A DNA stretch of 64,000 nucleotides, from assembly GCF_032925565.1 (NCBI RefSeq), contig NZ_CP136708.1:1116001-1180000 (forward strand), given 5' to 3'. Of the stretch, positions 1-64,000 are shown one piece after another. This DNA comes from Alteromonas sp. CI.11.F.A3 (GTDB lineage Bacteria; Pseudomonadota; Gammaproteobacteria; Enterobacterales; Alteromonadaceae). Every line of letters begins with the position of its first letter. Position 1 is the stretch's first letter. Under the pieces are notes generated by a model. The model saw only the letters and a list, made by a program, of their open reading frames with translations, was not told where the DNA came from and did not search any database. The translations under genes were made by a program, and so were the position numbers.

Positions 1-1
1 C

Positions 2-319
2 TTGTTTAACTTACAAGAGCGTGGTCGTTTGTTTATCGGTCACGGTGTAGAAGTTTACGAAGGTATGGTTATCGGTATTCACAGCCGCGACAACGACCTA
101 ACTGTTAACGCCCTTAAAGGTAAGCAGTTAACCAACGTTCGTGCTTCTGGTACTGATGAAGCGCAAACTTTGGTTCCGCCGATCAATATGTCTCTTGAGC
201 AAGCGCTTGAATTTATCGATGAAGACGAACTAGTAGAAGTAACGCCTGAGTCTATTCGTATTCGTAAGAAACTTCTTACTGAAAACGAACGTAAGCGTGC
301 TTCACGCGAGAAAAAGTAA
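2..319 (+). CDS. typA: TypA/BipA ribosome-associated GTPase, C-terminal fragment
   Basis: Only the last 105 residues are present; the 5' part lies outside the window, so the first codon seen (TTG) is internal. The peptide reads as the conserved C-terminal domain of TypA/BipA, a translational GTPase that binds the ribosome and matters for stress growth and 50S assembly. Recognisable stretches are [33 protein letters not shown] and [17 protein letters not shown], followed by a basic tail ending REKK. The GTPase domains are not visible. The gene ends at a TAA and is followed 55 bp later by a strong terminator. Confidence 0.95.
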
Positions 320-374
320 TCACTTTTGCTTTGTTAGCCTCATAGGTTATTAAAAGCAGTAAAGATGATTCAAG

Positions 375-404
375 AAACGCCAGCGTTAACGCTGGCGTTT
401 TTTT
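375..404 (+). terminator. Rho-independent terminator of typA
   Basis: Perfect inverted repeat AAACGCCAGC / GCTGGCGTTT around a GTTAAC centre (375-400), continuing into a run of seven T. It lies just after the typA stop and before the next gene. Confidence 0.9.
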
Positions 405-518
405 ATTTTGCTAAAGCATTTTGCATAAGCTTTTTGCTGAAATTTCGACGAAAGATGAGTTGGCAACATCGAGTTTGGCCTCTATCATCAAGTTAATGAA
501 ACTAAAAAGGCAAAGCCC

Positions 519-911
519 GTGTTCTCTGTAGCAGTTATTGAAGACGATGTTATCACGCTCGATCTTATTACCGATGCATTAGAAACCCGCTTGTCGGCGA
601 CGGTTTACCCGTTTAGCCGAAGTAAAATTGCCCGTGAATTCTTACTCCAACAAACACCAGACACCCTTCAGCTTATTATCAGCGACCAAGTCATGAAAGA
701 GTATGACGGGTTAAGTTTGTTAAAAGCATGCCGATCTGCGAATTTATCCGTTCCTTTTTTACTTATCACTAGCGATCCCAATAAAGAAGTCGTCATGGAA
801 GCGCGCAAATTAGGTGTATCTGGATTTTTAGCGAAACCGCTGGAAATGGACGCCTTGGCCGCAAAGGCGAAATCCGTAGTGCTAGCAAATACGAAAAGTC
901 GCGTTAGTTAA
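519..911 (+). CDS. Stand-alone response regulator receiver protein
   Basis: A 130-residue protein made of a single CheY-like receiver domain with no output domain. The acidic pair E8-D9-D10, the phosphoacceptor D56 (in IISDQVM), T84 (LLITSD) and K106 (FLAKPLE) are all in their expected places, so it should accept phosphate from a histidine kinase. The start is GTG at 519 with a weak AAGG upstream. It is monocistronic, and no kinase lies next to it. The partner and output are unknown; it could act as a phosphate sink or a protein-binding switch. Confidence 0.8.
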   Translation: MFSVAVIEDDVITLDLITDALETRLSATVYPFSRSKIAREFLLQQTPDTLQLIISDQVMKEYDGLSLLKACRSANLSVPFLLITSDPNKEVVMEARKLGVSGFLAKPLEMDALAAKAKSVVLANTKSRVS

Positions 912-1052
912 TAACGAGCTACTCGTCAGTAAAAGTATGCAATGGTGCTAGCAAACAAATAAAAAAGTCCTAAATGGTCTAAGCAGCGCTAGTTTATATG
1001 CTTACGAATTATTACACTGGTGCCCATAATGTAATGGCAACAGGATGTATGT

Positions 1053-2198
1053 GTGACGATTAATTTTGACCAAACTCCACCTCGTAAAGATACCTATTCG
1101 TTTAAGTGGCAAAAATATAAAGGTAAGGACATTATTCCTGCTTGGGTTGCCGATACTGAATTTCGTTGCGCACAGCCTATTTTGGATGCAATTTCAGCAC
1201 AAGTTGAGCACGGCAACTTAGGTTATGTACTACCGGGTCAGCATCAAGGCGCTATAAGCGCAATTCAGCGCTGGTTGAAACTCAAACATGACTGGGATGT
1301 GAAATCAGAATGGATTGTGTGGACACCAGGCGTAGTGCCTGCGTTCAACGTAGCCTGTAAAGCGTATTGTGAGCCAGGCGATAAGGTGCTTATTCAAACA
1401 CCTAACTACCCCCCATTGCTAGCGGCGCCAAAATTAAATGAACTAGAGCGTATCGATATTGGCACTGTGATTGACCCAGAATCACAAGGAAAGCGCTATA
1501 CGTTGGATTTCGAAGCTCTAGAAGCCCATGCGGCCGACCCCAAATGTAAGCTATTCATTCTTTGTAATCCAATGAACCCAGTTGGCTCGGTATTAACTAA
1601 AGCAGAGCTAGATCGGGTTGCTGATATTTGTAACGCCAATGACGTGCGTTTATGTTCAGATGAAATCCACTGTGATTTAATCTTAGAGCCAGGCCTTAAG
1701 CATATACCTGCAGGTCGTGAGGCTAACTTAGCCGACAACAGTGTTACCCTAATGGCTGCTAGCAAAACCTTTAACGTTGCGGGCTTAGGCACTTCTTTTG
1801 CGATTATTCCAGACTCTAAACTTAGGCAGCAATTTACCAGCGCAGCCGCGGGCATTATGCCTTGGGTTACCGTGCTGGGATTAGCCGCTACCGAAGCCGC
1901 ATTTACGTTGTGTGATGATTGGCACAGTGCTCAAATTGACTATTTACGTGCGAACCGTGATGCCGTGTTTGAAACCATAAACGGTATCGACGGGTTATCA
2001 ATGTTGAAACCTGACGCTACCTTTTTAGCCTGGGTTGACGCAAGTGGTTTAGGCGTAGAAAACGTGCAAACATGGGCAGAGGAAAAAGGCGTAGGGCCTT
2101 CTCCTGGCGCAGATTTTCATAAAGCGGATCATTTCAGAATTAACTTTGGCTGCAGCCAGTCGATGCTTAATGATGTACTACAACGTTTAGCTAAGTAG
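1053..2198 (+). CDS. MalY/PatB-family PLP-dependent aminotransferase (cystathionine beta-lyase type)
   Basis: A 381-residue fold-type I PLP enzyme of the MalY/PatB group, whose characterised members cleave cystathionine or cysteine S-conjugates (C-S beta-lyase). The N-terminus (IIPAWVADTEF) is typical of MalY/PatB. CNPMNPVG (171-178), SDEIHCDL with D203 for the pyridine nitrogen, and the Schiff-base lysine K238 in AASKTFN are visible. The GTG start at 1053 has AGGA about 8 nt upstream. It stands alone and is followed by a bidirectional terminator. Whether the physiological role is methionine synthesis, cysteine desulfhydration or a regulatory side role as for E. coli MalY cannot be told from sequence. 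Confidence 0.85.
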   Translation: MTINFDQTPPRKDTYSFKWQKYKGKDIIPAWVADTEFRCAQPILDAISAQVEHGNLGYVLPGQHQGAISAIQRWLKLKHDWDVKSEWIVWTPGVVPAFNVACKAYCEPGDKVLIQTPNYPPLLAAPKLNELERIDIGTVIDPESQGKRYTLDFEALEAHAADPKCKLFILCNPMNPVGSVLTKAELDRVADICNANDVRLCSDEIHCDLILEPGLKHIPAGREANLADNSVTLMAASKTFNVAGLGTSFAIIPDSKLRQQFTSAAAGIMPWVTVLGLAATEAAFTLCDDWHSAQIDYLRANRDAVFETINGIDGLSMLKPDATFLAWVDASGLGVENVQTWAEEKGVGPSPGADFHKADHFRINFGCSQSMLNDVLQRLAK

Positions 2199-2271
2199 TT
2201 CACAAGTTAGCGACAAATTACACGCTAGCCACTATTTACGCGCTAATTACTAATTAAACGCTAGCATATAA

Positions 2272-2307
2272 AAAAAGCCCGTTTGCTTAACGCATAACGG
2301 GCTTTTT
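2272..2307. terminator. Bidirectional terminator between convergent genes
   Basis: Stem AAAAAGCCCGTT / AACGGGCTTTTT with a 12-nt loop. A and T runs on both sides mean it can end transcription from the aminotransferase (+) and from the NRAMP gene (-), which converge here. Confidence 0.9.
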
Positions 2308-2326
2308 AGTGGCTAAAATTAGCGGA

Positions 2327-3538
2327 TTAGATGAATAGGCTAGTCAGTTTATAGAGACCTAATCCCACCACAACCGATACCACTAAAACCCCTGCAAGAT
2401 TGCTCCATAGGGTATTTTTGAAATCACCGAGAGCTTTGCTTTTATTCATCACTACTAACAAAAAAATAGCAATAATAGGCAGCAATAAGCCGTTGGTAGC
2501 CTGAGCAAATAAGATAGCTGGCAAGGGTTTAAATCCTAATGCAGCAACGGCAACGCCACACACAATGATTGCTAACCATACTGCGCGAAACCCTTTGCTC
2601 TTCATGTTGTCAGATAACCCCAGCGCACCACATACTGCATATGCAGCCGCAAGAGGCGCGGTTATGGCGCTGGTTAGCCCAGCCGCAAATAAGCCTAGTG
2701 CAAAGAACCACTGGGCTTTGTCGCCTAACACCGGCTTTAACTGTTCGCCCATGTTACCTGCATCCATGGTGGCGGCTTGATTGAAAAAAGCCATCATGGC
2801 CGTGGCCATCACCACAAGGGTAATTAAGCCGCCCATACTAATAGCCGTTGCCGATTGTTTTCTGCACGCTTTAATCGCATCGCTTTTATCAGAATTCGTT
2901 TTATCCGAGTTTTGGGATGACTTCGCCACAAGACTCGCATGAAGGAATAAGTTGTAAGGCACAATGGTGGTGCCTATTAACGCAAGTATGGTAGTAATGG
3001 AATCGGCGGCTAAACGGGGCTGCAGTAACTGGCTAAACATTAATGATATATCAGGCTTAGCTACAACAAGGGTAACGAAAAACACCCCAGCCATAATAAA
3101 CACGAGGTACACCAGTACGCTTTCTATCCATGAATAGCTACCCGTCCAAAGCAGTGCGATAGCTAGCGCACCAAGAATAAGTGCCCAAGTGCCTGTGCCA
3201 ATTTCCCAAAACGCATCCAGACCAATGGCGGCGCCGGTTAGGTTGCCTGATTCATAGGCGGCGTTCCCAATACCAATTGCGCTAACAATTAACGCAATAA
3301 AAAGCATTTTCAGCCATGGCGTAGACACCATATCTTTCATCGCTGATGCCAAGCCTTTGCCCGTTGCCACCCCTAGGCGAGCAGCCATATCTTGTAATAC
3401 GATGGTGGCAAAAATTGAAAACAATAATGCCCACACCAAATGAAAACCGAAGTTAGCGCCTGCTAGACTTGCCGTTGTTACTGTACCTGGGCCAATGAAG
3501 GCGGCCGCGATAATATATCCTGATTTATCTTTTGCCAT
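2327..3538 (-). CDS. NRAMP-family divalent metal transporter with non-canonical metal site
   Basis: About 403 residues and 11 hydrophobic segments in the NRAMP/SLC11 pattern, an inner-membrane secondary transporter. The TM1 metal-binding motif, DPGN in canonical NRAMP, reads GPGT here (residues 16-19 from the chosen start), so both the Asp and the Asn ligands are missing. The TM6 motif, normally MPHN, reads VPYN (193-196). Members of this kind occur beside classical MntH in many gammaproteobacteria (family knowledge), and their substrate is not clear. The start is taken as ATG 3538, with AAGAG 8 nt upstream; an in-frame GTG three codons earlier has no room for a ribosome site. Calling it MntH would be unsafe. 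Confidence 0.75.
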   Translation of the reverse strand: MAKDKSGYIIAAAFIGPGTVTTASLAGANFGFHLVWALLFSIFATIVLQDMAARLGVATGKGLASAMKDMVSTPWLKMLFIALIVSAIGIGNAAYESGNLTGAAIGLDAFWEIGTGTWALILGALAIALLWTGSYSWIESVLVYLVFIMAGVFFVTLVVAKPDISLMFSQLLQPRLAADSITTILALIGTTIVPYNLFLHASLVAKSSQNSDKTNSDKSDAIKACRKQSATAISMGGLITLVVMATAMMAFFNQAATMDAGNMGEQLKPVLGDKAQWFFALGLFAAGLTSAITAPLAAAYAVCGALGLSDNMKSKGFRAVWLAIIVCGVAVAALGFKPLPAILFAQATNGLLLPIIAIFLLVVMNKSKALGDFKNTLWSNLAGVLVVSVVVGLGLYKLTSLFI

Positions 3539-3756
3539 TGCAGTCACTCTTAGTTTAGTTTTGCTATCATGACAATAGGTTAGCTATTGCGCAACTACGC
3601 AAACAAACGCTATTGCTATTCGCTCACTATGTTCTCGTGCTTTGGATACAATTGAAAAAATACGTTTTTAGCCAACGTTTTTAATCCAACATGGTAAACG
3701 GGCGCGAAGGGTACAGGTTATAAATAGGTCATTTCAACCGCTAGTAGGAAATTTTA

Positions 3757-4434
3757 ATGTCAGAAACGGCGCGTCCCATCGATATTCTTTTGCCTGTGTT
3801 TGAAAAGGGCAAATTAACGCACGTACTACCTAGCGCTTACAAAGCCGACGGTATGATATTCGCCGTTGCGGCATCACCAGAAATCCCTATGCCAGAGCAG
3901 TGGATGCCATGGTTGATTCAAAGCTCTTCAAGTGCACTAGTAGACAAAGATGTAGATGCTTTAGCGGATGTACTGATGAATAACTTAAGGGCTCACCTGC
4001 AGTGTATGACAGACGAAAAAACCTTAATGCCCACGCGCTGTGAGTATTCAGATGGTGAACTTGATACTGCGCCTGAAATCGCCCCTGAACTAGCCCAATG
4101 GCTTGAAGGTTTACTTTATGTGCACCAGCAACTTGAAGAAGTCTGGCAACAGGCGTGGGAAAAGCTAAGTGCAAAAGAGGCCCTGCCTGAAGATATCAAT
4201 GCCTCAGATACCCCAGAGAAAAGGCTGTCTCGTTGCTTGAAGTTATTTACTACCCTAGCGAATGTTGAACTGGCGTTGCAGTATCGTAACCCCGGCCAAG
4301 CTCAACAGCTAAAAGAAAACTTACCCTTATTGTGGAAGCAGCTTCCTGCGATGATCCAAGATTATATTGCTCTGGCTGGAGAGCTGAGCGCAGCATTACC
4401 TAACCAGTTTGAAACCTTTACGAAAACCTCTTAA
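3757..4434 (+). CDS. UPF0149/YecA-like protein
   Basis: A 225-residue soluble acidic protein, mostly helical, without signal peptide or membrane segment. The central part (AQWLEGLLYVHQQLEEVWQQ, about residues 113-132) resembles the FxxWxxGFLxG...W region of UPF0149 (YgfB/YecA) proteins. Function is unknown in this family beyond scattered regulatory roles. A clear AGGA precedes the ATG at 3757. The stop codon overlaps the stop of the convergent small gene: the four bases TTAA at 4431-4434 serve both. Family assignment is tentative. Confidence 0.55.
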   Translation: MSETARPIDILLPVFEKGKLTHVLPSAYKADGMIFAVAASPEIPMPEQWMPWLIQSSSSALVDKDVDALADVLMNNLRAHLQCMTDEKTLMPTRCEYSDGELDTAPEIAPELAQWLEGLLYVHQQLEEVWQQAWEKLSAKEALPEDINASDTPEKRLSRCLKLFTTLANVELALQYRNPGQAQQLKENLPLLWKQLPAMIQDYIALAGELSAALPNQFETFTKTS

Positions 4435-4628
4435 CGGGCTTTCTGGCGTTGTAGGTGTTTGCGCTGAGAAAGCGTATTTCGCAACGACTTCATATAGGCG
4501 TCTAACTCAGCCTTAGCGCTGTCGTAAGCGTTACTCAACTCGCTAGAGCTAGGTTGGCGCATCAGCGCTTTAAACGCTAAATCAGTTTGCGACAACAAGT
4601 CTTTTAAATGCTGGTTACTATCATCCAT
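4431..4628 (-). CDS. Small helical hypothetical protein
   Basis: A 65-residue highly charged protein (DDSNQHLKDLL...QRKHLQRQKAR), predicted to be all helix and perhaps a coiled coil, with a basic tail. I do not recognise a family. It lies 68 bp downstream of hemJ on the same strand and could be the third gene of the ClC-hemJ operon. Its stop overlaps that of the convergent UPF0149-like gene. ATG start at 4628 with AGGAAA upstream on the coding strand. Confidence 0.6.
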   Translation of the reverse strand: MDDSNQHLKDLLSQTDLAFKALMRQPSSSELSNAYDSAKAELDAYMKSLRNTLSQRKHLQRQKAR

Positions 4629-4696
4629 GTAGTTTCCTTTAGGTTATTTAACGGTTATTCCATAACATCAGTCCGTGGTAATACGGCCTGTATAAT

Positions 4697-5125
4697 TTAT
4701 AGCGGTTTTACTACTGCTAAACAAACAATAGCCAATATTAGCAGTACCGGAGCTTCATTAATAATGCGGTAAAATTTGGCACTGTGACGGTTTTCATCAC
4801 GGGAGAATTGTTTTACTAGCTTAAACAAATAGAAGTGATAGCTGTAAAGTGCAAGCAAAAGCATGAATTTAATGTGCAGCCAACCTGACATTTTAAACCA
4901 CGTACTGCCGTAGCTTACGATAAGTGCGACGCCAAACGCTAAGGTTAAAAAAGCGAAAGGGGTGACAAAAAACCACAGCCTTCTCTCCATCACTTTAAAC
5001 TGATCTTTCACGTCTTGCGATGTGGCTTCTGCGTGGTAAACAAAAAGCCGAGGAAGATAAAAAATTCCTGCCATCCACGCAAGCATGAAGAAAATGTGAA
5101 GTGCTTTAAACCATAAAATGTACAT
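4697..5125 (-). CDS. hemJ: HemJ-type protoporphyrinogen IX oxidase
   Basis: A 142-residue, four-helix inner-membrane protein of the HemJ (UPF0093/YfbE-like) family. It oxidises protoporphyrinogen IX to protoporphyrin IX, the penultimate step of heme synthesis, in bacteria without HemG or HemY. H10 (KALHIFF), the FYLPRLFVYHA stretch with R26 and H31, and H84/K86 (WLHIKFM) are the conserved polar residues of the family. The ATG lies 2 bp after the stop of the upstream ClC gene, so translation is probably coupled. Confidence 0.88.
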   Translation of the reverse strand: MYILWFKALHIFFMLAWMAGIFYLPRLFVYHAEATSQDVKDQFKVMERRLWFFVTPFAFLTLAFGVALIVSYGSTWFKMSGWLHIKFMLLLALYSYHFYLFKLVKQFSRDENRHSAKFYRIINEAPVLLILAIVCLAVVKPL

Positions 5126-5127
5126 TG

Positions 5128-6804
5128 TTAATACTGTGCCTTTTGTAAAAAGCTTTGCAAAATATTCCAGGTAATAACGCCAATGATGTCGTTGTGTTCC
5201 TGATCGTAAATATAGACCGCGCCAGAGCGCGTATTTTTAAGATGTTCATACACTTCATGTAGAGTGCTTTGGGCATTCAAGCCTTCCATCTCGTGATAAC
5301 TGAGAGCATTAGCATCGTGTTCTAAGCTCACATTATATTGGACCAGACGATACTGCACATCTATTTCAAATTTTGACTGCTGAATGACGATTTTTGTCGG
5401 GTTTTTCGACAAATAGTCTTCTAGCGCTTTATCTGGGGCATCATGAAAAAGCTTATAGTCTTTACTTAATGCCGCCAGTACACCGGTTTTTTCAAGGGCT
5501 TCGCGAATGGAAGAGATAGCATAGGGTAAGTTCTGATAGTCTAATTGGCGAATAAAAATAGACCGATTGCCGAAAAACTGTGTTGATGTCACATACGCAG
5601 GCACGATGACCAGCATAGCGGGCAAGATAATTTCAGGGCTGTAAGATAGCTCCATTACCGCAGATAAGGCCGCTAACGGCGCATGAAGTACGGCGGTAAG
5701 CATGCCAGCAATGCCTAATAAGGCAAAGCTGTTAGTAAATTCAGGCACATCGATAAAATATGACAAGGGCACCAATAGTACAGCGCCAGCAAGCATGCCG
5801 ATAACCATGACAGGCCCAATAATGCCGCCGGGAATACCCAGCCCAATAGCAAATACAGCCAGTACAACCTTGCTCACTAAAATAGCACACAGCAAAAGGG
5901 TTTCTGGGTTACTGGCAAACAGCGTTTCAACATCAATAAAGTTCGCCCCTAATGCCTCGGGCAACAGCATACCCACGGTACCCGTTATTAGCGCCGCCAG
6001 CATGAGTCGCCACACCATAGGGACAGGTCTAAACCAGGTCATTACCCGCATAAGTTGGTTATTAAATAATGTAGCGAGCATACCGAGTAATACGCCTAGT
6101 AAAACGAGGTAAAGGTACATCCATTGACTAAATGCGGTAAAAGACAAAAATGACAGTTCGTTTACCTGCCCAAATACGATACGGGTTAGTACCGATCCGC
6201 AGGCGGCGGCAAGCATTACAGGCACAAATATATGTATTTTATATTCCCGCAGCACCACTTCCATAACGAAGATAACTGCCGCAAACGGGGTATTAAATGA
6301 GGCGGATATACCCGCAGCAATACCACATCCCGCTAAAATACGAATGCTGTTGTAGGGAAGCCGTAGCCATTGACCTAAGAAACTGCTGGCCGATGCACCT
6401 AAATGAACACAGGGGCCTTCTCGGCCTACCACGAAGCCGCCGGCTAAGGCCAACATACCGCCGAAAAATTGATTAATAGTGGTGCGAAAGGGAATATGGC
6501 CGTAGTAATATTTTACTCGGTGGATAACGAAGGGAATACCCATTCGATAGTGCTTAAAACCGGTGATATAGGCAATAAGCAAAATACACAGCACGCTAAG
6601 TAAGGGCATGAGAAACCAAACCGGCCATTCATCATTGAACCACTCCCGCAGTGCGCCGAAACCTGAAGCTTGGAGCCATTCCACGCAAAGACGAAACATG
6701 ATGATCAGCGATGCAGCACTTACGCCGCCCACTATACCCAAGAGGCAAAGTTGTATAGACGTCCTCGGGTGAGCCACTTCTTGTCGTAAAGCCTGCAAAC
6801 GCAT
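5128..6804 (-). CDS. ClC-family anion channel/transporter with degenerate CBS tail
   Basis: A 558-residue inner-membrane ClC protein. The gating-glutamate motif GREGP is intact (E129), and GGIIGP (326-331) matches the second pore motif. Three positions differ from the E. coli Cl-/H+ exchanger ClcA. The pore serine of GSGIP is Met (M88 in YRMGIP). The inner proton glutamate is Val (V183 in VMEVV), as in ClC channels. The pore tyrosine position falls on Pro (P390 in ELSYSPEI). Residues from about 430 look like a weak pair of CBS-type repeats. It is the first gene of an operon with hemJ. Anion specificity and coupling cannot be assigned. Confidence 0.85.
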   Translation of the reverse strand: MRLQALRQEVAHPRTSIQLCLLGIVGGVSAASLIIMFRLCVEWLQASGFGALREWFNDEWPVWFLMPLLSVLCILLIAYITGFKHYRMGIPFVIHRVKYYYGHIPFRTTINQFFGGMLALAGGFVVGREGPCVHLGASASSFLGQWLRLPYNSIRILAGCGIAAGISASFNTPFAAVIFVMEVVLREYKIHIFVPVMLAAACGSVLTRIVFGQVNELSFLSFTAFSQWMYLYLVLLGVLLGMLATLFNNQLMRVMTWFRPVPMVWRLMLAALITGTVGMLLPEALGANFIDVETLFASNPETLLLCAILVSKVVLAVFAIGLGIPGGIIGPVMVIGMLAGAVLLVPLSYFIDVPEFTNSFALLGIAGMLTAVLHAPLAALSAVMELSYSPEIILPAMLVIVPAYVTSTQFFGNRSIFIRQLDYQNLPYAISSIREALEKTGVLAALSKDYKLFHDAPDKALEDYLSKNPTKIVIQQSKFEIDVQYRLVQYNVSLEHDANALSYHEMEGLNAQSTLHEVYEHLKNTRSGAVYIYDQEHNDIIGVITWNILQSFLQKAQY

Positions 6805-6920
6805 GTTGTGATACAGTAGAGAAATCGTAGATATAAGCAGCTTACCACAAACACTTGAAATTCATAATGTTAAGAATTTTAATGTCTCTGGCTCAAGCAA
6901 ATTAAGAACCAAAACTATTC

Positions 6921-7646
6921 ATGACAACCGATAAATTGAAACAACTCCTAGGCGATTATAAGTGGTCATTGCTTGTCGCTGCTTTGTTACTGGTAATGAT
7001 AGCGTTTGGCTACAAGTTAGCGCGAATAGTGGATGAGGGTGATAGCCTGAAGGTAGCCGCTCAAGATAAAACCATTGCGATATTAGTCAGTGAAAATAAT
7101 CAATATGTGACTCAGGTTAATCAACTGGAAGTCGCGTTACAGTTAACAGAACTGGAAAATAAATCGATAGCTGAGCAGCTCAACAACGTTCAAATCGAGC
7201 AGGCTCAGCTACAACAGCAATTGGCTTTTTACCAGCGAATTATGGCACCTGAAACCACCCAAGATGGTTTTGTCATTGAAGGGGTAGAGGTTGTCTCACT
7301 GCCAGAGCCTAATCAATTTCAAATGCGTTTTGTAGTGCTTCAGCAGCGACAAAACAAAGCGTTAGTTAAGGGCAAACTTGCTGTCACCTTAGTAGGTGAG
7401 CGGGAAGGGAAGGAGTACACGGTTGCTATTGGTGAACCAGAGTTTATTCAGCAAGAAATTGAGTATAGGTTTAAATATTTTCAAGCCATTAATACAAGCT
7501 TTACGCTACCTGATGGATTTCAACCGACATCAATTACCCTTGAAACTACCGTGTACCAATATAATACTAAGCGCGGAGACTTAGCTAAAACGGTCAAATG
7601 GGAAGACGCATTAAACCGTGACAGTTTGTCGGAAGATACTCAGTAG
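6921..7646 (+). CDS. Membrane-anchored coiled-coil protein (DUF6776-like)
   Basis: A 241-residue protein with one membrane segment (about residues 14-31), then a coiled coil (about 45-105, rich in Q, E and L heptads) and a globular beta-rich C-terminal domain from about 110. The join FYQRIMAPE is typical of a conserved family of proteobacterial membrane proteins that I believe is DUF6776. Topology would place the C-terminal domain in the periplasm. Function is unknown. It is transcribed divergently from the ClC operon and converges on the metal exporter gene. Confidence 0.6.
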   Translation: MTTDKLKQLLGDYKWSLLVAALLLVMIAFGYKLARIVDEGDSLKVAAQDKTIAILVSENNQYVTQVNQLEVALQLTELENKSIAEQLNNVQIEQAQLQQQLAFYQRIMAPETTQDGFVIEGVEVVSLPEPNQFQMRFVVLQQRQNKALVKGKLAVTLVGEREGKEYTVAIGEPEFIQQEIEYRFKYFQAINTSFTLPDGFQPTSITLETTVYQYNTKRGDLAKTVKWEDALNRDSLSEDTQ

Positions 7647-7710
7647 CGCCTCGTCGATACATTAAATGCAAACCGACAGTATCTTGCAACGGTTAGCCTT
7701 ACTGACATCG

Positions 7711-8943
7711 CTATCTCTCAAATAGAAAATAATACCCGTAACCTACTGCTATGGCAGGAACCGCGGAATAAACAGTGGCTAGAATGGCCGCTTTTGGCGA
7801 TAGGGCGATGGCGGGAAACAATGCATCACCGTCGTTACTAATAGCATTACCAAGCTGAGCTGAAAATGGCACTGCACCATTCAAATACAGGCTGGTCACT
7901 AAAATTTGTGGACCACATCCAGGTAAAAAGCCAACTAAAATTGCTAGGCCTACAACGCTTGCGCCCATTGATGTTAGCGTGGCACCTATATCTAGTCCAA
8001 ACCACAGTATCGATAATTCAAACAATAAAAAAGCGACGACAACCCAAGCTAATACAAATTGGGTGTCTAACGCGGCTTTACTCTGCCAGCGTGGTGGAGG
8101 CGTAATAGCATCTTCTTTGGTAAGCGAGGCGTAACCTGCACTGCCACCATTTAATGACCACAGTGTAATTGCCGATAGGCACAACACAGCACCAATAAGT
8201 TGCAACGTTGGTTCCGTAATACCTAGATATTCATGAACTGGAGATTGAAACGACAAGCCCAGTGCGATGGCAAGTGACGGTAACGCTACAATCAGCCAGA
8301 AGTAGGTAGAAAGTTTATCAATAGAAGAGGGAGCCGTGCTTGGTGCTTGCTCACTATCGTCACTATTGCTACCTACATGGCCATCGGTACTATTTAGTGC
8401 TCTAGTTGAGGACGGTGGTTGGTAATTGTGGAAACGGTTCACAATAACGCCGGTTAGGGTACCTACCACCATTCCAACACCCATGACCGTTAAACCGTCA
8501 AACGGCGCTTGTGCCAATAATAAGAACGCGGCGTCACCCATGGTACTTGTAAGTACAGCAACTACCGCACCAAAGCTTGTGACACCTCGGGTGTATTGAG
8601 TGACCACTATGATCGCGCCCCCGCAGCCGGGAAGTGCACCGAGGAAAGAGGCTAAGCCTACTTCATAAAATGGATGCTTGCGCATAAAGTCGCCGATGGC
8701 TTCAGCGGAGACTTTTAACGTGGCAATGTAGTAAATAGAAAGTGATGCGTAAACAAATGCCGCTACTTGAAAATAGGCATCAGACAAAACCGCAATGGTC
8801 GCTTCCTGAGTGAATGAGTAAACAAGGAGCATAACGACAAACGCCGGTAAGAAGAGGCGCTTGTTTAACATTAGTGTTTTTTGCCTAATGCTGAATTTAC
8901 TGACTTTTTCAGTTGAGGTTAGGGAAGACACTCTCGATTCCAA
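7711..8943 (-). CDS. Putative 10-TM heavy-metal (manganese-type) exporter, ArsP_2-like
   Basis: A 410-residue integral membrane protein made of two related halves, each with the motif LPGCG (ALPGCGGAIIVV near residue 105; FLPGCGPQIL near 345), joined by a polar loop rich in S, T and N around residues 170-210. The repeated GCG motif and ATMGDAAF/NDGDALF-like segments match the family annotated as putative manganese transporter or 10TM heavy-metal exporter (PF11449-like). The gene is divergent from fumC, and the intergenic region holds a Fur-type box, which supports a link to metal homeostasis. The substrate remains an inference. Confidence 0.7.
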   Translation of the reverse strand: MESRVSSLTSTEKVSKFSIRQKTLMLNKRLFLPAFVVMLLVYSFTQEATIAVLSDAYFQVAAFVYASLSIYYIATLKVSAEAIGDFMRKHPFYEVGLASFLGALPGCGGAIIVVTQYTRGVTSFGAVVAVLTSTMGDAAFLLLAQAPFDGLTVMGVGMVVGTLTGVIVNRFHNYQPPSSTRALNSTDGHVGSNSDDSEQAPSTAPSSIDKLSTYFWLIVALPSLAIALGLSFQSPVHEYLGITEPTLQLIGAVLCLSAITLWSLNGGSAGYASLTKEDAITPPPRWQSKAALDTQFVLAWVVVAFLLFELSILWFGLDIGATLTSMGASVVGLAILVGFLPGCGPQILVTSLYLNGAVPFSAQLGNAISNDGDALFPAIALSPKAAILATVYSAVPAIAVGYGYYFLFER

Positions 8944-9086
8944 ATGATAGCAATATGTGGTTAACCCACGCGATATGGTAAAAAATAAAAGTTTTACCGA
9001 AGACTCTTACAACGTTTTTCGTTAGCGAACTGTATTAATTCCTACGAATACTTGCGTGTTCAGATCATGCTGTAAATGCCGCTAAT

Positions 9087-9105
9087 GATAATAGTAATTA
9101 TTATC
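9087..9105. promoter_or_regulatory. Candidate Fur box
   Basis: The 19 bases GATAATAGTAATTATTATC match the classical Fur consensus GATAATGATAATCATTATC at 16 of 19 positions. They sit inside a longer perfect 9-7-9 inverted repeat at 9084-9108. The site lies 144 bp from the metal exporter start and about 208 bp from fumC in the 369-bp divergent gap, so it may control either or both. Nothing else was recognised in this gap. Confidence 0.7.
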
Positions 9106-9312
9106 ATTCAATAGTGATCTGTCAATCTTCATCTTCAACGCTTATAAAACACATGTATCGGGCAGTGCTTCTATCAGTGCTTTTGATGTGGGCTTTGATG
9201 AATGTATTGACAGATGCACTGTTGTTGAAAGGTAAATAAGGATCCAAACCGTGCAGGGCGAAGTAGCCAAGAGTAGCAGTAAGATTTATTTCTTCAGATT
9301 AAGGGGATCGTT

Positions 9313-10704
9313 ATGACAAATACCCGAACAGAAAGTGACAGTATGGGGGAGCTAGAAGTCCCTAGCGATGCGTTATATGGCGCCCAAACACAACGCGCAA
9401 TTAATAACTTTCCAGTAAGTGGTGAGCGAATGCCGCTTACTTTCATTCGCACTCTAGTGACAATTAAAAAAGCCGCTGCACTTGCGAATAAAAAACTCGA
9501 TACACTTGATGCCGACATTGCCGACGCTATCGAACAAGCCTGTGACACATTACTGAGTGAACCTGAGTTACAGCAGCACTTCCCTGTAGATATATTCCAA
9601 ACAGGCTCAGGGACTAGCACAAATATGAATGCCAACGAGGTTATCGCAAACTTGGCGAATCAACAACAGGGGAAACGTGAAGGGGGAGTGGTTCACCCTA
9701 ACGATCATGTGAACAACGGGCAAAGCTCAAACGATGTTATTCCCACTACTATTCACGCAAGTGCCGCCATTGAACTGAAAGAGTCGCTTATCCCTGCCAT
9801 TACTAAGCTAATTAGTATCATTGATACCAAAGCGAATTCAGTGTCTGATTATTGCAAAACGGGCCGTACTCATTTAATGGATGCTATGCCGGTTAGGATG
9901 GATCAAAGTTTACGTGCTTGGTCTGCGCAGCTTGGCCAGCAGTTAGAAACAGTAAAAATGCTTCAACCTGCCATTCAAACGTTAGCGCAAGGTGGAACAG
10001 CAGTGGGCACAGGTGTAAATGCACATCCTGACTTTGCTGAAACCTTTGCTAATAAGCTATCTGAGCTTACTGGCATCGCATTTAGCCCTGCTGACAATTG
10101 CTTCGCATTAATTAGTTCGCAAGACACTGCGGTAACCTTATCTGGCGCGATAAAATCCCTCGCGGTCACCTTAATGAAAATTTCAAATGACTTACGCTGG
10201 ATGAATTCAGGGCCACTTGCTGGATTAGGTGAAGTATCGCTACCCGCATTGCAACCAGGGTCATCTATTATGCCGGGCAAAGTGAACCCAGTAATACCCG
10301 AAGCGGTGGCAATGGCTTCGGCGCAGGTGATAGGGAACGATGCAGCCATAACAGTAGGCGGGCAGTCGGGTAATTTCGAGCTTAACGTTATGCTGCCCAT
10401 GATTGCCGATAATTTGCTTTCGAGTATTAAGCTAATGTCTAATAGCTGTGTGCTGTTGGGCGAACAGGCCATTGAAGGATTTACGGTTAACCAAGAAAAC
10501 CTTGAGAAAGCATTGGCAAAAAATCCTATTTTGGTGACGGCGCTTAACCCTATCATTGGTTATGCGAAAGCCGCAGAAATAGCGAAAAAAGCTTACAAAG
10601 ATAAGATGCCTGTTATCGATGTTGCAGAAGCGATGACCGACTTGCCAAGGTCGGAATTGGAATCGTTATTAGATCCTAAAAAACTGACTGAAACTCAGCG
10701 TTAA
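9313..10704 (+). CDS. fumC: Class II (iron-independent) fumarate hydratase
   Basis: A 463-residue member of the fumarase/aspartase superfamily; it interconverts fumarate and malate in the TCA cycle without an Fe-S cluster. The signature GSSIMPGKVNP spans 316-326, TGSGTSTNMNANE starts near 97, HPNDHVNNGQSSND (128-141) is intact, and H188 (THLMDA) is the catalytic-site histidine. AAGGGG precedes the ATG by about 7 nt. A Fur-box match upstream suggests de-repression when iron is scarce, as known for fumC in Pseudomonas. A strong terminator follows. Confidence 0.95.
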   Translation: MTNTRTESDSMGELEVPSDALYGAQTQRAINNFPVSGERMPLTFIRTLVTIKKAAALANKKLDTLDADIADAIEQACDTLLSEPELQQHFPVDIFQTGSGTSTNMNANEVIANLANQQQGKREGGVVHPNDHVNNGQSSNDVIPTTIHASAAIELKESLIPAITKLISIIDTKANSVSDYCKTGRTHLMDAMPVRMDQSLRAWSAQLGQQLETVKMLQPAIQTLAQGGTAVGTGVNAHPDFAETFANKLSELTGIAFSPADNCFALISSQDTAVTLSGAIKSLAVTLMKISNDLRWMNSGPLAGLGEVSLPALQPGSSIMPGKVNPVIPEAVAMASAQVIGNDAAITVGGQSGNFELNVMLPMIADNLLSSIKLMSNSCVLLGEQAIEGFTVNQENLEKALAKNPILVTALNPIIGYAKAAEIAKKAYKDKMPVIDVAEAMTDLPRSELESLLDPKKLTETQR

Positions 10705-10778
10705 GGTTGTTAATAGAGCGTTTAACTTGGGCTTTAATGCGCTGGTTGAAACGCTCTATGGACAAAATGTAGATATAC

Positions 10779-10804
10779 AAAGCGTGGAGCCCCACGCTTT
10801 TTTT
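10779..10804 (+). terminator. Rho-independent terminator of fumC
   Basis: Stem AAAGCGTGG / CCACGCTTT with a 4-nt loop, followed by a run of seven T. It lies 75 bp after the fumC stop. Confidence 0.85.
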
Positions 10805-10975
10805 ATGGGTTTCGAATGTTATTTTTGGTCGATACTAGATGCCCAGTGCAAAGGAATGTTAGATTGTGATTATTTTGTGAGCAGTTGTGCGCTTGTTAAG
10901 CGCTTGCCTATTGCCGATGAAGCGGAATTTGATAGAGTGCATACTCGCTTTAAGCCCTCATGGTTGGGCAGTTGA
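10805..10975 (+). CDS. Doubtful small ORF upstream of minC
   Basis: From ATG 10805, 56 codons read MGFECYFWSILD...FKPSWLGS, with four cysteines. The codon choice (GAT GAA GCG GAA TTT GAT) looks like that of neighbouring genes. No ribosome site is seen because the ATG directly follows the T run of the fumC terminator. A longer reading from TTG 10727 would span that terminator. I recognise no family. It may be a small real gene with a leader I cannot define, or a chance frame. Confidence 0.3.
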   Translation: MGFECYFWSILDAQCKGMLDCDYFVSSCALVKRLPIADEAEFDRVHTRFKPSWLGS

Positions 10976-11002
10976 GCAATAAAAATTACTCAGGAATAAT
11001 TA

Positions 11003-11758
11003 ATGACAGATACATGCTTTCGCATGAAGGGCACTACACTAACCAGTATCGTGTTAGAAGTGATCGATTTTGATCCAGATACCTTTGAATCTCAGCTTGC
11101 TGAAAAGGTAAATAGTGCACCCCAGTTTTTCACTCGTTCATCGCTAATTTTGCATTTAGTCAAATTACTGAATGCCACCGAGTTCGAGTTGCTCGTTGCA
11201 TTGTGTCGACGCTTTAAGCTTCAACCTATGGCTGTACGCGGTGAAGTAGGGCCACTGAGAAGTATCATCAACGACTTGGGCTTAGCGGATGTTAGCCAAA
11301 GTAAATTCACAGAAAGCTCGTTGAAAACAACAAAACCAGAAAGCACCACGTTAAAAGAGCAGGCCGCGAATGAGCCTGCAGCACCTACTCCAGTTTCTTC
11401 ACCAGTGCCTACACCAGCACCTGTCACAAAACCAGTAAAAGTTATTAGTCGCCCAGTACGCTCAGGGCAGCAAGTCTATGCTGAAGGTGGTGATTTGGTC
11501 ATTACCGCGGCAGTAAGTGAAGGGGCGGAAGTACTTGCAGATGGAAATATTCACGTTTACGGCACACTTAGAGGCCGAGCTCTGGCGGGCGTAAAAGGCA
11601 ACGTGCATGCCCGTGTTTTTTGTCAGTCGTTAGATGCAGAACTTATCTCAATTGCTGGGCAATTCATTATGCATGAAACCGTAAAAGCATCATGCTGGAA
11701 ACAGCCCGCACAAATCTATTTAGAAGAGGACACGTTACGCATTGAGCCTATCGCCTAA
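11003..11758 (+). CDS. minC: Septum site-determining protein MinC
   Basis: A 251-residue FtsZ inhibitor. The N-terminal domain (about 1-105) blocks FtsZ polymerisation. A proline/alanine/threonine-rich linker (about 118-145, many PTP/PAP repeats) leads to the C-terminal beta-helix domain (about 150-251, GQQVYAEGGDLVITAAVSEGAEVLADGNIHVYG), which dimerises and binds MinD. It is the first gene of a minCDE operon, 29 bp ahead of minD, and restricts division to midcell. Confidence 0.95.
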   Translation: MTDTCFRMKGTTLTSIVLEVIDFDPDTFESQLAEKVNSAPQFFTRSSLILHLVKLLNATEFELLVALCRRFKLQPMAVRGEVGPLRSIINDLGLADVSQSKFTESSLKTTKPESTTLKEQAANEPAAPTPVSSPVPTPAPVTKPVKVISRPVRSGQQVYAEGGDLVITAAVSEGAEVLADGNIHVYGTLRGRALAGVKGNVHARVFCQSLDAELISIAGQFIMHETVKASCWKQPAQIYLEEDTLRIEPIA

Positions 11759-11787
11759 GTGTTAACGTATTCTACAAGGAATTAAAA

Positions 11788-12597
11788 ATGGCAAAGATTA
11801 TCGTAGTAACATCGGGTAAAGGTGGGGTGGGTAAAACCACCTCAAGTGCGGCTATCAGTACAGGTTTAGCCTTAGCGGGTCATAAAACCGTCGTGATCGA
11901 TTTTGATGTGGGTTTGCGTAACCTTGATTTGATCATGGGCTGTGAACGCCGAGTGGTTTACGACTTCGTTAACGTAATAAATAAAGAAGCTACGCTGAAA
12001 CAAGCGCTAATCAAAGATAAGCGTACCGACAACTTATTTATTCTGCCAGCATCGCAAACCCGTGATAAAGACGCGCTTACCATTGATGGTGTTCAAGCCG
12101 TACTTAACGAGTTGAAAGAAGACTTCGACTTTATTATTTGTGATTCGCCAGCGGGTATAGAGCAAGGCGCTCAGATGGCATTGTATTTTGCCGATGAAGC
12201 TATTGTGGTTACTAACCCAGAAGTATCTTCGGTACGTGATTCAGATCGTATTTTAGGTATTTTGCAAAGTAAGTCTTTGCGTGCTGAACAAGGAAAGCCG
12301 GTAAAAGAGCATTTATTGCTTACCCGCTACAACCCTCAGCGAGTAGAAAGTGCAGAAATGCTTAGCGTTGCTGATGTTGAAGAAATTTTAGCCATACCAT
12401 TGTTGGGTGTTATTCCTGAATCAGAAGCCGTACTTAAGGCCTCTAACCAAGGTCAGCCAGTTATTCTAGATTTAGAAGCTAACGCAGGTCAGGCATATTC
12501 AGACGCCGTTCGCCGTTTGTTAGGCGAAACCATTGAACATAGATTTCTAGAAGCAGAGAAGAAAGGGTTCTTTAAACGCCTGCTAGGAGGCAAGTAA
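11788..12597 (+). CDS. minD: Septum site-determining ATPase MinD
   Basis: A 269-residue ParA-type ATPase. It carries the deviant Walker A motif GKGGVGKTT (10-18), with both the signature lysine K11 and K16, and a C-terminal amphipathic membrane-targeting helix ([12 protein letters not shown]). ATP-bound dimers recruit MinC to the membrane and are released by MinE, which gives pole-to-pole oscillation. AAGGA precedes the ATG. The stop overlaps the minE start by one base (TAATG). Confidence 0.97.
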
Positions 12598-12854
12598 TGA
12601 GTATTTTCGATTACCTACTCAAGAAAAAGGAAAAGCCGAGTACTGCGGCAGTGGCCAAAGAACGGTTACAAATTATTGTTGCGCATGAAAGACGCAAACG
12701 TACTGAGCCTGATTATCTGCCGATGATGCAGCAAGAAATCATTCAGGTAATACGCAAGTATGTGAGCATTGCAGATGACCAAGTATCGGTACAGTTGGAG
12801 AACAGTGACGATTGTAGCGTGTTAGAGCTAAACGTTACCTTGCCTGAAAGTTAA
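12597..12854 (+). CDS. minE: Cell division topological specificity factor MinE
   Basis: An 85-residue protein. The N-terminal anti-MinCD region ([16 protein letters not shown], about 20-35) stimulates the MinD ATPase, and the C-terminal part forms the topological-specificity dimer. A perfect AGGAGG at 12585-12590, inside the end of minD, drives its start; the start and stop codons overlap. Normal length for the family. Confidence 0.96.
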
Positions 12855-12890
12855 GACTCACACGGCCACGACTTGCCATAAAATAGTACT

Positions 12891-12918
12891 ACCCATGTCT
12901 TAGTAACAAGGCATGGGT
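12891..12918. terminator. Weak hairpin between minE and ppk2
   Basis: Stem ACCCATG-CTT / AAG-CATGGGT with one bulge on each arm. It lies between the converging minE and polyphosphate kinase genes. No T run follows on either strand, so it may be a Rho-dependent end or simply a stabilising hairpin. Confidence 0.35.
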
Positions 12919-12931
12919 AAACTGCTGTCGT

Positions 12932-13765
12932 TTATTTGCTTTGGTCAAACGTAATACCAAGTTGCTGCTTCGCTAAATGCACCACGGTTGGGTCGATTGG
13001 CGGAGGTTCTACTGTCACGCCTTCACTCAGCGCCTCAACAATGGTTTTTAACACGCTAATACGAGCAAACCATTTACGCTCAGCCTGTATCACATGCCAT
13101 GGCGCCATTTGAGTATCGGTTTTATCAAACATCTCTTCTATGGCAGTAGTGTAGTCATCTCGTCGGCCACGATTTCGTATATCTTCTTCGGTTAGCTTCC
13201 AGCGTTTGTAAGGGTTATTTAAGCGTTCTTCAAAGCGCTCTAATTGCTCGGCTGCTGAAATATGCATAAAGAGTTTTATAATTGTCACGCCGTCATCAAT
13301 TAACAGTCGCTCAAACTCATTAATCTCCTGAAAGGCTCTTTCCCATGCAGGTTGTGGTGTGAAGCCTTCAATGCGCTCGACCATGACACGACCATAGTAA
13401 GAGCGATCGAAAATGGCAAGCCTACCCGGTGTAGGGAGTCGTGTTTGAAACCGGTAAAGGTAATGGCGACCTTGCTCTTCTGGGGTAGGTTTGGCAAAGG
13501 GGTGGACTCGAAAACCGCGAGGATCGAGCTTTTCGGTTACCCTTCTAATCGCGCCGCCTTTTCCTGAGGCATCCCATCCTTCAAATACAATAATTGCGCG
13601 TCGGCCTTGGTGGTAGTAAGCCTGTTGAACATGGAGCAACTTTTTTTGCCAGCTTTTCAATGCTTGTTTGTAATGTTCACGTTCATCGATAGCAGGTGCT
13701 TGTGCACCTTCTGGCAGCCTAAGCTTACGATTTTGAAGGGAAATAGAAGATACTGAATGCGTCAT
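12932..13765 (-). CDS. Polyphosphate kinase 2 (PPK2) family protein
   Basis: A 277-residue P-loop kinase. Walker A GWDASGKGG (63-71), the lid-type arginines in KLDPRGF and the Walker B-like IFDRSYYGR (D120) are diagnostic of PPK2. These enzymes move phosphate between polyphosphate and nucleoside di- or monophosphates. The single-domain length fits class I or III; the exact nucleotide preference cannot be read from sequence. It stands alone, convergent with minE and divergent from erpA. Confidence 0.9.
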   Translation of the reverse strand: MTHSVSSISLQNRKLRLPEGAQAPAIDEREHYKQALKSWQKKLLHVQQAYYHQGRRAIIVFEGWDASGKGGAIRRVTEKLDPRGFRVHPFAKPTPEEQGRHYLYRFQTRLPTPGRLAIFDRSYYGRVMVERIEGFTPQPAWERAFQEINEFERLLIDDGVTIIKLFMHISAAEQLERFEERLNNPYKRWKLTEEDIRNRGRRDDYTTAIEEMFDKTDTQMAPWHVIQAERKWFARISVLKTIVEALSEGVTVEPPPIDPTVVHLAKQQLGITFDQSK

Positions 13766-13976
13766 GTTAATCCCGCCGGTTTCTTTTTAGAGTATGCCTT
13801 AAGGCCAGTAGTGTCCATGTCGCCACGCATTTTCATGCTAAATGAAAGGCCGATAGCTATTGTTTCAGTTAGTTTCACCCCAATAGTTGATAGCATTACT
13901 CAAGTATTAGATAATTGGGTTATCAATGCGTGTACGTGAATCCGTGCAGGCGCACATGGTTAATGAAGAGGTGAGT

Positions 13977-14321
13977 ATGTCCGTAGAAATGGCGTTGCCA
14001 ATTGAGTTCTCTGATGCAGCGGCGACAAAAGTAAAAGCGCTCATCACGGAAGAAGAAAATCCTGCGTTAAAACTGCGGGTTTATGTTACTGGAGGCGGTT
14101 GCTCTGGCTTTCAGTATGGTTTCACTTTTGATGAGAAGGTGAACGACGGCGATATGACAATTGATAAAGATGACGTTACCTTGGTGGTAGACCCTATGAG
14201 CTTGCAATACTTAGTGGGTGGCGTTGTTGATTATGTAGAAGGTTTAGAAGGGGCACGCTTTTTAGTACAAAACCCAAATGCAACCACTACTTGTGGATGC
14301 GGCGCTAGTTTCAGCGTGTAA
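13977..14321 (+). CDS. erpA: Iron-sulfur cluster insertion protein ErpA
   Basis: A 114-residue A-type Fe-S carrier that delivers clusters to apoproteins such as IspG. The three ligand cysteines C42, C106 and C108 ([19 protein letters not shown]) are all present, and length and numbering match E. coli ErpA exactly when ATG 13977 is used. Earlier in-frame starts at 13926 and 13956 would add 17 or 7 residues without family support. The purine-rich GAGGTGAG just ahead is close to the ATG but usable. Confidence 0.93.
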
Positions 14322-14445
14322 ATGATTATCGGGCGTACACCGCATCTTGGTGTATGCTTGTCTCGCCTTTACGGTATAGTGCTTTTCTCCTCGTTAATTT
14401 TATGGCTAAACTAAGTGTGTAAGTAAATTCACTCAGGTTGAAGCT

Positions 14446-15018
14446 ATGAAATTGTATGGTTCGGTAACATCTCCATTTGTACGTCGAATTCGCGTAGTAC
14501 TTTCCAACACGCCCCATGAATTCCTCGATTTACAAATATTCTCTGGGGAAGACAGAGCGCTACTCGCATCACGAAACCCCACCTTGAAAGTGCCTTGCCT
14601 AGAAGACGATGGGCAACTCATTTTTGATTCTAGAGTTATTTATAGCTATTTGGCGAGCAAACTCGACCATGACTCTCTGTCATGGGAGGAAGAAAACCTG
14701 CTTACTCTGATAGACGCAGCTAACGATTCATTCGTGCAATTGATGCTACTTAAGCGCTCTGATATCGATATCAATCAAGATAAGCTCATCATTCGTTTGC
14801 AAAAAGAACGTATCGAATCGGTTTTTTCATCACTGTCTAAGCAGCTCGAAGCGGGTGGTTTTAGTGGCTGGACGTATCCCGAAATATGTTTGTACTCAAT
14901 GGTAGATTGGGTGCTATTCAGAGAATTGCACAGTTTTAAAGACTATCCTTTGTTACTGGAATTCCATGAAAAACACCGCGACCGTATAGAGCTAACCGCT
15001 ACCGATCCCCGTCAGTAG
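14446..15018 (+). CDS. Glutathione S-transferase family protein
   Basis: A 190-residue cytosolic protein with an N-terminal thioredoxin fold (MKLYGSVTSPFVRRIRV, candidate catalytic S9), the cis-proline P50 in KVPCL and the glutathione-binding D61-S62 (FDSRVI). A helical C-terminal domain follows. It is shorter than classical GSTs and resembles the YfcF/YibF-like group. Substrate unknown. Its 3' end overlaps the convergent dehydrogenase gene by 7 bp. Confidence 0.8.
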   Translation: MKLYGSVTSPFVRRIRVVLSNTPHEFLDLQIFSGEDRALLASRNPTLKVPCLEDDGQLIFDSRVIYSYLASKLDHDSLSWEEENLLTLIDAANDSFVQLMLLKRSDIDINQDKLIIRLQKERIESVFSSLSKQLEAGGFSGWTYPEICLYSMVDWVLFRELHSFKDYPLLLEFHEKHRDRIELTATDPRQ

Positions 15019-15974
15019 CCTTTGTTAAAATCAAATTGATATAGAAGCGGTTCGTTGGTCATATAACGCGTTGCATTCGTTACAAACACGCCAGCTACAT
15101 CCTCAGGTGATGATACTGCCGCAGTATGTGCAGTAACCACCACCTTAGGGTGGCGCCAGAACGGGTGCTGCTCTGGCAGGGGCTCTTGGGTGAATACGTC
15201 AAGAACGGCGGCTTGCAGTTGCCCGCTGTTCAGTGCGTTTAAAAGCGCATCATCGACCATCGCACTTCCACGCCCTGCGTTGATAAACACACTGTGTGGC
15301 TTTAGTGCTTCAAAGAAAGCCTGGTCTAATACCCCTGTAGTCGCGGGGGTATCTGGCATCAGGTTCACTACATGATCGACTTCTTGAGCAAACTTGAGCA
15401 GGTCAGTTGCTGCATAGACGTTATCAAATCCCTCTACCGCTTGACCGCTTCTCGATAAGCCTATGACCTTCATTTCAAAGCTTTTAGCCACGGGAATAAG
15501 TGCTTGGGCTATTGAACCTGCACCTAAAATGCCAAAGGTTTTACCCGTAAGAGGCGCGCGAGGACTTTCTTTCCAAATTGGAGGCTGATGATTTTGGTTA
15601 TGCGCGAACGCTGGAATATTGCGTGCGTATTGCAAAAGGTAGGCAAACACATATTCGCGCATTAGTTTTCCAAACACGCCTTTTACGCCAGTGAGTATGT
15701 AATCGCTTTTGTCCAAATTAAGCAGCGGTGCATTGCCAGCCCACGTGGATTGGCACCACTTCAAGCCCGTGCATTGGTCGATAACTTTAGCCGCCAAATT
15801 AGGGTCGGCAAGTAGTACCTCAACCTCGTCAGGGTTAATTTGTTCAGAAGTAGTAACGGCTTGGCAGATATGCAGCGAAGTAGGTTCGGCCCACGTGTTG
15901 GTTATTTCCTTTGCTAATGCGTTAGCATCTTTGCTGAGTATAGAGACGTTAAGTGTAGGCGATTGAATTGACAT
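15012..15974 (-). CDS. D-2-hydroxyacid dehydrogenase (glyoxylate/hydroxypyruvate reductase-like)
   Basis: A 320-residue NAD(P)-dependent oxidoreductase. The Rossmann motif GILGAGSIAQ (148-157) and the catalytic set R235 (NAGRGS), E264 (TQEPLP) and H283 (TAHTAA) are complete. The layout is close to GhrA-type reductases that act on glyoxylate or hydroxypyruvate. ATG at 15974. It is monocistronic. Confidence 0.85.
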   Translation of the reverse strand: MSIQSPTLNVSILSKDANALAKEITNTWAEPTSLHICQAVTTSEQINPDEVEVLLADPNLAAKVIDQCTGLKWCQSTWAGNAPLLNLDKSDYILTGVKGVFGKLMREYVFAYLLQYARNIPAFAHNQNHQPPIWKESPRAPLTGKTFGILGAGSIAQALIPVAKSFEMKVIGLSRSGQAVEGFDNVYAATDLLKFAQEVDHVVNLMPDTPATTGVLDQAFFEALKPHSVFINAGRGSAMVDDALLNALNSGQLQAAVLDVFTQEPLPEQHPFWRHPKVVVTAHTAAVSSPEDVAGVFVTNATRYMTNEPLLYQFDFNKGY

Positions 15975-16286
15975 GGATGAGCCTTAGTAATCTTTAATAG
16001 TAGCTTTATGTGTTTCTAAGTACTTTAACTGCTAGGCGTTACCCTACCTGCTTTACCTAATACGACGAAAGGCATGATCATGCAATGTGCTAAACTTGAT
16101 AGAGCGCGAATAGGTAACGGCGAGTTGCAACTTGCTAATGACGATACCCTAAGGTAATCATTCACATAAGGCAACGCTATTTGCTGAACTAAAGAAAATG
16201 TCGAACATAGCCGATAACATCTTAGAATTCTTTTCTTCTAGCGCCTAAACTTTCCAAGGCACTAGGCTTTTTACAGGCGACTTATC
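15975..16286. other. Divergent intergenic region with a 12-bp palindrome
   Basis: These 312 bp separate the dehydrogenase (-) and the SRPBCC gene (+). The one clear structure is a perfect palindrome GCATGATCATGC at 16072-16083, about 100 bp ahead of the dehydrogenase start, which might be an operator. I see no small gene or RNA. Confidence 0.4.
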
Positions 16287-16733
16287 ATGTTTCAATTCAC
16301 CTTAAATGTCTCTCTTCATGCGCCCATTTCTTTTCTATTTGCTGCATTCCATGAACCTGAATACTTATCAGAGTGGTTCGCGCCGGGTAATTGTAAGGTA
16401 TCGCAAATAATGAGTAGTTTTACAGAGGGCGGAAGGTATCGCATAAAAATGCTTGAACCCAGCGGTGTTGAAATGGCACTAACTGGCGAATATGTGACTA
16501 TTTTAGCTAACGAGAGGCTTGTGTTCTCTTGGGCGTGGGAAGATGGTGTAGAAGAAACCGTTATGAGCTCAGTGGATATTTCATTTGAAGAAACGAGCGA
16601 AGGGGAAGTGGCGTTAACATTAATTCATAGTGGTTTCAGTAACCAACAAGAATGCGATCAACATCAATATGCATGGATGTCTTGCCTAGAAAAGCTCGCG
16701 GTATTAGCCGATAAACAAGTGGCGTTTAACTAG
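16287..16733 (+). CDS. SRPBCC/AHSA1-like domain protein
   Basis: A 148-residue single-domain protein of the START-like helix-grip fold. The N-terminal APISFLFAAFHEPEYLSEWFAPG and the GGRYRIKM, FSWAWEDG and LIHSGFS stretches are typical of AHSA1/YndB-like proteins. No ligand or catalytic residue can be assigned. Monocistronic, followed by a strong bidirectional terminator. Confidence 0.75.
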   Translation: MFQFTLNVSLHAPISFLFAAFHEPEYLSEWFAPGNCKVSQIMSSFTEGGRYRIKMLEPSGVEMALTGEYVTILANERLVFSWAWEDGVEETVMSSVDISFEETSEGEVALTLIHSGFSNQQECDQHQYAWMSCLEKLAVLADKQVAFN

Positions 16734-16783
16734 CGCAGTGTTACTCACGAAATAGTACTAACGCAGTATTACTAAAGATATAA

Positions 16784-16811
16784 AAAAGCAGTCATCAAAT
16801 GACTGCTTTTT
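16784..16811. terminator. Bidirectional terminator
   Basis: Stem AAAAGCAGTCAT / ATGACTGCTTTT with a CAA loop, flanked by A and T runs. It serves the SRPBCC gene (+) and the Old Yellow Enzyme gene (-). Confidence 0.9.
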
Positions 16812-16867
16812 ATCAACTGACTACAAGATATTTGTTCCAGCAATGAGGTTAACCTTGTAAATTAGGC

Positions 16868-16903
16868 TAACCCTATTATTTAGTTTAACCCTATTATTTA
16901 GGT
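16868..16903. repeat. 18-bp tandem duplication over a stop codon
   Basis: Two 18-bp units starting TAACCCTATTATTTAG stand head to tail, and a diverged third unit adjoins. The last unit covers the stop of the Old Yellow Enzyme gene, so each unit carries another in-frame stop on the minus strand. Confidence 0.8.
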
Positions 16904-18019
16904 TAAAGACTCCATGGCTGCTTTGCCGCTTTCTTCGCGGTAAGTATTGTAATCGGTGTAACCTTCTTCACCGCCACCGTACCATGTAGATGGGTCATCA
17001 AACGCTGCTAGCGGGTAGTTGTTTTTAAACCGTGTCGGTAAATCTGGGTTGGTGATCCAAGGTCGCCCGAAAGCAATCATATCGGCATCACCGTCGCTAA
17101 TACGTTTCTCTGCCTCTTCTTGGGTATAACCACAGTTACCCATTAACATGCCGTCGAACAATGCACGAAACTCAGCAAGTGTCATCGGCTCACCGCGTTC
17201 ATGGAAACCAAACGCTAGACCATCCATCACATGTAAATAGCCAAGGTTAAGTTTATTAAGTGCTTGGGCGACATAAGTGAACGTATCTCGGAAATCATCA
17301 GCACCCATATCATTAAATACGCCGTTAGGCGATAAACGCACACCGACTTGCTCTGCAGGCCAAATCTCTAATACCGCGTCCATCACTTCACTAAGGAAGC
17401 GATATCGATTATCTACACTGCCGCCGTATTCATCACTACGTTGATTGCTGCGACTGTCTAAAAACTGATTTAGCAGGTAACCATTAGCTGCATGCACTTC
17501 TATACCATCAAAGCCTGCAGCTTTAGCATTTACCGCCGCATGTTTGAAATCAGCAACCGTCCTACGAATGTCATCTTGTGTCATTGCTCGTGGCACTTCG
17601 TAAGGTTTTTTACCTTTGGGCGTGTGAATTTCATCGCCTTCAATGGCAATAGCAGAAGCAGAAAATGGCAAGTCGCCGTTATGAAAGTCACTGTGTGACG
17701 CACGGCCTGTATGCCATAACTGAAGGATAATTTTACCGCCAGCTTCATGCACTCTTTCGTTAATAGAGCGCCACCCTTCTACCATTTCATCGGTATAGAT
17801 TCCGGGGGTGTCTACCCAGCCAATACCTTCTTCTGAGATAGCTGTCGCTTCGGTAATAATAAGACCAGCATCGGCGCGCTGTACGTATTGATCGCCCATG
17901 ATTTTGTTAGGTATGCGGTCACTACCTGCACGGCCACGTGTCATTGGTGCTAATACCATGCGGTTTTGAAGCGTATTGTCTGCCCATTCTAAAGGCTTAA
18001 ACAGAGATAACTCTGACAT
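16898..18019 (-). CDS. Old Yellow Enzyme family alkene reductase (NemA-like)
   Basis: A 373-residue FMN-dependent oxidoreductase of normal OYE length. The N-terminal FMN-binding NRMVLAPMTR (19-28), LWHTGR (101-106) and the substrate-binding H176 and N179 (EVHAANGYL) are present, with SNQRSDEYGGS following. Such enzymes reduce activated alkenes, and NemA also N-ethylmaleimide and nitro compounds. ATG at 18019 with AAGGA upstream. No TetR-type regulator neighbours it. Confidence 0.9.
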   Translation of the reverse strand: MSELSLFKPLEWADNTLQNRMVLAPMTRGRAGSDRIPNKIMGDQYVQRADAGLIITEATAISEEGIGWVDTPGIYTDEMVEGWRSINERVHEAGGKIILQLWHTGRASHSDFHNGDLPFSASAIAIEGDEIHTPKGKKPYEVPRAMTQDDIRRTVADFKHAAVNAKAAGFDGIEVHAANGYLLNQFLDSRSNQRSDEYGGSVDNRYRFLSEVMDAVLEIWPAEQVGVRLSPNGVFNDMGADDFRDTFTYVAQALNKLNLGYLHVMDGLAFGFHERGEPMTLAEFRALFDGMLMGNCGYTQEEAEKRISDGDADMIAFGRPWITNPDLPTRFKNNYPLAAFDDPSTWYGGGEEGYTDYNTYREESGKAAMESLT

Positions 18020-18230
18020 TTGTCCATCCTTTTAATACTGTGTGATAGTGATTACAGAAATGGACGCGACTTGGATTGATTCAAGATGAAAGGATATGCC
18101 GATTGGAACTAATAAATAGCAAAATGAGAGCAAGAGAGGCTAGGGGGAACCCTGCGTAGTTGGTAATGCAGGTGTTAATAGCGTAATACGAAAAGAAGCG
18201 TTAACTAATGAAAATGTGCATAAGCTAAAA

Positions 18231-18257
18231 AGAAAAAAGGTCATCAAAATGACGACC
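18231..18257 (-). terminator. Possible terminator of the OprB porin gene
   Basis: On the minus strand a short GTCAT / ATGAC stem, or alternatively GGTC / GACC, is followed by six T and a further T-rich stretch. The stem is short, so confidence is low. Confidence 0.4.
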
Positions 18258-18291
18258 CGTCCGGTGGAAATGAGAGGGAAGTTTGCTGTAA

Positions 18292-19611
18292 TTAGTGCAG
18301 TAGTAATCCAGCTAGGTTAACGTCAAACCGAACCCCGACAACCCATACATCATCTAACGATTGAAGGCGATCACGCTCGCTAAACTGGTCTGGATTGATA
18401 ATATAATGCACGTTAGGTTGAACCCGTATGTTGTCATTAATATGGATGCCATAACTTAACTCCATCATGGTTTGGCTGCTTGCAGGGCGACCTAAGCCGC
18501 CATTTGCTTCGCGCAATATACGTTGGTCTTCAATGGCATCTTCATTGTAAAACTGTTGAGTGACAACAAAGCCTATCGTGTCCTTATCTCGTCCTTCGAA
18601 GGTACCGCGTTTAACAAAGCCAGCTTTAATATATTCATCTTCTATAAGCTCACCCGATGTGCCCGTTAACACGGCACCAAAAATCGTAACGCTGCGTTTA
18701 GAATTTAAATCTGGACGTAAAATGGTTTGCTCGAATCTGGCAAAAATACCAGAGCGCCCATTTAGCGTTGCATAGTCGTTGCCCGTGGCAGCCGCAAAAT
18801 CACCATTCTCATCTTTAGCTGGATCGGTATAGTCAGCGCCATCGTACCAACCGCCAATTTCGTAACGTCTCGGGTAGTCGTCATTTTCCCATGTAGTCTG
18901 ATAGCCCAATGTCACAGGTACGACTACGCCAGTAGATTCATCCGTTGACCAATCAAAACCATGATCACTCAAATCTTGGTGAGGAGTGTTCTCTTCATAC
19001 ACACCAGTATGAAAATAGATTTCAGGTGATAGCCAGTACTTTGCGTGGCCTCCCCAACTTGAAACAGGCCACCATGTAAAGTTACTGGTTTTAAATACAA
19101 AGGTGGGGTTACCGCAGGCAGAATTCGTTTGAAAGTACTGGCATAGCTCTGAACCAAGAAAGCTGATGTTAGCCACAGTTCTGCCAACTTCTACTTGTAG
19201 CTGGTCGTCAAAAAAGCTTTTTTCTACGGTAAGCCTGGCCAAACGGGAGTTTTGGCCACCATAGATTTCTTGAACAGACGTACTGCTTCCAATATGCGTA
19301 GCCGCTAGGTTTTGTCCGTGACGATTAGTAAATGCCACATGGACTTTAGTATTGTCCCAACCTGCAAATTTTTCTAAGTCTATTTCTGCGCCCAAAAATA
19401 ATTGACCAGCATAAGCACTCCCTTCACGCTTACCCCCATCAACATTAGCAGCGGCTTCTCCCGTGTAGCTAGCCTGCCATTCTATGTATTCCGATGTATC
19501 TTGAGCAGACAATGTAGGAAAAGAAAAACTGACTAATAGATAGCAGGAAGTAAGTGTAAGTGGCTTTAAATCGAGCGTTTTTTGCTTTAACCAATGAAAA
19601 TTATGCTTCAT
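18292..19611 (-). CDS. Carbohydrate-selective porin, OprB family
   Basis: A 439-residue outer-membrane protein. A long signal peptide (about 1-36, ending FPTLSAQD) precedes beta-strand-rich sequence with the OprB hallmarks: LFLGAEIDLEKFAGWDN near residue 72, a mid-protein loop with a cysteine pair, and the C-terminal VVGVRFDVNLAGLL. It would allow passive sugar entry. It is divergent from a FucP-like transporter, so the two probably form an uptake route for the same sugar. Confidence 0.82.
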   Translation of the reverse strand: MKHNFHWLKQKTLDLKPLTLTSCYLLVSFSFPTLSAQDTSEYIEWQASYTGEAAANVDGGKREGSAYAGQLFLGAEIDLEKFAGWDNTKVHVAFTNRHGQNLAATHIGSSTSVQEIYGGQNSRLARLTVEKSFFDDQLQVEVGRTVANISFLGSELCQYFQTNSACGNPTFVFKTSNFTWWPVSSWGGHAKYWLSPEIYFHTGVYEENTPHQDLSDHGFDWSTDESTGVVVPVTLGYQTTWENDDYPRRYEIGGWYDGADYTDPAKDENGDFAAATGNDYATLNGRSGIFARFEQTILRPDLNSKRSVTIFGAVLTGTSGELIEDEYIKAGFVKRGTFEGRDKDTIGFVVTQQFYNEDAIEDQRILREANGGLGRPASSQTMMELSYGIHINDNIRVQPNVHYIINPDQFSERDRLQSLDDVWVVGVRFDVNLAGLLLH

Positions 19612-20101
19612 ATCTTACCCTTAGAGTTGATTGAACGTGCTTATAACTTGCACTTATCTTTGTGCTCATCACGATGTTTACATTTGATTTCAATGCCTAG
19701 AACAGAGTGATCTTGAGTTACATTGTGTTAACAGTTTTCGTATAGGAAACGCAATTTAATGCAGATAAAGCAATAAATCAATCATGTTTATTTATTTTTA
19801 TTTTACATGGGTGTTAATGGTTAAGGTGAGGCGGTATGACATTTTTTGAGTTCGGAAATGCAATTTTTATAGACTTTTGTAGTATCTTTTTCAGCTGGGA
19901 ATACCTTTTAAGCCTTGTTTAATATAACGAATTTATAAAAATTGGAATAGTGTGGATAGTTGAAGTAATCGCATGAATGTGAATTTGATGAGAGTTTTAC
20001 AGTTTGGTTTATTATTAAATAAGCTTTGTTGATTTATTGACATGAACATTTTTTGTTGGTTAAATTGCTCAACAAATTGTTTACAAGACGAGGTTGGGGT
20101 G
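19612..20101. other. 490-bp divergent control region with a repeated motif
   Basis: AT-rich region between the porin (-) and the sugar transporter (+). A 14-bp motif GGAAAYGCAATTTW occurs twice in the same orientation at 19745-19758 and 19854-19867. These are candidate binding sites. No gene is convincing here. Confidence 0.4.
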
Positions 20102-21433
20102 ATGCAAACTAAAGCGCCTATAGTTTCCAGAGATACGCTATTACCGTTTATTTTATTAACGGTGTGTTTTGCTGCATGGGGTGTTGCCGCCAACATGACG
20201 GATCCACTGGTAAAAGTCTTTAGTAAGATATTTACTATGTCGTCACTACAATCGGCCTTAGTTCAGTTCGCTTACTACGGTGCTTATTTCTGTTTAGCGA
20301 TACCCGCAGCCTTTATTAATAAACGATACTCTTATAAAACGGGTGTGCTAGTAGGGCTAGGATGTGCTGCTGCTGGTGCCTTTCTATTTTATCCTGCAAG
20401 TCAAACAATGACTTATGGCTTTTTCCTGTTGGCCTTGTTTGTGATGGCCGGTGGGTTGTCTATTTTGGAAACGTCCGCTAATCCTTATGTCATGGCGATG
20501 GGCAACGAGCAAAGCGCCACCAGAAGATTAAACTTAGCACAGGCATTCAACCCTGTAGGGACAAACTTTGGCGTATTCTTAGCCGCAACGCTCATACTCC
20601 CTAATTTGAATCAGGCTTCAGCTGAAGAGCGAAGTGCTATGTCTATGACTGAGCTAAAATCTGTTATAGGTGCTGAACTGGATGCGGTGATGATCCCTTA
20701 TGTTGCTATGGCGTGTGTGCTTCTTGTGGTTTGGGTTGCTGTAGCTTTGATTAAAACCCCTGTGGATGAAGCCACTGAGTCTAAAGCTGATGATATCGAC
20801 ATTGCAGCGTCATTGAAGCGCCTAGTGGCGAACAAACATTATCGTTTTGGTGTAATGGCTCAGTTCTTCAACGTTGGCGCGCAAACTTGTGTGTGGACTT
20901 TTACTATCCAATACGTCATGAAAGCGATTGGAGGTAATGAGGTACAAGGCGGCGATGTACTTCAATACAGCATGATAGTGTTTCTTATTTCACGTTTTGT
21001 GATGACGTGGGTAATGCAGTATCTCTATCCAGCACGACTGCTTATGGTGATGTCACTGGTGGCAGTAGGGTTGTGTATTGTTATGACACAATCGCCAAAT
21101 ATAGTCGGTGTGGTGGCACTAATTTCAATATCTGCATGTTTATCGCTAATGTTTCCTACTATCTACGGCATCGCGTTAGAAGGGCTAGGGAAAGATACTA
21201 AACTTGGCGCGGCGGGTTTGGTAATGGCTATTTTAGGTGGTGCAATTATGCCACTCTTCCAAGCTGCAATTATCGACTCAGCCGGTATCGTTATTTCTTA
21301 TATTGTTCCTGCTGTATGCTTTATGTTTGTGGCTGGCTATGGACTGTTTGATATTAAAGCAGTTAAAAGTCCTCAGAAAGTATCCATTGACGATTTGAAG
21401 ACCAACAATTTGAAGACAAACATGGCGAAGTAA
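20102..21433 (+). CDS. FucP/GluP-type sugar:H+ symporter (MFS)
   Basis: A 443-residue, 12-TM major facilitator of the FucP branch. The acidic residues central to FucP transport are visible: Asp in the first helix region (AANMTDPLVKVF) and Glu in SILETSANPYV, followed by the family motif NLAQAFNPVGTNFG. Substrates in the family are L-fucose, glucose, galactose or N-acetylglucosamine; which applies is unknown. ATG 20102 is preferred, with GAGG 8-11 nt upstream; an upstream ATG at 20042 would add 20 non-conserved residues. Divergent from the OprB porin. Confidence 0.85.
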   Translation: MQTKAPIVSRDTLLPFILLTVCFAAWGVAANMTDPLVKVFSKIFTMSSLQSALVQFAYYGAYFCLAIPAAFINKRYSYKTGVLVGLGCAAAGAFLFYPASQTMTYGFFLLALFVMAGGLSILETSANPYVMAMGNEQSATRRLNLAQAFNPVGTNFGVFLAATLILPNLNQASAEERSAMSMTELKSVIGAELDAVMIPYVAMACVLLVVWVAVALIKTPVDEATESKADDIDIAASLKRLVANKHYRFGVMAQFFNVGAQTCVWTFTIQYVMKAIGGNEVQGGDVLQYSMIVFLISRFVMTWVMQYLYPARLLMVMSLVAVGLCIVMTQSPNIVGVVALISISACLSLMFPTIYGIALEGLGKDTKLGAAGLVMAILGGAIMPLFQAAIIDSAGIVISYIVPAVCFMFVAGYGLFDIKAVKSPQKVSIDDLKTNNLKTNMAK

Positions 21434-21469
21434 TACTTACTCTACTGTAGTGATGCTCATCATGATTTA

Positions 21470-21499
21470 AAAAAATGCCAGCCTTTGCTGGCATTTTTT
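21470..21499 (+). terminator. Rho-independent terminator of the sugar transporter
   Basis: Stem AAAATGCCAGC / GCTGGCATTTT with a 4-nt loop and a T run, 37 bp after the stop. It separates the transporter from the following gene. The rest of 21434-21717 shows no further gene. Confidence 0.9.
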
Positions 21500-21717
21500 A
21501 TGTGAGATGAACAGCGAAGTCGCTTGTTTCAAGAAGCAAGGAGCTAATAGTTGCGGGCAACGTTGTGCGGACTGAAAACACGAGTAGATAAGATTGCTGT
21601 CTCAATATCAAAAGGCCAATTACATAAAATTCGAGTTGCGCGAAAAACTAGATTAACTGGCAATTTCGGTCGTTCATGCCAATACTAACTTAATGGTTTT
21701 CAACTGCTATTGAGATT

Positions 21718-23793
21718 ATGAATAATTGGTCTGGTTCTATTAACTCCAATATCATCAGTCTTTTTTCGATATTTTTGATTCTATTTGGAAGCTATACGTT
21801 TTCGCTTGGCGTTTACGCCGATCAACGAAACACAATTACTTTAGCCACCTCAGAAGCGAGTCCATTCAGTAGCGCGCACGACCCTAAACAAGGGTACGTA
21901 AACGAGGTCATTCACCTTACATTTGAAAAAATGGGCTACATCCCCAAAATTGAATTCTTTCCGCATGCTAGAGCGATATATCTCGCCGACGGCGGACAAG
22001 TTGAAGGTGTTTTTCCGCTTCGCGATAGCACAGCACGTGTTGAGGGGATGATATATTCCGATGCTATCCGTGGTGGGAGCATCAACTATCTTATCCATAA
22101 CAGTCGAAACATTCAGAGCTTATTAAACGCCGAATTAGGCGATTCGATTAAACAATTCAATAGCTTAGGTCTTTCCCGTCTTGGGGTTTTACGCGGCGCA
22201 CAGTTGCCGTCGAGTCTTCGTGAGGCTGAAAATGTCGATGTACTTTTAGCCAAATCATTACCGACATTGTTAGATATGTTAGATAGGGGGCGAGTTGATT
22301 TCATTTATATCGATGAGTACAGCGCAAAACAAACAATAACTAATCATCGTCCCCATTTATCACAGAAATTTAAATTCATTAAATCGCTTAGGAAAAGTAA
22401 TCCCCATTTCTTAGGGATATCTAAAAAACTACCCAACGCCCCACAAATTATGGCGCGTTTCAATCAAGCATTGGCTTCTCTAGAAGCTGATGGAACTATC
22501 GATACAATATTAAAGCGATACGGTATTTTCCTCGAGCCGGATAATGTTGTTAGGGAAAGAGGATTAATAGTTGGAGCGCCTAATATTAATGGTATTGAAA
22601 CCGCTATTAGATACTTGAATGACAGTGGTACGCCTTTTTCAGAGCAAAAAATTCAGTGGCGTGTCATGGAGGAGAGCATACTAAGAAAGCACCTTCAGGG
22701 AGATTTTGCAGTTAACGAAACACAGTTTGACTTGGTAATGCTAGGTAATTTCGAAGTGCCTATTTGGGCTAGAAATGGTTGGTTGTTACCTTTCTCCGAT
22801 CCGCCCTCGAACTACGATATGAAAGATATTGTACCCATCGCAAAGCATTCAAATACGTACGAAGGTGAGGTCTATGGTTTACCGTTTGTAGGAGAAACAA
22901 CGCTGACCTTTTACCGAAAAGATCTGTTGCAGAACGCTGATATTAGTTTGCCCAAGCAGATGACTTATAAAAACCTAAGTGCCATAGCTATGGAAATTCA
23001 AGATCCCAAATCGCAACTGTATGGTGTAGGGCTGCGCACAAAAGTAGGTTGGGGACAAAATATGGCATTAATTGGCACCATGGTAAATACGTACGGTGGA
23101 AGCTGGTTTGATGAAGATATGAAGCCGTTGCTTACTTCTAGGTCGTGGGAGCGAGCAATCAAGGACTATGTTTCAATCGAGGTAAACAACGGTCCGCCAG
23201 GTGAATACGATTTAGGGTGGAAAGATAACCAGCAACTCTTTGCTGACGGAAAATTAGCATTCTTTGTTGATGCATCATCATTAGGTGGCTACATCCTAGA
23301 TCCTTCTTCCTCGAAGGTTTCGGAGAATGTCGGTGTGACTTATGCGCCAATAGGAACAACACCAAAAGGAGCACAATGGTTTTGGTCGTGGAATTTCGCT
23401 ATACCTCATTTATCTCAAAATAAAGAAATAGCACAGGAATTAGCTTATTGGTTAACGTCTAAAGCGTTTATAACTTCGGTTAAAGGTAAGTATGGTTATT
23501 ACGCAGCGCCAGCTGGCACTCGTCATTCAACCTACAGTGACAGCTATATAAGCGCTATTCCTTATGCTAGCTATGAATACAACGCATTGCTAGCGACTGA
23601 GCTTGATAATATTAATATCCCCACGACTGGAAGCCAGTTTGTTCCAATCCCTGAATTTACGGCACTCGGTTACCTAGTGGGAGTACAGATAAATTTAGCA
23701 GTGAAGCGGCAAATTACTATTCAAGAGGCATTAAAAACAGCGCAACACCAATCTGAAGCTGTAATGAGGCGCGCTGGTTATTATCAAAACTAA
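21718..23793 (+). CDS. Secreted fusion of a family 3 and a family 1 solute-binding domain
   Basis: A 691-residue exported protein with a signal peptide (about 1-35, ending GVYADQ). Residues about 36-275 form a family 3 (amino-acid/polar type) solute-binding domain: ITLATSEASPFSS, NEVIHLTFEKMGY, and the closing LKRYGIF. From about 280 to the end comes a family 1 (sugar/polyol type) binding domain: FDLVMLGNFEVPIWARNGWLLPF, GEVYGLPFVGETTLTFYRKDLL, QQLFADGKLAFFVDAS, FWSWNFAIP. No lipobox, kinase or permease is attached, and no ABC genes lie nearby. The family 3 half may be a sensor-like module and the family 1 half a transport receptor, but the role of the fusion is unknown. The ATG has no strong ribosome site. 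Confidence 0.8.
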   Translation: MNNWSGSINSNIISLFSIFLILFGSYTFSLGVYADQRNTITLATSEASPFSSAHDPKQGYVNEVIHLTFEKMGYIPKIEFFPHARAIYLADGGQVEGVFPLRDSTARVEGMIYSDAIRGGSINYLIHNSRNIQSLLNAELGDSIKQFNSLGLSRLGVLRGAQLPSSLREAENVDVLLAKSLPTLLDMLDRGRVDFIYIDEYSAKQTITNHRPHLSQKFKFIKSLRKSNPHFLGISKKLPNAPQIMARFNQALASLEADGTIDTILKRYGIFLEPDNVVRERGLIVGAPNINGIETAIRYLNDSGTPFSEQKIQWRVMEESILRKHLQGDFAVNETQFDLVMLGNFEVPIWARNGWLLPFSDPPSNYDMKDIVPIAKHSNTYEGEVYGLPFVGETTLTFYRKDLLQNADISLPKQMTYKNLSAIAMEIQDPKSQLYGVGLRTKVGWGQNMALIGTMVNTYGGSWFDEDMKPLLTSRSWERAIKDYVSIEVNNGPPGEYDLGWKDNQQLFADGKLAFFVDASSLGGYILDPSSSKVSENVGVTYAPIGTTPKGAQWFWSWNFAIPHLSQNKEIAQELAYWLTSKAFITSVKGKYGYYAAPAGTRHSTYSDSYISAIPYASYEYNALLATELDNINIPTTGSQFVPIPEFTALGYLVGVQINLAVKRQITIQEALKTAQHQSEAVMRRAGYYQN

Positions 23794-23808
23794 AATTCCC
23801 ACTTACAT

Positions 23809-24963
23809 TTAGTTTGCAGGGCAAAAAACACCCAATACAGCCTCTCGCGAAGCGCCGGTAACAGCTGGTACGTTGCCTGGAATACTATTTCGATGTGCAA
23901 AAGCGAGCCACGCAAATGCGGCCCCTTCAACGTGTTGGGGGTGAATATTGATACTGTGGCTGTCACTCACTTGATAACTTGGCAATAAGTTGGCTATGCG
24001 TTGCATCAATACAGGGTTAAAGGCACCGCCCCCACAAACGATGACTTGTGCGCCTATAGGCATTTTTTGCTTGTTAATCTCATCGGCAATGCTTGTTGCT
24101 GTTAGCGCTAGTAGTGTCGCTTGCACATCTTGAGGGGGAAGTGTACTGGCTTGTGAACTGGCGAGCGTATCAAGATAAGACGTTAACCATGCTATATTAA
24201 AATATTCTCTGCCAGTGCTCTTCGGCGCGGTTTGATGAAAATAACTATCTGAAAGTAACTTTGTTAATAAGTCATCACTTACTTTACCGGTATTAGCCCA
24301 TTGCCCCTTGTCATCATAGGGCTTATTCAAATGCAGCTTAACCCACGCATCCATTAGGGTATTGCCTGGGCCAGTATCATAGCCAAGAGGAGCAATAGTA
24401 TTTTGTTTTGCTGCTAATACTGAAATGTTCGCAATACCGCCAATGTTAACCAACACTCTTGGCTGGATATCGTGCGCGAAGATAGCATTATGGTAGGCTG
24501 GAACTAAGGGCGCACCTTGGCCGCCAAGAGCAATATCTTTACGCCTAAAATCAGCAATAACATCAATACCTGTTAACACGGCAAGAGTATTAGGGTCGCC
24601 AATCTGACACGTAAAACCTTTTTGTTCTATGTCGTTTTGAAGTTCGATTCCCTGCGGAAAGTGCCTTATGGTTTGTCCATGAGAGCCAATTGCGGTGATA
24701 TCGTTTGATGAAAGCTGAGTTTCTGATAGCAACACATTTACGGCTTGTGCAAAGCCTTCGGCCACCAACCTATCGGCGGTTGCCATAGCATTGAGTTCGT
24801 TAGGAGAAGGTGTGCAAAGTGAATGAAGTAAAGAAAGTAGATTGGCTGGATAAGAAATAGATACCGCATGTAAGGTTTGGCACTTATTGGCAGTGATATC
24901 GCAAAGGACGGCGTCAACGCCGTCCATGCTAGTTCCTGACATAAGGCCAATGTACTTTGCCAT
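23809..24963 (-). CDS. anmK: Anhydro-N-acetylmuramic acid kinase
   Basis: A 384-residue ASKHA-fold kinase that phosphorylates and hydrates 1,6-anhydro-MurNAc from cell-wall turnover to MurNAc-6-phosphate. The N-terminal MSGTSMDGVDAV, GSHGQTIRH, DFRRKDIALGGQGAPLVP and GYDTGPGNTLMD blocks are all family hallmarks. It lies 7 bp downstream of a murein endopeptidase on the same strand and close to tyrS, so it sits in a peptidoglycan recycling pair. Only 15 bp separate its stop from that of the convergent solute-binding fusion. Confidence 0.95.
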   Translation of the reverse strand: MAKYIGLMSGTSMDGVDAVLCDITANKCQTLHAVSISYPANLLSLLHSLCTPSPNELNAMATADRLVAEGFAQAVNVLLSETQLSSNDITAIGSHGQTIRHFPQGIELQNDIEQKGFTCQIGDPNTLAVLTGIDVIADFRRKDIALGGQGAPLVPAYHNAIFAHDIQPRVLVNIGGIANISVLAAKQNTIAPLGYDTGPGNTLMDAWVKLHLNKPYDDKGQWANTGKVSDDLLTKLLSDSYFHQTAPKSTGREYFNIAWLTSYLDTLASSQASTLPPQDVQATLLALTATSIADEINKQKMPIGAQVIVCGGGAFNPVLMQRIANLLPSYQVSDSHSINIHPQHVEGAAFAWLAFAHRNSIPGNVPAVTGASREAVLGVFCPAN

Positions 24964-24970
24964 AAGTAGG

Positions 24971-26296
24971 CTATTTCATTGCAAGCATTATGCGTTTGTT
25001 GTTATTAAGCTGCTGTTGACGTACATGGGCAATGTCCATGAATGCTTCACGCTCTTCAGCGGCAATAGGTAATGCTTTTGGCAGCGAAACAGTGCGAGGG
25101 TTACGGTGTACGCCGTCTACCAAGAATTCATAGTGCACGTGCGGGCCAGACGCCAAGCCAGTGCTACCTAAATAACCAATAGTTTGACCCTGTTTTACCG
25201 TGTCGCCTACTTTCACTGCACGTTTTTTAAAGTGCAGATACTTAGTGGTATATTTTTCACCGTGTTGAACAAATACATGGTGACCATTGTATTTGTCGTA
25301 CGCTGACTTAATGACTTTACCATCACCCGCCGCCATCACTGGCGTACCAACTGCAGCTACGTAATCAGTACCACGGTGTGCTTTCCAGCGTTTTTGCACA
25401 GGGTGGAAACGTGCTTTGGAGAAGTTAGAGCTCACGTACCTAAAATTAATTGGCGCGCGTAAGAAGCTCTTACGCATACTTCTGCCTTCAGGCGTGTAGT
25501 AAGTACCATCTTCATGCAAGATAGCGCTAAAGTCTTCACCTTGGTTAGTAAATTCTGCGGCGACTATGTCGCCATAGCCTACGAACTCACCATCGATGTA
25601 TTGTTCTTCAAACACCACATTGAAGGTATCGCCTGAACGAATTTCTGTCGCAAAATCGATATCCCAGCCAAAAATACCCGCAAGGTTCATAATTTGATTG
25701 CTGGTTAATCCCGCCGTTGCCCCAGCATTCCAAAAGCTTGAATGAATTTCACCTTGTGCAAAGTTATAGCGAATATCAACGTCACGTTTTTCAAGATCGG
25801 CCGTTAAACTATTATCTTCGCTGGTGGGGTCGGGGCGAATGAATAAGGTTTCGGTAGAAGAAAGCTTATATTTAAGCTCACCAAAGGTACCGTCGTTATT
25901 AATTTTAAACGAAAGCTCATCACCAGGTAATAAGGTCACCAGTGTTTTAGCAAGGTCACCAGCTTGAGTAACATTGTAAACGTCACGAGAGGTAAAACCC
26001 GCACGCTTAAACAGTTTTGCAAGGGTATCGCCGCTGCGAACTTTATAGGTTTGCCAGTTCGACTCTTCTTCAATTGAAAACACGTCGGTTGACGGCATAA
26101 TGTTCAAATCGAGAGGGTAACGAATACCGGTATCAAGTACCAAAGCGTCTTGATGACGACTCGCTTCTACCGTGTCAGACGGCAAAAGAATAAGCCCACC
26201 TAAAAACATACTAGCAATAGCTAATCCTGTTCGGTGTTGCTTTGGCAATTGTTTAAATATGTTTAGCGCCTTTAGGGCGTCTAGTTTGATTCTCAT
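24971..26296 (-). CDS. mepM: M23 murein DD-endopeptidase, MepM-like, with LysM-type domain
   Basis: A 441-residue periplasmic enzyme with an N-terminal membrane anchor/signal (about 20-40). A LysM/OapA-like region spans about 80-130 (YKVRSGDTLAKLFKRAGF), followed by the inter-domain region and the M23 zinc peptidase (about 300-400). Zinc and catalytic residues are complete: H307 and D311 (HRGTD), H386 and H388 (GPHVHYE). It would cut peptide cross-links so that the sacculus can expand. It is followed by anmK, and its promoter region hosts a 252-bp palindromic element. Confidence 0.92.
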   Translation of the reverse strand: MRIKLDALKALNIFKQLPKQHRTGLAIASMFLGGLILLPSDTVEASRHQDALVLDTGIRYPLDLNIMPSTDVFSIEEESNWQTYKVRSGDTLAKLFKRAGFTSRDVYNVTQAGDLAKTLVTLLPGDELSFKINNDGTFGELKYKLSSTETLFIRPDPTSEDNSLTADLEKRDVDIRYNFAQGEIHSSFWNAGATAGLTSNQIMNLAGIFGWDIDFATEIRSGDTFNVVFEEQYIDGEFVGYGDIVAAEFTNQGEDFSAILHEDGTYYTPEGRSMRKSFLRAPINFRYVSSNFSKARFHPVQKRWKAHRGTDYVAAVGTPVMAAGDGKVIKSAYDKYNGHHVFVQHGEKYTTKYLHFKKRAVKVGDTVKQGQTIGYLGSTGLASGPHVHYEFLVDGVHRNPRTVSLPKALPIAAEEREAFMDIAHVRQQQLNNNKRIMLAMK

Positions 26297-26392
26297 AATA
26301 CTACCTACTTGAGAATTTTATGTGCAATGTACTTGTCACATAAGTTGCTCAAAAATGCAACTTTTCTCATTGTTTTTTAGCGCAAAAGTTAA

Positions 26393-26644
26393 TTATTGAA
26401 CGCAATGGCTATAATAAATAGCGAAAAGCGACTTTGACTGCTGGTAGCTATGCATCGAGGTCATGAGAAGGAGGGAGGGGGCTGTAGCAAACCCTCTATC
26501 GCATGGATGCGATGGCGGAGCGCCCATGTATGGGTTTACCGCGTGTTTGCGGAAGCCCCCTCCCTCCTGATCTCAATGCCCTCGACGTGCACCTTGATAT
26601 GCAAAGTGCAGCAGTTAAAAGCCTGTAACCATTGCGTTCAATAA
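26393..26644. mobile_element. 252-bp palindromic MITE/REP-like element
   Basis: Perfect 16-bp terminal inverted repeats, TTATTGAACGCAATGG at 26393-26408 and its complement at 26629-26644, bound an imperfect palindrome. In the centre a 14-bp G-rich arm (26470-26483, GGAGGGAGGGGGCT) pairs perfectly with 26554-26567, then GCAAAC (26487-26492) with GTTTGC (26545-26550). Two small hairpins lie inside (26498-26513 and 26515-26542), giving a cloverleaf-like fold. TA at each end could be a target duplication. It encodes no convincing protein and lies 96 bp from the mepM start and 115 bp from the tyrS start. Confidence 0.75.
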
Positions 26645-26759
26645 CGAACGTGACGACAAGTCATCCGCTTTTTGACGCAGAAACCTTTTAATGGTTCCAA
26701 TGTCCGCGTAAAATGCCATTCAAAATAGATTCTACAACATCAAGAGTGTGAAATAACCG

Positions 26760-27959
26760 ATGAAAGACTGGCAAACAGCGCTAGCTGAAATTAAACGGGG
26801 AACGGATGAAATTCTCCCCGAAGAGGATTTAATTGAGAAATTAAAATCCGGCAAAACCCTAACCATTAAAGCGGGTTTTGATCCTACTGCGCCTGATCTT
26901 CATCTTGGTCACACTGTTTTGATCAATAAACTGCGTACCTTTCAGCAGTTAGGCCATACCGTTGTTTTTCTTATTGGGGATTTTACTGGCCTGATTGGCG
27001 ATCCTACAGGGAAAAATGTGACACGCAAGCCCTTAAATAAAGAACAGGTATTAGAAAACGCGCAAACGTATCAAGAACAAGTGTTCAAAATTCTTGATCC
27101 TGAACTGACTCAAATTCGCTTTAACTCAGAGTGGATGGATCAGTTAGGCGCTGCGGGCATGATTAAACTAGCTGCCAGCCAAACGGTTGCACGTATGCTT
27201 GAGCGTGATGATTTCAAAAAGCGTTACAACAATGGCCAACCTATCGCGATACACGAATTTTTGTATCCACTCGTGCAAGGTTGGGATTCAGTAGCGCTTA
27301 AATCTGATGTTGAGTTAGGCGGTACCGATCAACGCTTTAATTTGCTAATGGGCCGCGAGCTTCAAAAAGAGCAAGGTATCAAGCCACAGTCTATTGTGAT
27401 GGTGCCGTTACTTGAGGGCCTAGATGGCGTTCAAAAAATGTCTAAGTCATTAAATAACTATATTGGTATTACTGATGCGCCAAACGATATGTTTGGTAAA
27501 GTGATGTCGATTTCAGATGACTTGATGTGGCGTTATTACGACCTACTAAGTTTCCGTCCGCTTGAAGAAATTGCTGAACTTAAACAGCGTGTTGAAAACG
27601 GTGAAAACCCACGTGATATTAAGATATTGCTAGCGAAAGAAATTATCGCTCGTTTCCACGACGATGCGGCAGCAGAAGGCGCGCACCAAGACTTCATTCA
27701 GCGTTTCCAGAAAAATGCTATTCCGGATGAAATGCCAGAGTTTGAAATTGCACTTGGCGAAGAAGGTATTGCGATTGGTAACTTATTAAAAGAAACCAAG
27801 CTAGTAGGCTCAACGTCTGACGCTATGCGTATGATTAAGCAAGGTGCAGTTAAGATTAACGGCGATAAAGTAGAAGATACTCGTCTTGTACTGACCGAAG
27901 CTGGCGAAAACGTTTATCAAGTGGGTAAACGTAAATTTGCGAGAATTACGTTAGCCTAG
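26760..27959 (+). CDS. tyrS: Tyrosine--tRNA ligase
   Basis: A 399-residue class I aminoacyl-tRNA synthetase that charges tRNA-Tyr. The HIGH motif reads HLGH (48-51), and KMSKS is exact at 226-230. The C-terminus carries an S4 RNA-binding domain ([19 protein letters not shown]). The N-terminal [12 protein letters not shown] and shorter length place it in the TyrZ-like branch rather than the E. coli TyrS branch. A strong terminator follows. Confidence 0.96.
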
Positions 27960-28008
27960 TTTGGTATTAGCGCTTAGGCCTTAGCATTTTGGTGTTAATG
28001 CAAATACC

Positions 28009-28036
28009 AAAAAGCCCCGACTTATCGGGGCTTTTT
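28009..28036. terminator. Bidirectional terminator between tyrS and the GNAT gene
   Basis: Perfect stem AAAAAGCCCCGA / TCGGGGCTTTTT with a CTTA loop. The A and T runs let it act on both converging genes. Confidence 0.92.
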
Positions 28037-28050
28037 AATGTCTGTAGGTT

Positions 28051-28632
28051 TTAGGAAAACCGCAGTAACATTTCTGCGCCTTCGCATTCGCAGGTTTCAG
28101 GGCACACAGGGCAGTCGTAACCTTCGTGGATTGACTCATAGCGCCATTTGTTTGGGTGTTTCTTAATGAGTTCGCCGCCGTTTTTAGTAAAGTATTTAAA
28201 CGCACTATTACCTGGGCTAGAAAGCCAAATATGGGCAAGTCCTGCTTCAGCGCCTTGTGCTTTGGCCGCGCTTACCGACTTCGCTAATAAGGTACTTCCA
28301 ATGCCCGCTCCTTGCATAGCAGGCGATACCGTATTGCATTTGAAATAGCATACTTTCTCCGGAGCCACCGGCCATAGTTCTGGGCTGCACCATTTATCAC
28401 ATTGCCACTGCGAATGAGCGTAGGTAATTCGAAAGCCAACAATGTCATTACCACAATAGCTTACCAAGCTAGCATTAATATTTTTGTGCCAGCTTTTATC
28501 GTACATGACCTTTAATGTATCAGGCATCAGGTAATTTTCACCCTGAACTTCATTGCCTAAGCGTATAACATCATCAAAATGTTCGGGCGCTAAAGGTAGG
28601 TACCTAACGCTATTTAAGTTTGGTGCTGTCAT
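28051..28632 (-). CDS. GNAT-family N-acetyltransferase with C-terminal cysteine cluster
   Basis: A 193-residue acetyltransferase of the GNAT fold. The acetyl-CoA pyrophosphate loop reads QGAGIGS (107-113). The acceptor substrate is unknown. The C-terminal tail has C174, C177, C181 and C183 in a CxxCxxxCxC array that is not part of the GNAT fold and could bind a metal; C78, C82, C95 and C99 add to an overall high cysteine count. Its start lies 23 bp inside the end of the upstream DUF2721 gene, so the two are co-translated. Confidence 0.75.
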   Translation of the reverse strand: MTAPNLNSVRYLPLAPEHFDDVIRLGNEVQGENYLMPDTLKVMYDKSWHKNINASLVSYCGNDIVGFRITYAHSQWQCDKWCSPELWPVAPEKVCYFKCNTVSPAMQGAGIGSTLLAKSVSAAKAQGAEAGLAHIWLSSPGNSAFKYFTKNGGELIKKHPNKWRYESIHEGYDCPVCPETCECEGAEMLLRFS

Positions 28633-29014
28633 GTTGCTCTTTCATACCATCAAGGTGAAAATCTAATGCTTCTACAGAAATGAGTATTTCTTTTACCGAC
28701 ATCCAAAGTGAATATAGAAGAGACACTAGGCTTAATGCGAATATCCAATTCCCCACTTGTTGATAAGTAAGGTAAATCGCAAGCATAGATACGACACACA
28801 AAAAGAAACTGCCAACCCCTGCAATTTGCATCCGCTTAATAAGCTGAATACGCAGTCTCAAGTTCTTGATTTGGGCTAGGGTATTGTCGTCACGCTCTTC
28901 TTTTGAAAAGTTACGAATAAGCGTAGCAAGGGTTAAAAAACGGTTGGTATAAGCCAGCAACAGCAATGAGATTGCTGGAAAAAGCATGGCGGGTGTTGCG
29001 AGATCTATTTTCAT
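28610..29014 (-). CDS. DUF2721 family membrane protein
   Basis: A 134-residue membrane protein with three hydrophobic segments (about 8-25, 62-82, 88-108) separated by a charged helix (FSKEERDDNTLAQIKNLRLRIQLIKRM). The pattern matches DUF2721. Function unknown. It overlaps the following GNAT gene by 23 bp. Confidence 0.75.
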   Translation of the reverse strand: MKIDLATPAMLFPAISLLLLAYTNRFLTLATLIRNFSKEERDDNTLAQIKNLRLRIQLIKRMQIAGVGSFFLCVVSMLAIYLTYQQVGNWIFALSLVSLLYSLWMSVKEILISVEALDFHLDGMKEQHDSTKLK

Positions 29015-29146
29015 GAATTGCCTGTCACCTTGGTGAATGCGTGTCAGTGTATCAAAAGTGTAGGGATGTTGTCGTCTGATAGTGAATAGCGGTGTAGAGG
29101 AGCGTTTAGCTGGCTGTCGAAAGTGAAACGCCGTTGCAAAGGCTCT

Positions 29147-29203
29147 ATTTACAGAAGTTATATTTACAAAGGTTTTAATTACACAGGTTTTAATTACAGA
29201 AAG
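29147..29203. repeat. Short tandem repeat, about 15 bp x 4
   Basis: Four head-to-tail units of 15-16 bp related to ATTTACARAGGTTTTA (29147-29161, 29162-29177, 29178-29192, 29193-29203), the last one partial. It ends at the stop codon of the rhodanese gene. Confidence 0.75.
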
Positions 29204-29608
29204 CTACATTCTGTCAATTGGCATTTGAGACGCATTCCAGCCCAGCATGTCGCCTTCTAAATGCATGACCTCAGAAAAATCTAAGTCTTTAAGAAACTTC
29301 ATAGCAAGTTTAGCCTGAGTGCCAGATTGGCAATAAATAATAATAGGCTTGTCTTTATGGCCTTCTAACTCGGTAAGATAGTCGTTAATGTTTTCTTGAG
29401 GCATATTGATGGCACCAGGAATGTGTCCATCGACAAAGTCGCTTGGAGAGCGCACGTCTATAAGCATCCAGTCATTGTTTTTCACCCGCTCAATGAGGTA
29501 CGGGGAAGCCGCAACCGATCCTTGAGAGGTTGCTTTCGCTGTGCATTGCATCGACACAAATAACGTGATTGCAACAACGCAGAGAAACATGACTAAAACG
29601 ATTCGCAT
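29204..29608 (-). CDS. Exported single-domain rhodanese-like protein
   Basis: A 134-residue protein with an N-terminal signal or anchor (about 1-25) and one rhodanese domain. The catalytic cysteine is in the loop YCQSGTQA, preceded by DVRSPSDFVDGHIPGAINMP. It should act on sulfur or redox chemistry in the periplasm. It is the last gene of the mtnN-cobD-btuF run, 47 bp after btuF, and may be co-transcribed. Confidence 0.85.
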   Translation of the reverse strand: MRIVLVMFLCVVAITLFVSMQCTAKATSQGSVAASPYLIERVKNNDWMLIDVRSPSDFVDGHIPGAINMPQENINDYLTELEGHKDKPIIIYCQSGTQAKLAMKFLKDLDFSEVMHLEGDMLGWNASQMPIDRM

Positions 29609-29655
29609 GAATAACCTTTAGATAAAATGAGGCAGTATTATACCTTGTGGCAGTG

Positions 29656-30492
29656 CTAGTTAATACCCTTACACAGTGTTTTTAGTTCATTAATTAACCG
29701 CAGTGAGAACCTGCTGGTAATGTCCGGATTGACGACAATTAAAGGGGCTGACATAAAGCGGCGGTGGGGATGCCAAAATTGCTCAAGATCGGACGCTGGC
29801 TGGTTGCTTGCCGCTACCAATGCAAAGGGCTGTCTAGATAGCACTTCTTGTACCGACACTTGTGGGTAATCGACTGGGCTGTCAGCAAATAAGGTTTGCG
29901 CACCACATACGTTAAGTAGCTTATTTGGCCACGCATTGTCACCTATGGTCATTAGTGGCGATGTCCAAGAGTAGTAGAACACTTCATGCTTTGATGGCGT
30001 GGCGTACTGGTCTCTTAATGCCGCTAAATGGCGTAAAAACGCATTGGTGAGCGCGTTGGCTTTTTCTTCTGTGTTAGTCGCTTTACCTAAACGCTTCAAC
30101 TCACTGGCAATGTCTTCAACTTCGGTGATTTTGGCTCGAAACACCTTATAACCTAAGCTTTCTAAACGGTGCAAATCTTGCGGCTTATTGCCCCCCTCCC
30201 AAGCCAAAATTAAGGTAGGCTGCAGCGCCATTATTTGGGATAAATCTGCCCCTTGATAGTCGGCTACTTTAGGTAATAGCTGAGCTTCTTGAGGAAAGTT
30301 GCTGTAGTCGCTAACGCCAATTAAGTGTGACTCTAACCCAAGACTATAAACCCACTCGGTTAAATGAGGTGCAAGCGTGATAATTCGCGGCGTTGACTCG
30401 TTAGCAGAAGCACAATGAGGGGCTAGCGCGAGTAGCAATGTAGCGGTTATTGACGCAACTTGCGTGCGCAGCTTGTGATATACGCTTTTCAC
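29656..30492 (-). CDS. btuF: BtuF-like vitamin B12-binding periplasmic protein
   Basis: A 278-residue exported binding protein with a signal peptide (about 1-30, ending CASANE). The N-terminal IITLAPHLTEWVYSLGLESHLIGVSDYSNFP and LILAWEGGN are BtuF hallmarks. It would pass cobalamin to the inner-membrane BtuCD transporter, which is not in this window. The GTG start at 30492 lies one base after the cobD stop (TAACGTG), so translation is coupled. The mtnN-btuF neighbourhood is also found in E. coli. Confidence 0.85.
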   Translation of the reverse strand: MKSVYHKLRTQVASITATLLLALAPHCASANESTPRIITLAPHLTEWVYSLGLESHLIGVSDYSNFPQEAQLLPKVADYQGADLSQIMALQPTLILAWEGGNKPQDLHRLESLGYKVFRAKITEVEDIASELKRLGKATNTEEKANALTNAFLRHLAALRDQYATPSKHEVFYYSWTSPLMTIGDNAWPNKLLNVCGAQTLFADSPVDYPQVSVQEVLSRQPFALVAASNQPASDLEQFWHPHRRFMSAPLIVVNPDITSRFSLRLINELKTLCKGIN

Positions 30493-30493
30493 G

Positions 30494-31462
30494 TTAGAAG
30501 ACCTCGCTTAAAGTTTGTGTTTGTACTGCGACTAATAACAAACAGACACTCGCGATGGCGGTAACTACAGCCATGGCACCGACTATTGTGCGCTTGCTGC
30601 GTATCATATCTGAATACTTTACTTGCTTGGCACCACCCACGCGAGGGTAGCGGTATTTACGGCCATGATAGATAGCCGGGCCGCCTAATTGAATGTTTTG
30701 TATTCCACCAAATAACGCGAGCAATAAGGAGGTTTTATCTCTTGCCTTACTTCGTTTTACCGCTCGAATGCCTTTTACAGGATGAGTGAAAAGAAGCACA
30801 GCAATACAACCGAGTAGTGCAGGGGGAATAACTAACAAAGAAACAAGCTTTCTCACCGGTTTAGCAAAATGCACCATTTTAGGATTTCGATAGTGCCATT
30901 GCCATGAGGTGAGCAATAACAGACGGTAGGTGAGCGCCCCAATCGGGCCAGCCAACATAAAGTAAAAAATAACGCCGCAATAAAGATATAAAAACTTAAG
31001 CCATAACGATTCGATAGCGGCTTTCGCAATACCTACATCGGTTAATTGGGTGCATTCACGGGCAACTATGGCGTCTACGGTTTCTCTGGTAAGTACTTTT
31101 TTATTTTTACCTACGGTTTTTAAAATTTGACTGAATTGATGGCGCTGATAGGCAAAGTCGAGCAAGGCAACCATAATCACGGCTTCGAAAAAAGCAGGGT
31201 ATTGGGCCATGTATATGAGTATGGCAAGGCAAACAATTAAGGGCGCCAATAATACAATGGCGGCTAATGAACCGGAGATATAATGTTGAGAACGGGAGTA
31301 GCTTAAAGAGGGGAGAACTTTAAACCCCATCTGCCTAACCAGATAACGCATAAGGGTAAGCGGGTGGCTGCTAAGCGGCCACCGCCAAAGGGCATCTAAA
31401 ATAACTGCCAACCATAACACCAGCACCGACTGATATGCTGATTGGGTCAGCAATGCTTCCAT
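30494..31462 (-). CDS. CobD/CbiB family cobalamin biosynthesis membrane protein
   Basis: A 322-residue integral membrane protein with several hydrophobic segments. The C-terminal GGIQNIQLGGPAIYHGRKYRYPRVG is the CobD/CbiB signature. Its homologues attach aminopropanol to adenosylcobyric acid (adenosylcobinamide-phosphate synthase). With btuF next door and no other cob genes in view, it may serve salvage of incomplete corrinoids. It is 6 bp downstream of mtnN. Confidence 0.82.
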   Translation of the reverse strand: MEALLTQSAYQSVLVLWLAVILDALWRWPLSSHPLTLMRYLVRQMGFKVLPSLSYSRSQHYISGSLAAIVLLAPLIVCLAILIYMAQYPAFFEAVIMVALLDFAYQRHQFSQILKTVGKNKKVLTRETVDAIVARECTQLTDVGIAKAAIESLWLKFLYLYCGVIFYFMLAGPIGALTYRLLLLTSWQWHYRNPKMVHFAKPVRKLVSLLVIPPALLGCIAVLLFTHPVKGIRAVKRSKARDKTSLLLALFGGIQNIQLGGPAIYHGRKYRYPRVGGAKQVKYSDMIRSKRTIVGAMAVVTAIASVCLLLVAVQTQTLSEVF

Positions 31463-31468
31463 TTACCG

Positions 31469-32167
31469 CTACGCCAACGCTTTGATCATAGCCATAACGA
31501 GTTGTGCTGAATGCTTTGCCGCAGTATCTAAATATTCTTTGAAACTGACCGTTGATGTCTTGCCAGCGATATCCGACAACGAACGTATGACGAGAAACGG
31601 AACATCAAGCATGTGACAGGTTTGGGCTATAGCAGCACCTTCCATTTCAACCGCTTTCGTATCGGGGAAACTTTCACGCAGCGCTTCTACCGCTTCGTCG
31701 GTACCGATAAACGAATCGCCAGTACAAATAAGGCCACTGGTAGATTGGATATTTTCTAACTCGCCCGTAGCCGTTTTCGCAGCTTCAATGAGCGTATTGT
31801 CACAGCGGTAGTCTTCAGGCATACCAGCACATTGGCCAAGCTTGTAACCGAAATGGGTTAAATCCACATCGTGATGGATAACGTGGGTGGCAATCACCAA
31901 GTCACCAATGTTTAAGCTTTTATCAAAGCCGCCCGCTGAACCTGTATTTACTACAGCATCTGGCGCGTATTGCTCAATAAGTACCGTAGTGGCAAGTGCC
32001 GCTGCTACTTTTCCGATACCGCATTTTACCAACACAACCTCAACGTTATTAAGGCTGCCTTCATAAAAGGTTAAGTGCTTCCACGTGGTTTCTTTTAGGT
32101 TTGAAAGTGAAGCTTTAAGTAACGCAACTTCTTCGTCCATTGCGCCTAGAATGCCAATTTTTTTCAT
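31469..32167 (-). CDS. mtnN: 5'-methylthioadenosine/S-adenosylhomocysteine nucleosidase
   Basis: A 232-residue nucleosidase that removes adenine from methylthioadenosine and S-adenosylhomocysteine, feeding methionine salvage and autoinducer-2 synthesis. KKIGILGAMDEEVALLK, TGSAGGFD, EMEGAAIAQTC and RSLSDIAG are diagnostic, with the catalytic Asp in the last. ATG 32167 gives exactly the length of the E. coli enzyme. Two in-frame upstream starts (ATG 32182, GTG 32197) lie on a 15-bp tandem repeat. First gene of the operon with cobD, btuF and probably the rhodanese. Confidence 0.92.
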   Translation of the reverse strand: MKKIGILGAMDEEVALLKASLSNLKETTWKHLTFYEGSLNNVEVVLVKCGIGKVAAALATTVLIEQYAPDAVVNTGSAGGFDKSLNIGDLVIATHVIHHDVDLTHFGYKLGQCAGMPEDYRCDNTLIEAAKTATGELENIQSTSGLICTGDSFIGTDEAVEALRESFPDTKAVEMEGAAIAQTCHMLDVPFLVIRSLSDIAGKTSTVSFKEYLDTAAKHSAQLVMAMIKALA

Positions 32168-32197
32168 GCCTGTCTCTTTCATGTCAGTCTCTTTCAC
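32168..32197. repeat. Tandem 15-bp repeat carrying duplicate start codons of mtnN
   Basis: On the minus strand two 15-bp units, GTGAAAGAGACTGAC and ATGAAAGAGACAGGC, stand directly before the mtnN ATG. Each starts with an in-frame start codon. Confidence 0.8.
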
Positions 32198-32291
32198 GTC
32201 ATTAACGATTTAGTCAAATATGGGGGGAAGCAAAAATTGCTATATATATGGTAATGAATTGTATAAGGAAATGAGGAAAACTGACAGGAAA

Positions 32292-32340
32292 AAGCCTTTG
32301 TCACCTGCTATTACAGCAATAATGGAGCGCAACAAAGGCT
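32292..32340 (-). terminator. Probable terminator of the DUF2726 gene
   Basis: Perfect 9-bp inverted repeat AGCCTTTGT / ACAAAGGCT with a 30-nt loop that can fold further. On the minus strand it is followed by a run of five T, just downstream of the DUF2726 stop. Confidence 0.6.
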
Positions 32341-32359
32341 AGGGGGAAATAGTAGTATT

Positions 32360-32950
32360 TTACGCAGCTGCCGCGCGGCTAGACCTTACTGGACGAGTAG
32401 GGCGCTTAGTCGGCTCAGGGTTGTGCGTAGGAAGCTGTGACATTTTTTGTTGAATTCTTCTATAAGGAATAAGCTTGTTTTCAAGGCATTCACGAATGTC
32501 GTCAACGGTATAACCCGACTTAACCTTAATGCGAGCATGGGGAACACCCGCTGCATCTAATGCGCCAGATACAAACCAATCGCGCTGGGTTTTGTAACCT
32601 TCCTTCCCTTGGTTGTGCACAAGGTCGATAGCCAATATCGGGCTCATGTCCTGCTTGTCGACTAAGATAAAATCGAGCTGGCGCGAAGAGGCTCTAGAGA
32701 TAGCTTGGCTGGCCGTTTTCTTATTGGCCGATTGCCTTACTGACACTATGTCGCTCAAACGAACACGGCAAATGATACGAAACTCTCGCCCCATTGCTTG
32801 CTCAATAAGGTTTAAAAATGAGTGCTCTACAGGCGTGAAAAGCTGTGGCTTTCGGCGAAAAGGAAACGCTACGCCACCATCTGATAATTTTATGGCGCCT
32901 AATGCCACCACAATAAGTAACATCATTAAAATAATTGCCAGTTCCATCAT
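32360..32950 (-). CDS. DUF2726 domain membrane-anchored protein
   Basis: A 196-residue protein with an N-terminal membrane helix (about 3-22) and a DUF2726 domain (about 35-150): LFTPVEHSFLNLIEQAMG, RVRLSDIV, RQLDFILVDKQDMSPILAIDLV. The last of these resembles the core of a restriction-nuclease-like fold (D...D/ExK style), though catalysis is unproven. A basic proline/arginine-rich tail follows. GAGGAAT precedes the ATG. Monocistronic. Confidence 0.7.
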   Translation of the reverse strand: MMELAIILMMLLIVVALGAIKLSDGGVAFPFRRKPQLFTPVEHSFLNLIEQAMGREFRIICRVRLSDIVSVRQSANKKTASQAISRASSRQLDFILVDKQDMSPILAIDLVHNQGKEGYKTQRDWFVSGALDAAGVPHARIKVKSGYTVDDIRECLENKLIPYRRIQQKMSQLPTHNPEPTKRPTRPVRSSRAAAA

Positions 32951-33090
32951 ATTCCTCGCATATCAACGTGTAATGCGCGTCATAAAAATGACGCTTTTTT
33001 TGACACCACTGTGGTTCTTTACTGAAATTGCAAAGGCAGTGCCACATTGAACGAGGAATGAAGCTAGGCGAAAATAAAACTTAGGGGAGG

Positions 33091-33486
33091 TTACGGCTTA
33101 CTAATGATAAGTACATCAACTTGCGTGCCCATATTATCCGGTGACACCACAATACGAACTGAGTCATCTATTGCTGCAAGCATGGTGCGTTGATTGACCG
33201 GCGATTTTTTTACAAATTGCGGATAGGCATTTTGATAGTAGGCAATAACATCTTTAGGTGTGTGCTTAGTAAAATAAACCAAGCTAGCAGGCAAGCTATC
33301 GTCGAATTGCTGACACTGACGGGCATTGGCCATCAGCGAGACGTCAAAAAAGGAAGCAGGGCAAGACTGAACAACAGGTGCATCTAATGAACTGTTGGTG
33401 GTCACAGTATCGGCTAAAGTTTGACTGGCCATTGCTAGCCCGCCAAGTAAAACTATATTGATGCTTTTACGTAAACCGCTTGCCAT
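33091..33486 (-). CDS. Small exported protein of unknown function
   Basis: A 131-residue protein with a signal peptide (about 1-25, ending TLADTV) and two cysteines (about C42 and C58) that could form a disulfide in the periplasm. The core, VYFTKHTPKDVIAYYQNAYPQF and QVDVLIISKP, suggests a small alpha/beta fold. I do not recognise a family. Monocistronic, divergent from the pectin locus. Confidence 0.6.
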   Translation of the reverse strand: MASGLRKSINIVLLGGLAMASQTLADTVTTNSSLDAPVVQSCPASFFDVSLMANARQCQQFDDSLPASLVYFTKHTPKDVIAYYQNAYPQFVKKSPVNQRTMLAAIDDSVRIVVSPDNMGTQVDVLIISKP

Positions 33487-33787
33487 TATTCTTGTTAACC
33501 TGTAATCACTCTTTGTATCGATAATAGTGGGCTAACTATATAAGAGCAATAGGTAAGTAGTTGCACAAGGTATGTTCATAACATGATGGGTATATAACGA
33601 CTTTGCAACCGTTTTTCCCATTCGCACCCAGTATATAGCGTAATCTATACCTAAACATTAAACTTCAAAAATTATGCCCCCGAGACCTAACAAGACTATG
33701 CACCAATCGTTTTGCGCAAATGCTTAATATTAACAATTCACTCTCATTTTAATATTTATATAACACTTTTTTGAAATTGAGCTAACA

Positions 33788-33807
33788 TATAATTGCCACC
33801 GGTAGCA
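33788..33807 (+). promoter_or_regulatory. -10 element and palindromic operator ahead of the pectate lyase
   Basis: A perfect -10 hexamer TATAAT (33788-33793) directly abuts TGCCACCGGTAGCA (33794-33807). That sequence is a 14-bp palindrome with a single mismatch and recurs twice more in the pectin locus. A bound repressor would cover the transcription start. No good -35 is visible. The rest of the 471-bp gap 33487-33957 is AT-rich and holds no gene. Confidence 0.7.
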
Positions 33808-33957
33808 TTTGGTGGCTTAAGTAGATATTTTAAGTTGCATTAGAGCTTTTACTTTATTTTATCTTTAATGTCTTTTCTATAATCATTGAAGGTATTGTTT
33901 TCTAATATTTAGTAAAAGTTAATTGTTAATTTTATTAAATTAATTCAAGGGTTAAAG

Positions 33958-35997
33958 ATGAATTTTAGAACTAAGATGAAGAATGGAAGGGCCTCGTTGG
34001 CCGTATTACTTATGTGTTCAATGTCAGGCGCTTATGCATCAGGTTTTCATACTCAAAATGGAGGTGCAACCGGTGGCAATGGCGGTAATGTAGTGCGCGC
34101 AACAACGGGCAAACAGATACATGAAGCTCTATGTAATCGGAACACCAGTGAAACACCGATTATTATCGAAGTAGAAGGCACTATAAATCACGGTAATACC
34201 GAAAAAGTGTCAGGAAGTAGCTGCAATACTGCAGATGATAAAATTGAATTAAAAGACATTAGTAATGTAACCCTCATAGGGGTAGGGCAAGGTGCCTTGT
34301 TTGATGAGCTTGGAATACATATACGGAATTCTACTAATATTATTATACGAAATGTTCATGTTCGAAATGTTAAAAAATCCGGCTCTCCAACGTCTAATGG
34401 GGGCGATGCCATCGGAATTGAAACCGATGTTAGAAACGTGTGGGTAGATCACGTAACATTAGAAGCAAGTGGCGGCGAAAGCGAGGGGTACGACGGTTTA
34501 TTTGACGTAAAGGATAATTCAAAATACATCACGCTTTCGTACAGTCGCTTACTCAATTCTGGCCGAGGGGGTCTAGTAGGCTCAAGTGAATCCCAGGTCA
34601 ACAATGGCCCATTAACGTATCATCACAATATTTTTCAGAATTTAAATTCACGTGTTCCCTTAGTACGTGGGGCAACTGCACATATTTATAATAATCATTA
34701 CGATGGTATTGAATCGTCGGGCATAAATTCACGAGCAGGTGCTGAAGTAAAAGTTGAGAACAACTATTTCGAAGATGCTAAAGACGTGCTAGGAACGTTT
34801 TATACCACGACTGACGGTGATTGGCAGGTGGCAGGTAATGTCTTTGGAAGTGGTGTCACATGGAGTTCGTCTGATGATGATTATCAGCCTGCCGGTCCAA
34901 ACGTAGTTTCTACCACGAGCGTAAGTATTCCGTATTCCTACACCCTTGATAACACTTCTTGCCTCCGTAGTATTTTACAGCAGACTGCTGGCGCGAATAA
35001 AAATCTGCAAGTATCTGATGGTAGTTGTGGGAGCACTGGAGGTGGTGGCGATAACGGTGGTGGCGATAATGGTGGTGGTGATAACGGTGGTGGTGATAAC
35101 GGTGGTGGTGATAACGGTGGTGGTGATAACGGTGGTACCCCTACCGGTGTTAACCTCTCTCTATCGGCTGATGCTGACGGAAGCTCAAAAGCAAGCGGAA
35201 CCAGCTATGGCAATGTAAAAGATGGTGATACCAGCACCTATTGGTCTCCCAATGGTTCAACTGGTCGAATTAGTATTAAAGGGTTAGATACCACGGTTAA
35301 TGCGGTTCGAATTGTAGAGCGAAGCGGCGCTGAAGGACGAGTTACGTCTTGGAGGTTGGTCAATAACGACACAGGCGCACTCATTACGTCAGGAAATACT
35401 ATTCCTGAACCGATAACGTTTTCAGATGTAAACGTAGGCAAACTTAACTTTGTCATTGATTCATCGTCATCAACACCTCAAATAGCTGAATTTGAAACTT
35501 ATTTTGGACTAGACAGTAATGGAGGTGGGAGCGACGATGGTGGTTCGGGTGTCGTTAATGGCACAGTGAATGGAATTTATAGAATTACCCCAGTACACAG
35601 TGGTAGAAGTTTAGATGTAGCCAACTGCGGAACGTCAAGTGGAGTGAATATTCGCCAATGGCAATGGTTAGACAATAACTGTCAAAAGTTTACCATTTCT
35701 CAAGTGGATGGAATTTGGCATCGTATTTCACCACTGAACTCACCGCAGCAAAGTGTAGAGGTAACAAATAGCTCGGCGTCTGCAGGAGAAAATGTTCAAT
35801 TGGGACAATACAGTGGCGCGCAGAATCAAATGTTCCGTTTTCAATCTGCTGGTTCAGGAAAATGGAGAATTATAGCTAGAAACAGCGAGTTGTGCCTTGA
35901 TGTCGCGGGGCAGGGCGGGGGCAATGGCGCTAACATAATTCAGTGGGCTTGCATTGCTCAAGCAGATAATCAAATGTTTGAATTAACTAGGCAGTAA
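33958..35997 (+). CDS. Secreted pectate lyase (PL1) with F5/8-type and ricin-B carbohydrate-binding modules
   Basis: A 679-residue extracellular enzyme. A signal peptide (about 1-28) precedes a PL1 beta-helix lyase (about 30-345), which cuts polygalacturonate by calcium-dependent beta-elimination. VWVDHVTLEA (161-170), YDGLFDVKD and R232 in NSRVPLVRG mark the calcium and catalytic region. A linker of six GGGDN repeats leads to a discoidin-like domain (about 398-520: LSADADGSSKASG...DGDTSTYWSP) and a C-terminal ricin-type beta-trefoil (about 540-679: ITPVHSGRSLDVANC, QWQWLDNNCQKF). It is preceded by the palindromic operator, so probably induced by pectin products. Confidence 0.9.
   Translation: MNFRTKMKNGRASLAVLLMCSMSGAYASGFHTQNGGATGGNGGNVVRATTGKQIHEALCNRNTSETPIIIEVEGTINHGNTEKVSGSSCNTADDKIELKDISNVTLIGVGQGALFDELGIHIRNSTNIIIRNVHVRNVKKSGSPTSNGGDAIGIETDVRNVWVDHVTLEASGGESEGYDGLFDVKDNSKYITLSYSRLLNSGRGGLVGSSESQVNNGPLTYHHNIFQNLNSRVPLVRGATAHIYNNHYDGIESSGINSRAGAEVKVENNYFEDAKDVLGTFYTTTDGDWQVAGNVFGSGVTWSSSDDDYQPAGPNVVSTTSVSIPYSYTLDNTSCLRSILQQTAGANKNLQVSDGSCGSTGGGGDNGGGDNGGGDNGGGDNGGGDNGGGDNGGTPTGVNLSLSADADGSSKASGTSYGNVKDGDTSTYWSPNGSTGRISIKGLDTTVNAVRIVERSGAEGRVTSWRLVNNDTGALITSGNTIPEPITFSDVNVGKLNFVIDSSSSTPQIAEFETYFGLDSNGGGSDDGGSGVVNGTVNGIYRITPVHSGRSLDVANCGTSSGVNIRQWQWLDNNCQKFTISQVDGIWHRISPLNSPQQSVEVTNSSASAGENVQLGQYSGAQNQMFRFQSAGSGKWRIIARNSELCLDVAGQGGGNGANIIQWACIAQADNQMFELTRQ
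35041..35130 (+). repeat. Six 15-bp tandem repeats encoding (GGGDN)6
   Basis: Six nearly identical 15-bp units (GGTGGTGGTGATAAC and single-base variants) form the flexible linker of the pectate lyase. Because the unit is a multiple of three, changes in copy number keep the frame. Confidence 0.95.
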
Positions 35998-36035
35998 ATA
36001 AATGTGCGCCCGATTCTTTGAATGGGCGCCTTAAG

Positions 36036-36049
36036 TGCCACCGGTAGCA
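36036..36049. promoter_or_regulatory. Palindromic operator ahead of the IclR gene
   Basis: TGCCACCGGTAGCA, identical to the site ahead of the pectate lyase, ends 57 bp before the IclR start. A weak hairpin GCGCCC / GGGCGC (36006-36029) after the lyase stop precedes it. Confidence 0.65.
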
Positions 36050-36106
36050 TTTTATTTAATTCATGTTAATATCGACTTCATTGTTCAAATATGGAGCAAA
36101 TAAGCA

Positions 36107-36850
36107 ATGGAGCGATATATCATTCCCAGTGTTTTTCAAGCAATTCAATTGTGCCAATTCATTGCCGAATCTAAGACTGGGCTAACGGCTACTCAAATTG
36201 AAGTGGCGCTTCACTTGCCACGGACATCTGTATTTAGATTATTAAAGACATTATCGAGTGAACGGATAATTGAAAAACGCGGAACTCGCTATTTTTATGG
36301 GAGTAGAGTTTACGAAATTTCTTCGGCTAATTCTCGTGCTCGCTATGTGCAAAGGCTTATCGCACCGTCACTTGCCTCTTTGTTAACATCTTCAGACTGC
36401 AGTGCCATAATATGTGTGCCAGGCGATTATTGTGCATTTGTTATTGATGTCTTGGATGCTCACCCTAGCCGTATTTCAAGTATTCGTCCTGGAAGCAAGC
36501 TTCCACTTTTTCACTCTGCACCCGGTCACATAATGTTAACGCACCACGACCGTTATGAACCCCATAGATACTCTGAAGAGACAACGTTTTTCGATCAAAA
36601 CCTAGCTACAAAACATCGAACTGAAGTATGTACTCGTGGATATGCCATGAGCTATTACAAAAAACGGAATACGACCTTGCTCTCGGTTCCTGTATTTATA
36701 AAGGAAGGAGAGCTTGTTGCAATGCTAGCCGTGGAATTAGAGGGCGAGAAAACCGACTATAAGGCATTACAGGCATGGGGCGAAAAACTGAAGTCCATCG
36801 CTCGCATTCTCGTAACGTATAGTTTTACCGATGAAGAGGAAGTCGTGTGA
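36107..36850 (+). CDS. IclR-family transcriptional regulator
   Basis: A 247-residue regulator with an N-terminal winged helix (about 8-65: AIQLCQFIAESKTGLTATQIEVALHLPRTSVFRLLKTLSSE). A GAF-like effector domain follows (about 85-240), ending VPVFIKEGELVAMLAVEL. IclR members such as KdgR control pectin catabolism in other proteobacteria. Its stop overlaps the GTG of the next lyase gene (GTGA), so it is co-transcribed with its likely target. The same palindrome stands ahead of it. Whether it binds that palindrome is untested; the CCGG centre is more typical of LacI-type operators. Confidence 0.85.
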   Translation: MERYIIPSVFQAIQLCQFIAESKTGLTATQIEVALHLPRTSVFRLLKTLSSERIIEKRGTRYFYGSRVYEISSANSRARYVQRLIAPSLASLLTSSDCSAIICVPGDYCAFVIDVLDAHPSRISSIRPGSKLPLFHSAPGHIMLTHHDRYEPHRYSEETTFFDQNLATKHRTEVCTRGYAMSYYKKRNTTLLSVPVFIKEGELVAMLAVELEGEKTDYKALQAWGEKLKSIARILVTYSFTDEEEVV

Positions 36851-38193
36851 AATATTTAGTATCTGCTCGTTTAATATTATCGTCTGTCATTTTCTTTTAC
36901 GGTTTGTCTAACTGTGAAGCAACACCGCTGGCGTTTGAGGGAGCAAGAGGGTTTGGAAAGTATACCGAAGGCGGAAACCATGGAAGAGTACTGGTCGTTT
37001 CATCATTAAATGATAATGCTAAATCCCCTCAAAAAGGTACGCTTAGGTGGGCAGTAAGACAAGCTTATCCTCGGCTCATCGTGTTTAGCGTTTCAGGTAT
37101 TGTTCACTTGGAAAAGGAGCTTGAAATAAAGCATGGGAACCTGACTATCGCGGGGCATACCTCGCCGAGAGGCATCGTTATTTCGGGAGCTTCCACTAGC
37201 ATAAAGGCTAATCAAGTTATTGTTCGACACCTGCGTTTTCGACCCGGCCACCTCAGCAAAGAGGGTGATGCGCTTACGGTGCGCAATACGAAAGATGTCA
37301 TAATAGACCATTGTTCGCTTAGCTGGTCTAGTGACGAAGTGGGCTCCTTCTATAACAATGAACGTTTCACTCTTCAAAACAGTGTTTTGTCTGAAAGTCT
37401 CAACAATGCGGGGCATCACAAGGGTAATCATGGGTATGGCGGAATATGGGGGGGGAGTCATGCTAGTTTTGTACAAAATTTACTTGCAAATCATACTAGC
37501 CGAAATCCTAGAATTAATGGATGGCGGCTTAAGCCTCCTTATGCTCAGAAAAATGAATTTGTTGACATCAGAAACAATATTATTGCCAATTGGCAGAGTA
37601 ACTCTACCTATGGTGGGGAAAATGGGAAAGTTAACCTGGTGGGTAATGTATACATACCCGGACCAGCCACAAAGAAAGTATGGTTCTATCAAGTATGGGC
37701 CCTTGATAACCCCGCCACGTCGGTTTTTATTGCCGGCAATGTGATGCGTTCTCACCCCCAAATGACATCCAATAATCGTTTAGGTATTGTTGTTAAGAAA
37801 CTTAAGATAAATACCCCAGTTGCACAGCTTATTTTAGACAATGTCTTAGAAGATAAACCGCTTAAAGCAGAGCTTATTGAAGCGTTAAAAGACCCTATTC
37901 TGAGTGCAGAAGAAAGTTGGCAAGCACTAATTATTAAAGAAGACATAGGGGCAAATCAAACCCGATATGGCTTGCAGTTAGATCCTGTCGATAGTCGCAT
38001 TCTCGCTCAGCTCAGAGATGATGCTTATAAGTTTGAAAAGGGTATTATAGATAATGAGTTAGATGTGATGGATTGGGACGTTTATAGTGAATACTTTAAC
38101 CTGAAAACGCCTTTTAATAATGAAAATCACCAGCCTATTAGTGAGACAAGGTGGAAAATCCTTGCTGGAATTACCCCACAGCAGAGTAAATGA
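36847..38193 (+). CDS. Secreted pectate lyase-like protein (PL1_2 type)
   Basis: A 448-residue protein with a signal peptide (about 1-25). FEGARGFGKYTEGGNHG, KGTLRWAVRQ, NLTIAGHTSPRGIVI, VIVRHLRFRPG and VIIDHCSLSWSSDE are the signature of a beta-helix pectate lyase group distinct from the first enzyme (PL1 subfamily 2-like). The C-terminal part from about 320 is variable and of unknown role. It starts with GTG at 36847 inside the IclR stop, with AGAGGAAG ahead of it. It probably acts on periplasmic or surface oligogalacturonates. Confidence 0.82.
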   Translation: MKYLVSARLILSSVIFFYGLSNCEATPLAFEGARGFGKYTEGGNHGRVLVVSSLNDNAKSPQKGTLRWAVRQAYPRLIVFSVSGIVHLEKELEIKHGNLTIAGHTSPRGIVISGASTSIKANQVIVRHLRFRPGHLSKEGDALTVRNTKDVIIDHCSLSWSSDEVGSFYNNERFTLQNSVLSESLNNAGHHKGNHGYGGIWGGSHASFVQNLLANHTSRNPRINGWRLKPPYAQKNEFVDIRNNIIANWQSNSTYGGENGKVNLVGNVYIPGPATKKVWFYQVWALDNPATSVFIAGNVMRSHPQMTSNNRLGIVVKKLKINTPVAQLILDNVLEDKPLKAELIEALKDPILSAEESWQALIIKEDIGANQTRYGLQLDPVDSRILAQLRDDAYKFEKGIIDNELDVMDWDVYSEYFNLKTPFNNENHQPISETRWKILAGITPQQSK

Positions 38194-38234
38194 TTCATAT
38201 ATTAATATTTTGTTAATAAGCGGTTAAATTTTGT

Positions 38235-38275
38235 TTGCACTTCGATTGTTTTGATACATAATGCCACCGGTGGCA
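38235..38275 (+). promoter_or_regulatory. Promoter with overlapping palindromic operator
   Basis: A -35 TTGCAC (38235-38240) and -10 CATAAT (38257-38262), spaced 16 bp, are followed by the perfect palindrome TGCCACCGGTGGCA (38262-38275). It overlaps the end of the -10 and covers the expected start of transcription of the TonB receptor gene. This placement fits repression. Confidence 0.7.
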
Positions 38276-38328
38276 CGGCAAAGGCAGCTTCGGCGCTGTG
38301 TTGATTTTGGCATTTAGGAGTTCAAAAC

Positions 38329-41265
38329 ATGAAAGTGTTTAAATGGACAGCGCTTGCGCTAGCGGTTTCCACAGCCTTTTCAGGCATGGCACAAACCAAT
38401 GAATCGGTTGAAGAAAAAACCGAACAAACCCAAGTTAGTGACACCCCTGATGATATAGAAGTGGTTGAAGTAAAAGGGGTAAAGCAGGCCGATTTGAAAG
38501 CTCGTGATTTAGAGCGGATGAAAAGCGGGTTTAGCTCTGTGATTTCGACGGATGACTTAGGGAACTTTGTTGACCAAAACGTTGCAGAGTCTCTTAGACG
38601 ATTGCCCGGCGTTACGCTTCAGCGCTCGGAAGGTGAAGGGAAGTATGTAACGGTTCGAGGTCTTGGTCCTGGCTTTGTTTCTATCAACATGAATGGGTCA
38701 CAGATGTCTGGCGCTGGCGAAGAGCGTAAAGTAGGCCTTGATGCTCTGCCAGCCGATTTGCTGGGAACCATTGAAGTACTGAAAACGCTGACCCCAGATC
38801 AGAACTTAAATTCGATTGGTGGAACCGTTAACGTAAAAGCAATCTCGGCCTTTGATCGAGGAAAAAATACCCTAAAAATGCGCATTCAAGATGCATACTC
38901 AGATGCTCGTGAAGCTCATTCTCCTAAATTTAGTATCGACGGCACCCAGTTTTTTCTAGAGGGGGCCTTAGGAATAGGCTTTGCACTTTCTCATGAAGAT
39001 CGAAAAAGCCAAATAGACGAAACGCGTCATCATAGTACTAATGAAATGAAGTTTTATACTGCTGATTTAGGTAAAACGGATGAAGAAATTGCAGCGGGAG
39101 AAGAAATTCTCGCCCCTGCTCAACTTGAAGTTCGCCGAGAGATAGCAGGAAGAACCAGACAAGCCGCAGCCCTCAATATTGAGTACAAGCCTTCACCAGA
39201 TGCGTATTACTATGTTAAAGGGACTTACACTCAATTTGAAGATGATGATTTAGCTTTAAGAGAGTTCTACGATTTTCAAGATGCTGGTTCGGTAGGAAAT
39301 AGCGAAATTGTTTACGTAAATAGTCAAACAAAAGAATTTATTCTCAGCGATATTGATGTTTTTCATCAGCATTTTATTCAAGAAAGTGAAAACAAGACGG
39401 CAACCTTCAGCATTGGGGGAGAAAATCGTATTGCCGATAGGTTTGTATTTGATTATGAGTATGCTCAGTCCCGCTCTGACGAGGACTCAAATGGCGACAG
39501 ACGGGTGCAATTTCGGGAGCGGGACCTGATTGTATATGGTCAAGCATCTAGGGATAACATACGCGCAAAAACGCTTAGTCCAGATGAAGCAGCAAGTATC
39601 GCTGGTCTTTCTTATGACCCTAATAACAGCATCTTTGGCACGTCGGGAAGTGGAGACGGCTCTGACCTTTCCAATTATCAATTCGATAATTTGTTTCTCG
39701 AAGGAGGCAACCGCGTTGATGAGATTAAGACCTTCAGTTTAAATTTACGCACCGATGTATTCAACGACTGGTTAGACTTCATTAAGATTGGGGCCGAAGT
39801 TACCGAACGAGACCATGTGCGTGATAAAGACCGGTGGAGTTTCGATCCGTCCGCAGGTGATTGTAGCGATGAGGCGTGTATTGCGGCGGTTAATTCAACC
39901 CTAGCTGATTATGAAAGCAGTATTCCAGCTAACAGCGCCTTTCAATTGCCCTTCGAAAGTCGCAGTGTTGTTGATGACATTGTTAATGCTACACGGCAAA
40001 CGGTCGTGCCCGCGACCAATGGTGAAGTATCAATAGAAAGTACTAAAGGCGACTACAGTATTGTTGAAGATACACAAGCGGTCTACGCAATGGCTGAACT
40101 TCCCCTTGGAGCTGACGCAACGTTAACAACGGGGGGTCGGTGGGCACAAACAGAATTTTCATCTGCGGGTTATATGTCACTTGAAAACGATGACTTTGAG
40201 TTTAATGGGGCAGGAGCGGGTACGTTAGATATTGCTATTCCTCTTCCTGATGCAACCATAAAATACAGTGAGTTTTTCCCAAGTGTGCACGTAAAATGGG
40301 AACCCTCTGAAACGCTGTTAGTTCGGGGAGCGGTATGGACCAGCTTTACACGTCCATCCTTTAAACAAGCCCGAGCATATGCCATTTTTGATAGTGATAT
40401 TGAGCTGTGCCCACCGGGCTCTGACGACTGTGACGATAGCCAAGGTGGCGCTTCGTTACAGCAGCTCAGTCAGTTTGTATTGGGGTCTGACAATGCATTA
40501 GATGTTGGCAATCCCAATCTATTGGCAATGACGTCGATTAATTACGATGCATCAGTTGGATGGTATCCCAGCGAAAACTTATTCATGGAAGCGGCTGTCT
40601 TTTACAAAGACATCGATAATTTTATTGTTGATGTTAACGGCATAGGCATGTCGCTTGATGAGCTTCCCCTTACGTTACCGGTTAACCAAGTGACCGAGTT
40701 TGTCATTCCACAAGATTTATACCTCAACGAAATCAACATTACCGTGAATGGAGATAAAGCCACCGTATTTGGGATAGAGCTTAGCTATAACCAATACTTT
40801 GAAAACGGCTTTTTCTTGCAAAGCAACGCGACTTTGCTAGACAGCGAAGCCACTTTGGATAGCAGTATTCGACAAGGGACTGTGGCCTTACCCGATCAGG
40901 CTGATACTACATTTAACCTTGTTATTGGGTGGGAAAGTAAAACCTTCTCGGCTCGATTAATTGGCAATGTGCGCTCAGAAGTACTTGAGCAAATTGGTTC
41001 TTGTCCAGGTTCTGCTAATTTGAACGATGCTAAAGCGTGCAAGGTTTGGGGTGACCAATACCAAGATGACGTAAAAAGTCTCGACTTTAAACTTCAATAC
41101 GACATCACCGATTATGCCCAAGTGTATTTCGATGCAATAAACCTTACCGATGAAGCCGATTTGCGTTATTTCGAAGGCAATGACCTAAGTGGTGGCAACG
41201 TGCTGTTTCAAAAGGAAGAGTATGGTCGCAGCTATCAGCTTGGCGTAAATATTAAATTCTACTAA
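38329..41265 (+). CDS. TonB-dependent receptor, probably for pectin oligomers
   Basis: A 978-residue outer-membrane receptor. A signal peptide (1-21, ending GMAQ) precedes the plug domain, with NVAESLRRLPGVTLQR, VTVRGLGPGF and GLDALPADLLGTIEVLKTLTPDQN. The large beta-barrel ends in aromatic Y-Q-L-G-V-N-I-K-F-Y, the usual assembly signal. This long TonB receptor type without a carboxypeptidase-like N-terminal domain is common in Alteromonadales polysaccharide loci. AGGAG stands 8 nt before the ATG. Its position between pectin lyases, behind the shared operator, suggests import of oligogalacturonides; that is inference. Confidence 0.88.
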   Translation: MKVFKWTALALAVSTAFSGMAQTNESVEEKTEQTQVSDTPDDIEVVEVKGVKQADLKARDLERMKSGFSSVISTDDLGNFVDQNVAESLRRLPGVTLQRSEGEGKYVTVRGLGPGFVSINMNGSQMSGAGEERKVGLDALPADLLGTIEVLKTLTPDQNLNSIGGTVNVKAISAFDRGKNTLKMRIQDAYSDAREAHSPKFSIDGTQFFLEGALGIGFALSHEDRKSQIDETRHHSTNEMKFYTADLGKTDEEIAAGEEILAPAQLEVRREIAGRTRQAAALNIEYKPSPDAYYYVKGTYTQFEDDDLALREFYDFQDAGSVGNSEIVYVNSQTKEFILSDIDVFHQHFIQESENKTATFSIGGENRIADRFVFDYEYAQSRSDEDSNGDRRVQFRERDLIVYGQASRDNIRAKTLSPDEAASIAGLSYDPNNSIFGTSGSGDGSDLSNYQFDNLFLEGGNRVDEIKTFSLNLRTDVFNDWLDFIKIGAEVTERDHVRDKDRWSFDPSAGDCSDEACIAAVNSTLADYESSIPANSAFQLPFESRSVVDDIVNATRQTVVPATNGEVSIESTKGDYSIVEDTQAVYAMAELPLGADATLTTGGRWAQTEFSSAGYMSLENDDFEFNGAGAGTLDIAIPLPDATIKYSEFFPSVHVKWEPSETLLVRGAVWTSFTRPSFKQARAYAIFDSDIELCPPGSDDCDDSQGGASLQQLSQFVLGSDNALDVGNPNLLAMTSINYDASVGWYPSENLFMEAAVFYKDIDNFIVDVNGIGMSLDELPLTLPVNQVTEFVIPQDLYLNEINITVNGDKATVFGIELSYNQYFENGFFLQSNATLLDSEATLDSSIRQGTVALPDQADTTFNLVIGWESKTFSARLIGNVRSEVLEQIGSCPGSANLNDAKACKVWGDQYQDDVKSLDFKLQYDITDYAQVYFDAINLTDEADLRYFEGNDLSGGNVLFQKEEYGRSYQLGVNIKFY

Positions 41266-41363
41266 TTGTTTGTGCCGGAGTAACCCGGCCTTATCCACAC
41301 TATATCGCTGGAGCGGACAATTTAAGGCGTAGTGCGCCCAGTAGAAAATGGAGATTGAGTACC

Positions 41364-44300
41364 ATGAAACTCACAAAAATAGCAGCCCTTGTGGGCGGTG
41401 TTATTCTTATTAGCGCCTGCGGCGAAAAAAGCAGCACTAATGTTACCCTTCCGCCGGATCCTGCATTAACAGGGGTGTTTGTTGACAGTCCAGTGTCGGG
41501 ACTGGGTTATACCTCTGCATCGGTCCCTAATGACATAACCAATGCCAGTGGAGAGTTTTCTTATTTTAGAGGTGAGCAATTAAGCTTTCATATCGGTGAC
41601 CTCATATTTCCTGAGGCGCCAGCATCCAGTGTTATATCACCTTTAGATTTGTTCGCTACCGACAACCCATTTAATCAATCGGTAGTGAATACCATTCGTT
41701 TGCTTCAGTCGTTAGATATTGATGGCGATGCTAGTAATGGTATTACTCTTAGCGATAGTGCGGCTAATGTGGCAGTGGCCACTCTCGATGACGGACAGTC
41801 ACTTGGGGATTTCTTTAATCAATCAGATACTGATTTTGCTGCCGACGTAGAAGTTTGGCTAGGCTCGGCAGGTGGGGCGAGTAATACCCTTGTTGATAAA
41901 GCAACTGCCGTCACTCACTTCGTCAACTATCTGGAAACTGATCTTGGTACATTGTTTCCCAATACGTTCGATGTGACAAAATTCACTGGTGACATATACG
42001 CCCCTAATACTGAAGGGCGCACGGTTTCTCAGGCCACTTATACCTTTACGCCAAGCGATGAAACAAATTTAGCGGGTGGTTTTGTGCGAGTTCATGGAGA
42101 GGCTAACGTTACTGGTACTTACACGTTTTCATTTGGCAGGAAAGTTATTACGCTAAATTATGACGATCAGACTGAGCACCTTATTTCTCGTGCATACAAT
42201 ACGGTAAACGATGTATACAGCCTATGTCTGGTAGCGGGCGAGGAAGCGACTTCTACCGCGTTGGCATTACATGTTGAAAGTTGTCTGGCCAAAGACGATC
42301 CCTCAGCATATTTGTTCGCTTTCACTTTAGCTCAGGCTGATGCGCAACGGGTGAAGTTAGAGGAGGCCGCGAACGCTATTCAAGCCGCACTAGAAGAGAA
42401 TTTTGATACCGATACCGATACATTTTTTTCGTCTTCCTATAAACGACTAAATGACGAGCCCGACGCCGGTGCGCTTTATTATGTCACCGGTGGTAGCCCA
42501 TTAGTGGACGCCTCTACAGGACAGCTTACCTTGGAAGGCGATCGCTTTAGCATTGGAAATGCCGCTCAAAACCCTGGTGCAAATACATCAGCATCTAATA
42601 CTGTTGGCTCGGGAATTTACAACCTGAGTGAAGGTTTTACTATTAGCTTCGATGTTATTTCTCATAATAGTGGAGGGTCATTCTCGCTTTACGTCGACAA
42701 CAACACTACTGGGCAAGATAACTCTGTCCATGGTGCTGCTTCTAAATTTGTGAGTGAAGGCTTAGCTGACGGCGCAATAGTGGCGGGTGAACGCTTCACC
42801 TACACTTACGAGCCTGGCGACGACATTGGCGGCGGTGATCCCGCAGCCCCTGATGCCAAAATACTTGACAGTACTGTCACTAATAGCTTCTTCCAATTAC
42901 GCACAGACTCAAGTGCAACAATTACCATTGATAATTTAAAAATTGAGACGATAGCAGATGCGGTTGAACCGCCTCCGCCATCAGAACCCGATCCTACAGA
43001 GCCGGACGAACCCGTTATTATTCCAAGCGTATCCCTACCCCTGTCGTTCAGCTTTGCTGGTGAGAGCGAAGATATATTTTCAACTAATTTTGCTGCTATA
43101 GAGAATCAGGCTGGTGAGCAGGTTCCTATGCTTAATATTACCGGCGGCTCGGTAACACAGATTGCAACTGGTATTGAACTGGATGGAGGTCGTTTCACGT
43201 TAGGAAATACAGAGCCCGGTGTAATAAGTTCGCCTGACGATACATCTTCTACCGGTGCGCTTGATTTAAGTCGTCCATACATGGTGGTATTTGATGTTGT
43301 CTCAACGGAAGACACGGAAGGCGATAATAACTTTCAAATTTACGTAGATAATAATACTTCAGGTAGCGCCAACTCGCACTTAGGGAGCGATTCACGCTTC
43401 TTTAATGAACCAGTGGTTGATTTAGTGGCAGGGACTACCATGACCGTAGAAGGGCAGGTAGCGACACCAAATTCATACCTACAGTTTAGAACCGAAAGTG
43501 GCTCTGTTGTCGTCATCGACAATATTCATATTGAGTATATCGAAGCGAATGTTTTGTTAGATGAAACGTTTGAAACCGATATCGACACTTTCTTTAGTGC
43601 AGAGTATAAAGCGACCGATGCCGCTACCACGCCTTTTTATAGTGTTACTGGTGGTGGTTCAGGTATTACCATCACTGACGGCGAATTATCTATGGACAGC
43701 GCTCGATTCACGCTGGGTAATACCACGCCCGAAACCGATACCACAGCTGAAGATACCACCACGACCGGTGTGCTTGATTTAAGCCGTGAATACACAATTA
43801 GCATGGATGTGATTGCCATAGAAGATGCCGAAGCTAATAACAACTTCCAACTCTATGTTGATAACAATACCAGTAGTAGTGGTAAGTCGATACATGGCAG
43901 TGATTCTAAGTTCTACAGCGAACTCATTACCTCCCTCATACCAGGCCAAAGGTTAACGATAGAAGGATTGATTGCAACGCCCACATCGTTTATTCAAATG
44001 CGAACTGAAAGTGGCGGTAAAGTAGTGATTGATAACGTGGTTATCGCCTACGTTGGTGATGCGCCTAACACTAGTCAGTTCAGTTGTGATAGCGAGCCAG
44101 AACTTTATTTTTGTGACGATTTTGCAGAAGGTTCATTGGATAACTTAACCTTGATTGCAGACGATGCAGGCAATAACGGACCTCAAGGCGTATTCGATAT
44201 TCTTGATGATAATGGCAATAACGTTCTTCGATATACCGCTGGTGGTGAAGGCGGGGAAATTTTGTTAGTTAAAGAAACGGCACTAGGTGGATTACCTGAA

Positions 44301-47300
44301 AGCGGCAATTATTATGTCGAAGCCCGTATTCGTCCGCGTCAGAATAGTACTACTCGTAACAAACAACTCTTCTTGATGGGGCGTTATGATAGTGCTGGCA
44401 ACTGGTATGCTGGGGGACTTAATGTACAAAACTCATCGAGTAGCACGCAAGTTGAAGTAGCGATTAGTACCGATGGTAGCATTGCCCGTCCTGTGCAGAA
44501 AAAATCACCTATCTTGCTAGGTGAAAAAGAGGAAACTGATGGCACTTGGTATCGAGTACGTTTTGAAATGGATGGTGAAACCCTAACGGTTTACCTCGAT
44601 GGTGAAAACATGGGTAGTACTGTGGATTCAACCTATAACGCAACGGGTTTAATAGGAATTTTTACCAACAACAGATCTTTTGAAATAGATGACCTAAAAG
44701 TGGGTAACCCGTCGATAAAACCGATTCAGCTTACGCTCGATTATAAAGAGCCTAATTGGGAAACCACTACCAGTAACGATCCGTTGTTTATTTATGTCAC
44801 CGCTGTGCAAGATGATGGTATTACCGAAGATACATTTACCGTAACAACCAGTGATGCCAATGTAGTAACGATTGTGCAAGATGGCCCCCTTGTGACACTT
44901 ACGCCTGCGGCTGAAGGAAATGCGATAGTCACAATCACGTCGGGTTCTGATCCTACTTTAGTAAAGCTCATTACTGTCACTGTCGAGGAAGGATTTACTA
45001 TGCCTACGGCCGCTTATGGTGATTTGTCTGCGGATACGATCCCCAGTGCTGGCAATCAAAATGCGTATGTCGATACGCTACTCACCTTGACGTTTGACGA
45101 TACGCCCACGTTAGGTAGTAGCGGTGAGGTTCGCATTTACAGCGCGGCTGACGATACGCTTGTCGATGTGGTGAACGTAGCTGGTGATACCGACTATATT
45201 GGTTTTAAAGGGCAGGAAAGACAGCGCAAAGTTAATTATCGGCCAGTTTATATTAAGGGGAGTTCAATTGTTATTAAACCTCATACAAATGCACTCGAAT
45301 ACGGTCATTCTTATTATGTGTCTATTGGGGATAACGTCTTAACCAGCGGTACGCTGAATGGTGAAACATTTGTAGGCCTCGGGAAAGATGCTAATTGGGC
45401 CTTTAGTACTCGAGAGGCCGCTCCTTCAGGTAATTCGATTGTCGTTGATGACGACGCTGAGGCCGATTTTCGTACGGTGCAGGGCGCGCTCAACCACATT
45501 ATGCAAAATATACCTGTTGATACACCGTCGACCGTCACGATTAGAGAAGGTGAATATCAAGAAATGCTGTTCTTACGGGGTAGCAACAAGGTTACTTTGC
45601 AAGGAGAGAGCCGTGACAATACCCTTGTTTATTACGACAACTTTGAAAGTTTTAACAGCGGGAGTGGCAAAAGCGAAGCGCCCTCAACAGGTACTCCTTC
45701 AGGCGGAAGAAGTGTATTTCTTATAGAGGGGGTAGATGACTTAACCTTTAATAACTTTACCCTGAAAAATTCACATATTCGAAGTAATGCCTATTCAAAC
45801 CAAGCAGAAACGCTTTATTTTAATAGCGATGCAGGAAGGTTAACTGCGGTGCGCATGAACTTCGTCAGTGAACAAGATACGCTCTTACTTAAAGGCTTCA
45901 GTTGGTTTTATCAATCGTTAGTGGCAGGCAATGTAGATTTCATATGGGGCTATGTTGACACTGCATTGTTTGAAGAGAGTGAAATCCGAACCATTGGTGA
46001 TTCTAAAAATGGGGACCCAGAGGAAGACACCGCTGGCGGATACATTCTGCAGGCAAGAGTTCCTGAGATTACCAACAAAGGTTTTATTTTCTTAAACAAT
46101 CAATTCACCAATGGTCCAGGTCCTATTGGTAATGGTGTACTTGATAACTCTACTTATATTGCACGCAGTGGCGGAAGTGCTAGTTACTTCGATAATGTCA
46201 CCCTTATCAATAATCGACTTGATACTCACATTGCCACAACAGGCTGGGCGGGTGAAGGTGTCCGAGATCAACCAGCACCCAACCCTAGTCCTGCAACATC
46301 GACGGCAGGCTGGCGCGAGTATGGCAGTATGGACATTAACGGTAACCCACTAGATCTTTCAGCTCGGGAATTCGTGTACATTTTGTCTGATAGTGAGGTT
46401 GCTGCGCTTACCAATCGAAGCGATATTTTTTCTCATTATAACAATGGTGAAGGCTGGGCACCGCAAGCACCAGATGTACCTGAGGTGGCGCCGGCACCTA
46501 CCTTGACGGCAAGCGGTTTCGCTCAGTATAGTTTTGATTTAACAGGTGGAGCGGGTGGAACTGTCGTTACCGTAGATAATGGGTTGGATTTAAAGGCCGC
46601 ACTGGAAAATGCAAGTGCTGCGAATACACCGGTAACGGTCTATATTGACGGCACTATTACTGATGCCAACTCAGGAGGCACGGGGGCAGCTATTGAAATA
46701 CGCGATATGAATGATGTGTCGATTATTGGTGTGGCGAACAGAGGTGAATTTGATGGAATCGGTATTTTAATTAAACGTGCCAATAATGTGATTATTCGCA
46801 ACTTACGTATCCATCATGTACTCACAGAAGGTAAAGATGCTATCTCTATTGAAGGTGATAATGACGGCTCAAGCACAAGTAATATTTGGATTGACCATAA
46901 CGAGCTATATAGCACCTTAGCGGTAGATAAAGACTTTTACGATGGGTTGGTTGATAGTAAGCGGGGCGCAAAAAATATCACTATTTCGTACAATTACCTT
47001 CATGATCACTGGAAGGCATCCTTACATGGTCATACCGAAACTGATACTGCAAGTGCAAACACTGAGCGCTTAATTACCTTCCATCACAACCGTTTTGAGA
47101 ATATTGAATCTCGTCTGCCGCTATTTCGCTATGGCCACGGGCATTTGTATAATAATTATTATAACCAAATATCTTCTACCGCCATAAATTCGCGAATTGG
47201 TGCTGAATTACAAGTTGAGAACAATGTATTTGAGAATACCAAAAACCCAATAGTATCTTTCTACTCCGAAGTTATTGGATATTGGAACACGTCGGGCAAT

Positions 47301-47501
47301 ATATTTGGTGAAGGGGTTACGTGGTCTGAGCCTGCAGAAGGGGATGTTGTCGCTGGGCCAGATGCAACTCCCACATCAAGTTATGAAGTACCTTACGACT
47401 ATGAACTTGATAACGCAGATGTTGTGAAGCAGCGTGTTATTAACCACGCTGGCGTAGGTAAGATTACCCAAGATGCGAGTGCTATCCCAGACATAAACTA
47501 A
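41364..47501 (+). CDS. Giant lipoprotein: pectin methylesterase (CE8) plus pectate lyase (PL1)
   Basis: A 2045-residue surface lipoprotein; lipobox ISAC with C19. After an N-terminal module (about 38-330, PVSGLGYTS...GEQLSFHIGDL) come three related repeats of unknown family (about 347-533, 571-727, 732-898), each with YVDNNT and FxxGN signatures. Then follow a laminin-G/concanavalin-like domain (about 910-1115), two Ig-like domains (about 1120-1350), a CE8 pectinesterase (about 1356-1700: FRTVQGALNHI, SEQDTLLLKG, GNVDFIWGYVD with the catalytic Asp), and a PL1 lyase (about 1723-2045: NIWIDHNELY, ESRLPLFRYG). De-esterification followed by cleavage could occur on one chain. ATG 41364 is preferred over TTG 41355, with GGAG 10 nt upstream. 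Confidence 0.88.
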   Translation: MKLTKIAALVGGVILISACGEKSSTNVTLPPDPALTGVFVDSPVSGLGYTSASVPNDITNASGEFSYFRGEQLSFHIGDLIFPEAPASSVISPLDLFATDNPFNQSVVNTIRLLQSLDIDGDASNGITLSDSAANVAVATLDDGQSLGDFFNQSDTDFAADVEVWLGSAGGASNTLVDKATAVTHFVNYLETDLGTLFPNTFDVTKFTGDIYAPNTEGRTVSQATYTFTPSDETNLAGGFVRVHGEANVTGTYTFSFGRKVITLNYDDQTEHLISRAYNTVNDVYSLCLVAGEEATSTALALHVESCLAKDDPSAYLFAFTLAQADAQRVKLEEAANAIQAALEENFDTDTDTFFSSSYKRLNDEPDAGALYYVTGGSPLVDASTGQLTLEGDRFSIGNAAQNPGANTSASNTVGSGIYNLSEGFTISFDVISHNSGGSFSLYVDNNTTGQDNSVHGAASKFVSEGLADGAIVAGERFTYTYEPGDDIGGGDPAAPDAKILDSTVTNSFFQLRTDSSATITIDNLKIETIADAVEPPPPSEPDPTEPDEPVIIPSVSLPLSFSFAGESEDIFSTNFAAIENQAGEQVPMLNITGGSVTQIATGIELDGGRFTLGNTEPGVISSPDDTSSTGALDLSRPYMVVFDVVSTEDTEGDNNFQIYVDNNTSGSANSHLGSDSRFFNEPVVDLVAGTTMTVEGQVATPNSYLQFRTESGSVVVIDNIHIEYIEANVLLDETFETDIDTFFSAEYKATDAATTPFYSVTGGGSGITITDGELSMDSARFTLGNTTPETDTTAEDTTTTGVLDLSREYTISMDVIAIEDAEANNNFQLYVDNNTSSSGKSIHGSDSKFYSELITSLIPGQRLTIEGLIATPTSFIQMRTESGGKVVIDNVVIAYVGDAPNTSQFSCDSEPELYFCDDFAEGSLDNLTLIADDAGNNGPQGVFDILDDNGNNVLRYTAGGEGGEILLVKETALGGLPESGNYYVEARIRPRQNSTTRNKQLFLMGRYDSAGNWYAGGLNVQNSSSSTQVEVAISTDGSIARPVQKKSPILLGEKEETDGTWYRVRFEMDGETLTVYLDGENMGSTVDSTYNATGLIGIFTNNRSFEIDDLKVGNPSIKPIQLTLDYKEPNWETTTSNDPLFIYVTAVQDDGITEDTFTVTTSDANVVTIVQDGPLVTLTPAAEGNAIVTITSGSDPTLVKLITVTVEEGFTMPTAAYGDLSADTIPSAGNQNAYVDTLLTLTFDDTPTLGSSGEVRIYSAADDTLVDVVNVAGDTDYIGFKGQERQRKVNYRPVYIKGSSIVIKPHTNALEYGHSYYVSIGDNVLTSGTLNGETFVGLGKDANWAFSTREAAPSGNSIVVDDDAEADFRTVQGALNHIMQNIPVDTPSTVTIREGEYQEMLFLRGSNKVTLQGESRDNTLVYYDNFESFNSGSGKSEAPSTGTPSGGRSVFLIEGVDDLTFNNFTLKNSHIRSNAYSNQAETLYFNSDAGRLTAVRMNFVSEQDTLLLKGFSWFYQSLVAGNVDFIWGYVDTALFEESEIRTIGDSKNGDPEEDTAGGYILQARVPEITNKGFIFLNNQFTNGPGPIGNGVLDNSTYIARSGGSASYFDNVTLINNRLDTHIATTGWAGEGVRDQPAPNPSPATSTAGWREYGSMDINGNPLDLSAREFVYILSDSEVAALTNRSDIFSHYNNGEGWAPQAPDVPEVAPAPTLTASGFAQYSFDLTGGAGGTVVTVDNGLDLKAALENASAANTPVTVYIDGTITDANSGGTGAAIEIRDMNDVSIIGVANRGEFDGIGILIKRANNVIIRNLRIHHVLTEGKDAISIEGDNDGSSTSNIWIDHNELYSTLAVDKDFYDGLVDSKRGAKNITISYNYLHDHWKASLHGHTETDTASANTERLITFHHNRFENIESRLPLFRYGHGHLYNNYYNQISSTAINSRIGAELQVENNVFENTKNPIVSFYSEVIGYWNTSGNIFGEGVTWSEPAEGDVVAGPDATPTSSYEVPYDYELDNADVVKQRVINHAGVGKITQDASAIPDIN

Positions 47502-47524
47502 TACGCAACGGGAAAAATTAGTTC

Positions 47525-47558
47525 AAAGCGCTATTATTGAGAAGATAATGGCGCTTTT
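47525..47558 (+). terminator. Terminator at the end of the pectin locus
   Basis: Stem AAAGCGCTATTAT / ATAATGGCGCTTT with one mismatch and a 7-nt loop, followed by only four T. It ends the receptor-lipoprotein transcription unit. Confidence 0.65.
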
Positions 47559-47622
47559 GATTATCAGAAAAATATCTTAAAGCGCACGTCTATAAGGTAT
47601 TATTTTTTGCGTATTAATGGCT

Positions 47623-47847
47623 TCACTCCTCCTCTTTCGAATACTGAAATACCTCATTAAACGGCTTATTAAATACCAAAGCAATTTTGAAGGCGACTTC
47701 AAGGGAAGGGGAGTATTTTCCTTTTTCAATTGCCATGATAGTTTGTCGCGTAACGCCCACCTTTGACGCTAGTTCTTGTTGAGTCATTTCATTTGAGAGA
47801 AAGCGTAAGGTTCTTATATTGTTGATAATTGTGTATTTATCAACCAT
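47623..47847 (-). CDS. Small XRE/HTH_3 transcriptional regulator
   Basis: A 74-residue stand-alone Cro/CI-type helix-turn-helix protein (TQQELASKVGVTRQTIMAIEKGKYSPSLEVAFKIALVF), of the YozG/YgzD-like type usually paired with a membrane protein. ATG 47847 overlaps the stop of the upstream membrane gene (TAATG), so translation is coupled. A TTG 18 bp further upstream is less likely. It probably autoregulates the pair. Confidence 0.85.
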   Translation of the reverse strand: MVDKYTIINNIRTLRFLSNEMTQQELASKVGVTRQTIMAIEKGKYSPSLEVAFKIALVFNKPFNEVFQYSKEEE

Positions 47848-48314
47848 TAACTTTCTTTCCGGCAATAGTAAATCTCAGTACCGAAGCGAGTTACTTCCGA
47901 TAGCCAAAAAATAAGGACTAATTTTAGCTCGATAGGTGCAAGAGCATAATTGGTGTAGTTATTTTGCGCTTCAAAGTCGATGTTACTGTTGATCATGTGC
48001 TGTATCACGCAGCTCACGATACCAACTGACAGTACCCAGTAACCCGCATTGTTCGCGGTAAGTCGATGAAAACGCTCTCGTTCATCCTCAGGTGTGTTGG
48101 CGTCTTCTTGCTGGCTCATGGCTAACGCAATATGCAAAGCTACCTCTAAGATAATGAAGGCAATAGTAATTCGCACGATGAGGGCGGTAGTGTCACTAGG
48201 GCTAATATTTGGTTGCAAAAATATAAGTGCATATACGCTATCTCCATAAATAGAGGCGATCACCGCAGATACTAACAAAGACACCCACAAACTTTTCTCT
48301 CTGAACGAAATCAT
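47847..48314 (-). CDS. Four-TM membrane protein paired with an XRE regulator
   Basis: A 155-residue membrane protein with four hydrophobic segments (about 10-30, 42-65, 90-110, 128-146) and a charged cytoplasmic loop (SQQEDANTPEDERERFHRL, about 68-86). I do not recognise a named family, but small membrane proteins of this form next to compact XRE regulators are widespread. First gene of the pair. Confidence 0.7.
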   Translation of the reverse strand: MISFREKSLWVSLLVSAVIASIYGDSVYALIFLQPNISPSDTTALIVRITIAFIILEVALHIALAMSQQEDANTPEDERERFHRLTANNAGYWVLSVGIVSCVIQHMINSNIDFEAQNNYTNYALAPIELKLVLIFWLSEVTRFGTEIYYCRKES

Positions 48315-48363
48315 TATCTTTCTCCATGCCCTAATAATGGTGATTAAATTTTACTTTGTGTAT

Positions 48364-48390
48364 GTTAAATTTAACTCAATGTTAAATATA
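48364..48390. promoter_or_regulatory. Candidate operator of the membrane/XRE pair
   Basis: Perfect 12-bp palindrome GTTAAATTTAAC (48364-48375) followed by a half copy GTTAAATATA (48381-48390), 50-76 bp ahead of the membrane gene start. Position and symmetry fit autoregulation by the XRE protein. Confidence 0.45.
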
Positions 48391-48498
48391 CTATACATTT
48401 GAGCTTGTAGAAAGCTAGCAGTAGGTTGTTACAAAGTATGTTATAGGTGAAGGCGCCCAGAGCGGATTTATTTGAAGGTTTAGATATATTGGCCACAA

Positions 48499-48522
48499 AA
48501 AAGCTCGCCTTAGCGAGCTTTT
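48499..48522. terminator. Terminator of the gltBD operon
   Basis: Perfect stem AAAAGCTCGC / GCGAGCTTTT with a CTTA loop. On the minus strand a T run follows; it lies 67 bp after the gltD stop. Confidence 0.85.
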
Positions 48523-48588
48523 AAATAGATTACATGCGGCGGGGCATGGTTAACGTGCCGTTTTACACGTCGATATTAAACGCTAATA

Positions 48589-54485
<5,897 letters not shown>

Positions 54486-55135
54486 CTCTTAACTCCTTCA
54501 ACCTTTGACTGGGGCAAGGTGTGCGTTGCGTGTAGATGCGCCTAGGTATTGCGTATCACAACATTGTTCAGACGTCTTTTGTCGAGCTGGCACTATTACC
54601 GCTCTATGCGCCTTTTCTTGTCGTTATTTATTATTAGAGGATTCCAGTCGTGTTCCGCATTTTTATGCATTATTGCTTTGCGGGGCGTACAAAATACCTA
54701 TATTGATATGTAAAATCAAACGCTAAAACAGGGGGTATAACAAAGATTTAGCATATAGTTTAAAATCTTCACTATTTTCATAGTGTTAAACTTATAAATT
54801 CATCTTTGTAATAAATTTGTTATAACCCGATATATCGTCTTATTGGTAGGCAATGTAATTATAGCAAGTATCATTAAATCACCAATAATGAATAAAAATT
54901 CACATAGAGGAGTTTAATATCTAGTCAAGGGCGTGTTTGCTGTATTTTTATGTAGTTGTAAAGCCTTTATTACACGATACCAGAATCACAATGCGTTGTA
55001 CAAAAAATGCACCGTGTAATCAAGATTCATTTTGCCGCGCCATTGCTCATCAAGCGCGTCGGACCTCGTGAGCATTTCCGTAACGCATAAAGCCTGATAG
55101 GATATGCTGAAAATAATCCTAACAATAAGTCGTTC
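54486..55135. other. 650-bp divergent gap between gltB and arcB
   Basis: The AT-rich region between the gltBD operon (-) and arcB (+) must hold both promoters. I see no convincing small gene, RNA, terminator or repeat. A purine run AGAGGAG at 54905 is not followed by a usable start codon. Confidence 0.4.
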
Positions 55136-57493
55136 ATGCATTCAGATTCTCCAAATGACTCTTGGGCTATTCGCTTTGCACAATTTGTGCAGCGCTTCGG
55201 TACGCTTAAGTTAAGTATTCTGTTCGTGGTGCTGTCGCTGGTTTTCACACTTGGTGGCTCTTACGTCATTCGCGTAAGCATGGGCAGTGCGGTACAACCT
55301 GATGACTTTATCAGCGCGGTTATCCTCACCATGCTTTCGGCACCTTGGGTGCTGTACTTTTTTAGCGAGCTGATAAAACAGTTAGAAAATTCACGTACCA
55401 ATCTTAAAGAAGTGGTGAGCCAATTAGAGCGCTTGCGAGAAGAAGATGTTTTTCTTAACCGTGAACTGCAAACTAATATTCGCCAATTAAATCACGAAAT
55501 TGAGCAGCGTAAATTAGCGCAAGAAGAGCGTGAAGCCTTATTTAAAGACTTAGAGCGTGAAATTCAGGATAAATCTGAACAAGAAGCGCAAGCCCGTCGT
55601 TTATCTACCTTGCTTCGCTCAATTATTGATGCCTCGCCAGATCTTATTTACTACCGAAACGAAGAAGGGCGCTTTGCTGGTTGCAACCGTATAGCAGAAC
55701 TCATGACCGGTAAAACAGAGCAGGAGCTGTTGGGCTTAACCCCTACCGATGTTTATGAAGAAGACTTGGCACGCCAAATTGTTGCCAGTGATCACGAAGT
55801 ACTAGAAACAAACGCCAGTATTACCGAAGAGTTATGGCTACGCTTTGCCGATGGCCGCCGCCGCTACTTCGAAATGAAGCGGGTTCCATTCTTCGATAAA
55901 GAAGGCAACCGTTTAGGCTTGCTATCATTTGGTCGAGACATGACTGAACGTAAACAAGCAGAAAATGCAGCAGCGAAAGCCAGTACCGATAAAACGCGCT
56001 TTATCGCCACGATTAGCCACGAGCTACGTACGCCGCTAAACGGTATTGTTGGCTTAAGTAGAATGCTGCGCGATACCGAATTAAGTGAAGAGCAATTTAG
56101 CTGGGTAAGTACCATTTATGCCAGTGCTATCACGCTAGGTAATATCTTCAACGATATTATCGACCTTGATAAGCTAGATAGAGACAAAGTTGAACTGAGC
56201 TTGAAGACCGTATCGCTTCGAGATTTTACCGAAGAGCTAAGCAGTATTATTCGACTGTTAGCCGGTGATAAACAGCTAGAACTTAAAACGACAATTAAAG
56301 AACCTCTTCCAAGGTTGGTTGAAGTAGACGGTACGCGCTTGCGCCAAATTTTGTGGAATATCCTGTTTAACGCAGTGAAGTTTACCCAAAAAGGTCACGT
56401 AAGTTTATCGATTGAAGCCACCAAACCTGAAAATGACTTAGCGTTCGTCACCTTTGTGATTGAAGATACTGGGGTAGGAATACCTGAAGAAGAGATAGAA
56501 AAAATCTTCGCCATGTATTATCAAGTTGACCACCCTGATCATCAATCAGCCACGGGTACCGGTATTGGTTTGGCTATTTGTAAGCAAATGGTCGATTTAA
56601 TGAAGGGGAATATCAAGGTTACCAGTGTGGTAGGTAAAGGTACGCGCTTTGAAATAGAGCTACCGGTAGAAATATCGAAAAAGCCTATGCAAGTGGCGCA
56701 GCTTCAAGTTACCGATTTGAATATTCTGTTGGTAGAAGATATTGAGCTTAACGTGATGGTTGCCAAAGCCTTACTTGAAAAAATGGGGCAAAAGGTGGAT
56801 GTGGCCATGACAGGGCAAGAAGCTATTGATAAAGCCCGCGAGAATCAATACGACTTAATACTGTTAGACATTCAATTACCTGATATGACCGGCTTCGACG
56901 TGGCCAGTACGCTGCATGAAGAAGACTTAGTGATGCAAACGCCTATTGTGGCACTTACTGCAAATGTGATTAAAAAGCGGGAAGAGTATTTGCAGAACGG
57001 CATGGACGATATTATTGCCAAGCCCATTAAGAAGTCTCGTGTGATTGAGGTGTTTAACGAGTTATTCCATGCGCCACCTGCACCGTTAGAAGTTGAAGGG
57101 CAGGTAGAGCGCCCACCAGAGCCTAGCAAAATATTAAGTAACATTTTAGATATGGACTTGCTCCAGATGTTAGTGGATACAATAGGCGATGACATGGTGC
57201 GGGCAAGCGTTAAAGTGTTTCAGGAAAAAATGCCTGAATACATGGAAATTTTGCAGTTAAGCCTAAGTGCCGATGAAAAATCTGAAGTGTGCTCACAAGC
57301 ACACAAGATTAAAGGCGCGGCAGGCTCTGTAGGGCTTGCACGTGTACAGCGTATTGCTAATCAAATCCAACAGGGTGACCACCCTACGTGGTGGCAGAAC
57401 GTCCACGATTGGGTTGAAGAGTTGCAAATGGCCGTTCAGCACGATATGAAAGCCTTACAAGAGTGGCTTAATCAGCAGCGGGTAGACGATTAA
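55136..57493 (+). CDS. arcB: ArcB-type hybrid histidine kinase (aerobic respiration control sensor)
   Basis: A 785-residue tripartite kinase like E. coli ArcB. It has two membrane segments (about 24-46 and 58-80), a coiled coil (85-155), a PAS domain (about 158-272), HisKA with H295 (TISHELRTPLNG), and HATPase_c (DGTRLRQILWN, DTGVGIP, GTGIGLA). The receiver has D578 (LLDIQLPDM) and the Hpt domain H723 (AHKIKGAAGSVG). It would relay phosphate to ArcA under low oxygen. Of the two PAS cysteines that sense quinone redox state in E. coli (C180, C241), the first is kept as C183 and the second is Tyr (Y244). It lies next to gltBD. Confidence 0.93.
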   Translation: MHSDSPNDSWAIRFAQFVQRFGTLKLSILFVVLSLVFTLGGSYVIRVSMGSAVQPDDFISAVILTMLSAPWVLYFFSELIKQLENSRTNLKEVVSQLERLREEDVFLNRELQTNIRQLNHEIEQRKLAQEEREALFKDLEREIQDKSEQEAQARRLSTLLRSIIDASPDLIYYRNEEGRFAGCNRIAELMTGKTEQELLGLTPTDVYEEDLARQIVASDHEVLETNASITEELWLRFADGRRRYFEMKRVPFFDKEGNRLGLLSFGRDMTERKQAENAAAKASTDKTRFIATISHELRTPLNGIVGLSRMLRDTELSEEQFSWVSTIYASAITLGNIFNDIIDLDKLDRDKVELSLKTVSLRDFTEELSSIIRLLAGDKQLELKTTIKEPLPRLVEVDGTRLRQILWNILFNAVKFTQKGHVSLSIEATKPENDLAFVTFVIEDTGVGIPEEEIEKIFAMYYQVDHPDHQSATGTGIGLAICKQMVDLMKGNIKVTSVVGKGTRFEIELPVEISKKPMQVAQLQVTDLNILLVEDIELNVMVAKALLEKMGQKVDVAMTGQEAIDKARENQYDLILLDIQLPDMTGFDVASTLHEEDLVMQTPIVALTANVIKKREEYLQNGMDDIIAKPIKKSRVIEVFNELFHAPPAPLEVEGQVERPPEPSKILSNILDMDLLQMLVDTIGDDMVRASVKVFQEKMPEYMEILQLSLSADEKSEVCSQAHKIKGAAGSVGLARVQRIANQIQQGDHPTWWQNVHDWVEELQMAVQHDMKALQEWLNQQRVDD

Positions 57494-57503
57494 ATCGTTT
57501 AAC

Positions 57504-57534
57504 AAAAAACGGGGCTGATTAAGCCCCGTTTTTA
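57504..57534 (+). terminator. Rho-independent terminator of arcB
   Basis: Stem AAAAACGGGGCT / AGCCCCGTTTTT with a 5-nt loop and a T run, 12 bp after the stop. Confidence 0.92.
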
Positions 57535-57574
57535 TTTGGAAGTCGATTTCGCTAGTTTACAAGGGGTAGACGTA

Positions 57575-58153
57575 ATGACAATGGGCACCGACAACGAGAC
57601 GTTTAGCAATGCTCAGCTAAACGCTGTAACAACTAATGAGCACAAGACTGCATCAGACATACCGCAACTTAACGAACTTAATTTAGAAGCTATTTCTCCG
57701 CGTTACCGCGTTATTAATATCTCATTGGCTTTTGGCATAGCGTTTGTTTTAATCATGGTTGCAAGCGCATTACGTTATCAGTCTTTCTTTATGCTGCCCG
57801 AACCTCTAGCCATAGCGTATCCATACATTATTATAGGAATTTGTGTATTGGGTTGTTTATGGGCGACCTATCATTTCTTTGCCGATCCGCTTATTAAATA
57901 TGCCCTACGTGAACAAGACCTAAGCTTGCAGTCAGGCTTAATATTTAGGTCGTTGTCTTGCCAACCTATATTGCGTGTTCAACACGTTGAATTGAAAAGA
58001 GGGCCGCTAGCCCGATTAGCGGGGTTAGCTTCTTTGCAGGTATTTTCAGCTGGTGGCGCCACCCACACATTTGAAATTCCAGGTATAGAGGTGGAAGTGG
58101 CCGAGCGATTAAGGCAGTTCATTCTCGATCATAAAGATGTGAGTGCAAAATAG
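57575..58153 (+). CDS. PH (bPH2) domain membrane protein, YdbS-like
   Basis: A 192-residue protein with two membrane helices (about 48-68 and 80-102) and one bacterial PH domain after them (ALREQDLSLQSGLIFRSLSCQPILRVQHVELKRGPLARLAGLASLQVFSAG shows the bPH2 pattern). ATG 57575 is chosen because AAGGGG stands 9 nt upstream; a TTG at 57536 lies against the arcB terminator. Its stop overlaps the GTG of the next gene (TAGTG). The pair resembles YdbS-YdbT, membrane proteins of unclear function, with an envelope role suspected. Confidence 0.78.
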   Translation: MTMGTDNETFSNAQLNAVTTNEHKTASDIPQLNELNLEAISPRYRVINISLAFGIAFVLIMVASALRYQSFFMLPEPLAIAYPYIIIGICVLGCLWATYHFFADPLIKYALREQDLSLQSGLIFRSLSCQPILRVQHVELKRGPLARLAGLASLQVFSAGGATHTFEIPGIEVEVAERLRQFILDHKDVSAK

Positions 58154-59823
58154 TGGCTTCCCCCGAAGTAGACACAGCGAAGCCTTCCGAAAGCAGGGCG
58201 GGAGGGCAAGCCGTCAAGGTGGACACCGGCGAAAACTGGCGAAGACTTTCACCCATCGCCATTGCGTATTTCACCCTTCGCAGCATTAAAAATATGGCGC
58301 AAGGCGCTATTTATGCCGTACCCGCCATTGCCGTAACGGCCAATATTACCGATAACATTCAATCGCCAAACACCCTATTAGGTATTGCGGCTATTCTCAT
58401 TATTTTCTTTTCAAGCGGTGTTGTTAGCTTCTTTATGTACCGCTTTAGAGTAAACAATCAGCACGTTGAAATTCACAGTGGGGTGTTTTCAAGAAGTTAT
58501 ACTAATCTGCCTTTTTGGCGCATTCAGAATGTAAAAATTGAATTACCTTTCTACTACCGACCGTTCGGTTTTGCACTGGTGATACTTGATACCGCGGGAA
58601 GTGCCGGAGAAGAGGCCAAAATAGTTGCCGTTCCTTTGGCCTATGCCCATGCGCTAAGAAAGCAGGTACTAGCCGAGCATCAAGACCACAAGTTTGTAGA
58701 AGACAGCGAGGACAGTTCTCATACAAATCACGGCACTGCAGTTGCCAATGCTTATAGCGCTATTAATAGTGCGGTTAATGGCGATCAAGGCAAGCGTTAT
58801 TCACAGACCAATGGAGATGGCGAAACCGTACTCAACAGGCGCTCTATCACCGATATTGTCATTCACGGCATTACCAACAACCGAGTATGGATTTTGTTAG
58901 GCGCCGCAGCCCCTTTTTACGACAATGCCTTTGGCTATCTATCGGAATGGTTGGCTGAAAAGGGCTTGCAGCTAAACCAGCTGGTTGGTGAGCAAACCAT
59001 AGCCTGGTGGCAGTTTGGTTTGTACGCCTTTGTCATGCTGATGATGGCTATGGCAATAGTGGCACTTATTAGTATCGGCGGCGCGTTATTTACCTTTTAC
59101 GACTATACGTTATCTCGTCAGCATGACAGGTACATCCGTAGAAGTGGTTTATTGAACAAACAAGAAGTGAGTATGCGGGCATCTCGCATTCAGGTTATCT
59201 CGGCAAAGCAAGATTGGTTAGACAGAATGCTTAAGCGCGTGAACTTGTATTTCGAGCAAAACGCATCAATTGGGCACAGTACCAATGAGCTAATGTCGCC
59301 AAACCGGCTTATTGTACCTTCTGTTACCGAAGACGAAGCGGATGAATTAAGCCAAGAGGTCATGCCGCAGAGTAAAATTCGCCGTAGCGATTACCAGCCC
59401 ATTAGCAAGCGGTATATTTTACATTGGGTTATCGCCGGGCTTTCTATTCCTTTCGTGGTAGGTACTGGATTTGGTATCTATATAGAGCATTTAGATATTA
59501 CCGCAGGCGTCACCTTTGTTAGCGCAGTACTGCTGGGTGTTATTGCGCTTAGATGGTGGCGCTGGGGCGTGGCAAGTGATGATAAATACATTTATGTAAG
59601 GCGAGGGCGCATAGGCGTGGATTATTTATGCTTCGAACCCTACAAAGTTCAGCAGGTGGTGGTAAAGCAAAGTGTATTTATGAAAAGGCGAAAGCTGGCA
59701 ACGGTGCAGTTTGTATTAGCATCTGGCGCTATTTCAGTCCCGTTTTTACCTGAAAATTATGCGAATGAATTGGCGAATAATGTGTTGTTTGAAGTGGAAT
59801 CGAAACGAAAATCTTGGATGTAG
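58153..59823 (+). CDS. Multi-PH-domain membrane protein, YdbT-like
   Basis: A 556-residue membrane protein with three PH-like (bPH2) units, each following a pair of helices. Their cores read VEIHSGVFSRSYTNLPFWRIQNVKIE, RYIRRSGLLNKQEVSMRASRIQVISAKQ and YIYVRRGRIGVDYLCFEPYKVQQVVVKQ. Helix pairs occur near 55-95, 230-320 and 415-465. The GTG start overlaps the upstream stop, so the two are coupled and probably form one complex. Function unknown. Confidence 0.78.
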   Translation: MASPEVDTAKPSESRAGGQAVKVDTGENWRRLSPIAIAYFTLRSIKNMAQGAIYAVPAIAVTANITDNIQSPNTLLGIAAILIIFFSSGVVSFFMYRFRVNNQHVEIHSGVFSRSYTNLPFWRIQNVKIELPFYYRPFGFALVILDTAGSAGEEAKIVAVPLAYAHALRKQVLAEHQDHKFVEDSEDSSHTNHGTAVANAYSAINSAVNGDQGKRYSQTNGDGETVLNRRSITDIVIHGITNNRVWILLGAAAPFYDNAFGYLSEWLAEKGLQLNQLVGEQTIAWWQFGLYAFVMLMMAMAIVALISIGGALFTFYDYTLSRQHDRYIRRSGLLNKQEVSMRASRIQVISAKQDWLDRMLKRVNLYFEQNASIGHSTNELMSPNRLIVPSVTEDEADELSQEVMPQSKIRRSDYQPISKRYILHWVIAGLSIPFVVGTGFGIYIEHLDITAGVTFVSAVLLGVIALRWWRWGVASDDKYIYVRRGRIGVDYLCFEPYKVQQVVVKQSVFMKRRKLATVQFVLASGAISVPFLPENYANELANNVLFEVESKRKSWM

Positions 59824-59848
59824 CGGCAACGTTGTTAAAAAGCTAAGT

Positions 59849-59903
59849 GCCGCGGCACCCAAGGTATTAAAGTGTGCCGCTGCATCCAAGGTATTAAAAA
59901 GTG
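59849..59903. repeat. Tandem duplication of 27/28 bp
   Basis: Two adjacent units (59849-59875 and 59876-59903) share GCCGC-GCA-CCAAGGTATTAAA with a few changes. They lie between the YdbT-like gene and the convergent isomerase gene. No function seen. Confidence 0.75.
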
Positions 59904-59926
59904 ATAATGCTACTATCAGCTATCTA

Positions 59927-61165
59927 CTATTTATCAGCATTAAAGGTTAATGCGTCCATTACATCGTAGCAGGCTCCCATAGTATGGTAATCGGTTTTGC
60001 CGACTGGGCTTTTAGTGGTTTCTAACTTGCCGTTTTCAGGCGATAGAATTCTGAACCAGGCTCCATACTCATGATCGACAAAATGCGTCCACGCGTATTG
60101 CCAAATACGATGGTACCAATCCCAGTATTTATCATCTTGTGTGACGATAGCCAATCTTGCTGCACAGGCGAAACTTTCTGCCTGCACCCAAAAATATTTC
60201 TCGTTGTCGCATACACTGCTATCTGGCGCAAACCCATAGGCTATGCCGCCATTTATGCTATCCCAACTTATATCTATCACAGCATCAAACAGGCTTTGCG
60301 CTCGCTCAACCAGCCAAGGTTGAGGGCTATACTGATTAAGCTGTAACAAGAGTTTAGACCATTCAGTATGATGACCAGGCTGAAAACCCCATGGGCGGAA
60401 TAGGTTTTTAGGATCGTCTTTGTTGTACTCCCAATCAACCTCCCAGCTTGAAGTGAAATGTTCCCATATGCGGTTATCAGCTTTTGCTGCTTGGCGTAAG
60501 GTAATATTTTCGGCAACCAGTAAAGCGCGTTTTAAGAAGCGCTGGTCTTGAGTGGCTTCAAAGGCCGCTATTAACGCTTCGCAGCTATGCATATTTGCAT
60601 TCTGTCCACGGTAGTCACTGCAAATACTAAAATCAGCATTAAACTCGTCTTTGTAGAGCCCGTAATCCTTATCCCAAAAGTGGGTGTCCATTAACGCGAA
60701 GGTCTCGTCTAAATAGTCTTTCGCCTCAGTCATACCAGCTCGATATGCCCAGCTGTAAGCCAGCATCACGAAGGCTAATCCATAACAATGATTGGTAGCA
60801 TCTTTAACGTTGTGCTCAACACCCTCTACATTTAACACCCACGCATAGCCTTGAGTTTCGGGGTTTAAGTGATACTCGCGAAGAAACTTAATTCCAGACG
60901 CTACTCTAGATAGGTACCGGCTATCACCAAACGTTAAATAAGCGCGAGCATAATTAAAAACAAATCTGGTTGAGCTAACCAAATGGCGTGTGTTTTCATC
61001 AAACACACTGCCATCATCAGAAAAGTTTTGATGGAAGCCTCCAGACAGGGCGTCAACATTCGGTTCATAAAATGCCAAAATACTTTTTATATGTTGGCTA
61101 AGAAAATCCGGTGATGAGAACGCGAGATCGCGAGATGTTTTATTCGTTGTCACTGAAGTCATCAT
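59927..61165 (-). CDS. AGE-family sugar epimerase/isomerase (mannose isomerase-like)
   Basis: A 412-residue (alpha/alpha)6-barrel enzyme of the N-acylglucosamine 2-epimerase family. GGFHQNF, TRFVFNYARA, GQNANMHSCEALIAAFEAT, the histidine-rich GFQPGHHTEWSKLLL, and KYFWVQAESFACAA match mannose isomerase/YihS-type members, which use paired histidines to interconvert mannose and fructose or related sugars. AGGTGAGGG lies before the ATG. It is 15 bp after a GH63-like hydrolase gene, so its substrate is probably the sugar that enzyme frees. Confidence 0.82.
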   Translation of the reverse strand: MMTSVTTNKTSRDLAFSSPDFLSQHIKSILAFYEPNVDALSGGFHQNFSDDGSVFDENTRHLVSSTRFVFNYARAYLTFGDSRYLSRVASGIKFLREYHLNPETQGYAWVLNVEGVEHNVKDATNHCYGLAFVMLAYSWAYRAGMTEAKDYLDETFALMDTHFWDKDYGLYKDEFNADFSICSDYRGQNANMHSCEALIAAFEATQDQRFLKRALLVAENITLRQAAKADNRIWEHFTSSWEVDWEYNKDDPKNLFRPWGFQPGHHTEWSKLLLQLNQYSPQPWLVERAQSLFDAVIDISWDSINGGIAYGFAPDSSVCDNEKYFWVQAESFACAARLAIVTQDDKYWDWYHRIWQYAWTHFVDHEYGAWFRILSPENGKLETTKSPVGKTDYHTMGACYDVMDALTFNADK

Positions 61166-61180
61166 TATTCCCTCACCTTG

Positions 61181-62476
61181 TTATTCTTGGTTGGGTAGAA
61201 GCCAATAAAGTGCCATGGCCGCTGTCCATGAAAAGTCAGCTCCACCACTTCTTGCGCCTGTTTCTGCATGGAAAGACTCATTAAACCCGCTAGTGTAAAT
61301 AAGGTTTCTGCTCGCATCGGTCACTTGTTTAGCTTGCTTTAAGAAACCGTAGTCTTCTAATCCCAGCGTAATCATCCAGTTAATGTGTAACCAAATAGGT
61401 CCGCGCCAATAACGTTGTGGCTCATAACAAGGATCTTCAGGATGAGTTGACGATATAGCAAAGGGTTGATCGGTAAGCCAGTCATCAAGCACGTCGATAA
61501 GTTTTGGCGTGAGGTTTTCGTTTACCAGCCCTGCAAAAAAAGGCAGTAATCCAGCATTGGTTCTTGCACTGCACAGTTTGCCGCTGCGGGTATCAAAGCT
61601 ATGAAACATACTGGTTTCGCCAGACCACAGTTTACCTATTGCCGCTTCGGTTAAATCCATACGATGGGCTAAATAGGCCGTTTGTTTGTTATCGATGTTT
61701 AGCGTGTCGCATAGGGCAAGGAGATCCTTTGTCCCGCGATGCAGAATCGAGATGATACTTACATCATTAACACGATAAGGGCAGTCTTGATAAATCAGCG
61801 TGTCATCAAAATTCATTTTGCGGAAGAAATCTACAAGGTATAGAAAACGGTCGTACTCTTCTTTGTGCGGACGCTCAGAGGCATCGATGTGATTAATATC
61901 GCGGCGGGTGTATTCCCAACCCACTTTGGGTACAGCGCGTAATGCATCATCCCACGCTGGGCTGTTATCCATGCCTGATTCCCATGGGTGATAGCTTACC
62001 ACTAGCCCAGTGTATTCAGGATCGCGCTGCTTATACCACCATAAGTGATAGTCAATAAGTTGTTGAACAATCTGCGATATTTGAGAGTCGACTAGCGCTC
62101 TATCTTTAGTTTGTTCGAATAATTGGCGAATAACCGTGGCCAGCACCGGCGGTTGAGTAATCGATGTACTGTCGGGATTATTTTTAACACCCCAAATATC
62201 AGGGCCAGGGAAATAGGTATCAGAATGCTGGTGGAAAACAACGTGAGGCACCATGCCGTTTTTCCATTGAGCACTTAACAGTGAAGTGGTTTCTTCCCAT
62301 GCACGAGGTTCATCAAACGGAAGCCAGCCTAGCGCCACAATGGCAGAGTCCCAATTCCACTGAAACGGGTAAAGGCCGTGAGTAGGCACTGTGTACCCAC
62401 CTAAGTCGTTTTTAATTAGCGTAGCTTTTGCGTCAGCAATTAACTGTTCGTCAGTTTGTGTGGCGATAGTAGTCAT
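61181..62476 (-). CDS. GH63-like (MGH1-type) glycoside hydrolase
   Basis: A 431-residue cytosolic enzyme, no signal peptide, with an (alpha/alpha)6 barrel. FQWNWDSAIVALGW near residue 40, HPWESGMDNSPAWDDAL (about 165-181, carrying the acidic catalytic candidates) and RYWRGPIWLHINWM are hallmarks of the GH63 branch that includes glucosylglycerate and mannosylglycerate hydrolases. First gene of an operon with the AGE isomerase. If it frees mannose from mannosylglycerate, the isomerase would make fructose; the substrate is inferred. Confidence 0.78.
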   Translation of the reverse strand: MTTIATQTDEQLIADAKATLIKNDLGGYTVPTHGLYPFQWNWDSAIVALGWLPFDEPRAWEETTSLLSAQWKNGMVPHVVFHQHSDTYFPGPDIWGVKNNPDSTSITQPPVLATVIRQLFEQTKDRALVDSQISQIVQQLIDYHLWWYKQRDPEYTGLVVSYHPWESGMDNSPAWDDALRAVPKVGWEYTRRDINHIDASERPHKEEYDRFLYLVDFFRKMNFDDTLIYQDCPYRVNDVSIISILHRGTKDLLALCDTLNIDNKQTAYLAHRMDLTEAAIGKLWSGETSMFHSFDTRSGKLCSARTNAGLLPFFAGLVNENLTPKLIDVLDDWLTDQPFAISSTHPEDPCYEPQRYWRGPIWLHINWMITLGLEDYGFLKQAKQVTDASRNLIYTSGFNESFHAETGARSGGADFSWTAAMALYWLLPNQE

Positions 62477-62481
62477 CTAAA

Positions 62482-62496
62482 TACCCATCTTGAGTT
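62482..62496. promoter_or_regulatory. Second copy of the TonB/GH63 operator
   Basis: TACCCATCTTGAGTT matches the palindrome at 62535-62549 in 12 of 15 positions. It lies immediately upstream of the GH63-like gene start, so binding here would block that gene. Confidence 0.4.
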
Positions 62497-62534
62497 CGAA
62501 TTAAGATGATTATTACACAATAGTTAAAAAAATA

Positions 62535-62576
62535 AACCCATTTTGGGTTGAAAGTAAGAAAAATGTGTTTTATTGT
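62535..62576 (+). promoter_or_regulatory. TonB receptor promoter with palindromic operator
   Basis: A -35 TTGAAA (62548-62553) and -10 TATTGT (62571-62576) are spaced 17 bp. The palindrome AACCCATTTTGGGTT (62535-62549, arms of 6 bp) overlaps the -35. It sits between the divergent GH63 operon and the receptor and could control both. Confidence 0.5.
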
Positions 62577-62665
62577 AAATGCGAAGTTAATTATAAATAG
62601 GTGATGTACGGCAAAGTGGGAAGCCGTTAGCAACACCAAATGCCAAAACATATTGGAGATACACC

Positions 62666-64000
62666 GTGAACAAACTACTTCTAGCCACTACCATTTCTTC
62701 GCTATTAGCAGGAAATGCATTAGCGCAAGACACAAATCAGCAAACCAAAGAAGAAAGTGTTGATAAGAAGAAAGTCGACTACGAACAGATTGTCGTAACA
62801 GGAACGAGCCGAGCGCGCCTAATTGCCGAAACGCCGCAATCGACAACTTCACTTGGTGAGGCTGAAGTGGCAAAGCTTTCGATGAGTAGCCAAGCAGATG
62901 TGTTGCGTTATGTACCAGGCGTTAAAGTTGAAGGTGGTGGAGGTGAAGTAGCAACTAACCTTCAAGTTCGTGGTTTACCTTCTTCAGGCCAGTTTCAATT
63001 CACGCCTTTGTTATATGACGGGTCGCCAACATTGAGTGCGTTTGGCTTAAACTCGTCCGCTTACGATGTTTACTATCGAAATGACCTAGGTATTGAACGG
63101 GTTGAGTTTGTGCGAGGCGGTGTATCTAATTTGTTTGGGCAAGGTTCTGTCGCCGGTGTCATTAACTACCTGTCTAAAAAGGGCACTGAAGAAGCGGAAA
63201 GCACAGTGCAACTTGAGCTTTCAGACAATAATCGTAAAAGAATAGATTTTGCGACTAGCGGCCCGCTTAACGAAAAAGGGCTATTTTACGCCCTATCAGG
63301 TTTTTATCGTTACGATGAGGGCCCCATTGATACTGGTTTACCTACAGAGGGCTATCAGCTTCGCGGTAACTTACACAAAGAATTCGATGATGGGAGTGGT
63401 TATTTCACTATTTATGGCCAAGCTATTGATGATCAAGTGCAGTTCTTTTTACCTATACCGCTGGATTCTCAAAGCCGAGACCGCGTAGCCGGTAATGATG
63501 GTAGCGAAGTAGAGTCGACACAAACCTTCTATGCTTCTGGCTTATCCTACGATACCGCGAACGGCAGATATACAACCCCCATTGAAGAAGGTGTGGCCAC
63601 TCAGGGTGGCTCAATTTCTATGGAGTTTCAAAAAGAACTGGGCAACGATTTCAACGTGCTTGCTCGTGCTAAGTATGCCAGCTACGACCATCAATTTAAC
63701 TTATTTCTTGATGGCGACGGTATAATCAACGTACCCGAAACGCAGAGTGAATATTTAGCAAGCCGTGGCTTAGGCGATGTTCAAGATGCGCAGTTTACCT
63801 ATGCTGGTACCGATATTGCGTTACCTGAAGGTGACTTGTTATTTGCTAACCGTATTCTGGACCGAGACAGACCGGTTACCGACTTTTCATCTGAACTGAA
63901 CCTAGTGAAATACTTAGATGTAGGCGACTTTTCTCACAGCATTACTGTGGGTACCTTCTTTTCTAGTTCAGAAGCAGAAGACAACAATGTTATTACCCGT
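62666..64000 (+). CDS. TonB-dependent receptor, 5' part (runs off the window)
   Basis: The first 445 codons are open to the window end with no stop. A signal peptide (about 1-20, LLAGNALA then QD) is followed by IVVTGTSRARLIAETPQS, the plug domain (QADVLRYVPGVKVEGG, NLQVRGLPSSG, NDLGIERVEFVRGG, LFGQGSVAGVINYLSK) and the start of the beta-barrel. GTG start at 62666 with GGAG 8 nt upstream. Its layout with plug residues VTGT...R resembles receptors for sugars or siderophores; the neighbours favour a sugar or glycoside. Divergent from the GH63/AGE operon. Confidence 0.88.
   Translation, partial: MNKLLLATTISSLLAGNALAQDTNQQTKEESVDKKKVDYEQIVVTGTSRARLIAETPQSTTSLGEAEVAKLSMSSQADVLRYVPGVKVEGGGGEVATNLQVRGLPSSGQFQFTPLLYDGSPTLSAFGLNSSAYDVYYRNDLGIERVEFVRGGVSNLFGQGSVAGVINYLSKKGTEEAESTVQLELSDNNRKRIDFATSGPLNEKGLFYALSGFYRYDEGPIDTGLPTEGYQLRGNLHKEFDDGSGYFTIYGQAIDDQVQFFLPIPLDSQSRDRVAGNDGSEVESTQTFYASGLSYDTANGRYTTPIEEGVATQGGSISMEFQKELGNDFNVLARAKYASYDHQFNLFLDGDGIINVPETQSEYLASRGLGDVQDAQFTYAGTDIALPEGDLLFANRILDRDRPVTDFSSELNLVKYLDVGDFSHSITVGTFFSSSEAEDNNVITR

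What the first reader, a model, noticed from the sequence alone, without database searches (positions are those of the whole stretch)
45430..47501. Pectin esterase and pectate lyase fused in one surface lipoprotein
The C-terminal third of the 2045-residue lipoprotein holds a CE8 domain (about 1356-1700) directly followed by a PL1 domain (about 1723-2045). Pectate lyases need de-esterified substrate, so the order suggests processive esterase-to-lyase action on a chain tethered to the cell surface. The next gene upstream is the TonB receptor, which could take up the products at once.
Basis: partly seen in the sequence, partly recalled or inferred. Interest (0 to 1): 0.75.

Follow-up and report, generated by a model that had tools for sequence, protein, structure and literature searches.

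The report
Tethered two-step pectin-degrading enzyme
A marine bacterium carries one large membrane-anchored protein with two enzymes, one that probably strips methyl groups from pectin and one that cuts the stripped chain; such proteins are already described in related bacteria, and relatives carry the two enzymes in either order or as separate genes.

Summary
The 2045-residue lipoprotein (41364-47501, +) ends in a CE8 pectin methylesterase domain (residues 1353-1700) and a PL1 pectate lyase domain (1716-2037), about 15 residues apart; a TonB receptor gene lies directly upstream. Catalytic residues are intact in both. The arrangement is not new: a lipobox-bearing PL1+CE8 protein with the same functional proposal was published for Catenovulum sp. 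CCB-QB4 in 2021 (PMC7953866), and PelA/PelB of Pseudoalteromonas haloplanktis ANT/505 (recalled; paper not held) looks closest. Five relatives lack one domain, and in two genomes the enzymes are separate neighbouring lipoprotein genes. This favours simple co-location on one chain over directional hand-off. Surface exposure, activity and uptake by this receptor are inferred. Possibly new: the CE8 clade lacks the substrate-site tryptophan of the GRPW motif (0 of 204), and a 160-185-residue beta-sandwich repeat without a Pfam family, three copies here, is a candidate pectin-binding module.

The parts
41364..47501 (+). whole gene: 2045-aa multidomain lipoprotein (PelA-type)
41364..41420 (+). signal peptide and lipobox LISA-C19, Gly at +2
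   Evidence: lipobox pattern in 48 of 56 CE8-PL1 proteins that start with Met, the window's included
41454..42371 (+). N-terminal region, residues 31-336, no Pfam family
42402..42950 (+). repeat module 1, residues 347-529
43053..43538 (+). repeat module 2, residues 564-725
43569..44051 (+). repeat module 3, residues 736-896; predicted beta-sandwich, candidate carbohydrate-binding module
44100..44711 (+). concanavalin A/laminin-G-like module, residues 913-1116
   Evidence: PF06439 29.1 bits, PF13385 29.1 bits
44712..45383 (+). Ig-like region, residues about 1117-1340 (weak Big_5, below its cut-off)
45420..46463 (+). CE8 pectin methylesterase domain, residues 1353-1700; Q1480, Q1504, D1505, D1525, R1601 conserved
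46464..46508 (+). interdomain linker, residues 1701-1715; model confidence low from 1705 to 1729
46509..47474 (+). PL1 pectate lyase domain, residues 1716-2037; D1844, D1860, D1864, K1884, R1917, R1922
38329..41265 (+). TonB-dependent receptor (TIGR01782), directly upstream
36847..38193 (+). pectate lyase similar to solved pectate lyase 9buj (PfPL1)
36107..36850 (+). IclR-type regulator
33958..35997 (+). PL1 plus ricin-B-lectin (CBM13-like), PelB-type

Best explanation
This is the Alteromonas version of a known kind of marine multimodular pectinase (PelA type). Exported and lipidated at Cys19, it is anchored in the outer membrane. Its N-terminal beta-sandwich repeats and LamG-like module probably hold pectin. 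The CE8 domain removes methyl esters from homogalacturonan with its Asp pair and Arg. The Ca-dependent PL1 domain cleaves the exposed galacturonate stretches by beta-elimination, and the TonB receptor encoded next door imports the products. The two activities are coupled by sitting on the same chain and the same substrate, not by directional hand-off set by domain order. Shown here: domains, residues, lipobox pattern, neighbourhood, order swaps. Inferred: export route, surface exposure, pectin binding, activities, uptake, proximity coupling.
For: Pfam and fold matches to solved CE8 and PL1 enzymes. Both CE8 Asp, both Gln and the Arg are invariant in 204 of 204 CE8 domains aligned; D1844, D1860, K1884, R1917, R1922 in 204 of 204 PL1 domains aligned; profile alignment puts R1601 on the Arg of LGRPW. 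The receptor gene is directly upstream, same strand, in 24 of 28 loci read. Order is reversed in 144 of 212, including 28 proteins that share our N-terminal region (26 with a lipobox) and carry a PL1 of median 48% identity to ours. Single-domain absences; unfused neighbouring lipoprotein genes in two genomes; low-confidence linker and pTM 0.54. Same reading in print for a relative.
Against: No activity measured for either domain. CE8 is divergent (43.9 bits) and lacks the GRPW tryptophan, so activity or specificity could differ. A lipobox does not show the outer face. Only 23 of 114 Met-starting proteins of the commonest reversed type show a lipobox pattern, so membrane anchoring is not general to the fusion. 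Hehemann et al. 2017 (recalled) reported the related PelA as secreted, which would weaken permanent tethering. In the CE8-PL1 arrangement the linker is short (median 17, range 14-81), which leaves room for real coupling in this branch.
Confidence: 0.8

Rival explanations
1. Directional processive coupling: CE8 de-esterifies a run of residues and passes that chain segment directly to PL1, so the CE8-then-PL1 order and short linker are functionally needed.
For: Linker median 17 residues in 57 CE8-PL1 proteins; PL1 of this branch is conserved (median 71% identity over 54); both active sites intact.
Against: Reverse order in 144 of 212, with 358-792 residues between the two; PL1-CE8 label needs at least two changes on well-supported branches of the tree; PL1-less and CE8-less relatives; by coordinates, a repeat module lies between CE8 and PL1 in Tahibacter loci L034 and L035; linker poorly predicted.
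Confidence: 0.1
2. The CE8 domain is no longer a pectin methylesterase of the usual kind: it is an esterase with altered specificity or mainly a binding module, and the lyase does the work on already de-esterified pectin.
For: Weak Pfam score; the Trp two residues after the Arg, whose PmeC5 counterpart Trp328 was scored as substrate-binding by docking (PMC12109409, passages), is P, G, S, A or a gap in all 204; a separate PemA-like PME with GRPW lies elsewhere in the genome.
Confidence: 0.1
3. The protein is a periplasmic or shed outer-membrane lipoprotein acting on imported oligomers or as a free exoenzyme, not a cell-surface enzyme.
For: Lipobox alone does not fix the face; Hehemann et al. 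2017 reported secretion of the related PelA (recalled).
Against: A PL1 pectate lyase (endo-acting as a rule, recalled) and several probable binding modules suit long polymer outside the cell; the genome has a type II secretin GspD, a known route for surface lipoproteins such as PulA (recalled).
Confidence: 0.2

Closest known systems
Pd5_PL1 of Catenovulum sp. CCB-QB4 (PMC7953866, passages read)
   Same: PL1 plus CE8 in one protein with a lipobox; the authors propose cell-surface location with de-esterification plus depolymerisation
   Different: Carried on a plasmid. P0166, a plasmid-borne 2066-aa protein named as Saccharobesus litoralis, is probably this protein (strain link recalled); it is 53% identical to ours over the two-domain fragment and has repeat modules on both sides of the enzyme domains
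PelA and PelB of Pseudoalteromonas haloplanktis ANT/505 (Truong 2001; Hehemann 2017; content recalled, papers not held)
   Same: Large PL1 plus CE8 enzyme (PelA) and a PL1 plus two CBM13 enzyme (PelB); the window carries both types about 5 kb apart. Pseudoalteromonas proteins are 64-66% identical to ours over the fragment
   Different: Reported as secreted into the medium (recalled); domain order in PelA not checked here
PmeC5 of Butyrivibrio fibrisolvens (PMC12109409, abstract and passages read)
   Same: 2089-aa secreted protein with a CE8 domain and a pectate lyase domain
   Different: Lyase is PL9; a rumen bacterium; CE8 retains Trp328
PL10-CE8 of Maribacter lineage 3 (PMC8072126, passages read)
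   Same: Methylesterase fused to a pectate lyase within a pectin-related PUL of a marine bacterium
   Different: Lyase family PL10; a flavobacterium
PL1-LamG-CE8 proteins, some named as Massilia, Duganella or Cellvibrio
   Same: Same CE8 clade (median 53-54% identity) with the same LamG-like partner; 28 also share the N-terminal region, 26 of these with a lipobox
   Different: PL1 at the other end; PL1 identity to ours median 48% in those 28 and 29% in the other 116; no repeat modules in 144 of 144

Membership tests
CE8 pectin methylesterase (PF01095) | profile match over the curated cut-off | tested here: met
   43.9 bits against cut-off 27, profile positions 2-243 of 298
CE8 pectin methylesterase (PF01095) | catalytic Asp pair and Arg (Asp231, Asp253, Arg326 in PmeC5) | tested here: met
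   D1505, D1525, R1601 in 204 of 204; register by profile alignment; residues from PMC12109409
CE8 pectin methylesterase (PF01095) | Trp two residues after the Arg (GRPW), substrate site; not a catalytic residue | tested here: not met
   0 of 204, three of them a gap at that column; GRPW in 13 of 13 distinct standalone-type PME sequences compared, two of which overlap as pieces of one gene, and in L092, which the first filter had dropped
CE8 pectin methylesterase (PF01095) | right-handed beta-helix like solved PMEs | tested here: met
CE8 pectin methylesterase (PF01095) | releases methanol from pectin | not testable with these tools
   needs an assay
PL1 pectate lyase (PF00544) | profile match over the curated cut-off | tested here: met
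   116.7 bits against cut-off 24; 7xks E 2e-85
PL1 pectate lyase (PF00544) | RxPxxR catalytic Arg, Lys and Ca-binding Asp residues (roles recalled) | tested here: met
   R1917, R1922, K1884, D1844, D1860 in 204 of 204; D1864 in 169 of 204
PL1 pectate lyase (PF00544) | Ca-dependent beta-elimination on polygalacturonate | not testable with these tools
   needs an assay
PelA-type marine multimodular pectinase | CE8 and PL1 in one exported protein beside a TonB receptor | tested here: met
   domains, signal, receptor
surface-exposed lipoprotein | lipobox without Asp at +2 | tested here: met
   LISAC-G; Gly at +2 in 45 of 47 relatives with a lipobox pattern
surface-exposed lipoprotein | exposed on the outer face | not testable with these tools
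   no tool predicts the face; type II secretin present
known CBM family for the repeat module | profile match to a catalogued CBM family | tested here: inconclusive

The most novel reading that the evidence does not exclude
The same Trp-less CE8 clade with its LamG-like partner has been combined with pectate lyases more than once and on opposite sides, so selection acts on putting the two activities on one chain whatever the geometry. The CE8 clade has a reshaped sugar-binding subsite (GRPW to ARSxG, DFIFG to DFIWG), and the repeat is an uncatalogued homogalacturonan-binding family.
Probability: 0.35. Interest if true: 0.4.

Novelty: already known. Interest (0 to 1): 0.2.

Why it matters
It confirms a published design for marine pectin use in another genome and corrects an inference: domain order does not set the reaction order. 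The natural set of fused, order-swapped, one-domain and split versions is ready material for testing what fusing consecutive enzymes buys a bacterium. The Trp-less CE8 clade and the repeat module are the parts that specialists might not yet have examined.

Tried and rejected
Chance or mis-annotation of the CE8 domain: rejected, because although Pfam scores it weakly, profile and fold comparisons agree. Loss of catalytic residues: rejected; the MAFFT alignment with the single canonical PME put the Arg of GRPW about two columns off, so a profile-profile alignment was used for the register. A unique fusion: rejected. Split genes as an assembly frameshift: rejected for L032 and L033, since the first gene has its own stop and each gene its own start and lipoprotein signal. 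Recent acquisition by base composition: no sign (gene 44.7% G+C, window 44.0%); not tested further. A promoter between receptor and enzyme genes: none found by the simple scan of 41100-41500, which proves nothing.

Limits of the counts. Both homologue searches scored only the roughly 8000 candidates sharing most words, and the lists were cut to the best 120 of 936 and 120 of 401, giving 211 distinct proteins plus the window's; the 57:144 ratio describes that list, not nature. Of the 57, P0205 and P0004 carry only part of PL1, and P0002, P0003 and P0006 only part of CE8. Three of 207 CE8 hits and two of 206 PL1 hits were dropped from the residue counts by length filters of 300 and 230 residues. 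The lipobox counts come from a simple pattern in residues 9-45; of the 8 Met-starting CE8-PL1 proteins without it, 2 have a lipobox-like cysteine just before that stretch and 6 look N-terminally incomplete. The canonical PME set was chosen by score and motif from 13 of the loci and the own genome; shorter, partial PF01095 matches (L102-L104, L106, L107, L116, L117, among others) showed neither the QDT nor the DFI motif and are not counted. The tree used 88 of 204 CE8 domains, partly drawn at random; three long branches, among them P0004, are uncertainly placed, and some label changes are absences of PL1, not swaps. Neighbourhoods were read for 28 of 80 fetched loci; L009 and L010 gave the same coordinates and are near copies. 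Repeat-module fold matches are middling and show no function. One search stopped part-way with an error in my script; its printed lines are used, and the rest was run again.
Full report
What is there. The window lies in a 4.66 Mb single-contig genome; the closest named homologues are from Alteromonas. The gene at 41364-47501 (+) encodes 2045 residues starting MKLTKIAALVGGVILISAC-GEKSS, a lipoprotein signal with Cys19 and Gly at +2. Layout by profiles built here: an N-terminal region (31-336), three copies of a 160-185-residue repeat (347-529, 564-725, 736-896), a LamG-like module (913-1116), an Ig-like region (weak), CE8 (1353-1700) and PL1 (1716-2037). Pfam gives 43.9 bits for Pectinesterase and 116.7 bits for Pectate_lyase_4, both above cut-off.

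Active sites. In the 204 CE8 domains aligned, Q1480, Q1504, D1505, D1525 and R1601 are invariant. A profile-profile alignment with 13 distinct canonical PME sequences (two are overlapping pieces of one gene) gives 99.9% probability, E 1.1e-33, and places R1601 on the Arg of LGRPW. The catalytic triad of Arg and two Asp is called strictly conserved among PMEs in PMC12109409 (passages). Trp328 of PmeC5, two residues after its catalytic Arg326, is listed there among substrate-binding residues scored by docking. That Trp is missing from all 204: the slot holds P 117, G 40, S 24, A 20, gap 3, and no GRPW occurs in any of the 204, while all 13 canonical sequences have it. In all 204 DFIFG reads DFIWG. 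In a first-look control, nine further multidomain loci of the family (L099, L100, L101, L105, L108, L112-L115) also show SEQDT, DFIWG and ARSxG and no GRPW. In the 204 PL1 domains aligned, D1844, D1860, K1884, R1917 and R1922 are invariant and D1864 is kept in 169; their roles are recalled from PelC and Bacillus Pel work.

Domain order. Of 212 proteins (211 listed homologues plus the window's), 57 have CE8 before PL1 and 144 have PL1 before CE8; the other 11 hold one of the two. The reversed ones fall into two sets. Twenty-eight share our N-terminal region, 26 of 28 have a lipobox pattern, and their PL1 is 45-50% identical to ours; several are named as Cellvibrio. The other 116, several named as Massilia or Duganella, have a more distant PL1 (median 29%) and a lipobox pattern in only 23 of 114 that start with Met. 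CE8 identity to ours is about 53-54% in both sets. Between the domains lie 358-792 residues in the reversed type and a median of 17 (14-81) in ours. LamG is present in 48 of the 57 and 144 of 144 and stands before CE8 in both. On a CE8 tree of 88 domains, well-supported branches force at least four changes of the CE8-PL1 label and at least two of the PL1-CE8 label; some of the four are absences of PL1 rather than swaps. Four CE8-PL1 proteins (P0167, P0168, P0170, P0171; two named as Cellvibrio MAG proteins) lie inside the PL1-CE8 side, which is the clearest swap. P0210 and P0211 lack PL1, and P0188, P0199 and P0204 lack CE8, while keeping the N-terminal region and repeats. In Alteromonadaceae bacterium Bs31 (L032) and a Microbulbifer MAG (L033) the two enzymes are separate neighbouring genes, each with its own lipoprotein signal. 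In Tahibacter (L034, L035), by coordinates, a repeat module lies between the domains. Together this argues for co-location on one chain and against a fixed geometry. It does not exclude coupling in this branch.

Neighbourhood. The window holds, in order and on one strand: a PL1 with ricin-B-lectin repeats, an IclR regulator, a pectate lyase close to solved 9buj (E 1.7e-113), the TonB receptor and this gene. Of 28 related loci read, 24 have the receptor directly upstream on the same strand, among them 23 of the 25 fused CE8-PL1 loci and one PL1-only locus (L030); L032-L035 do not. The three PL1 matches of the genome all lie in this cluster. A second locus at 2.04 Mb carries a PemA-like PME with GRPW beside a polygalacturonase-like gene, both below the NCBIfam cut-offs. 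The genome has a GspD secretin. In a sample of 147 genomes of the family, 22 have any PF01095 match, so the trait is patchy.

What is known. PMC12109409 (abstract and passages) describes a protein with CE8 and PL9, and PMC8072126 (passages) a PL10-CE8. PMC12021255 (passages) reports pectin PULs in Alteromonas macleodii that are upregulated on an alginate and pectin mix. Hehemann et al. 2017 on P. haloplanktis ANT/505 is cited by PMC6262041 (passages) for horizontal gain of the pectin pathway; what I say of PelA and PelB is recalled, because the paper is not held. Hobbs et al. on a marine pectin pathway is also not held and was seen only as a citation. Paper searches used. They were not aimed at the missing GRPW Trp or at the repeat module, so I make no claim that either is absent from print.

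Verdict. Observation confirmed; composition known; the order argument is not supported. Interest 0.2. The Trp-less CE8 clade, the two domain orders within one protein family and the repeat module are the residual points of interest.

Noticed in passing
45420-46463 and 204 aligned CE8 domains: The clade replaces LGRPW by ARSxG (A 203, R 204, S 199, G 204 of 204) and DFIFG by DFIWG (204 of 204); no Trp in the GRPW slot.
   Followed up: partly
42402-44051: Three copies of a beta-sandwich repeat with no Pfam family; relatives carry up to seven copies, on both sides of the enzymes.
   Followed up: partly
L032:8447-13554 and L033:8447-13533: CE8 and PL1 as separate adjacent lipoprotein genes, the unfused counterpart of this protein.
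   Followed up: yes
33958-41265: Upstream genes on the same strand: PL1-ricin-B lectin, IclR regulator, pectate lyase like 9buj, TonB receptor; with the fusion gene a five-gene pectin cluster.
   Followed up: partly
L001:1411-3844: A second pectin locus in the same genome: PemA-like PME next to a polygalacturonase-like gene.
   Followed up: partly
P0135: A Catenovulum agarivorans protein of 2659 aa with two LamG-CE8 units before PL1.
   Followed up: no
P0142: A 69% identical protein labelled Flavobacterium sp. W21_SRS_FM6 groups in the tree with unnamed and, one step out, Pseudoalteromonas proteins; possibly a mislabelled genome or a transfer.
   Followed up: no
L018:6276-13174: The Paraglaciecola MAG copy of the gene lies in two overlapping frames upstream of the enzyme domains.
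   Followed up: no
47847-48314 (-): A 155-residue ORF downstream with no Pfam match.
   Followed up: no
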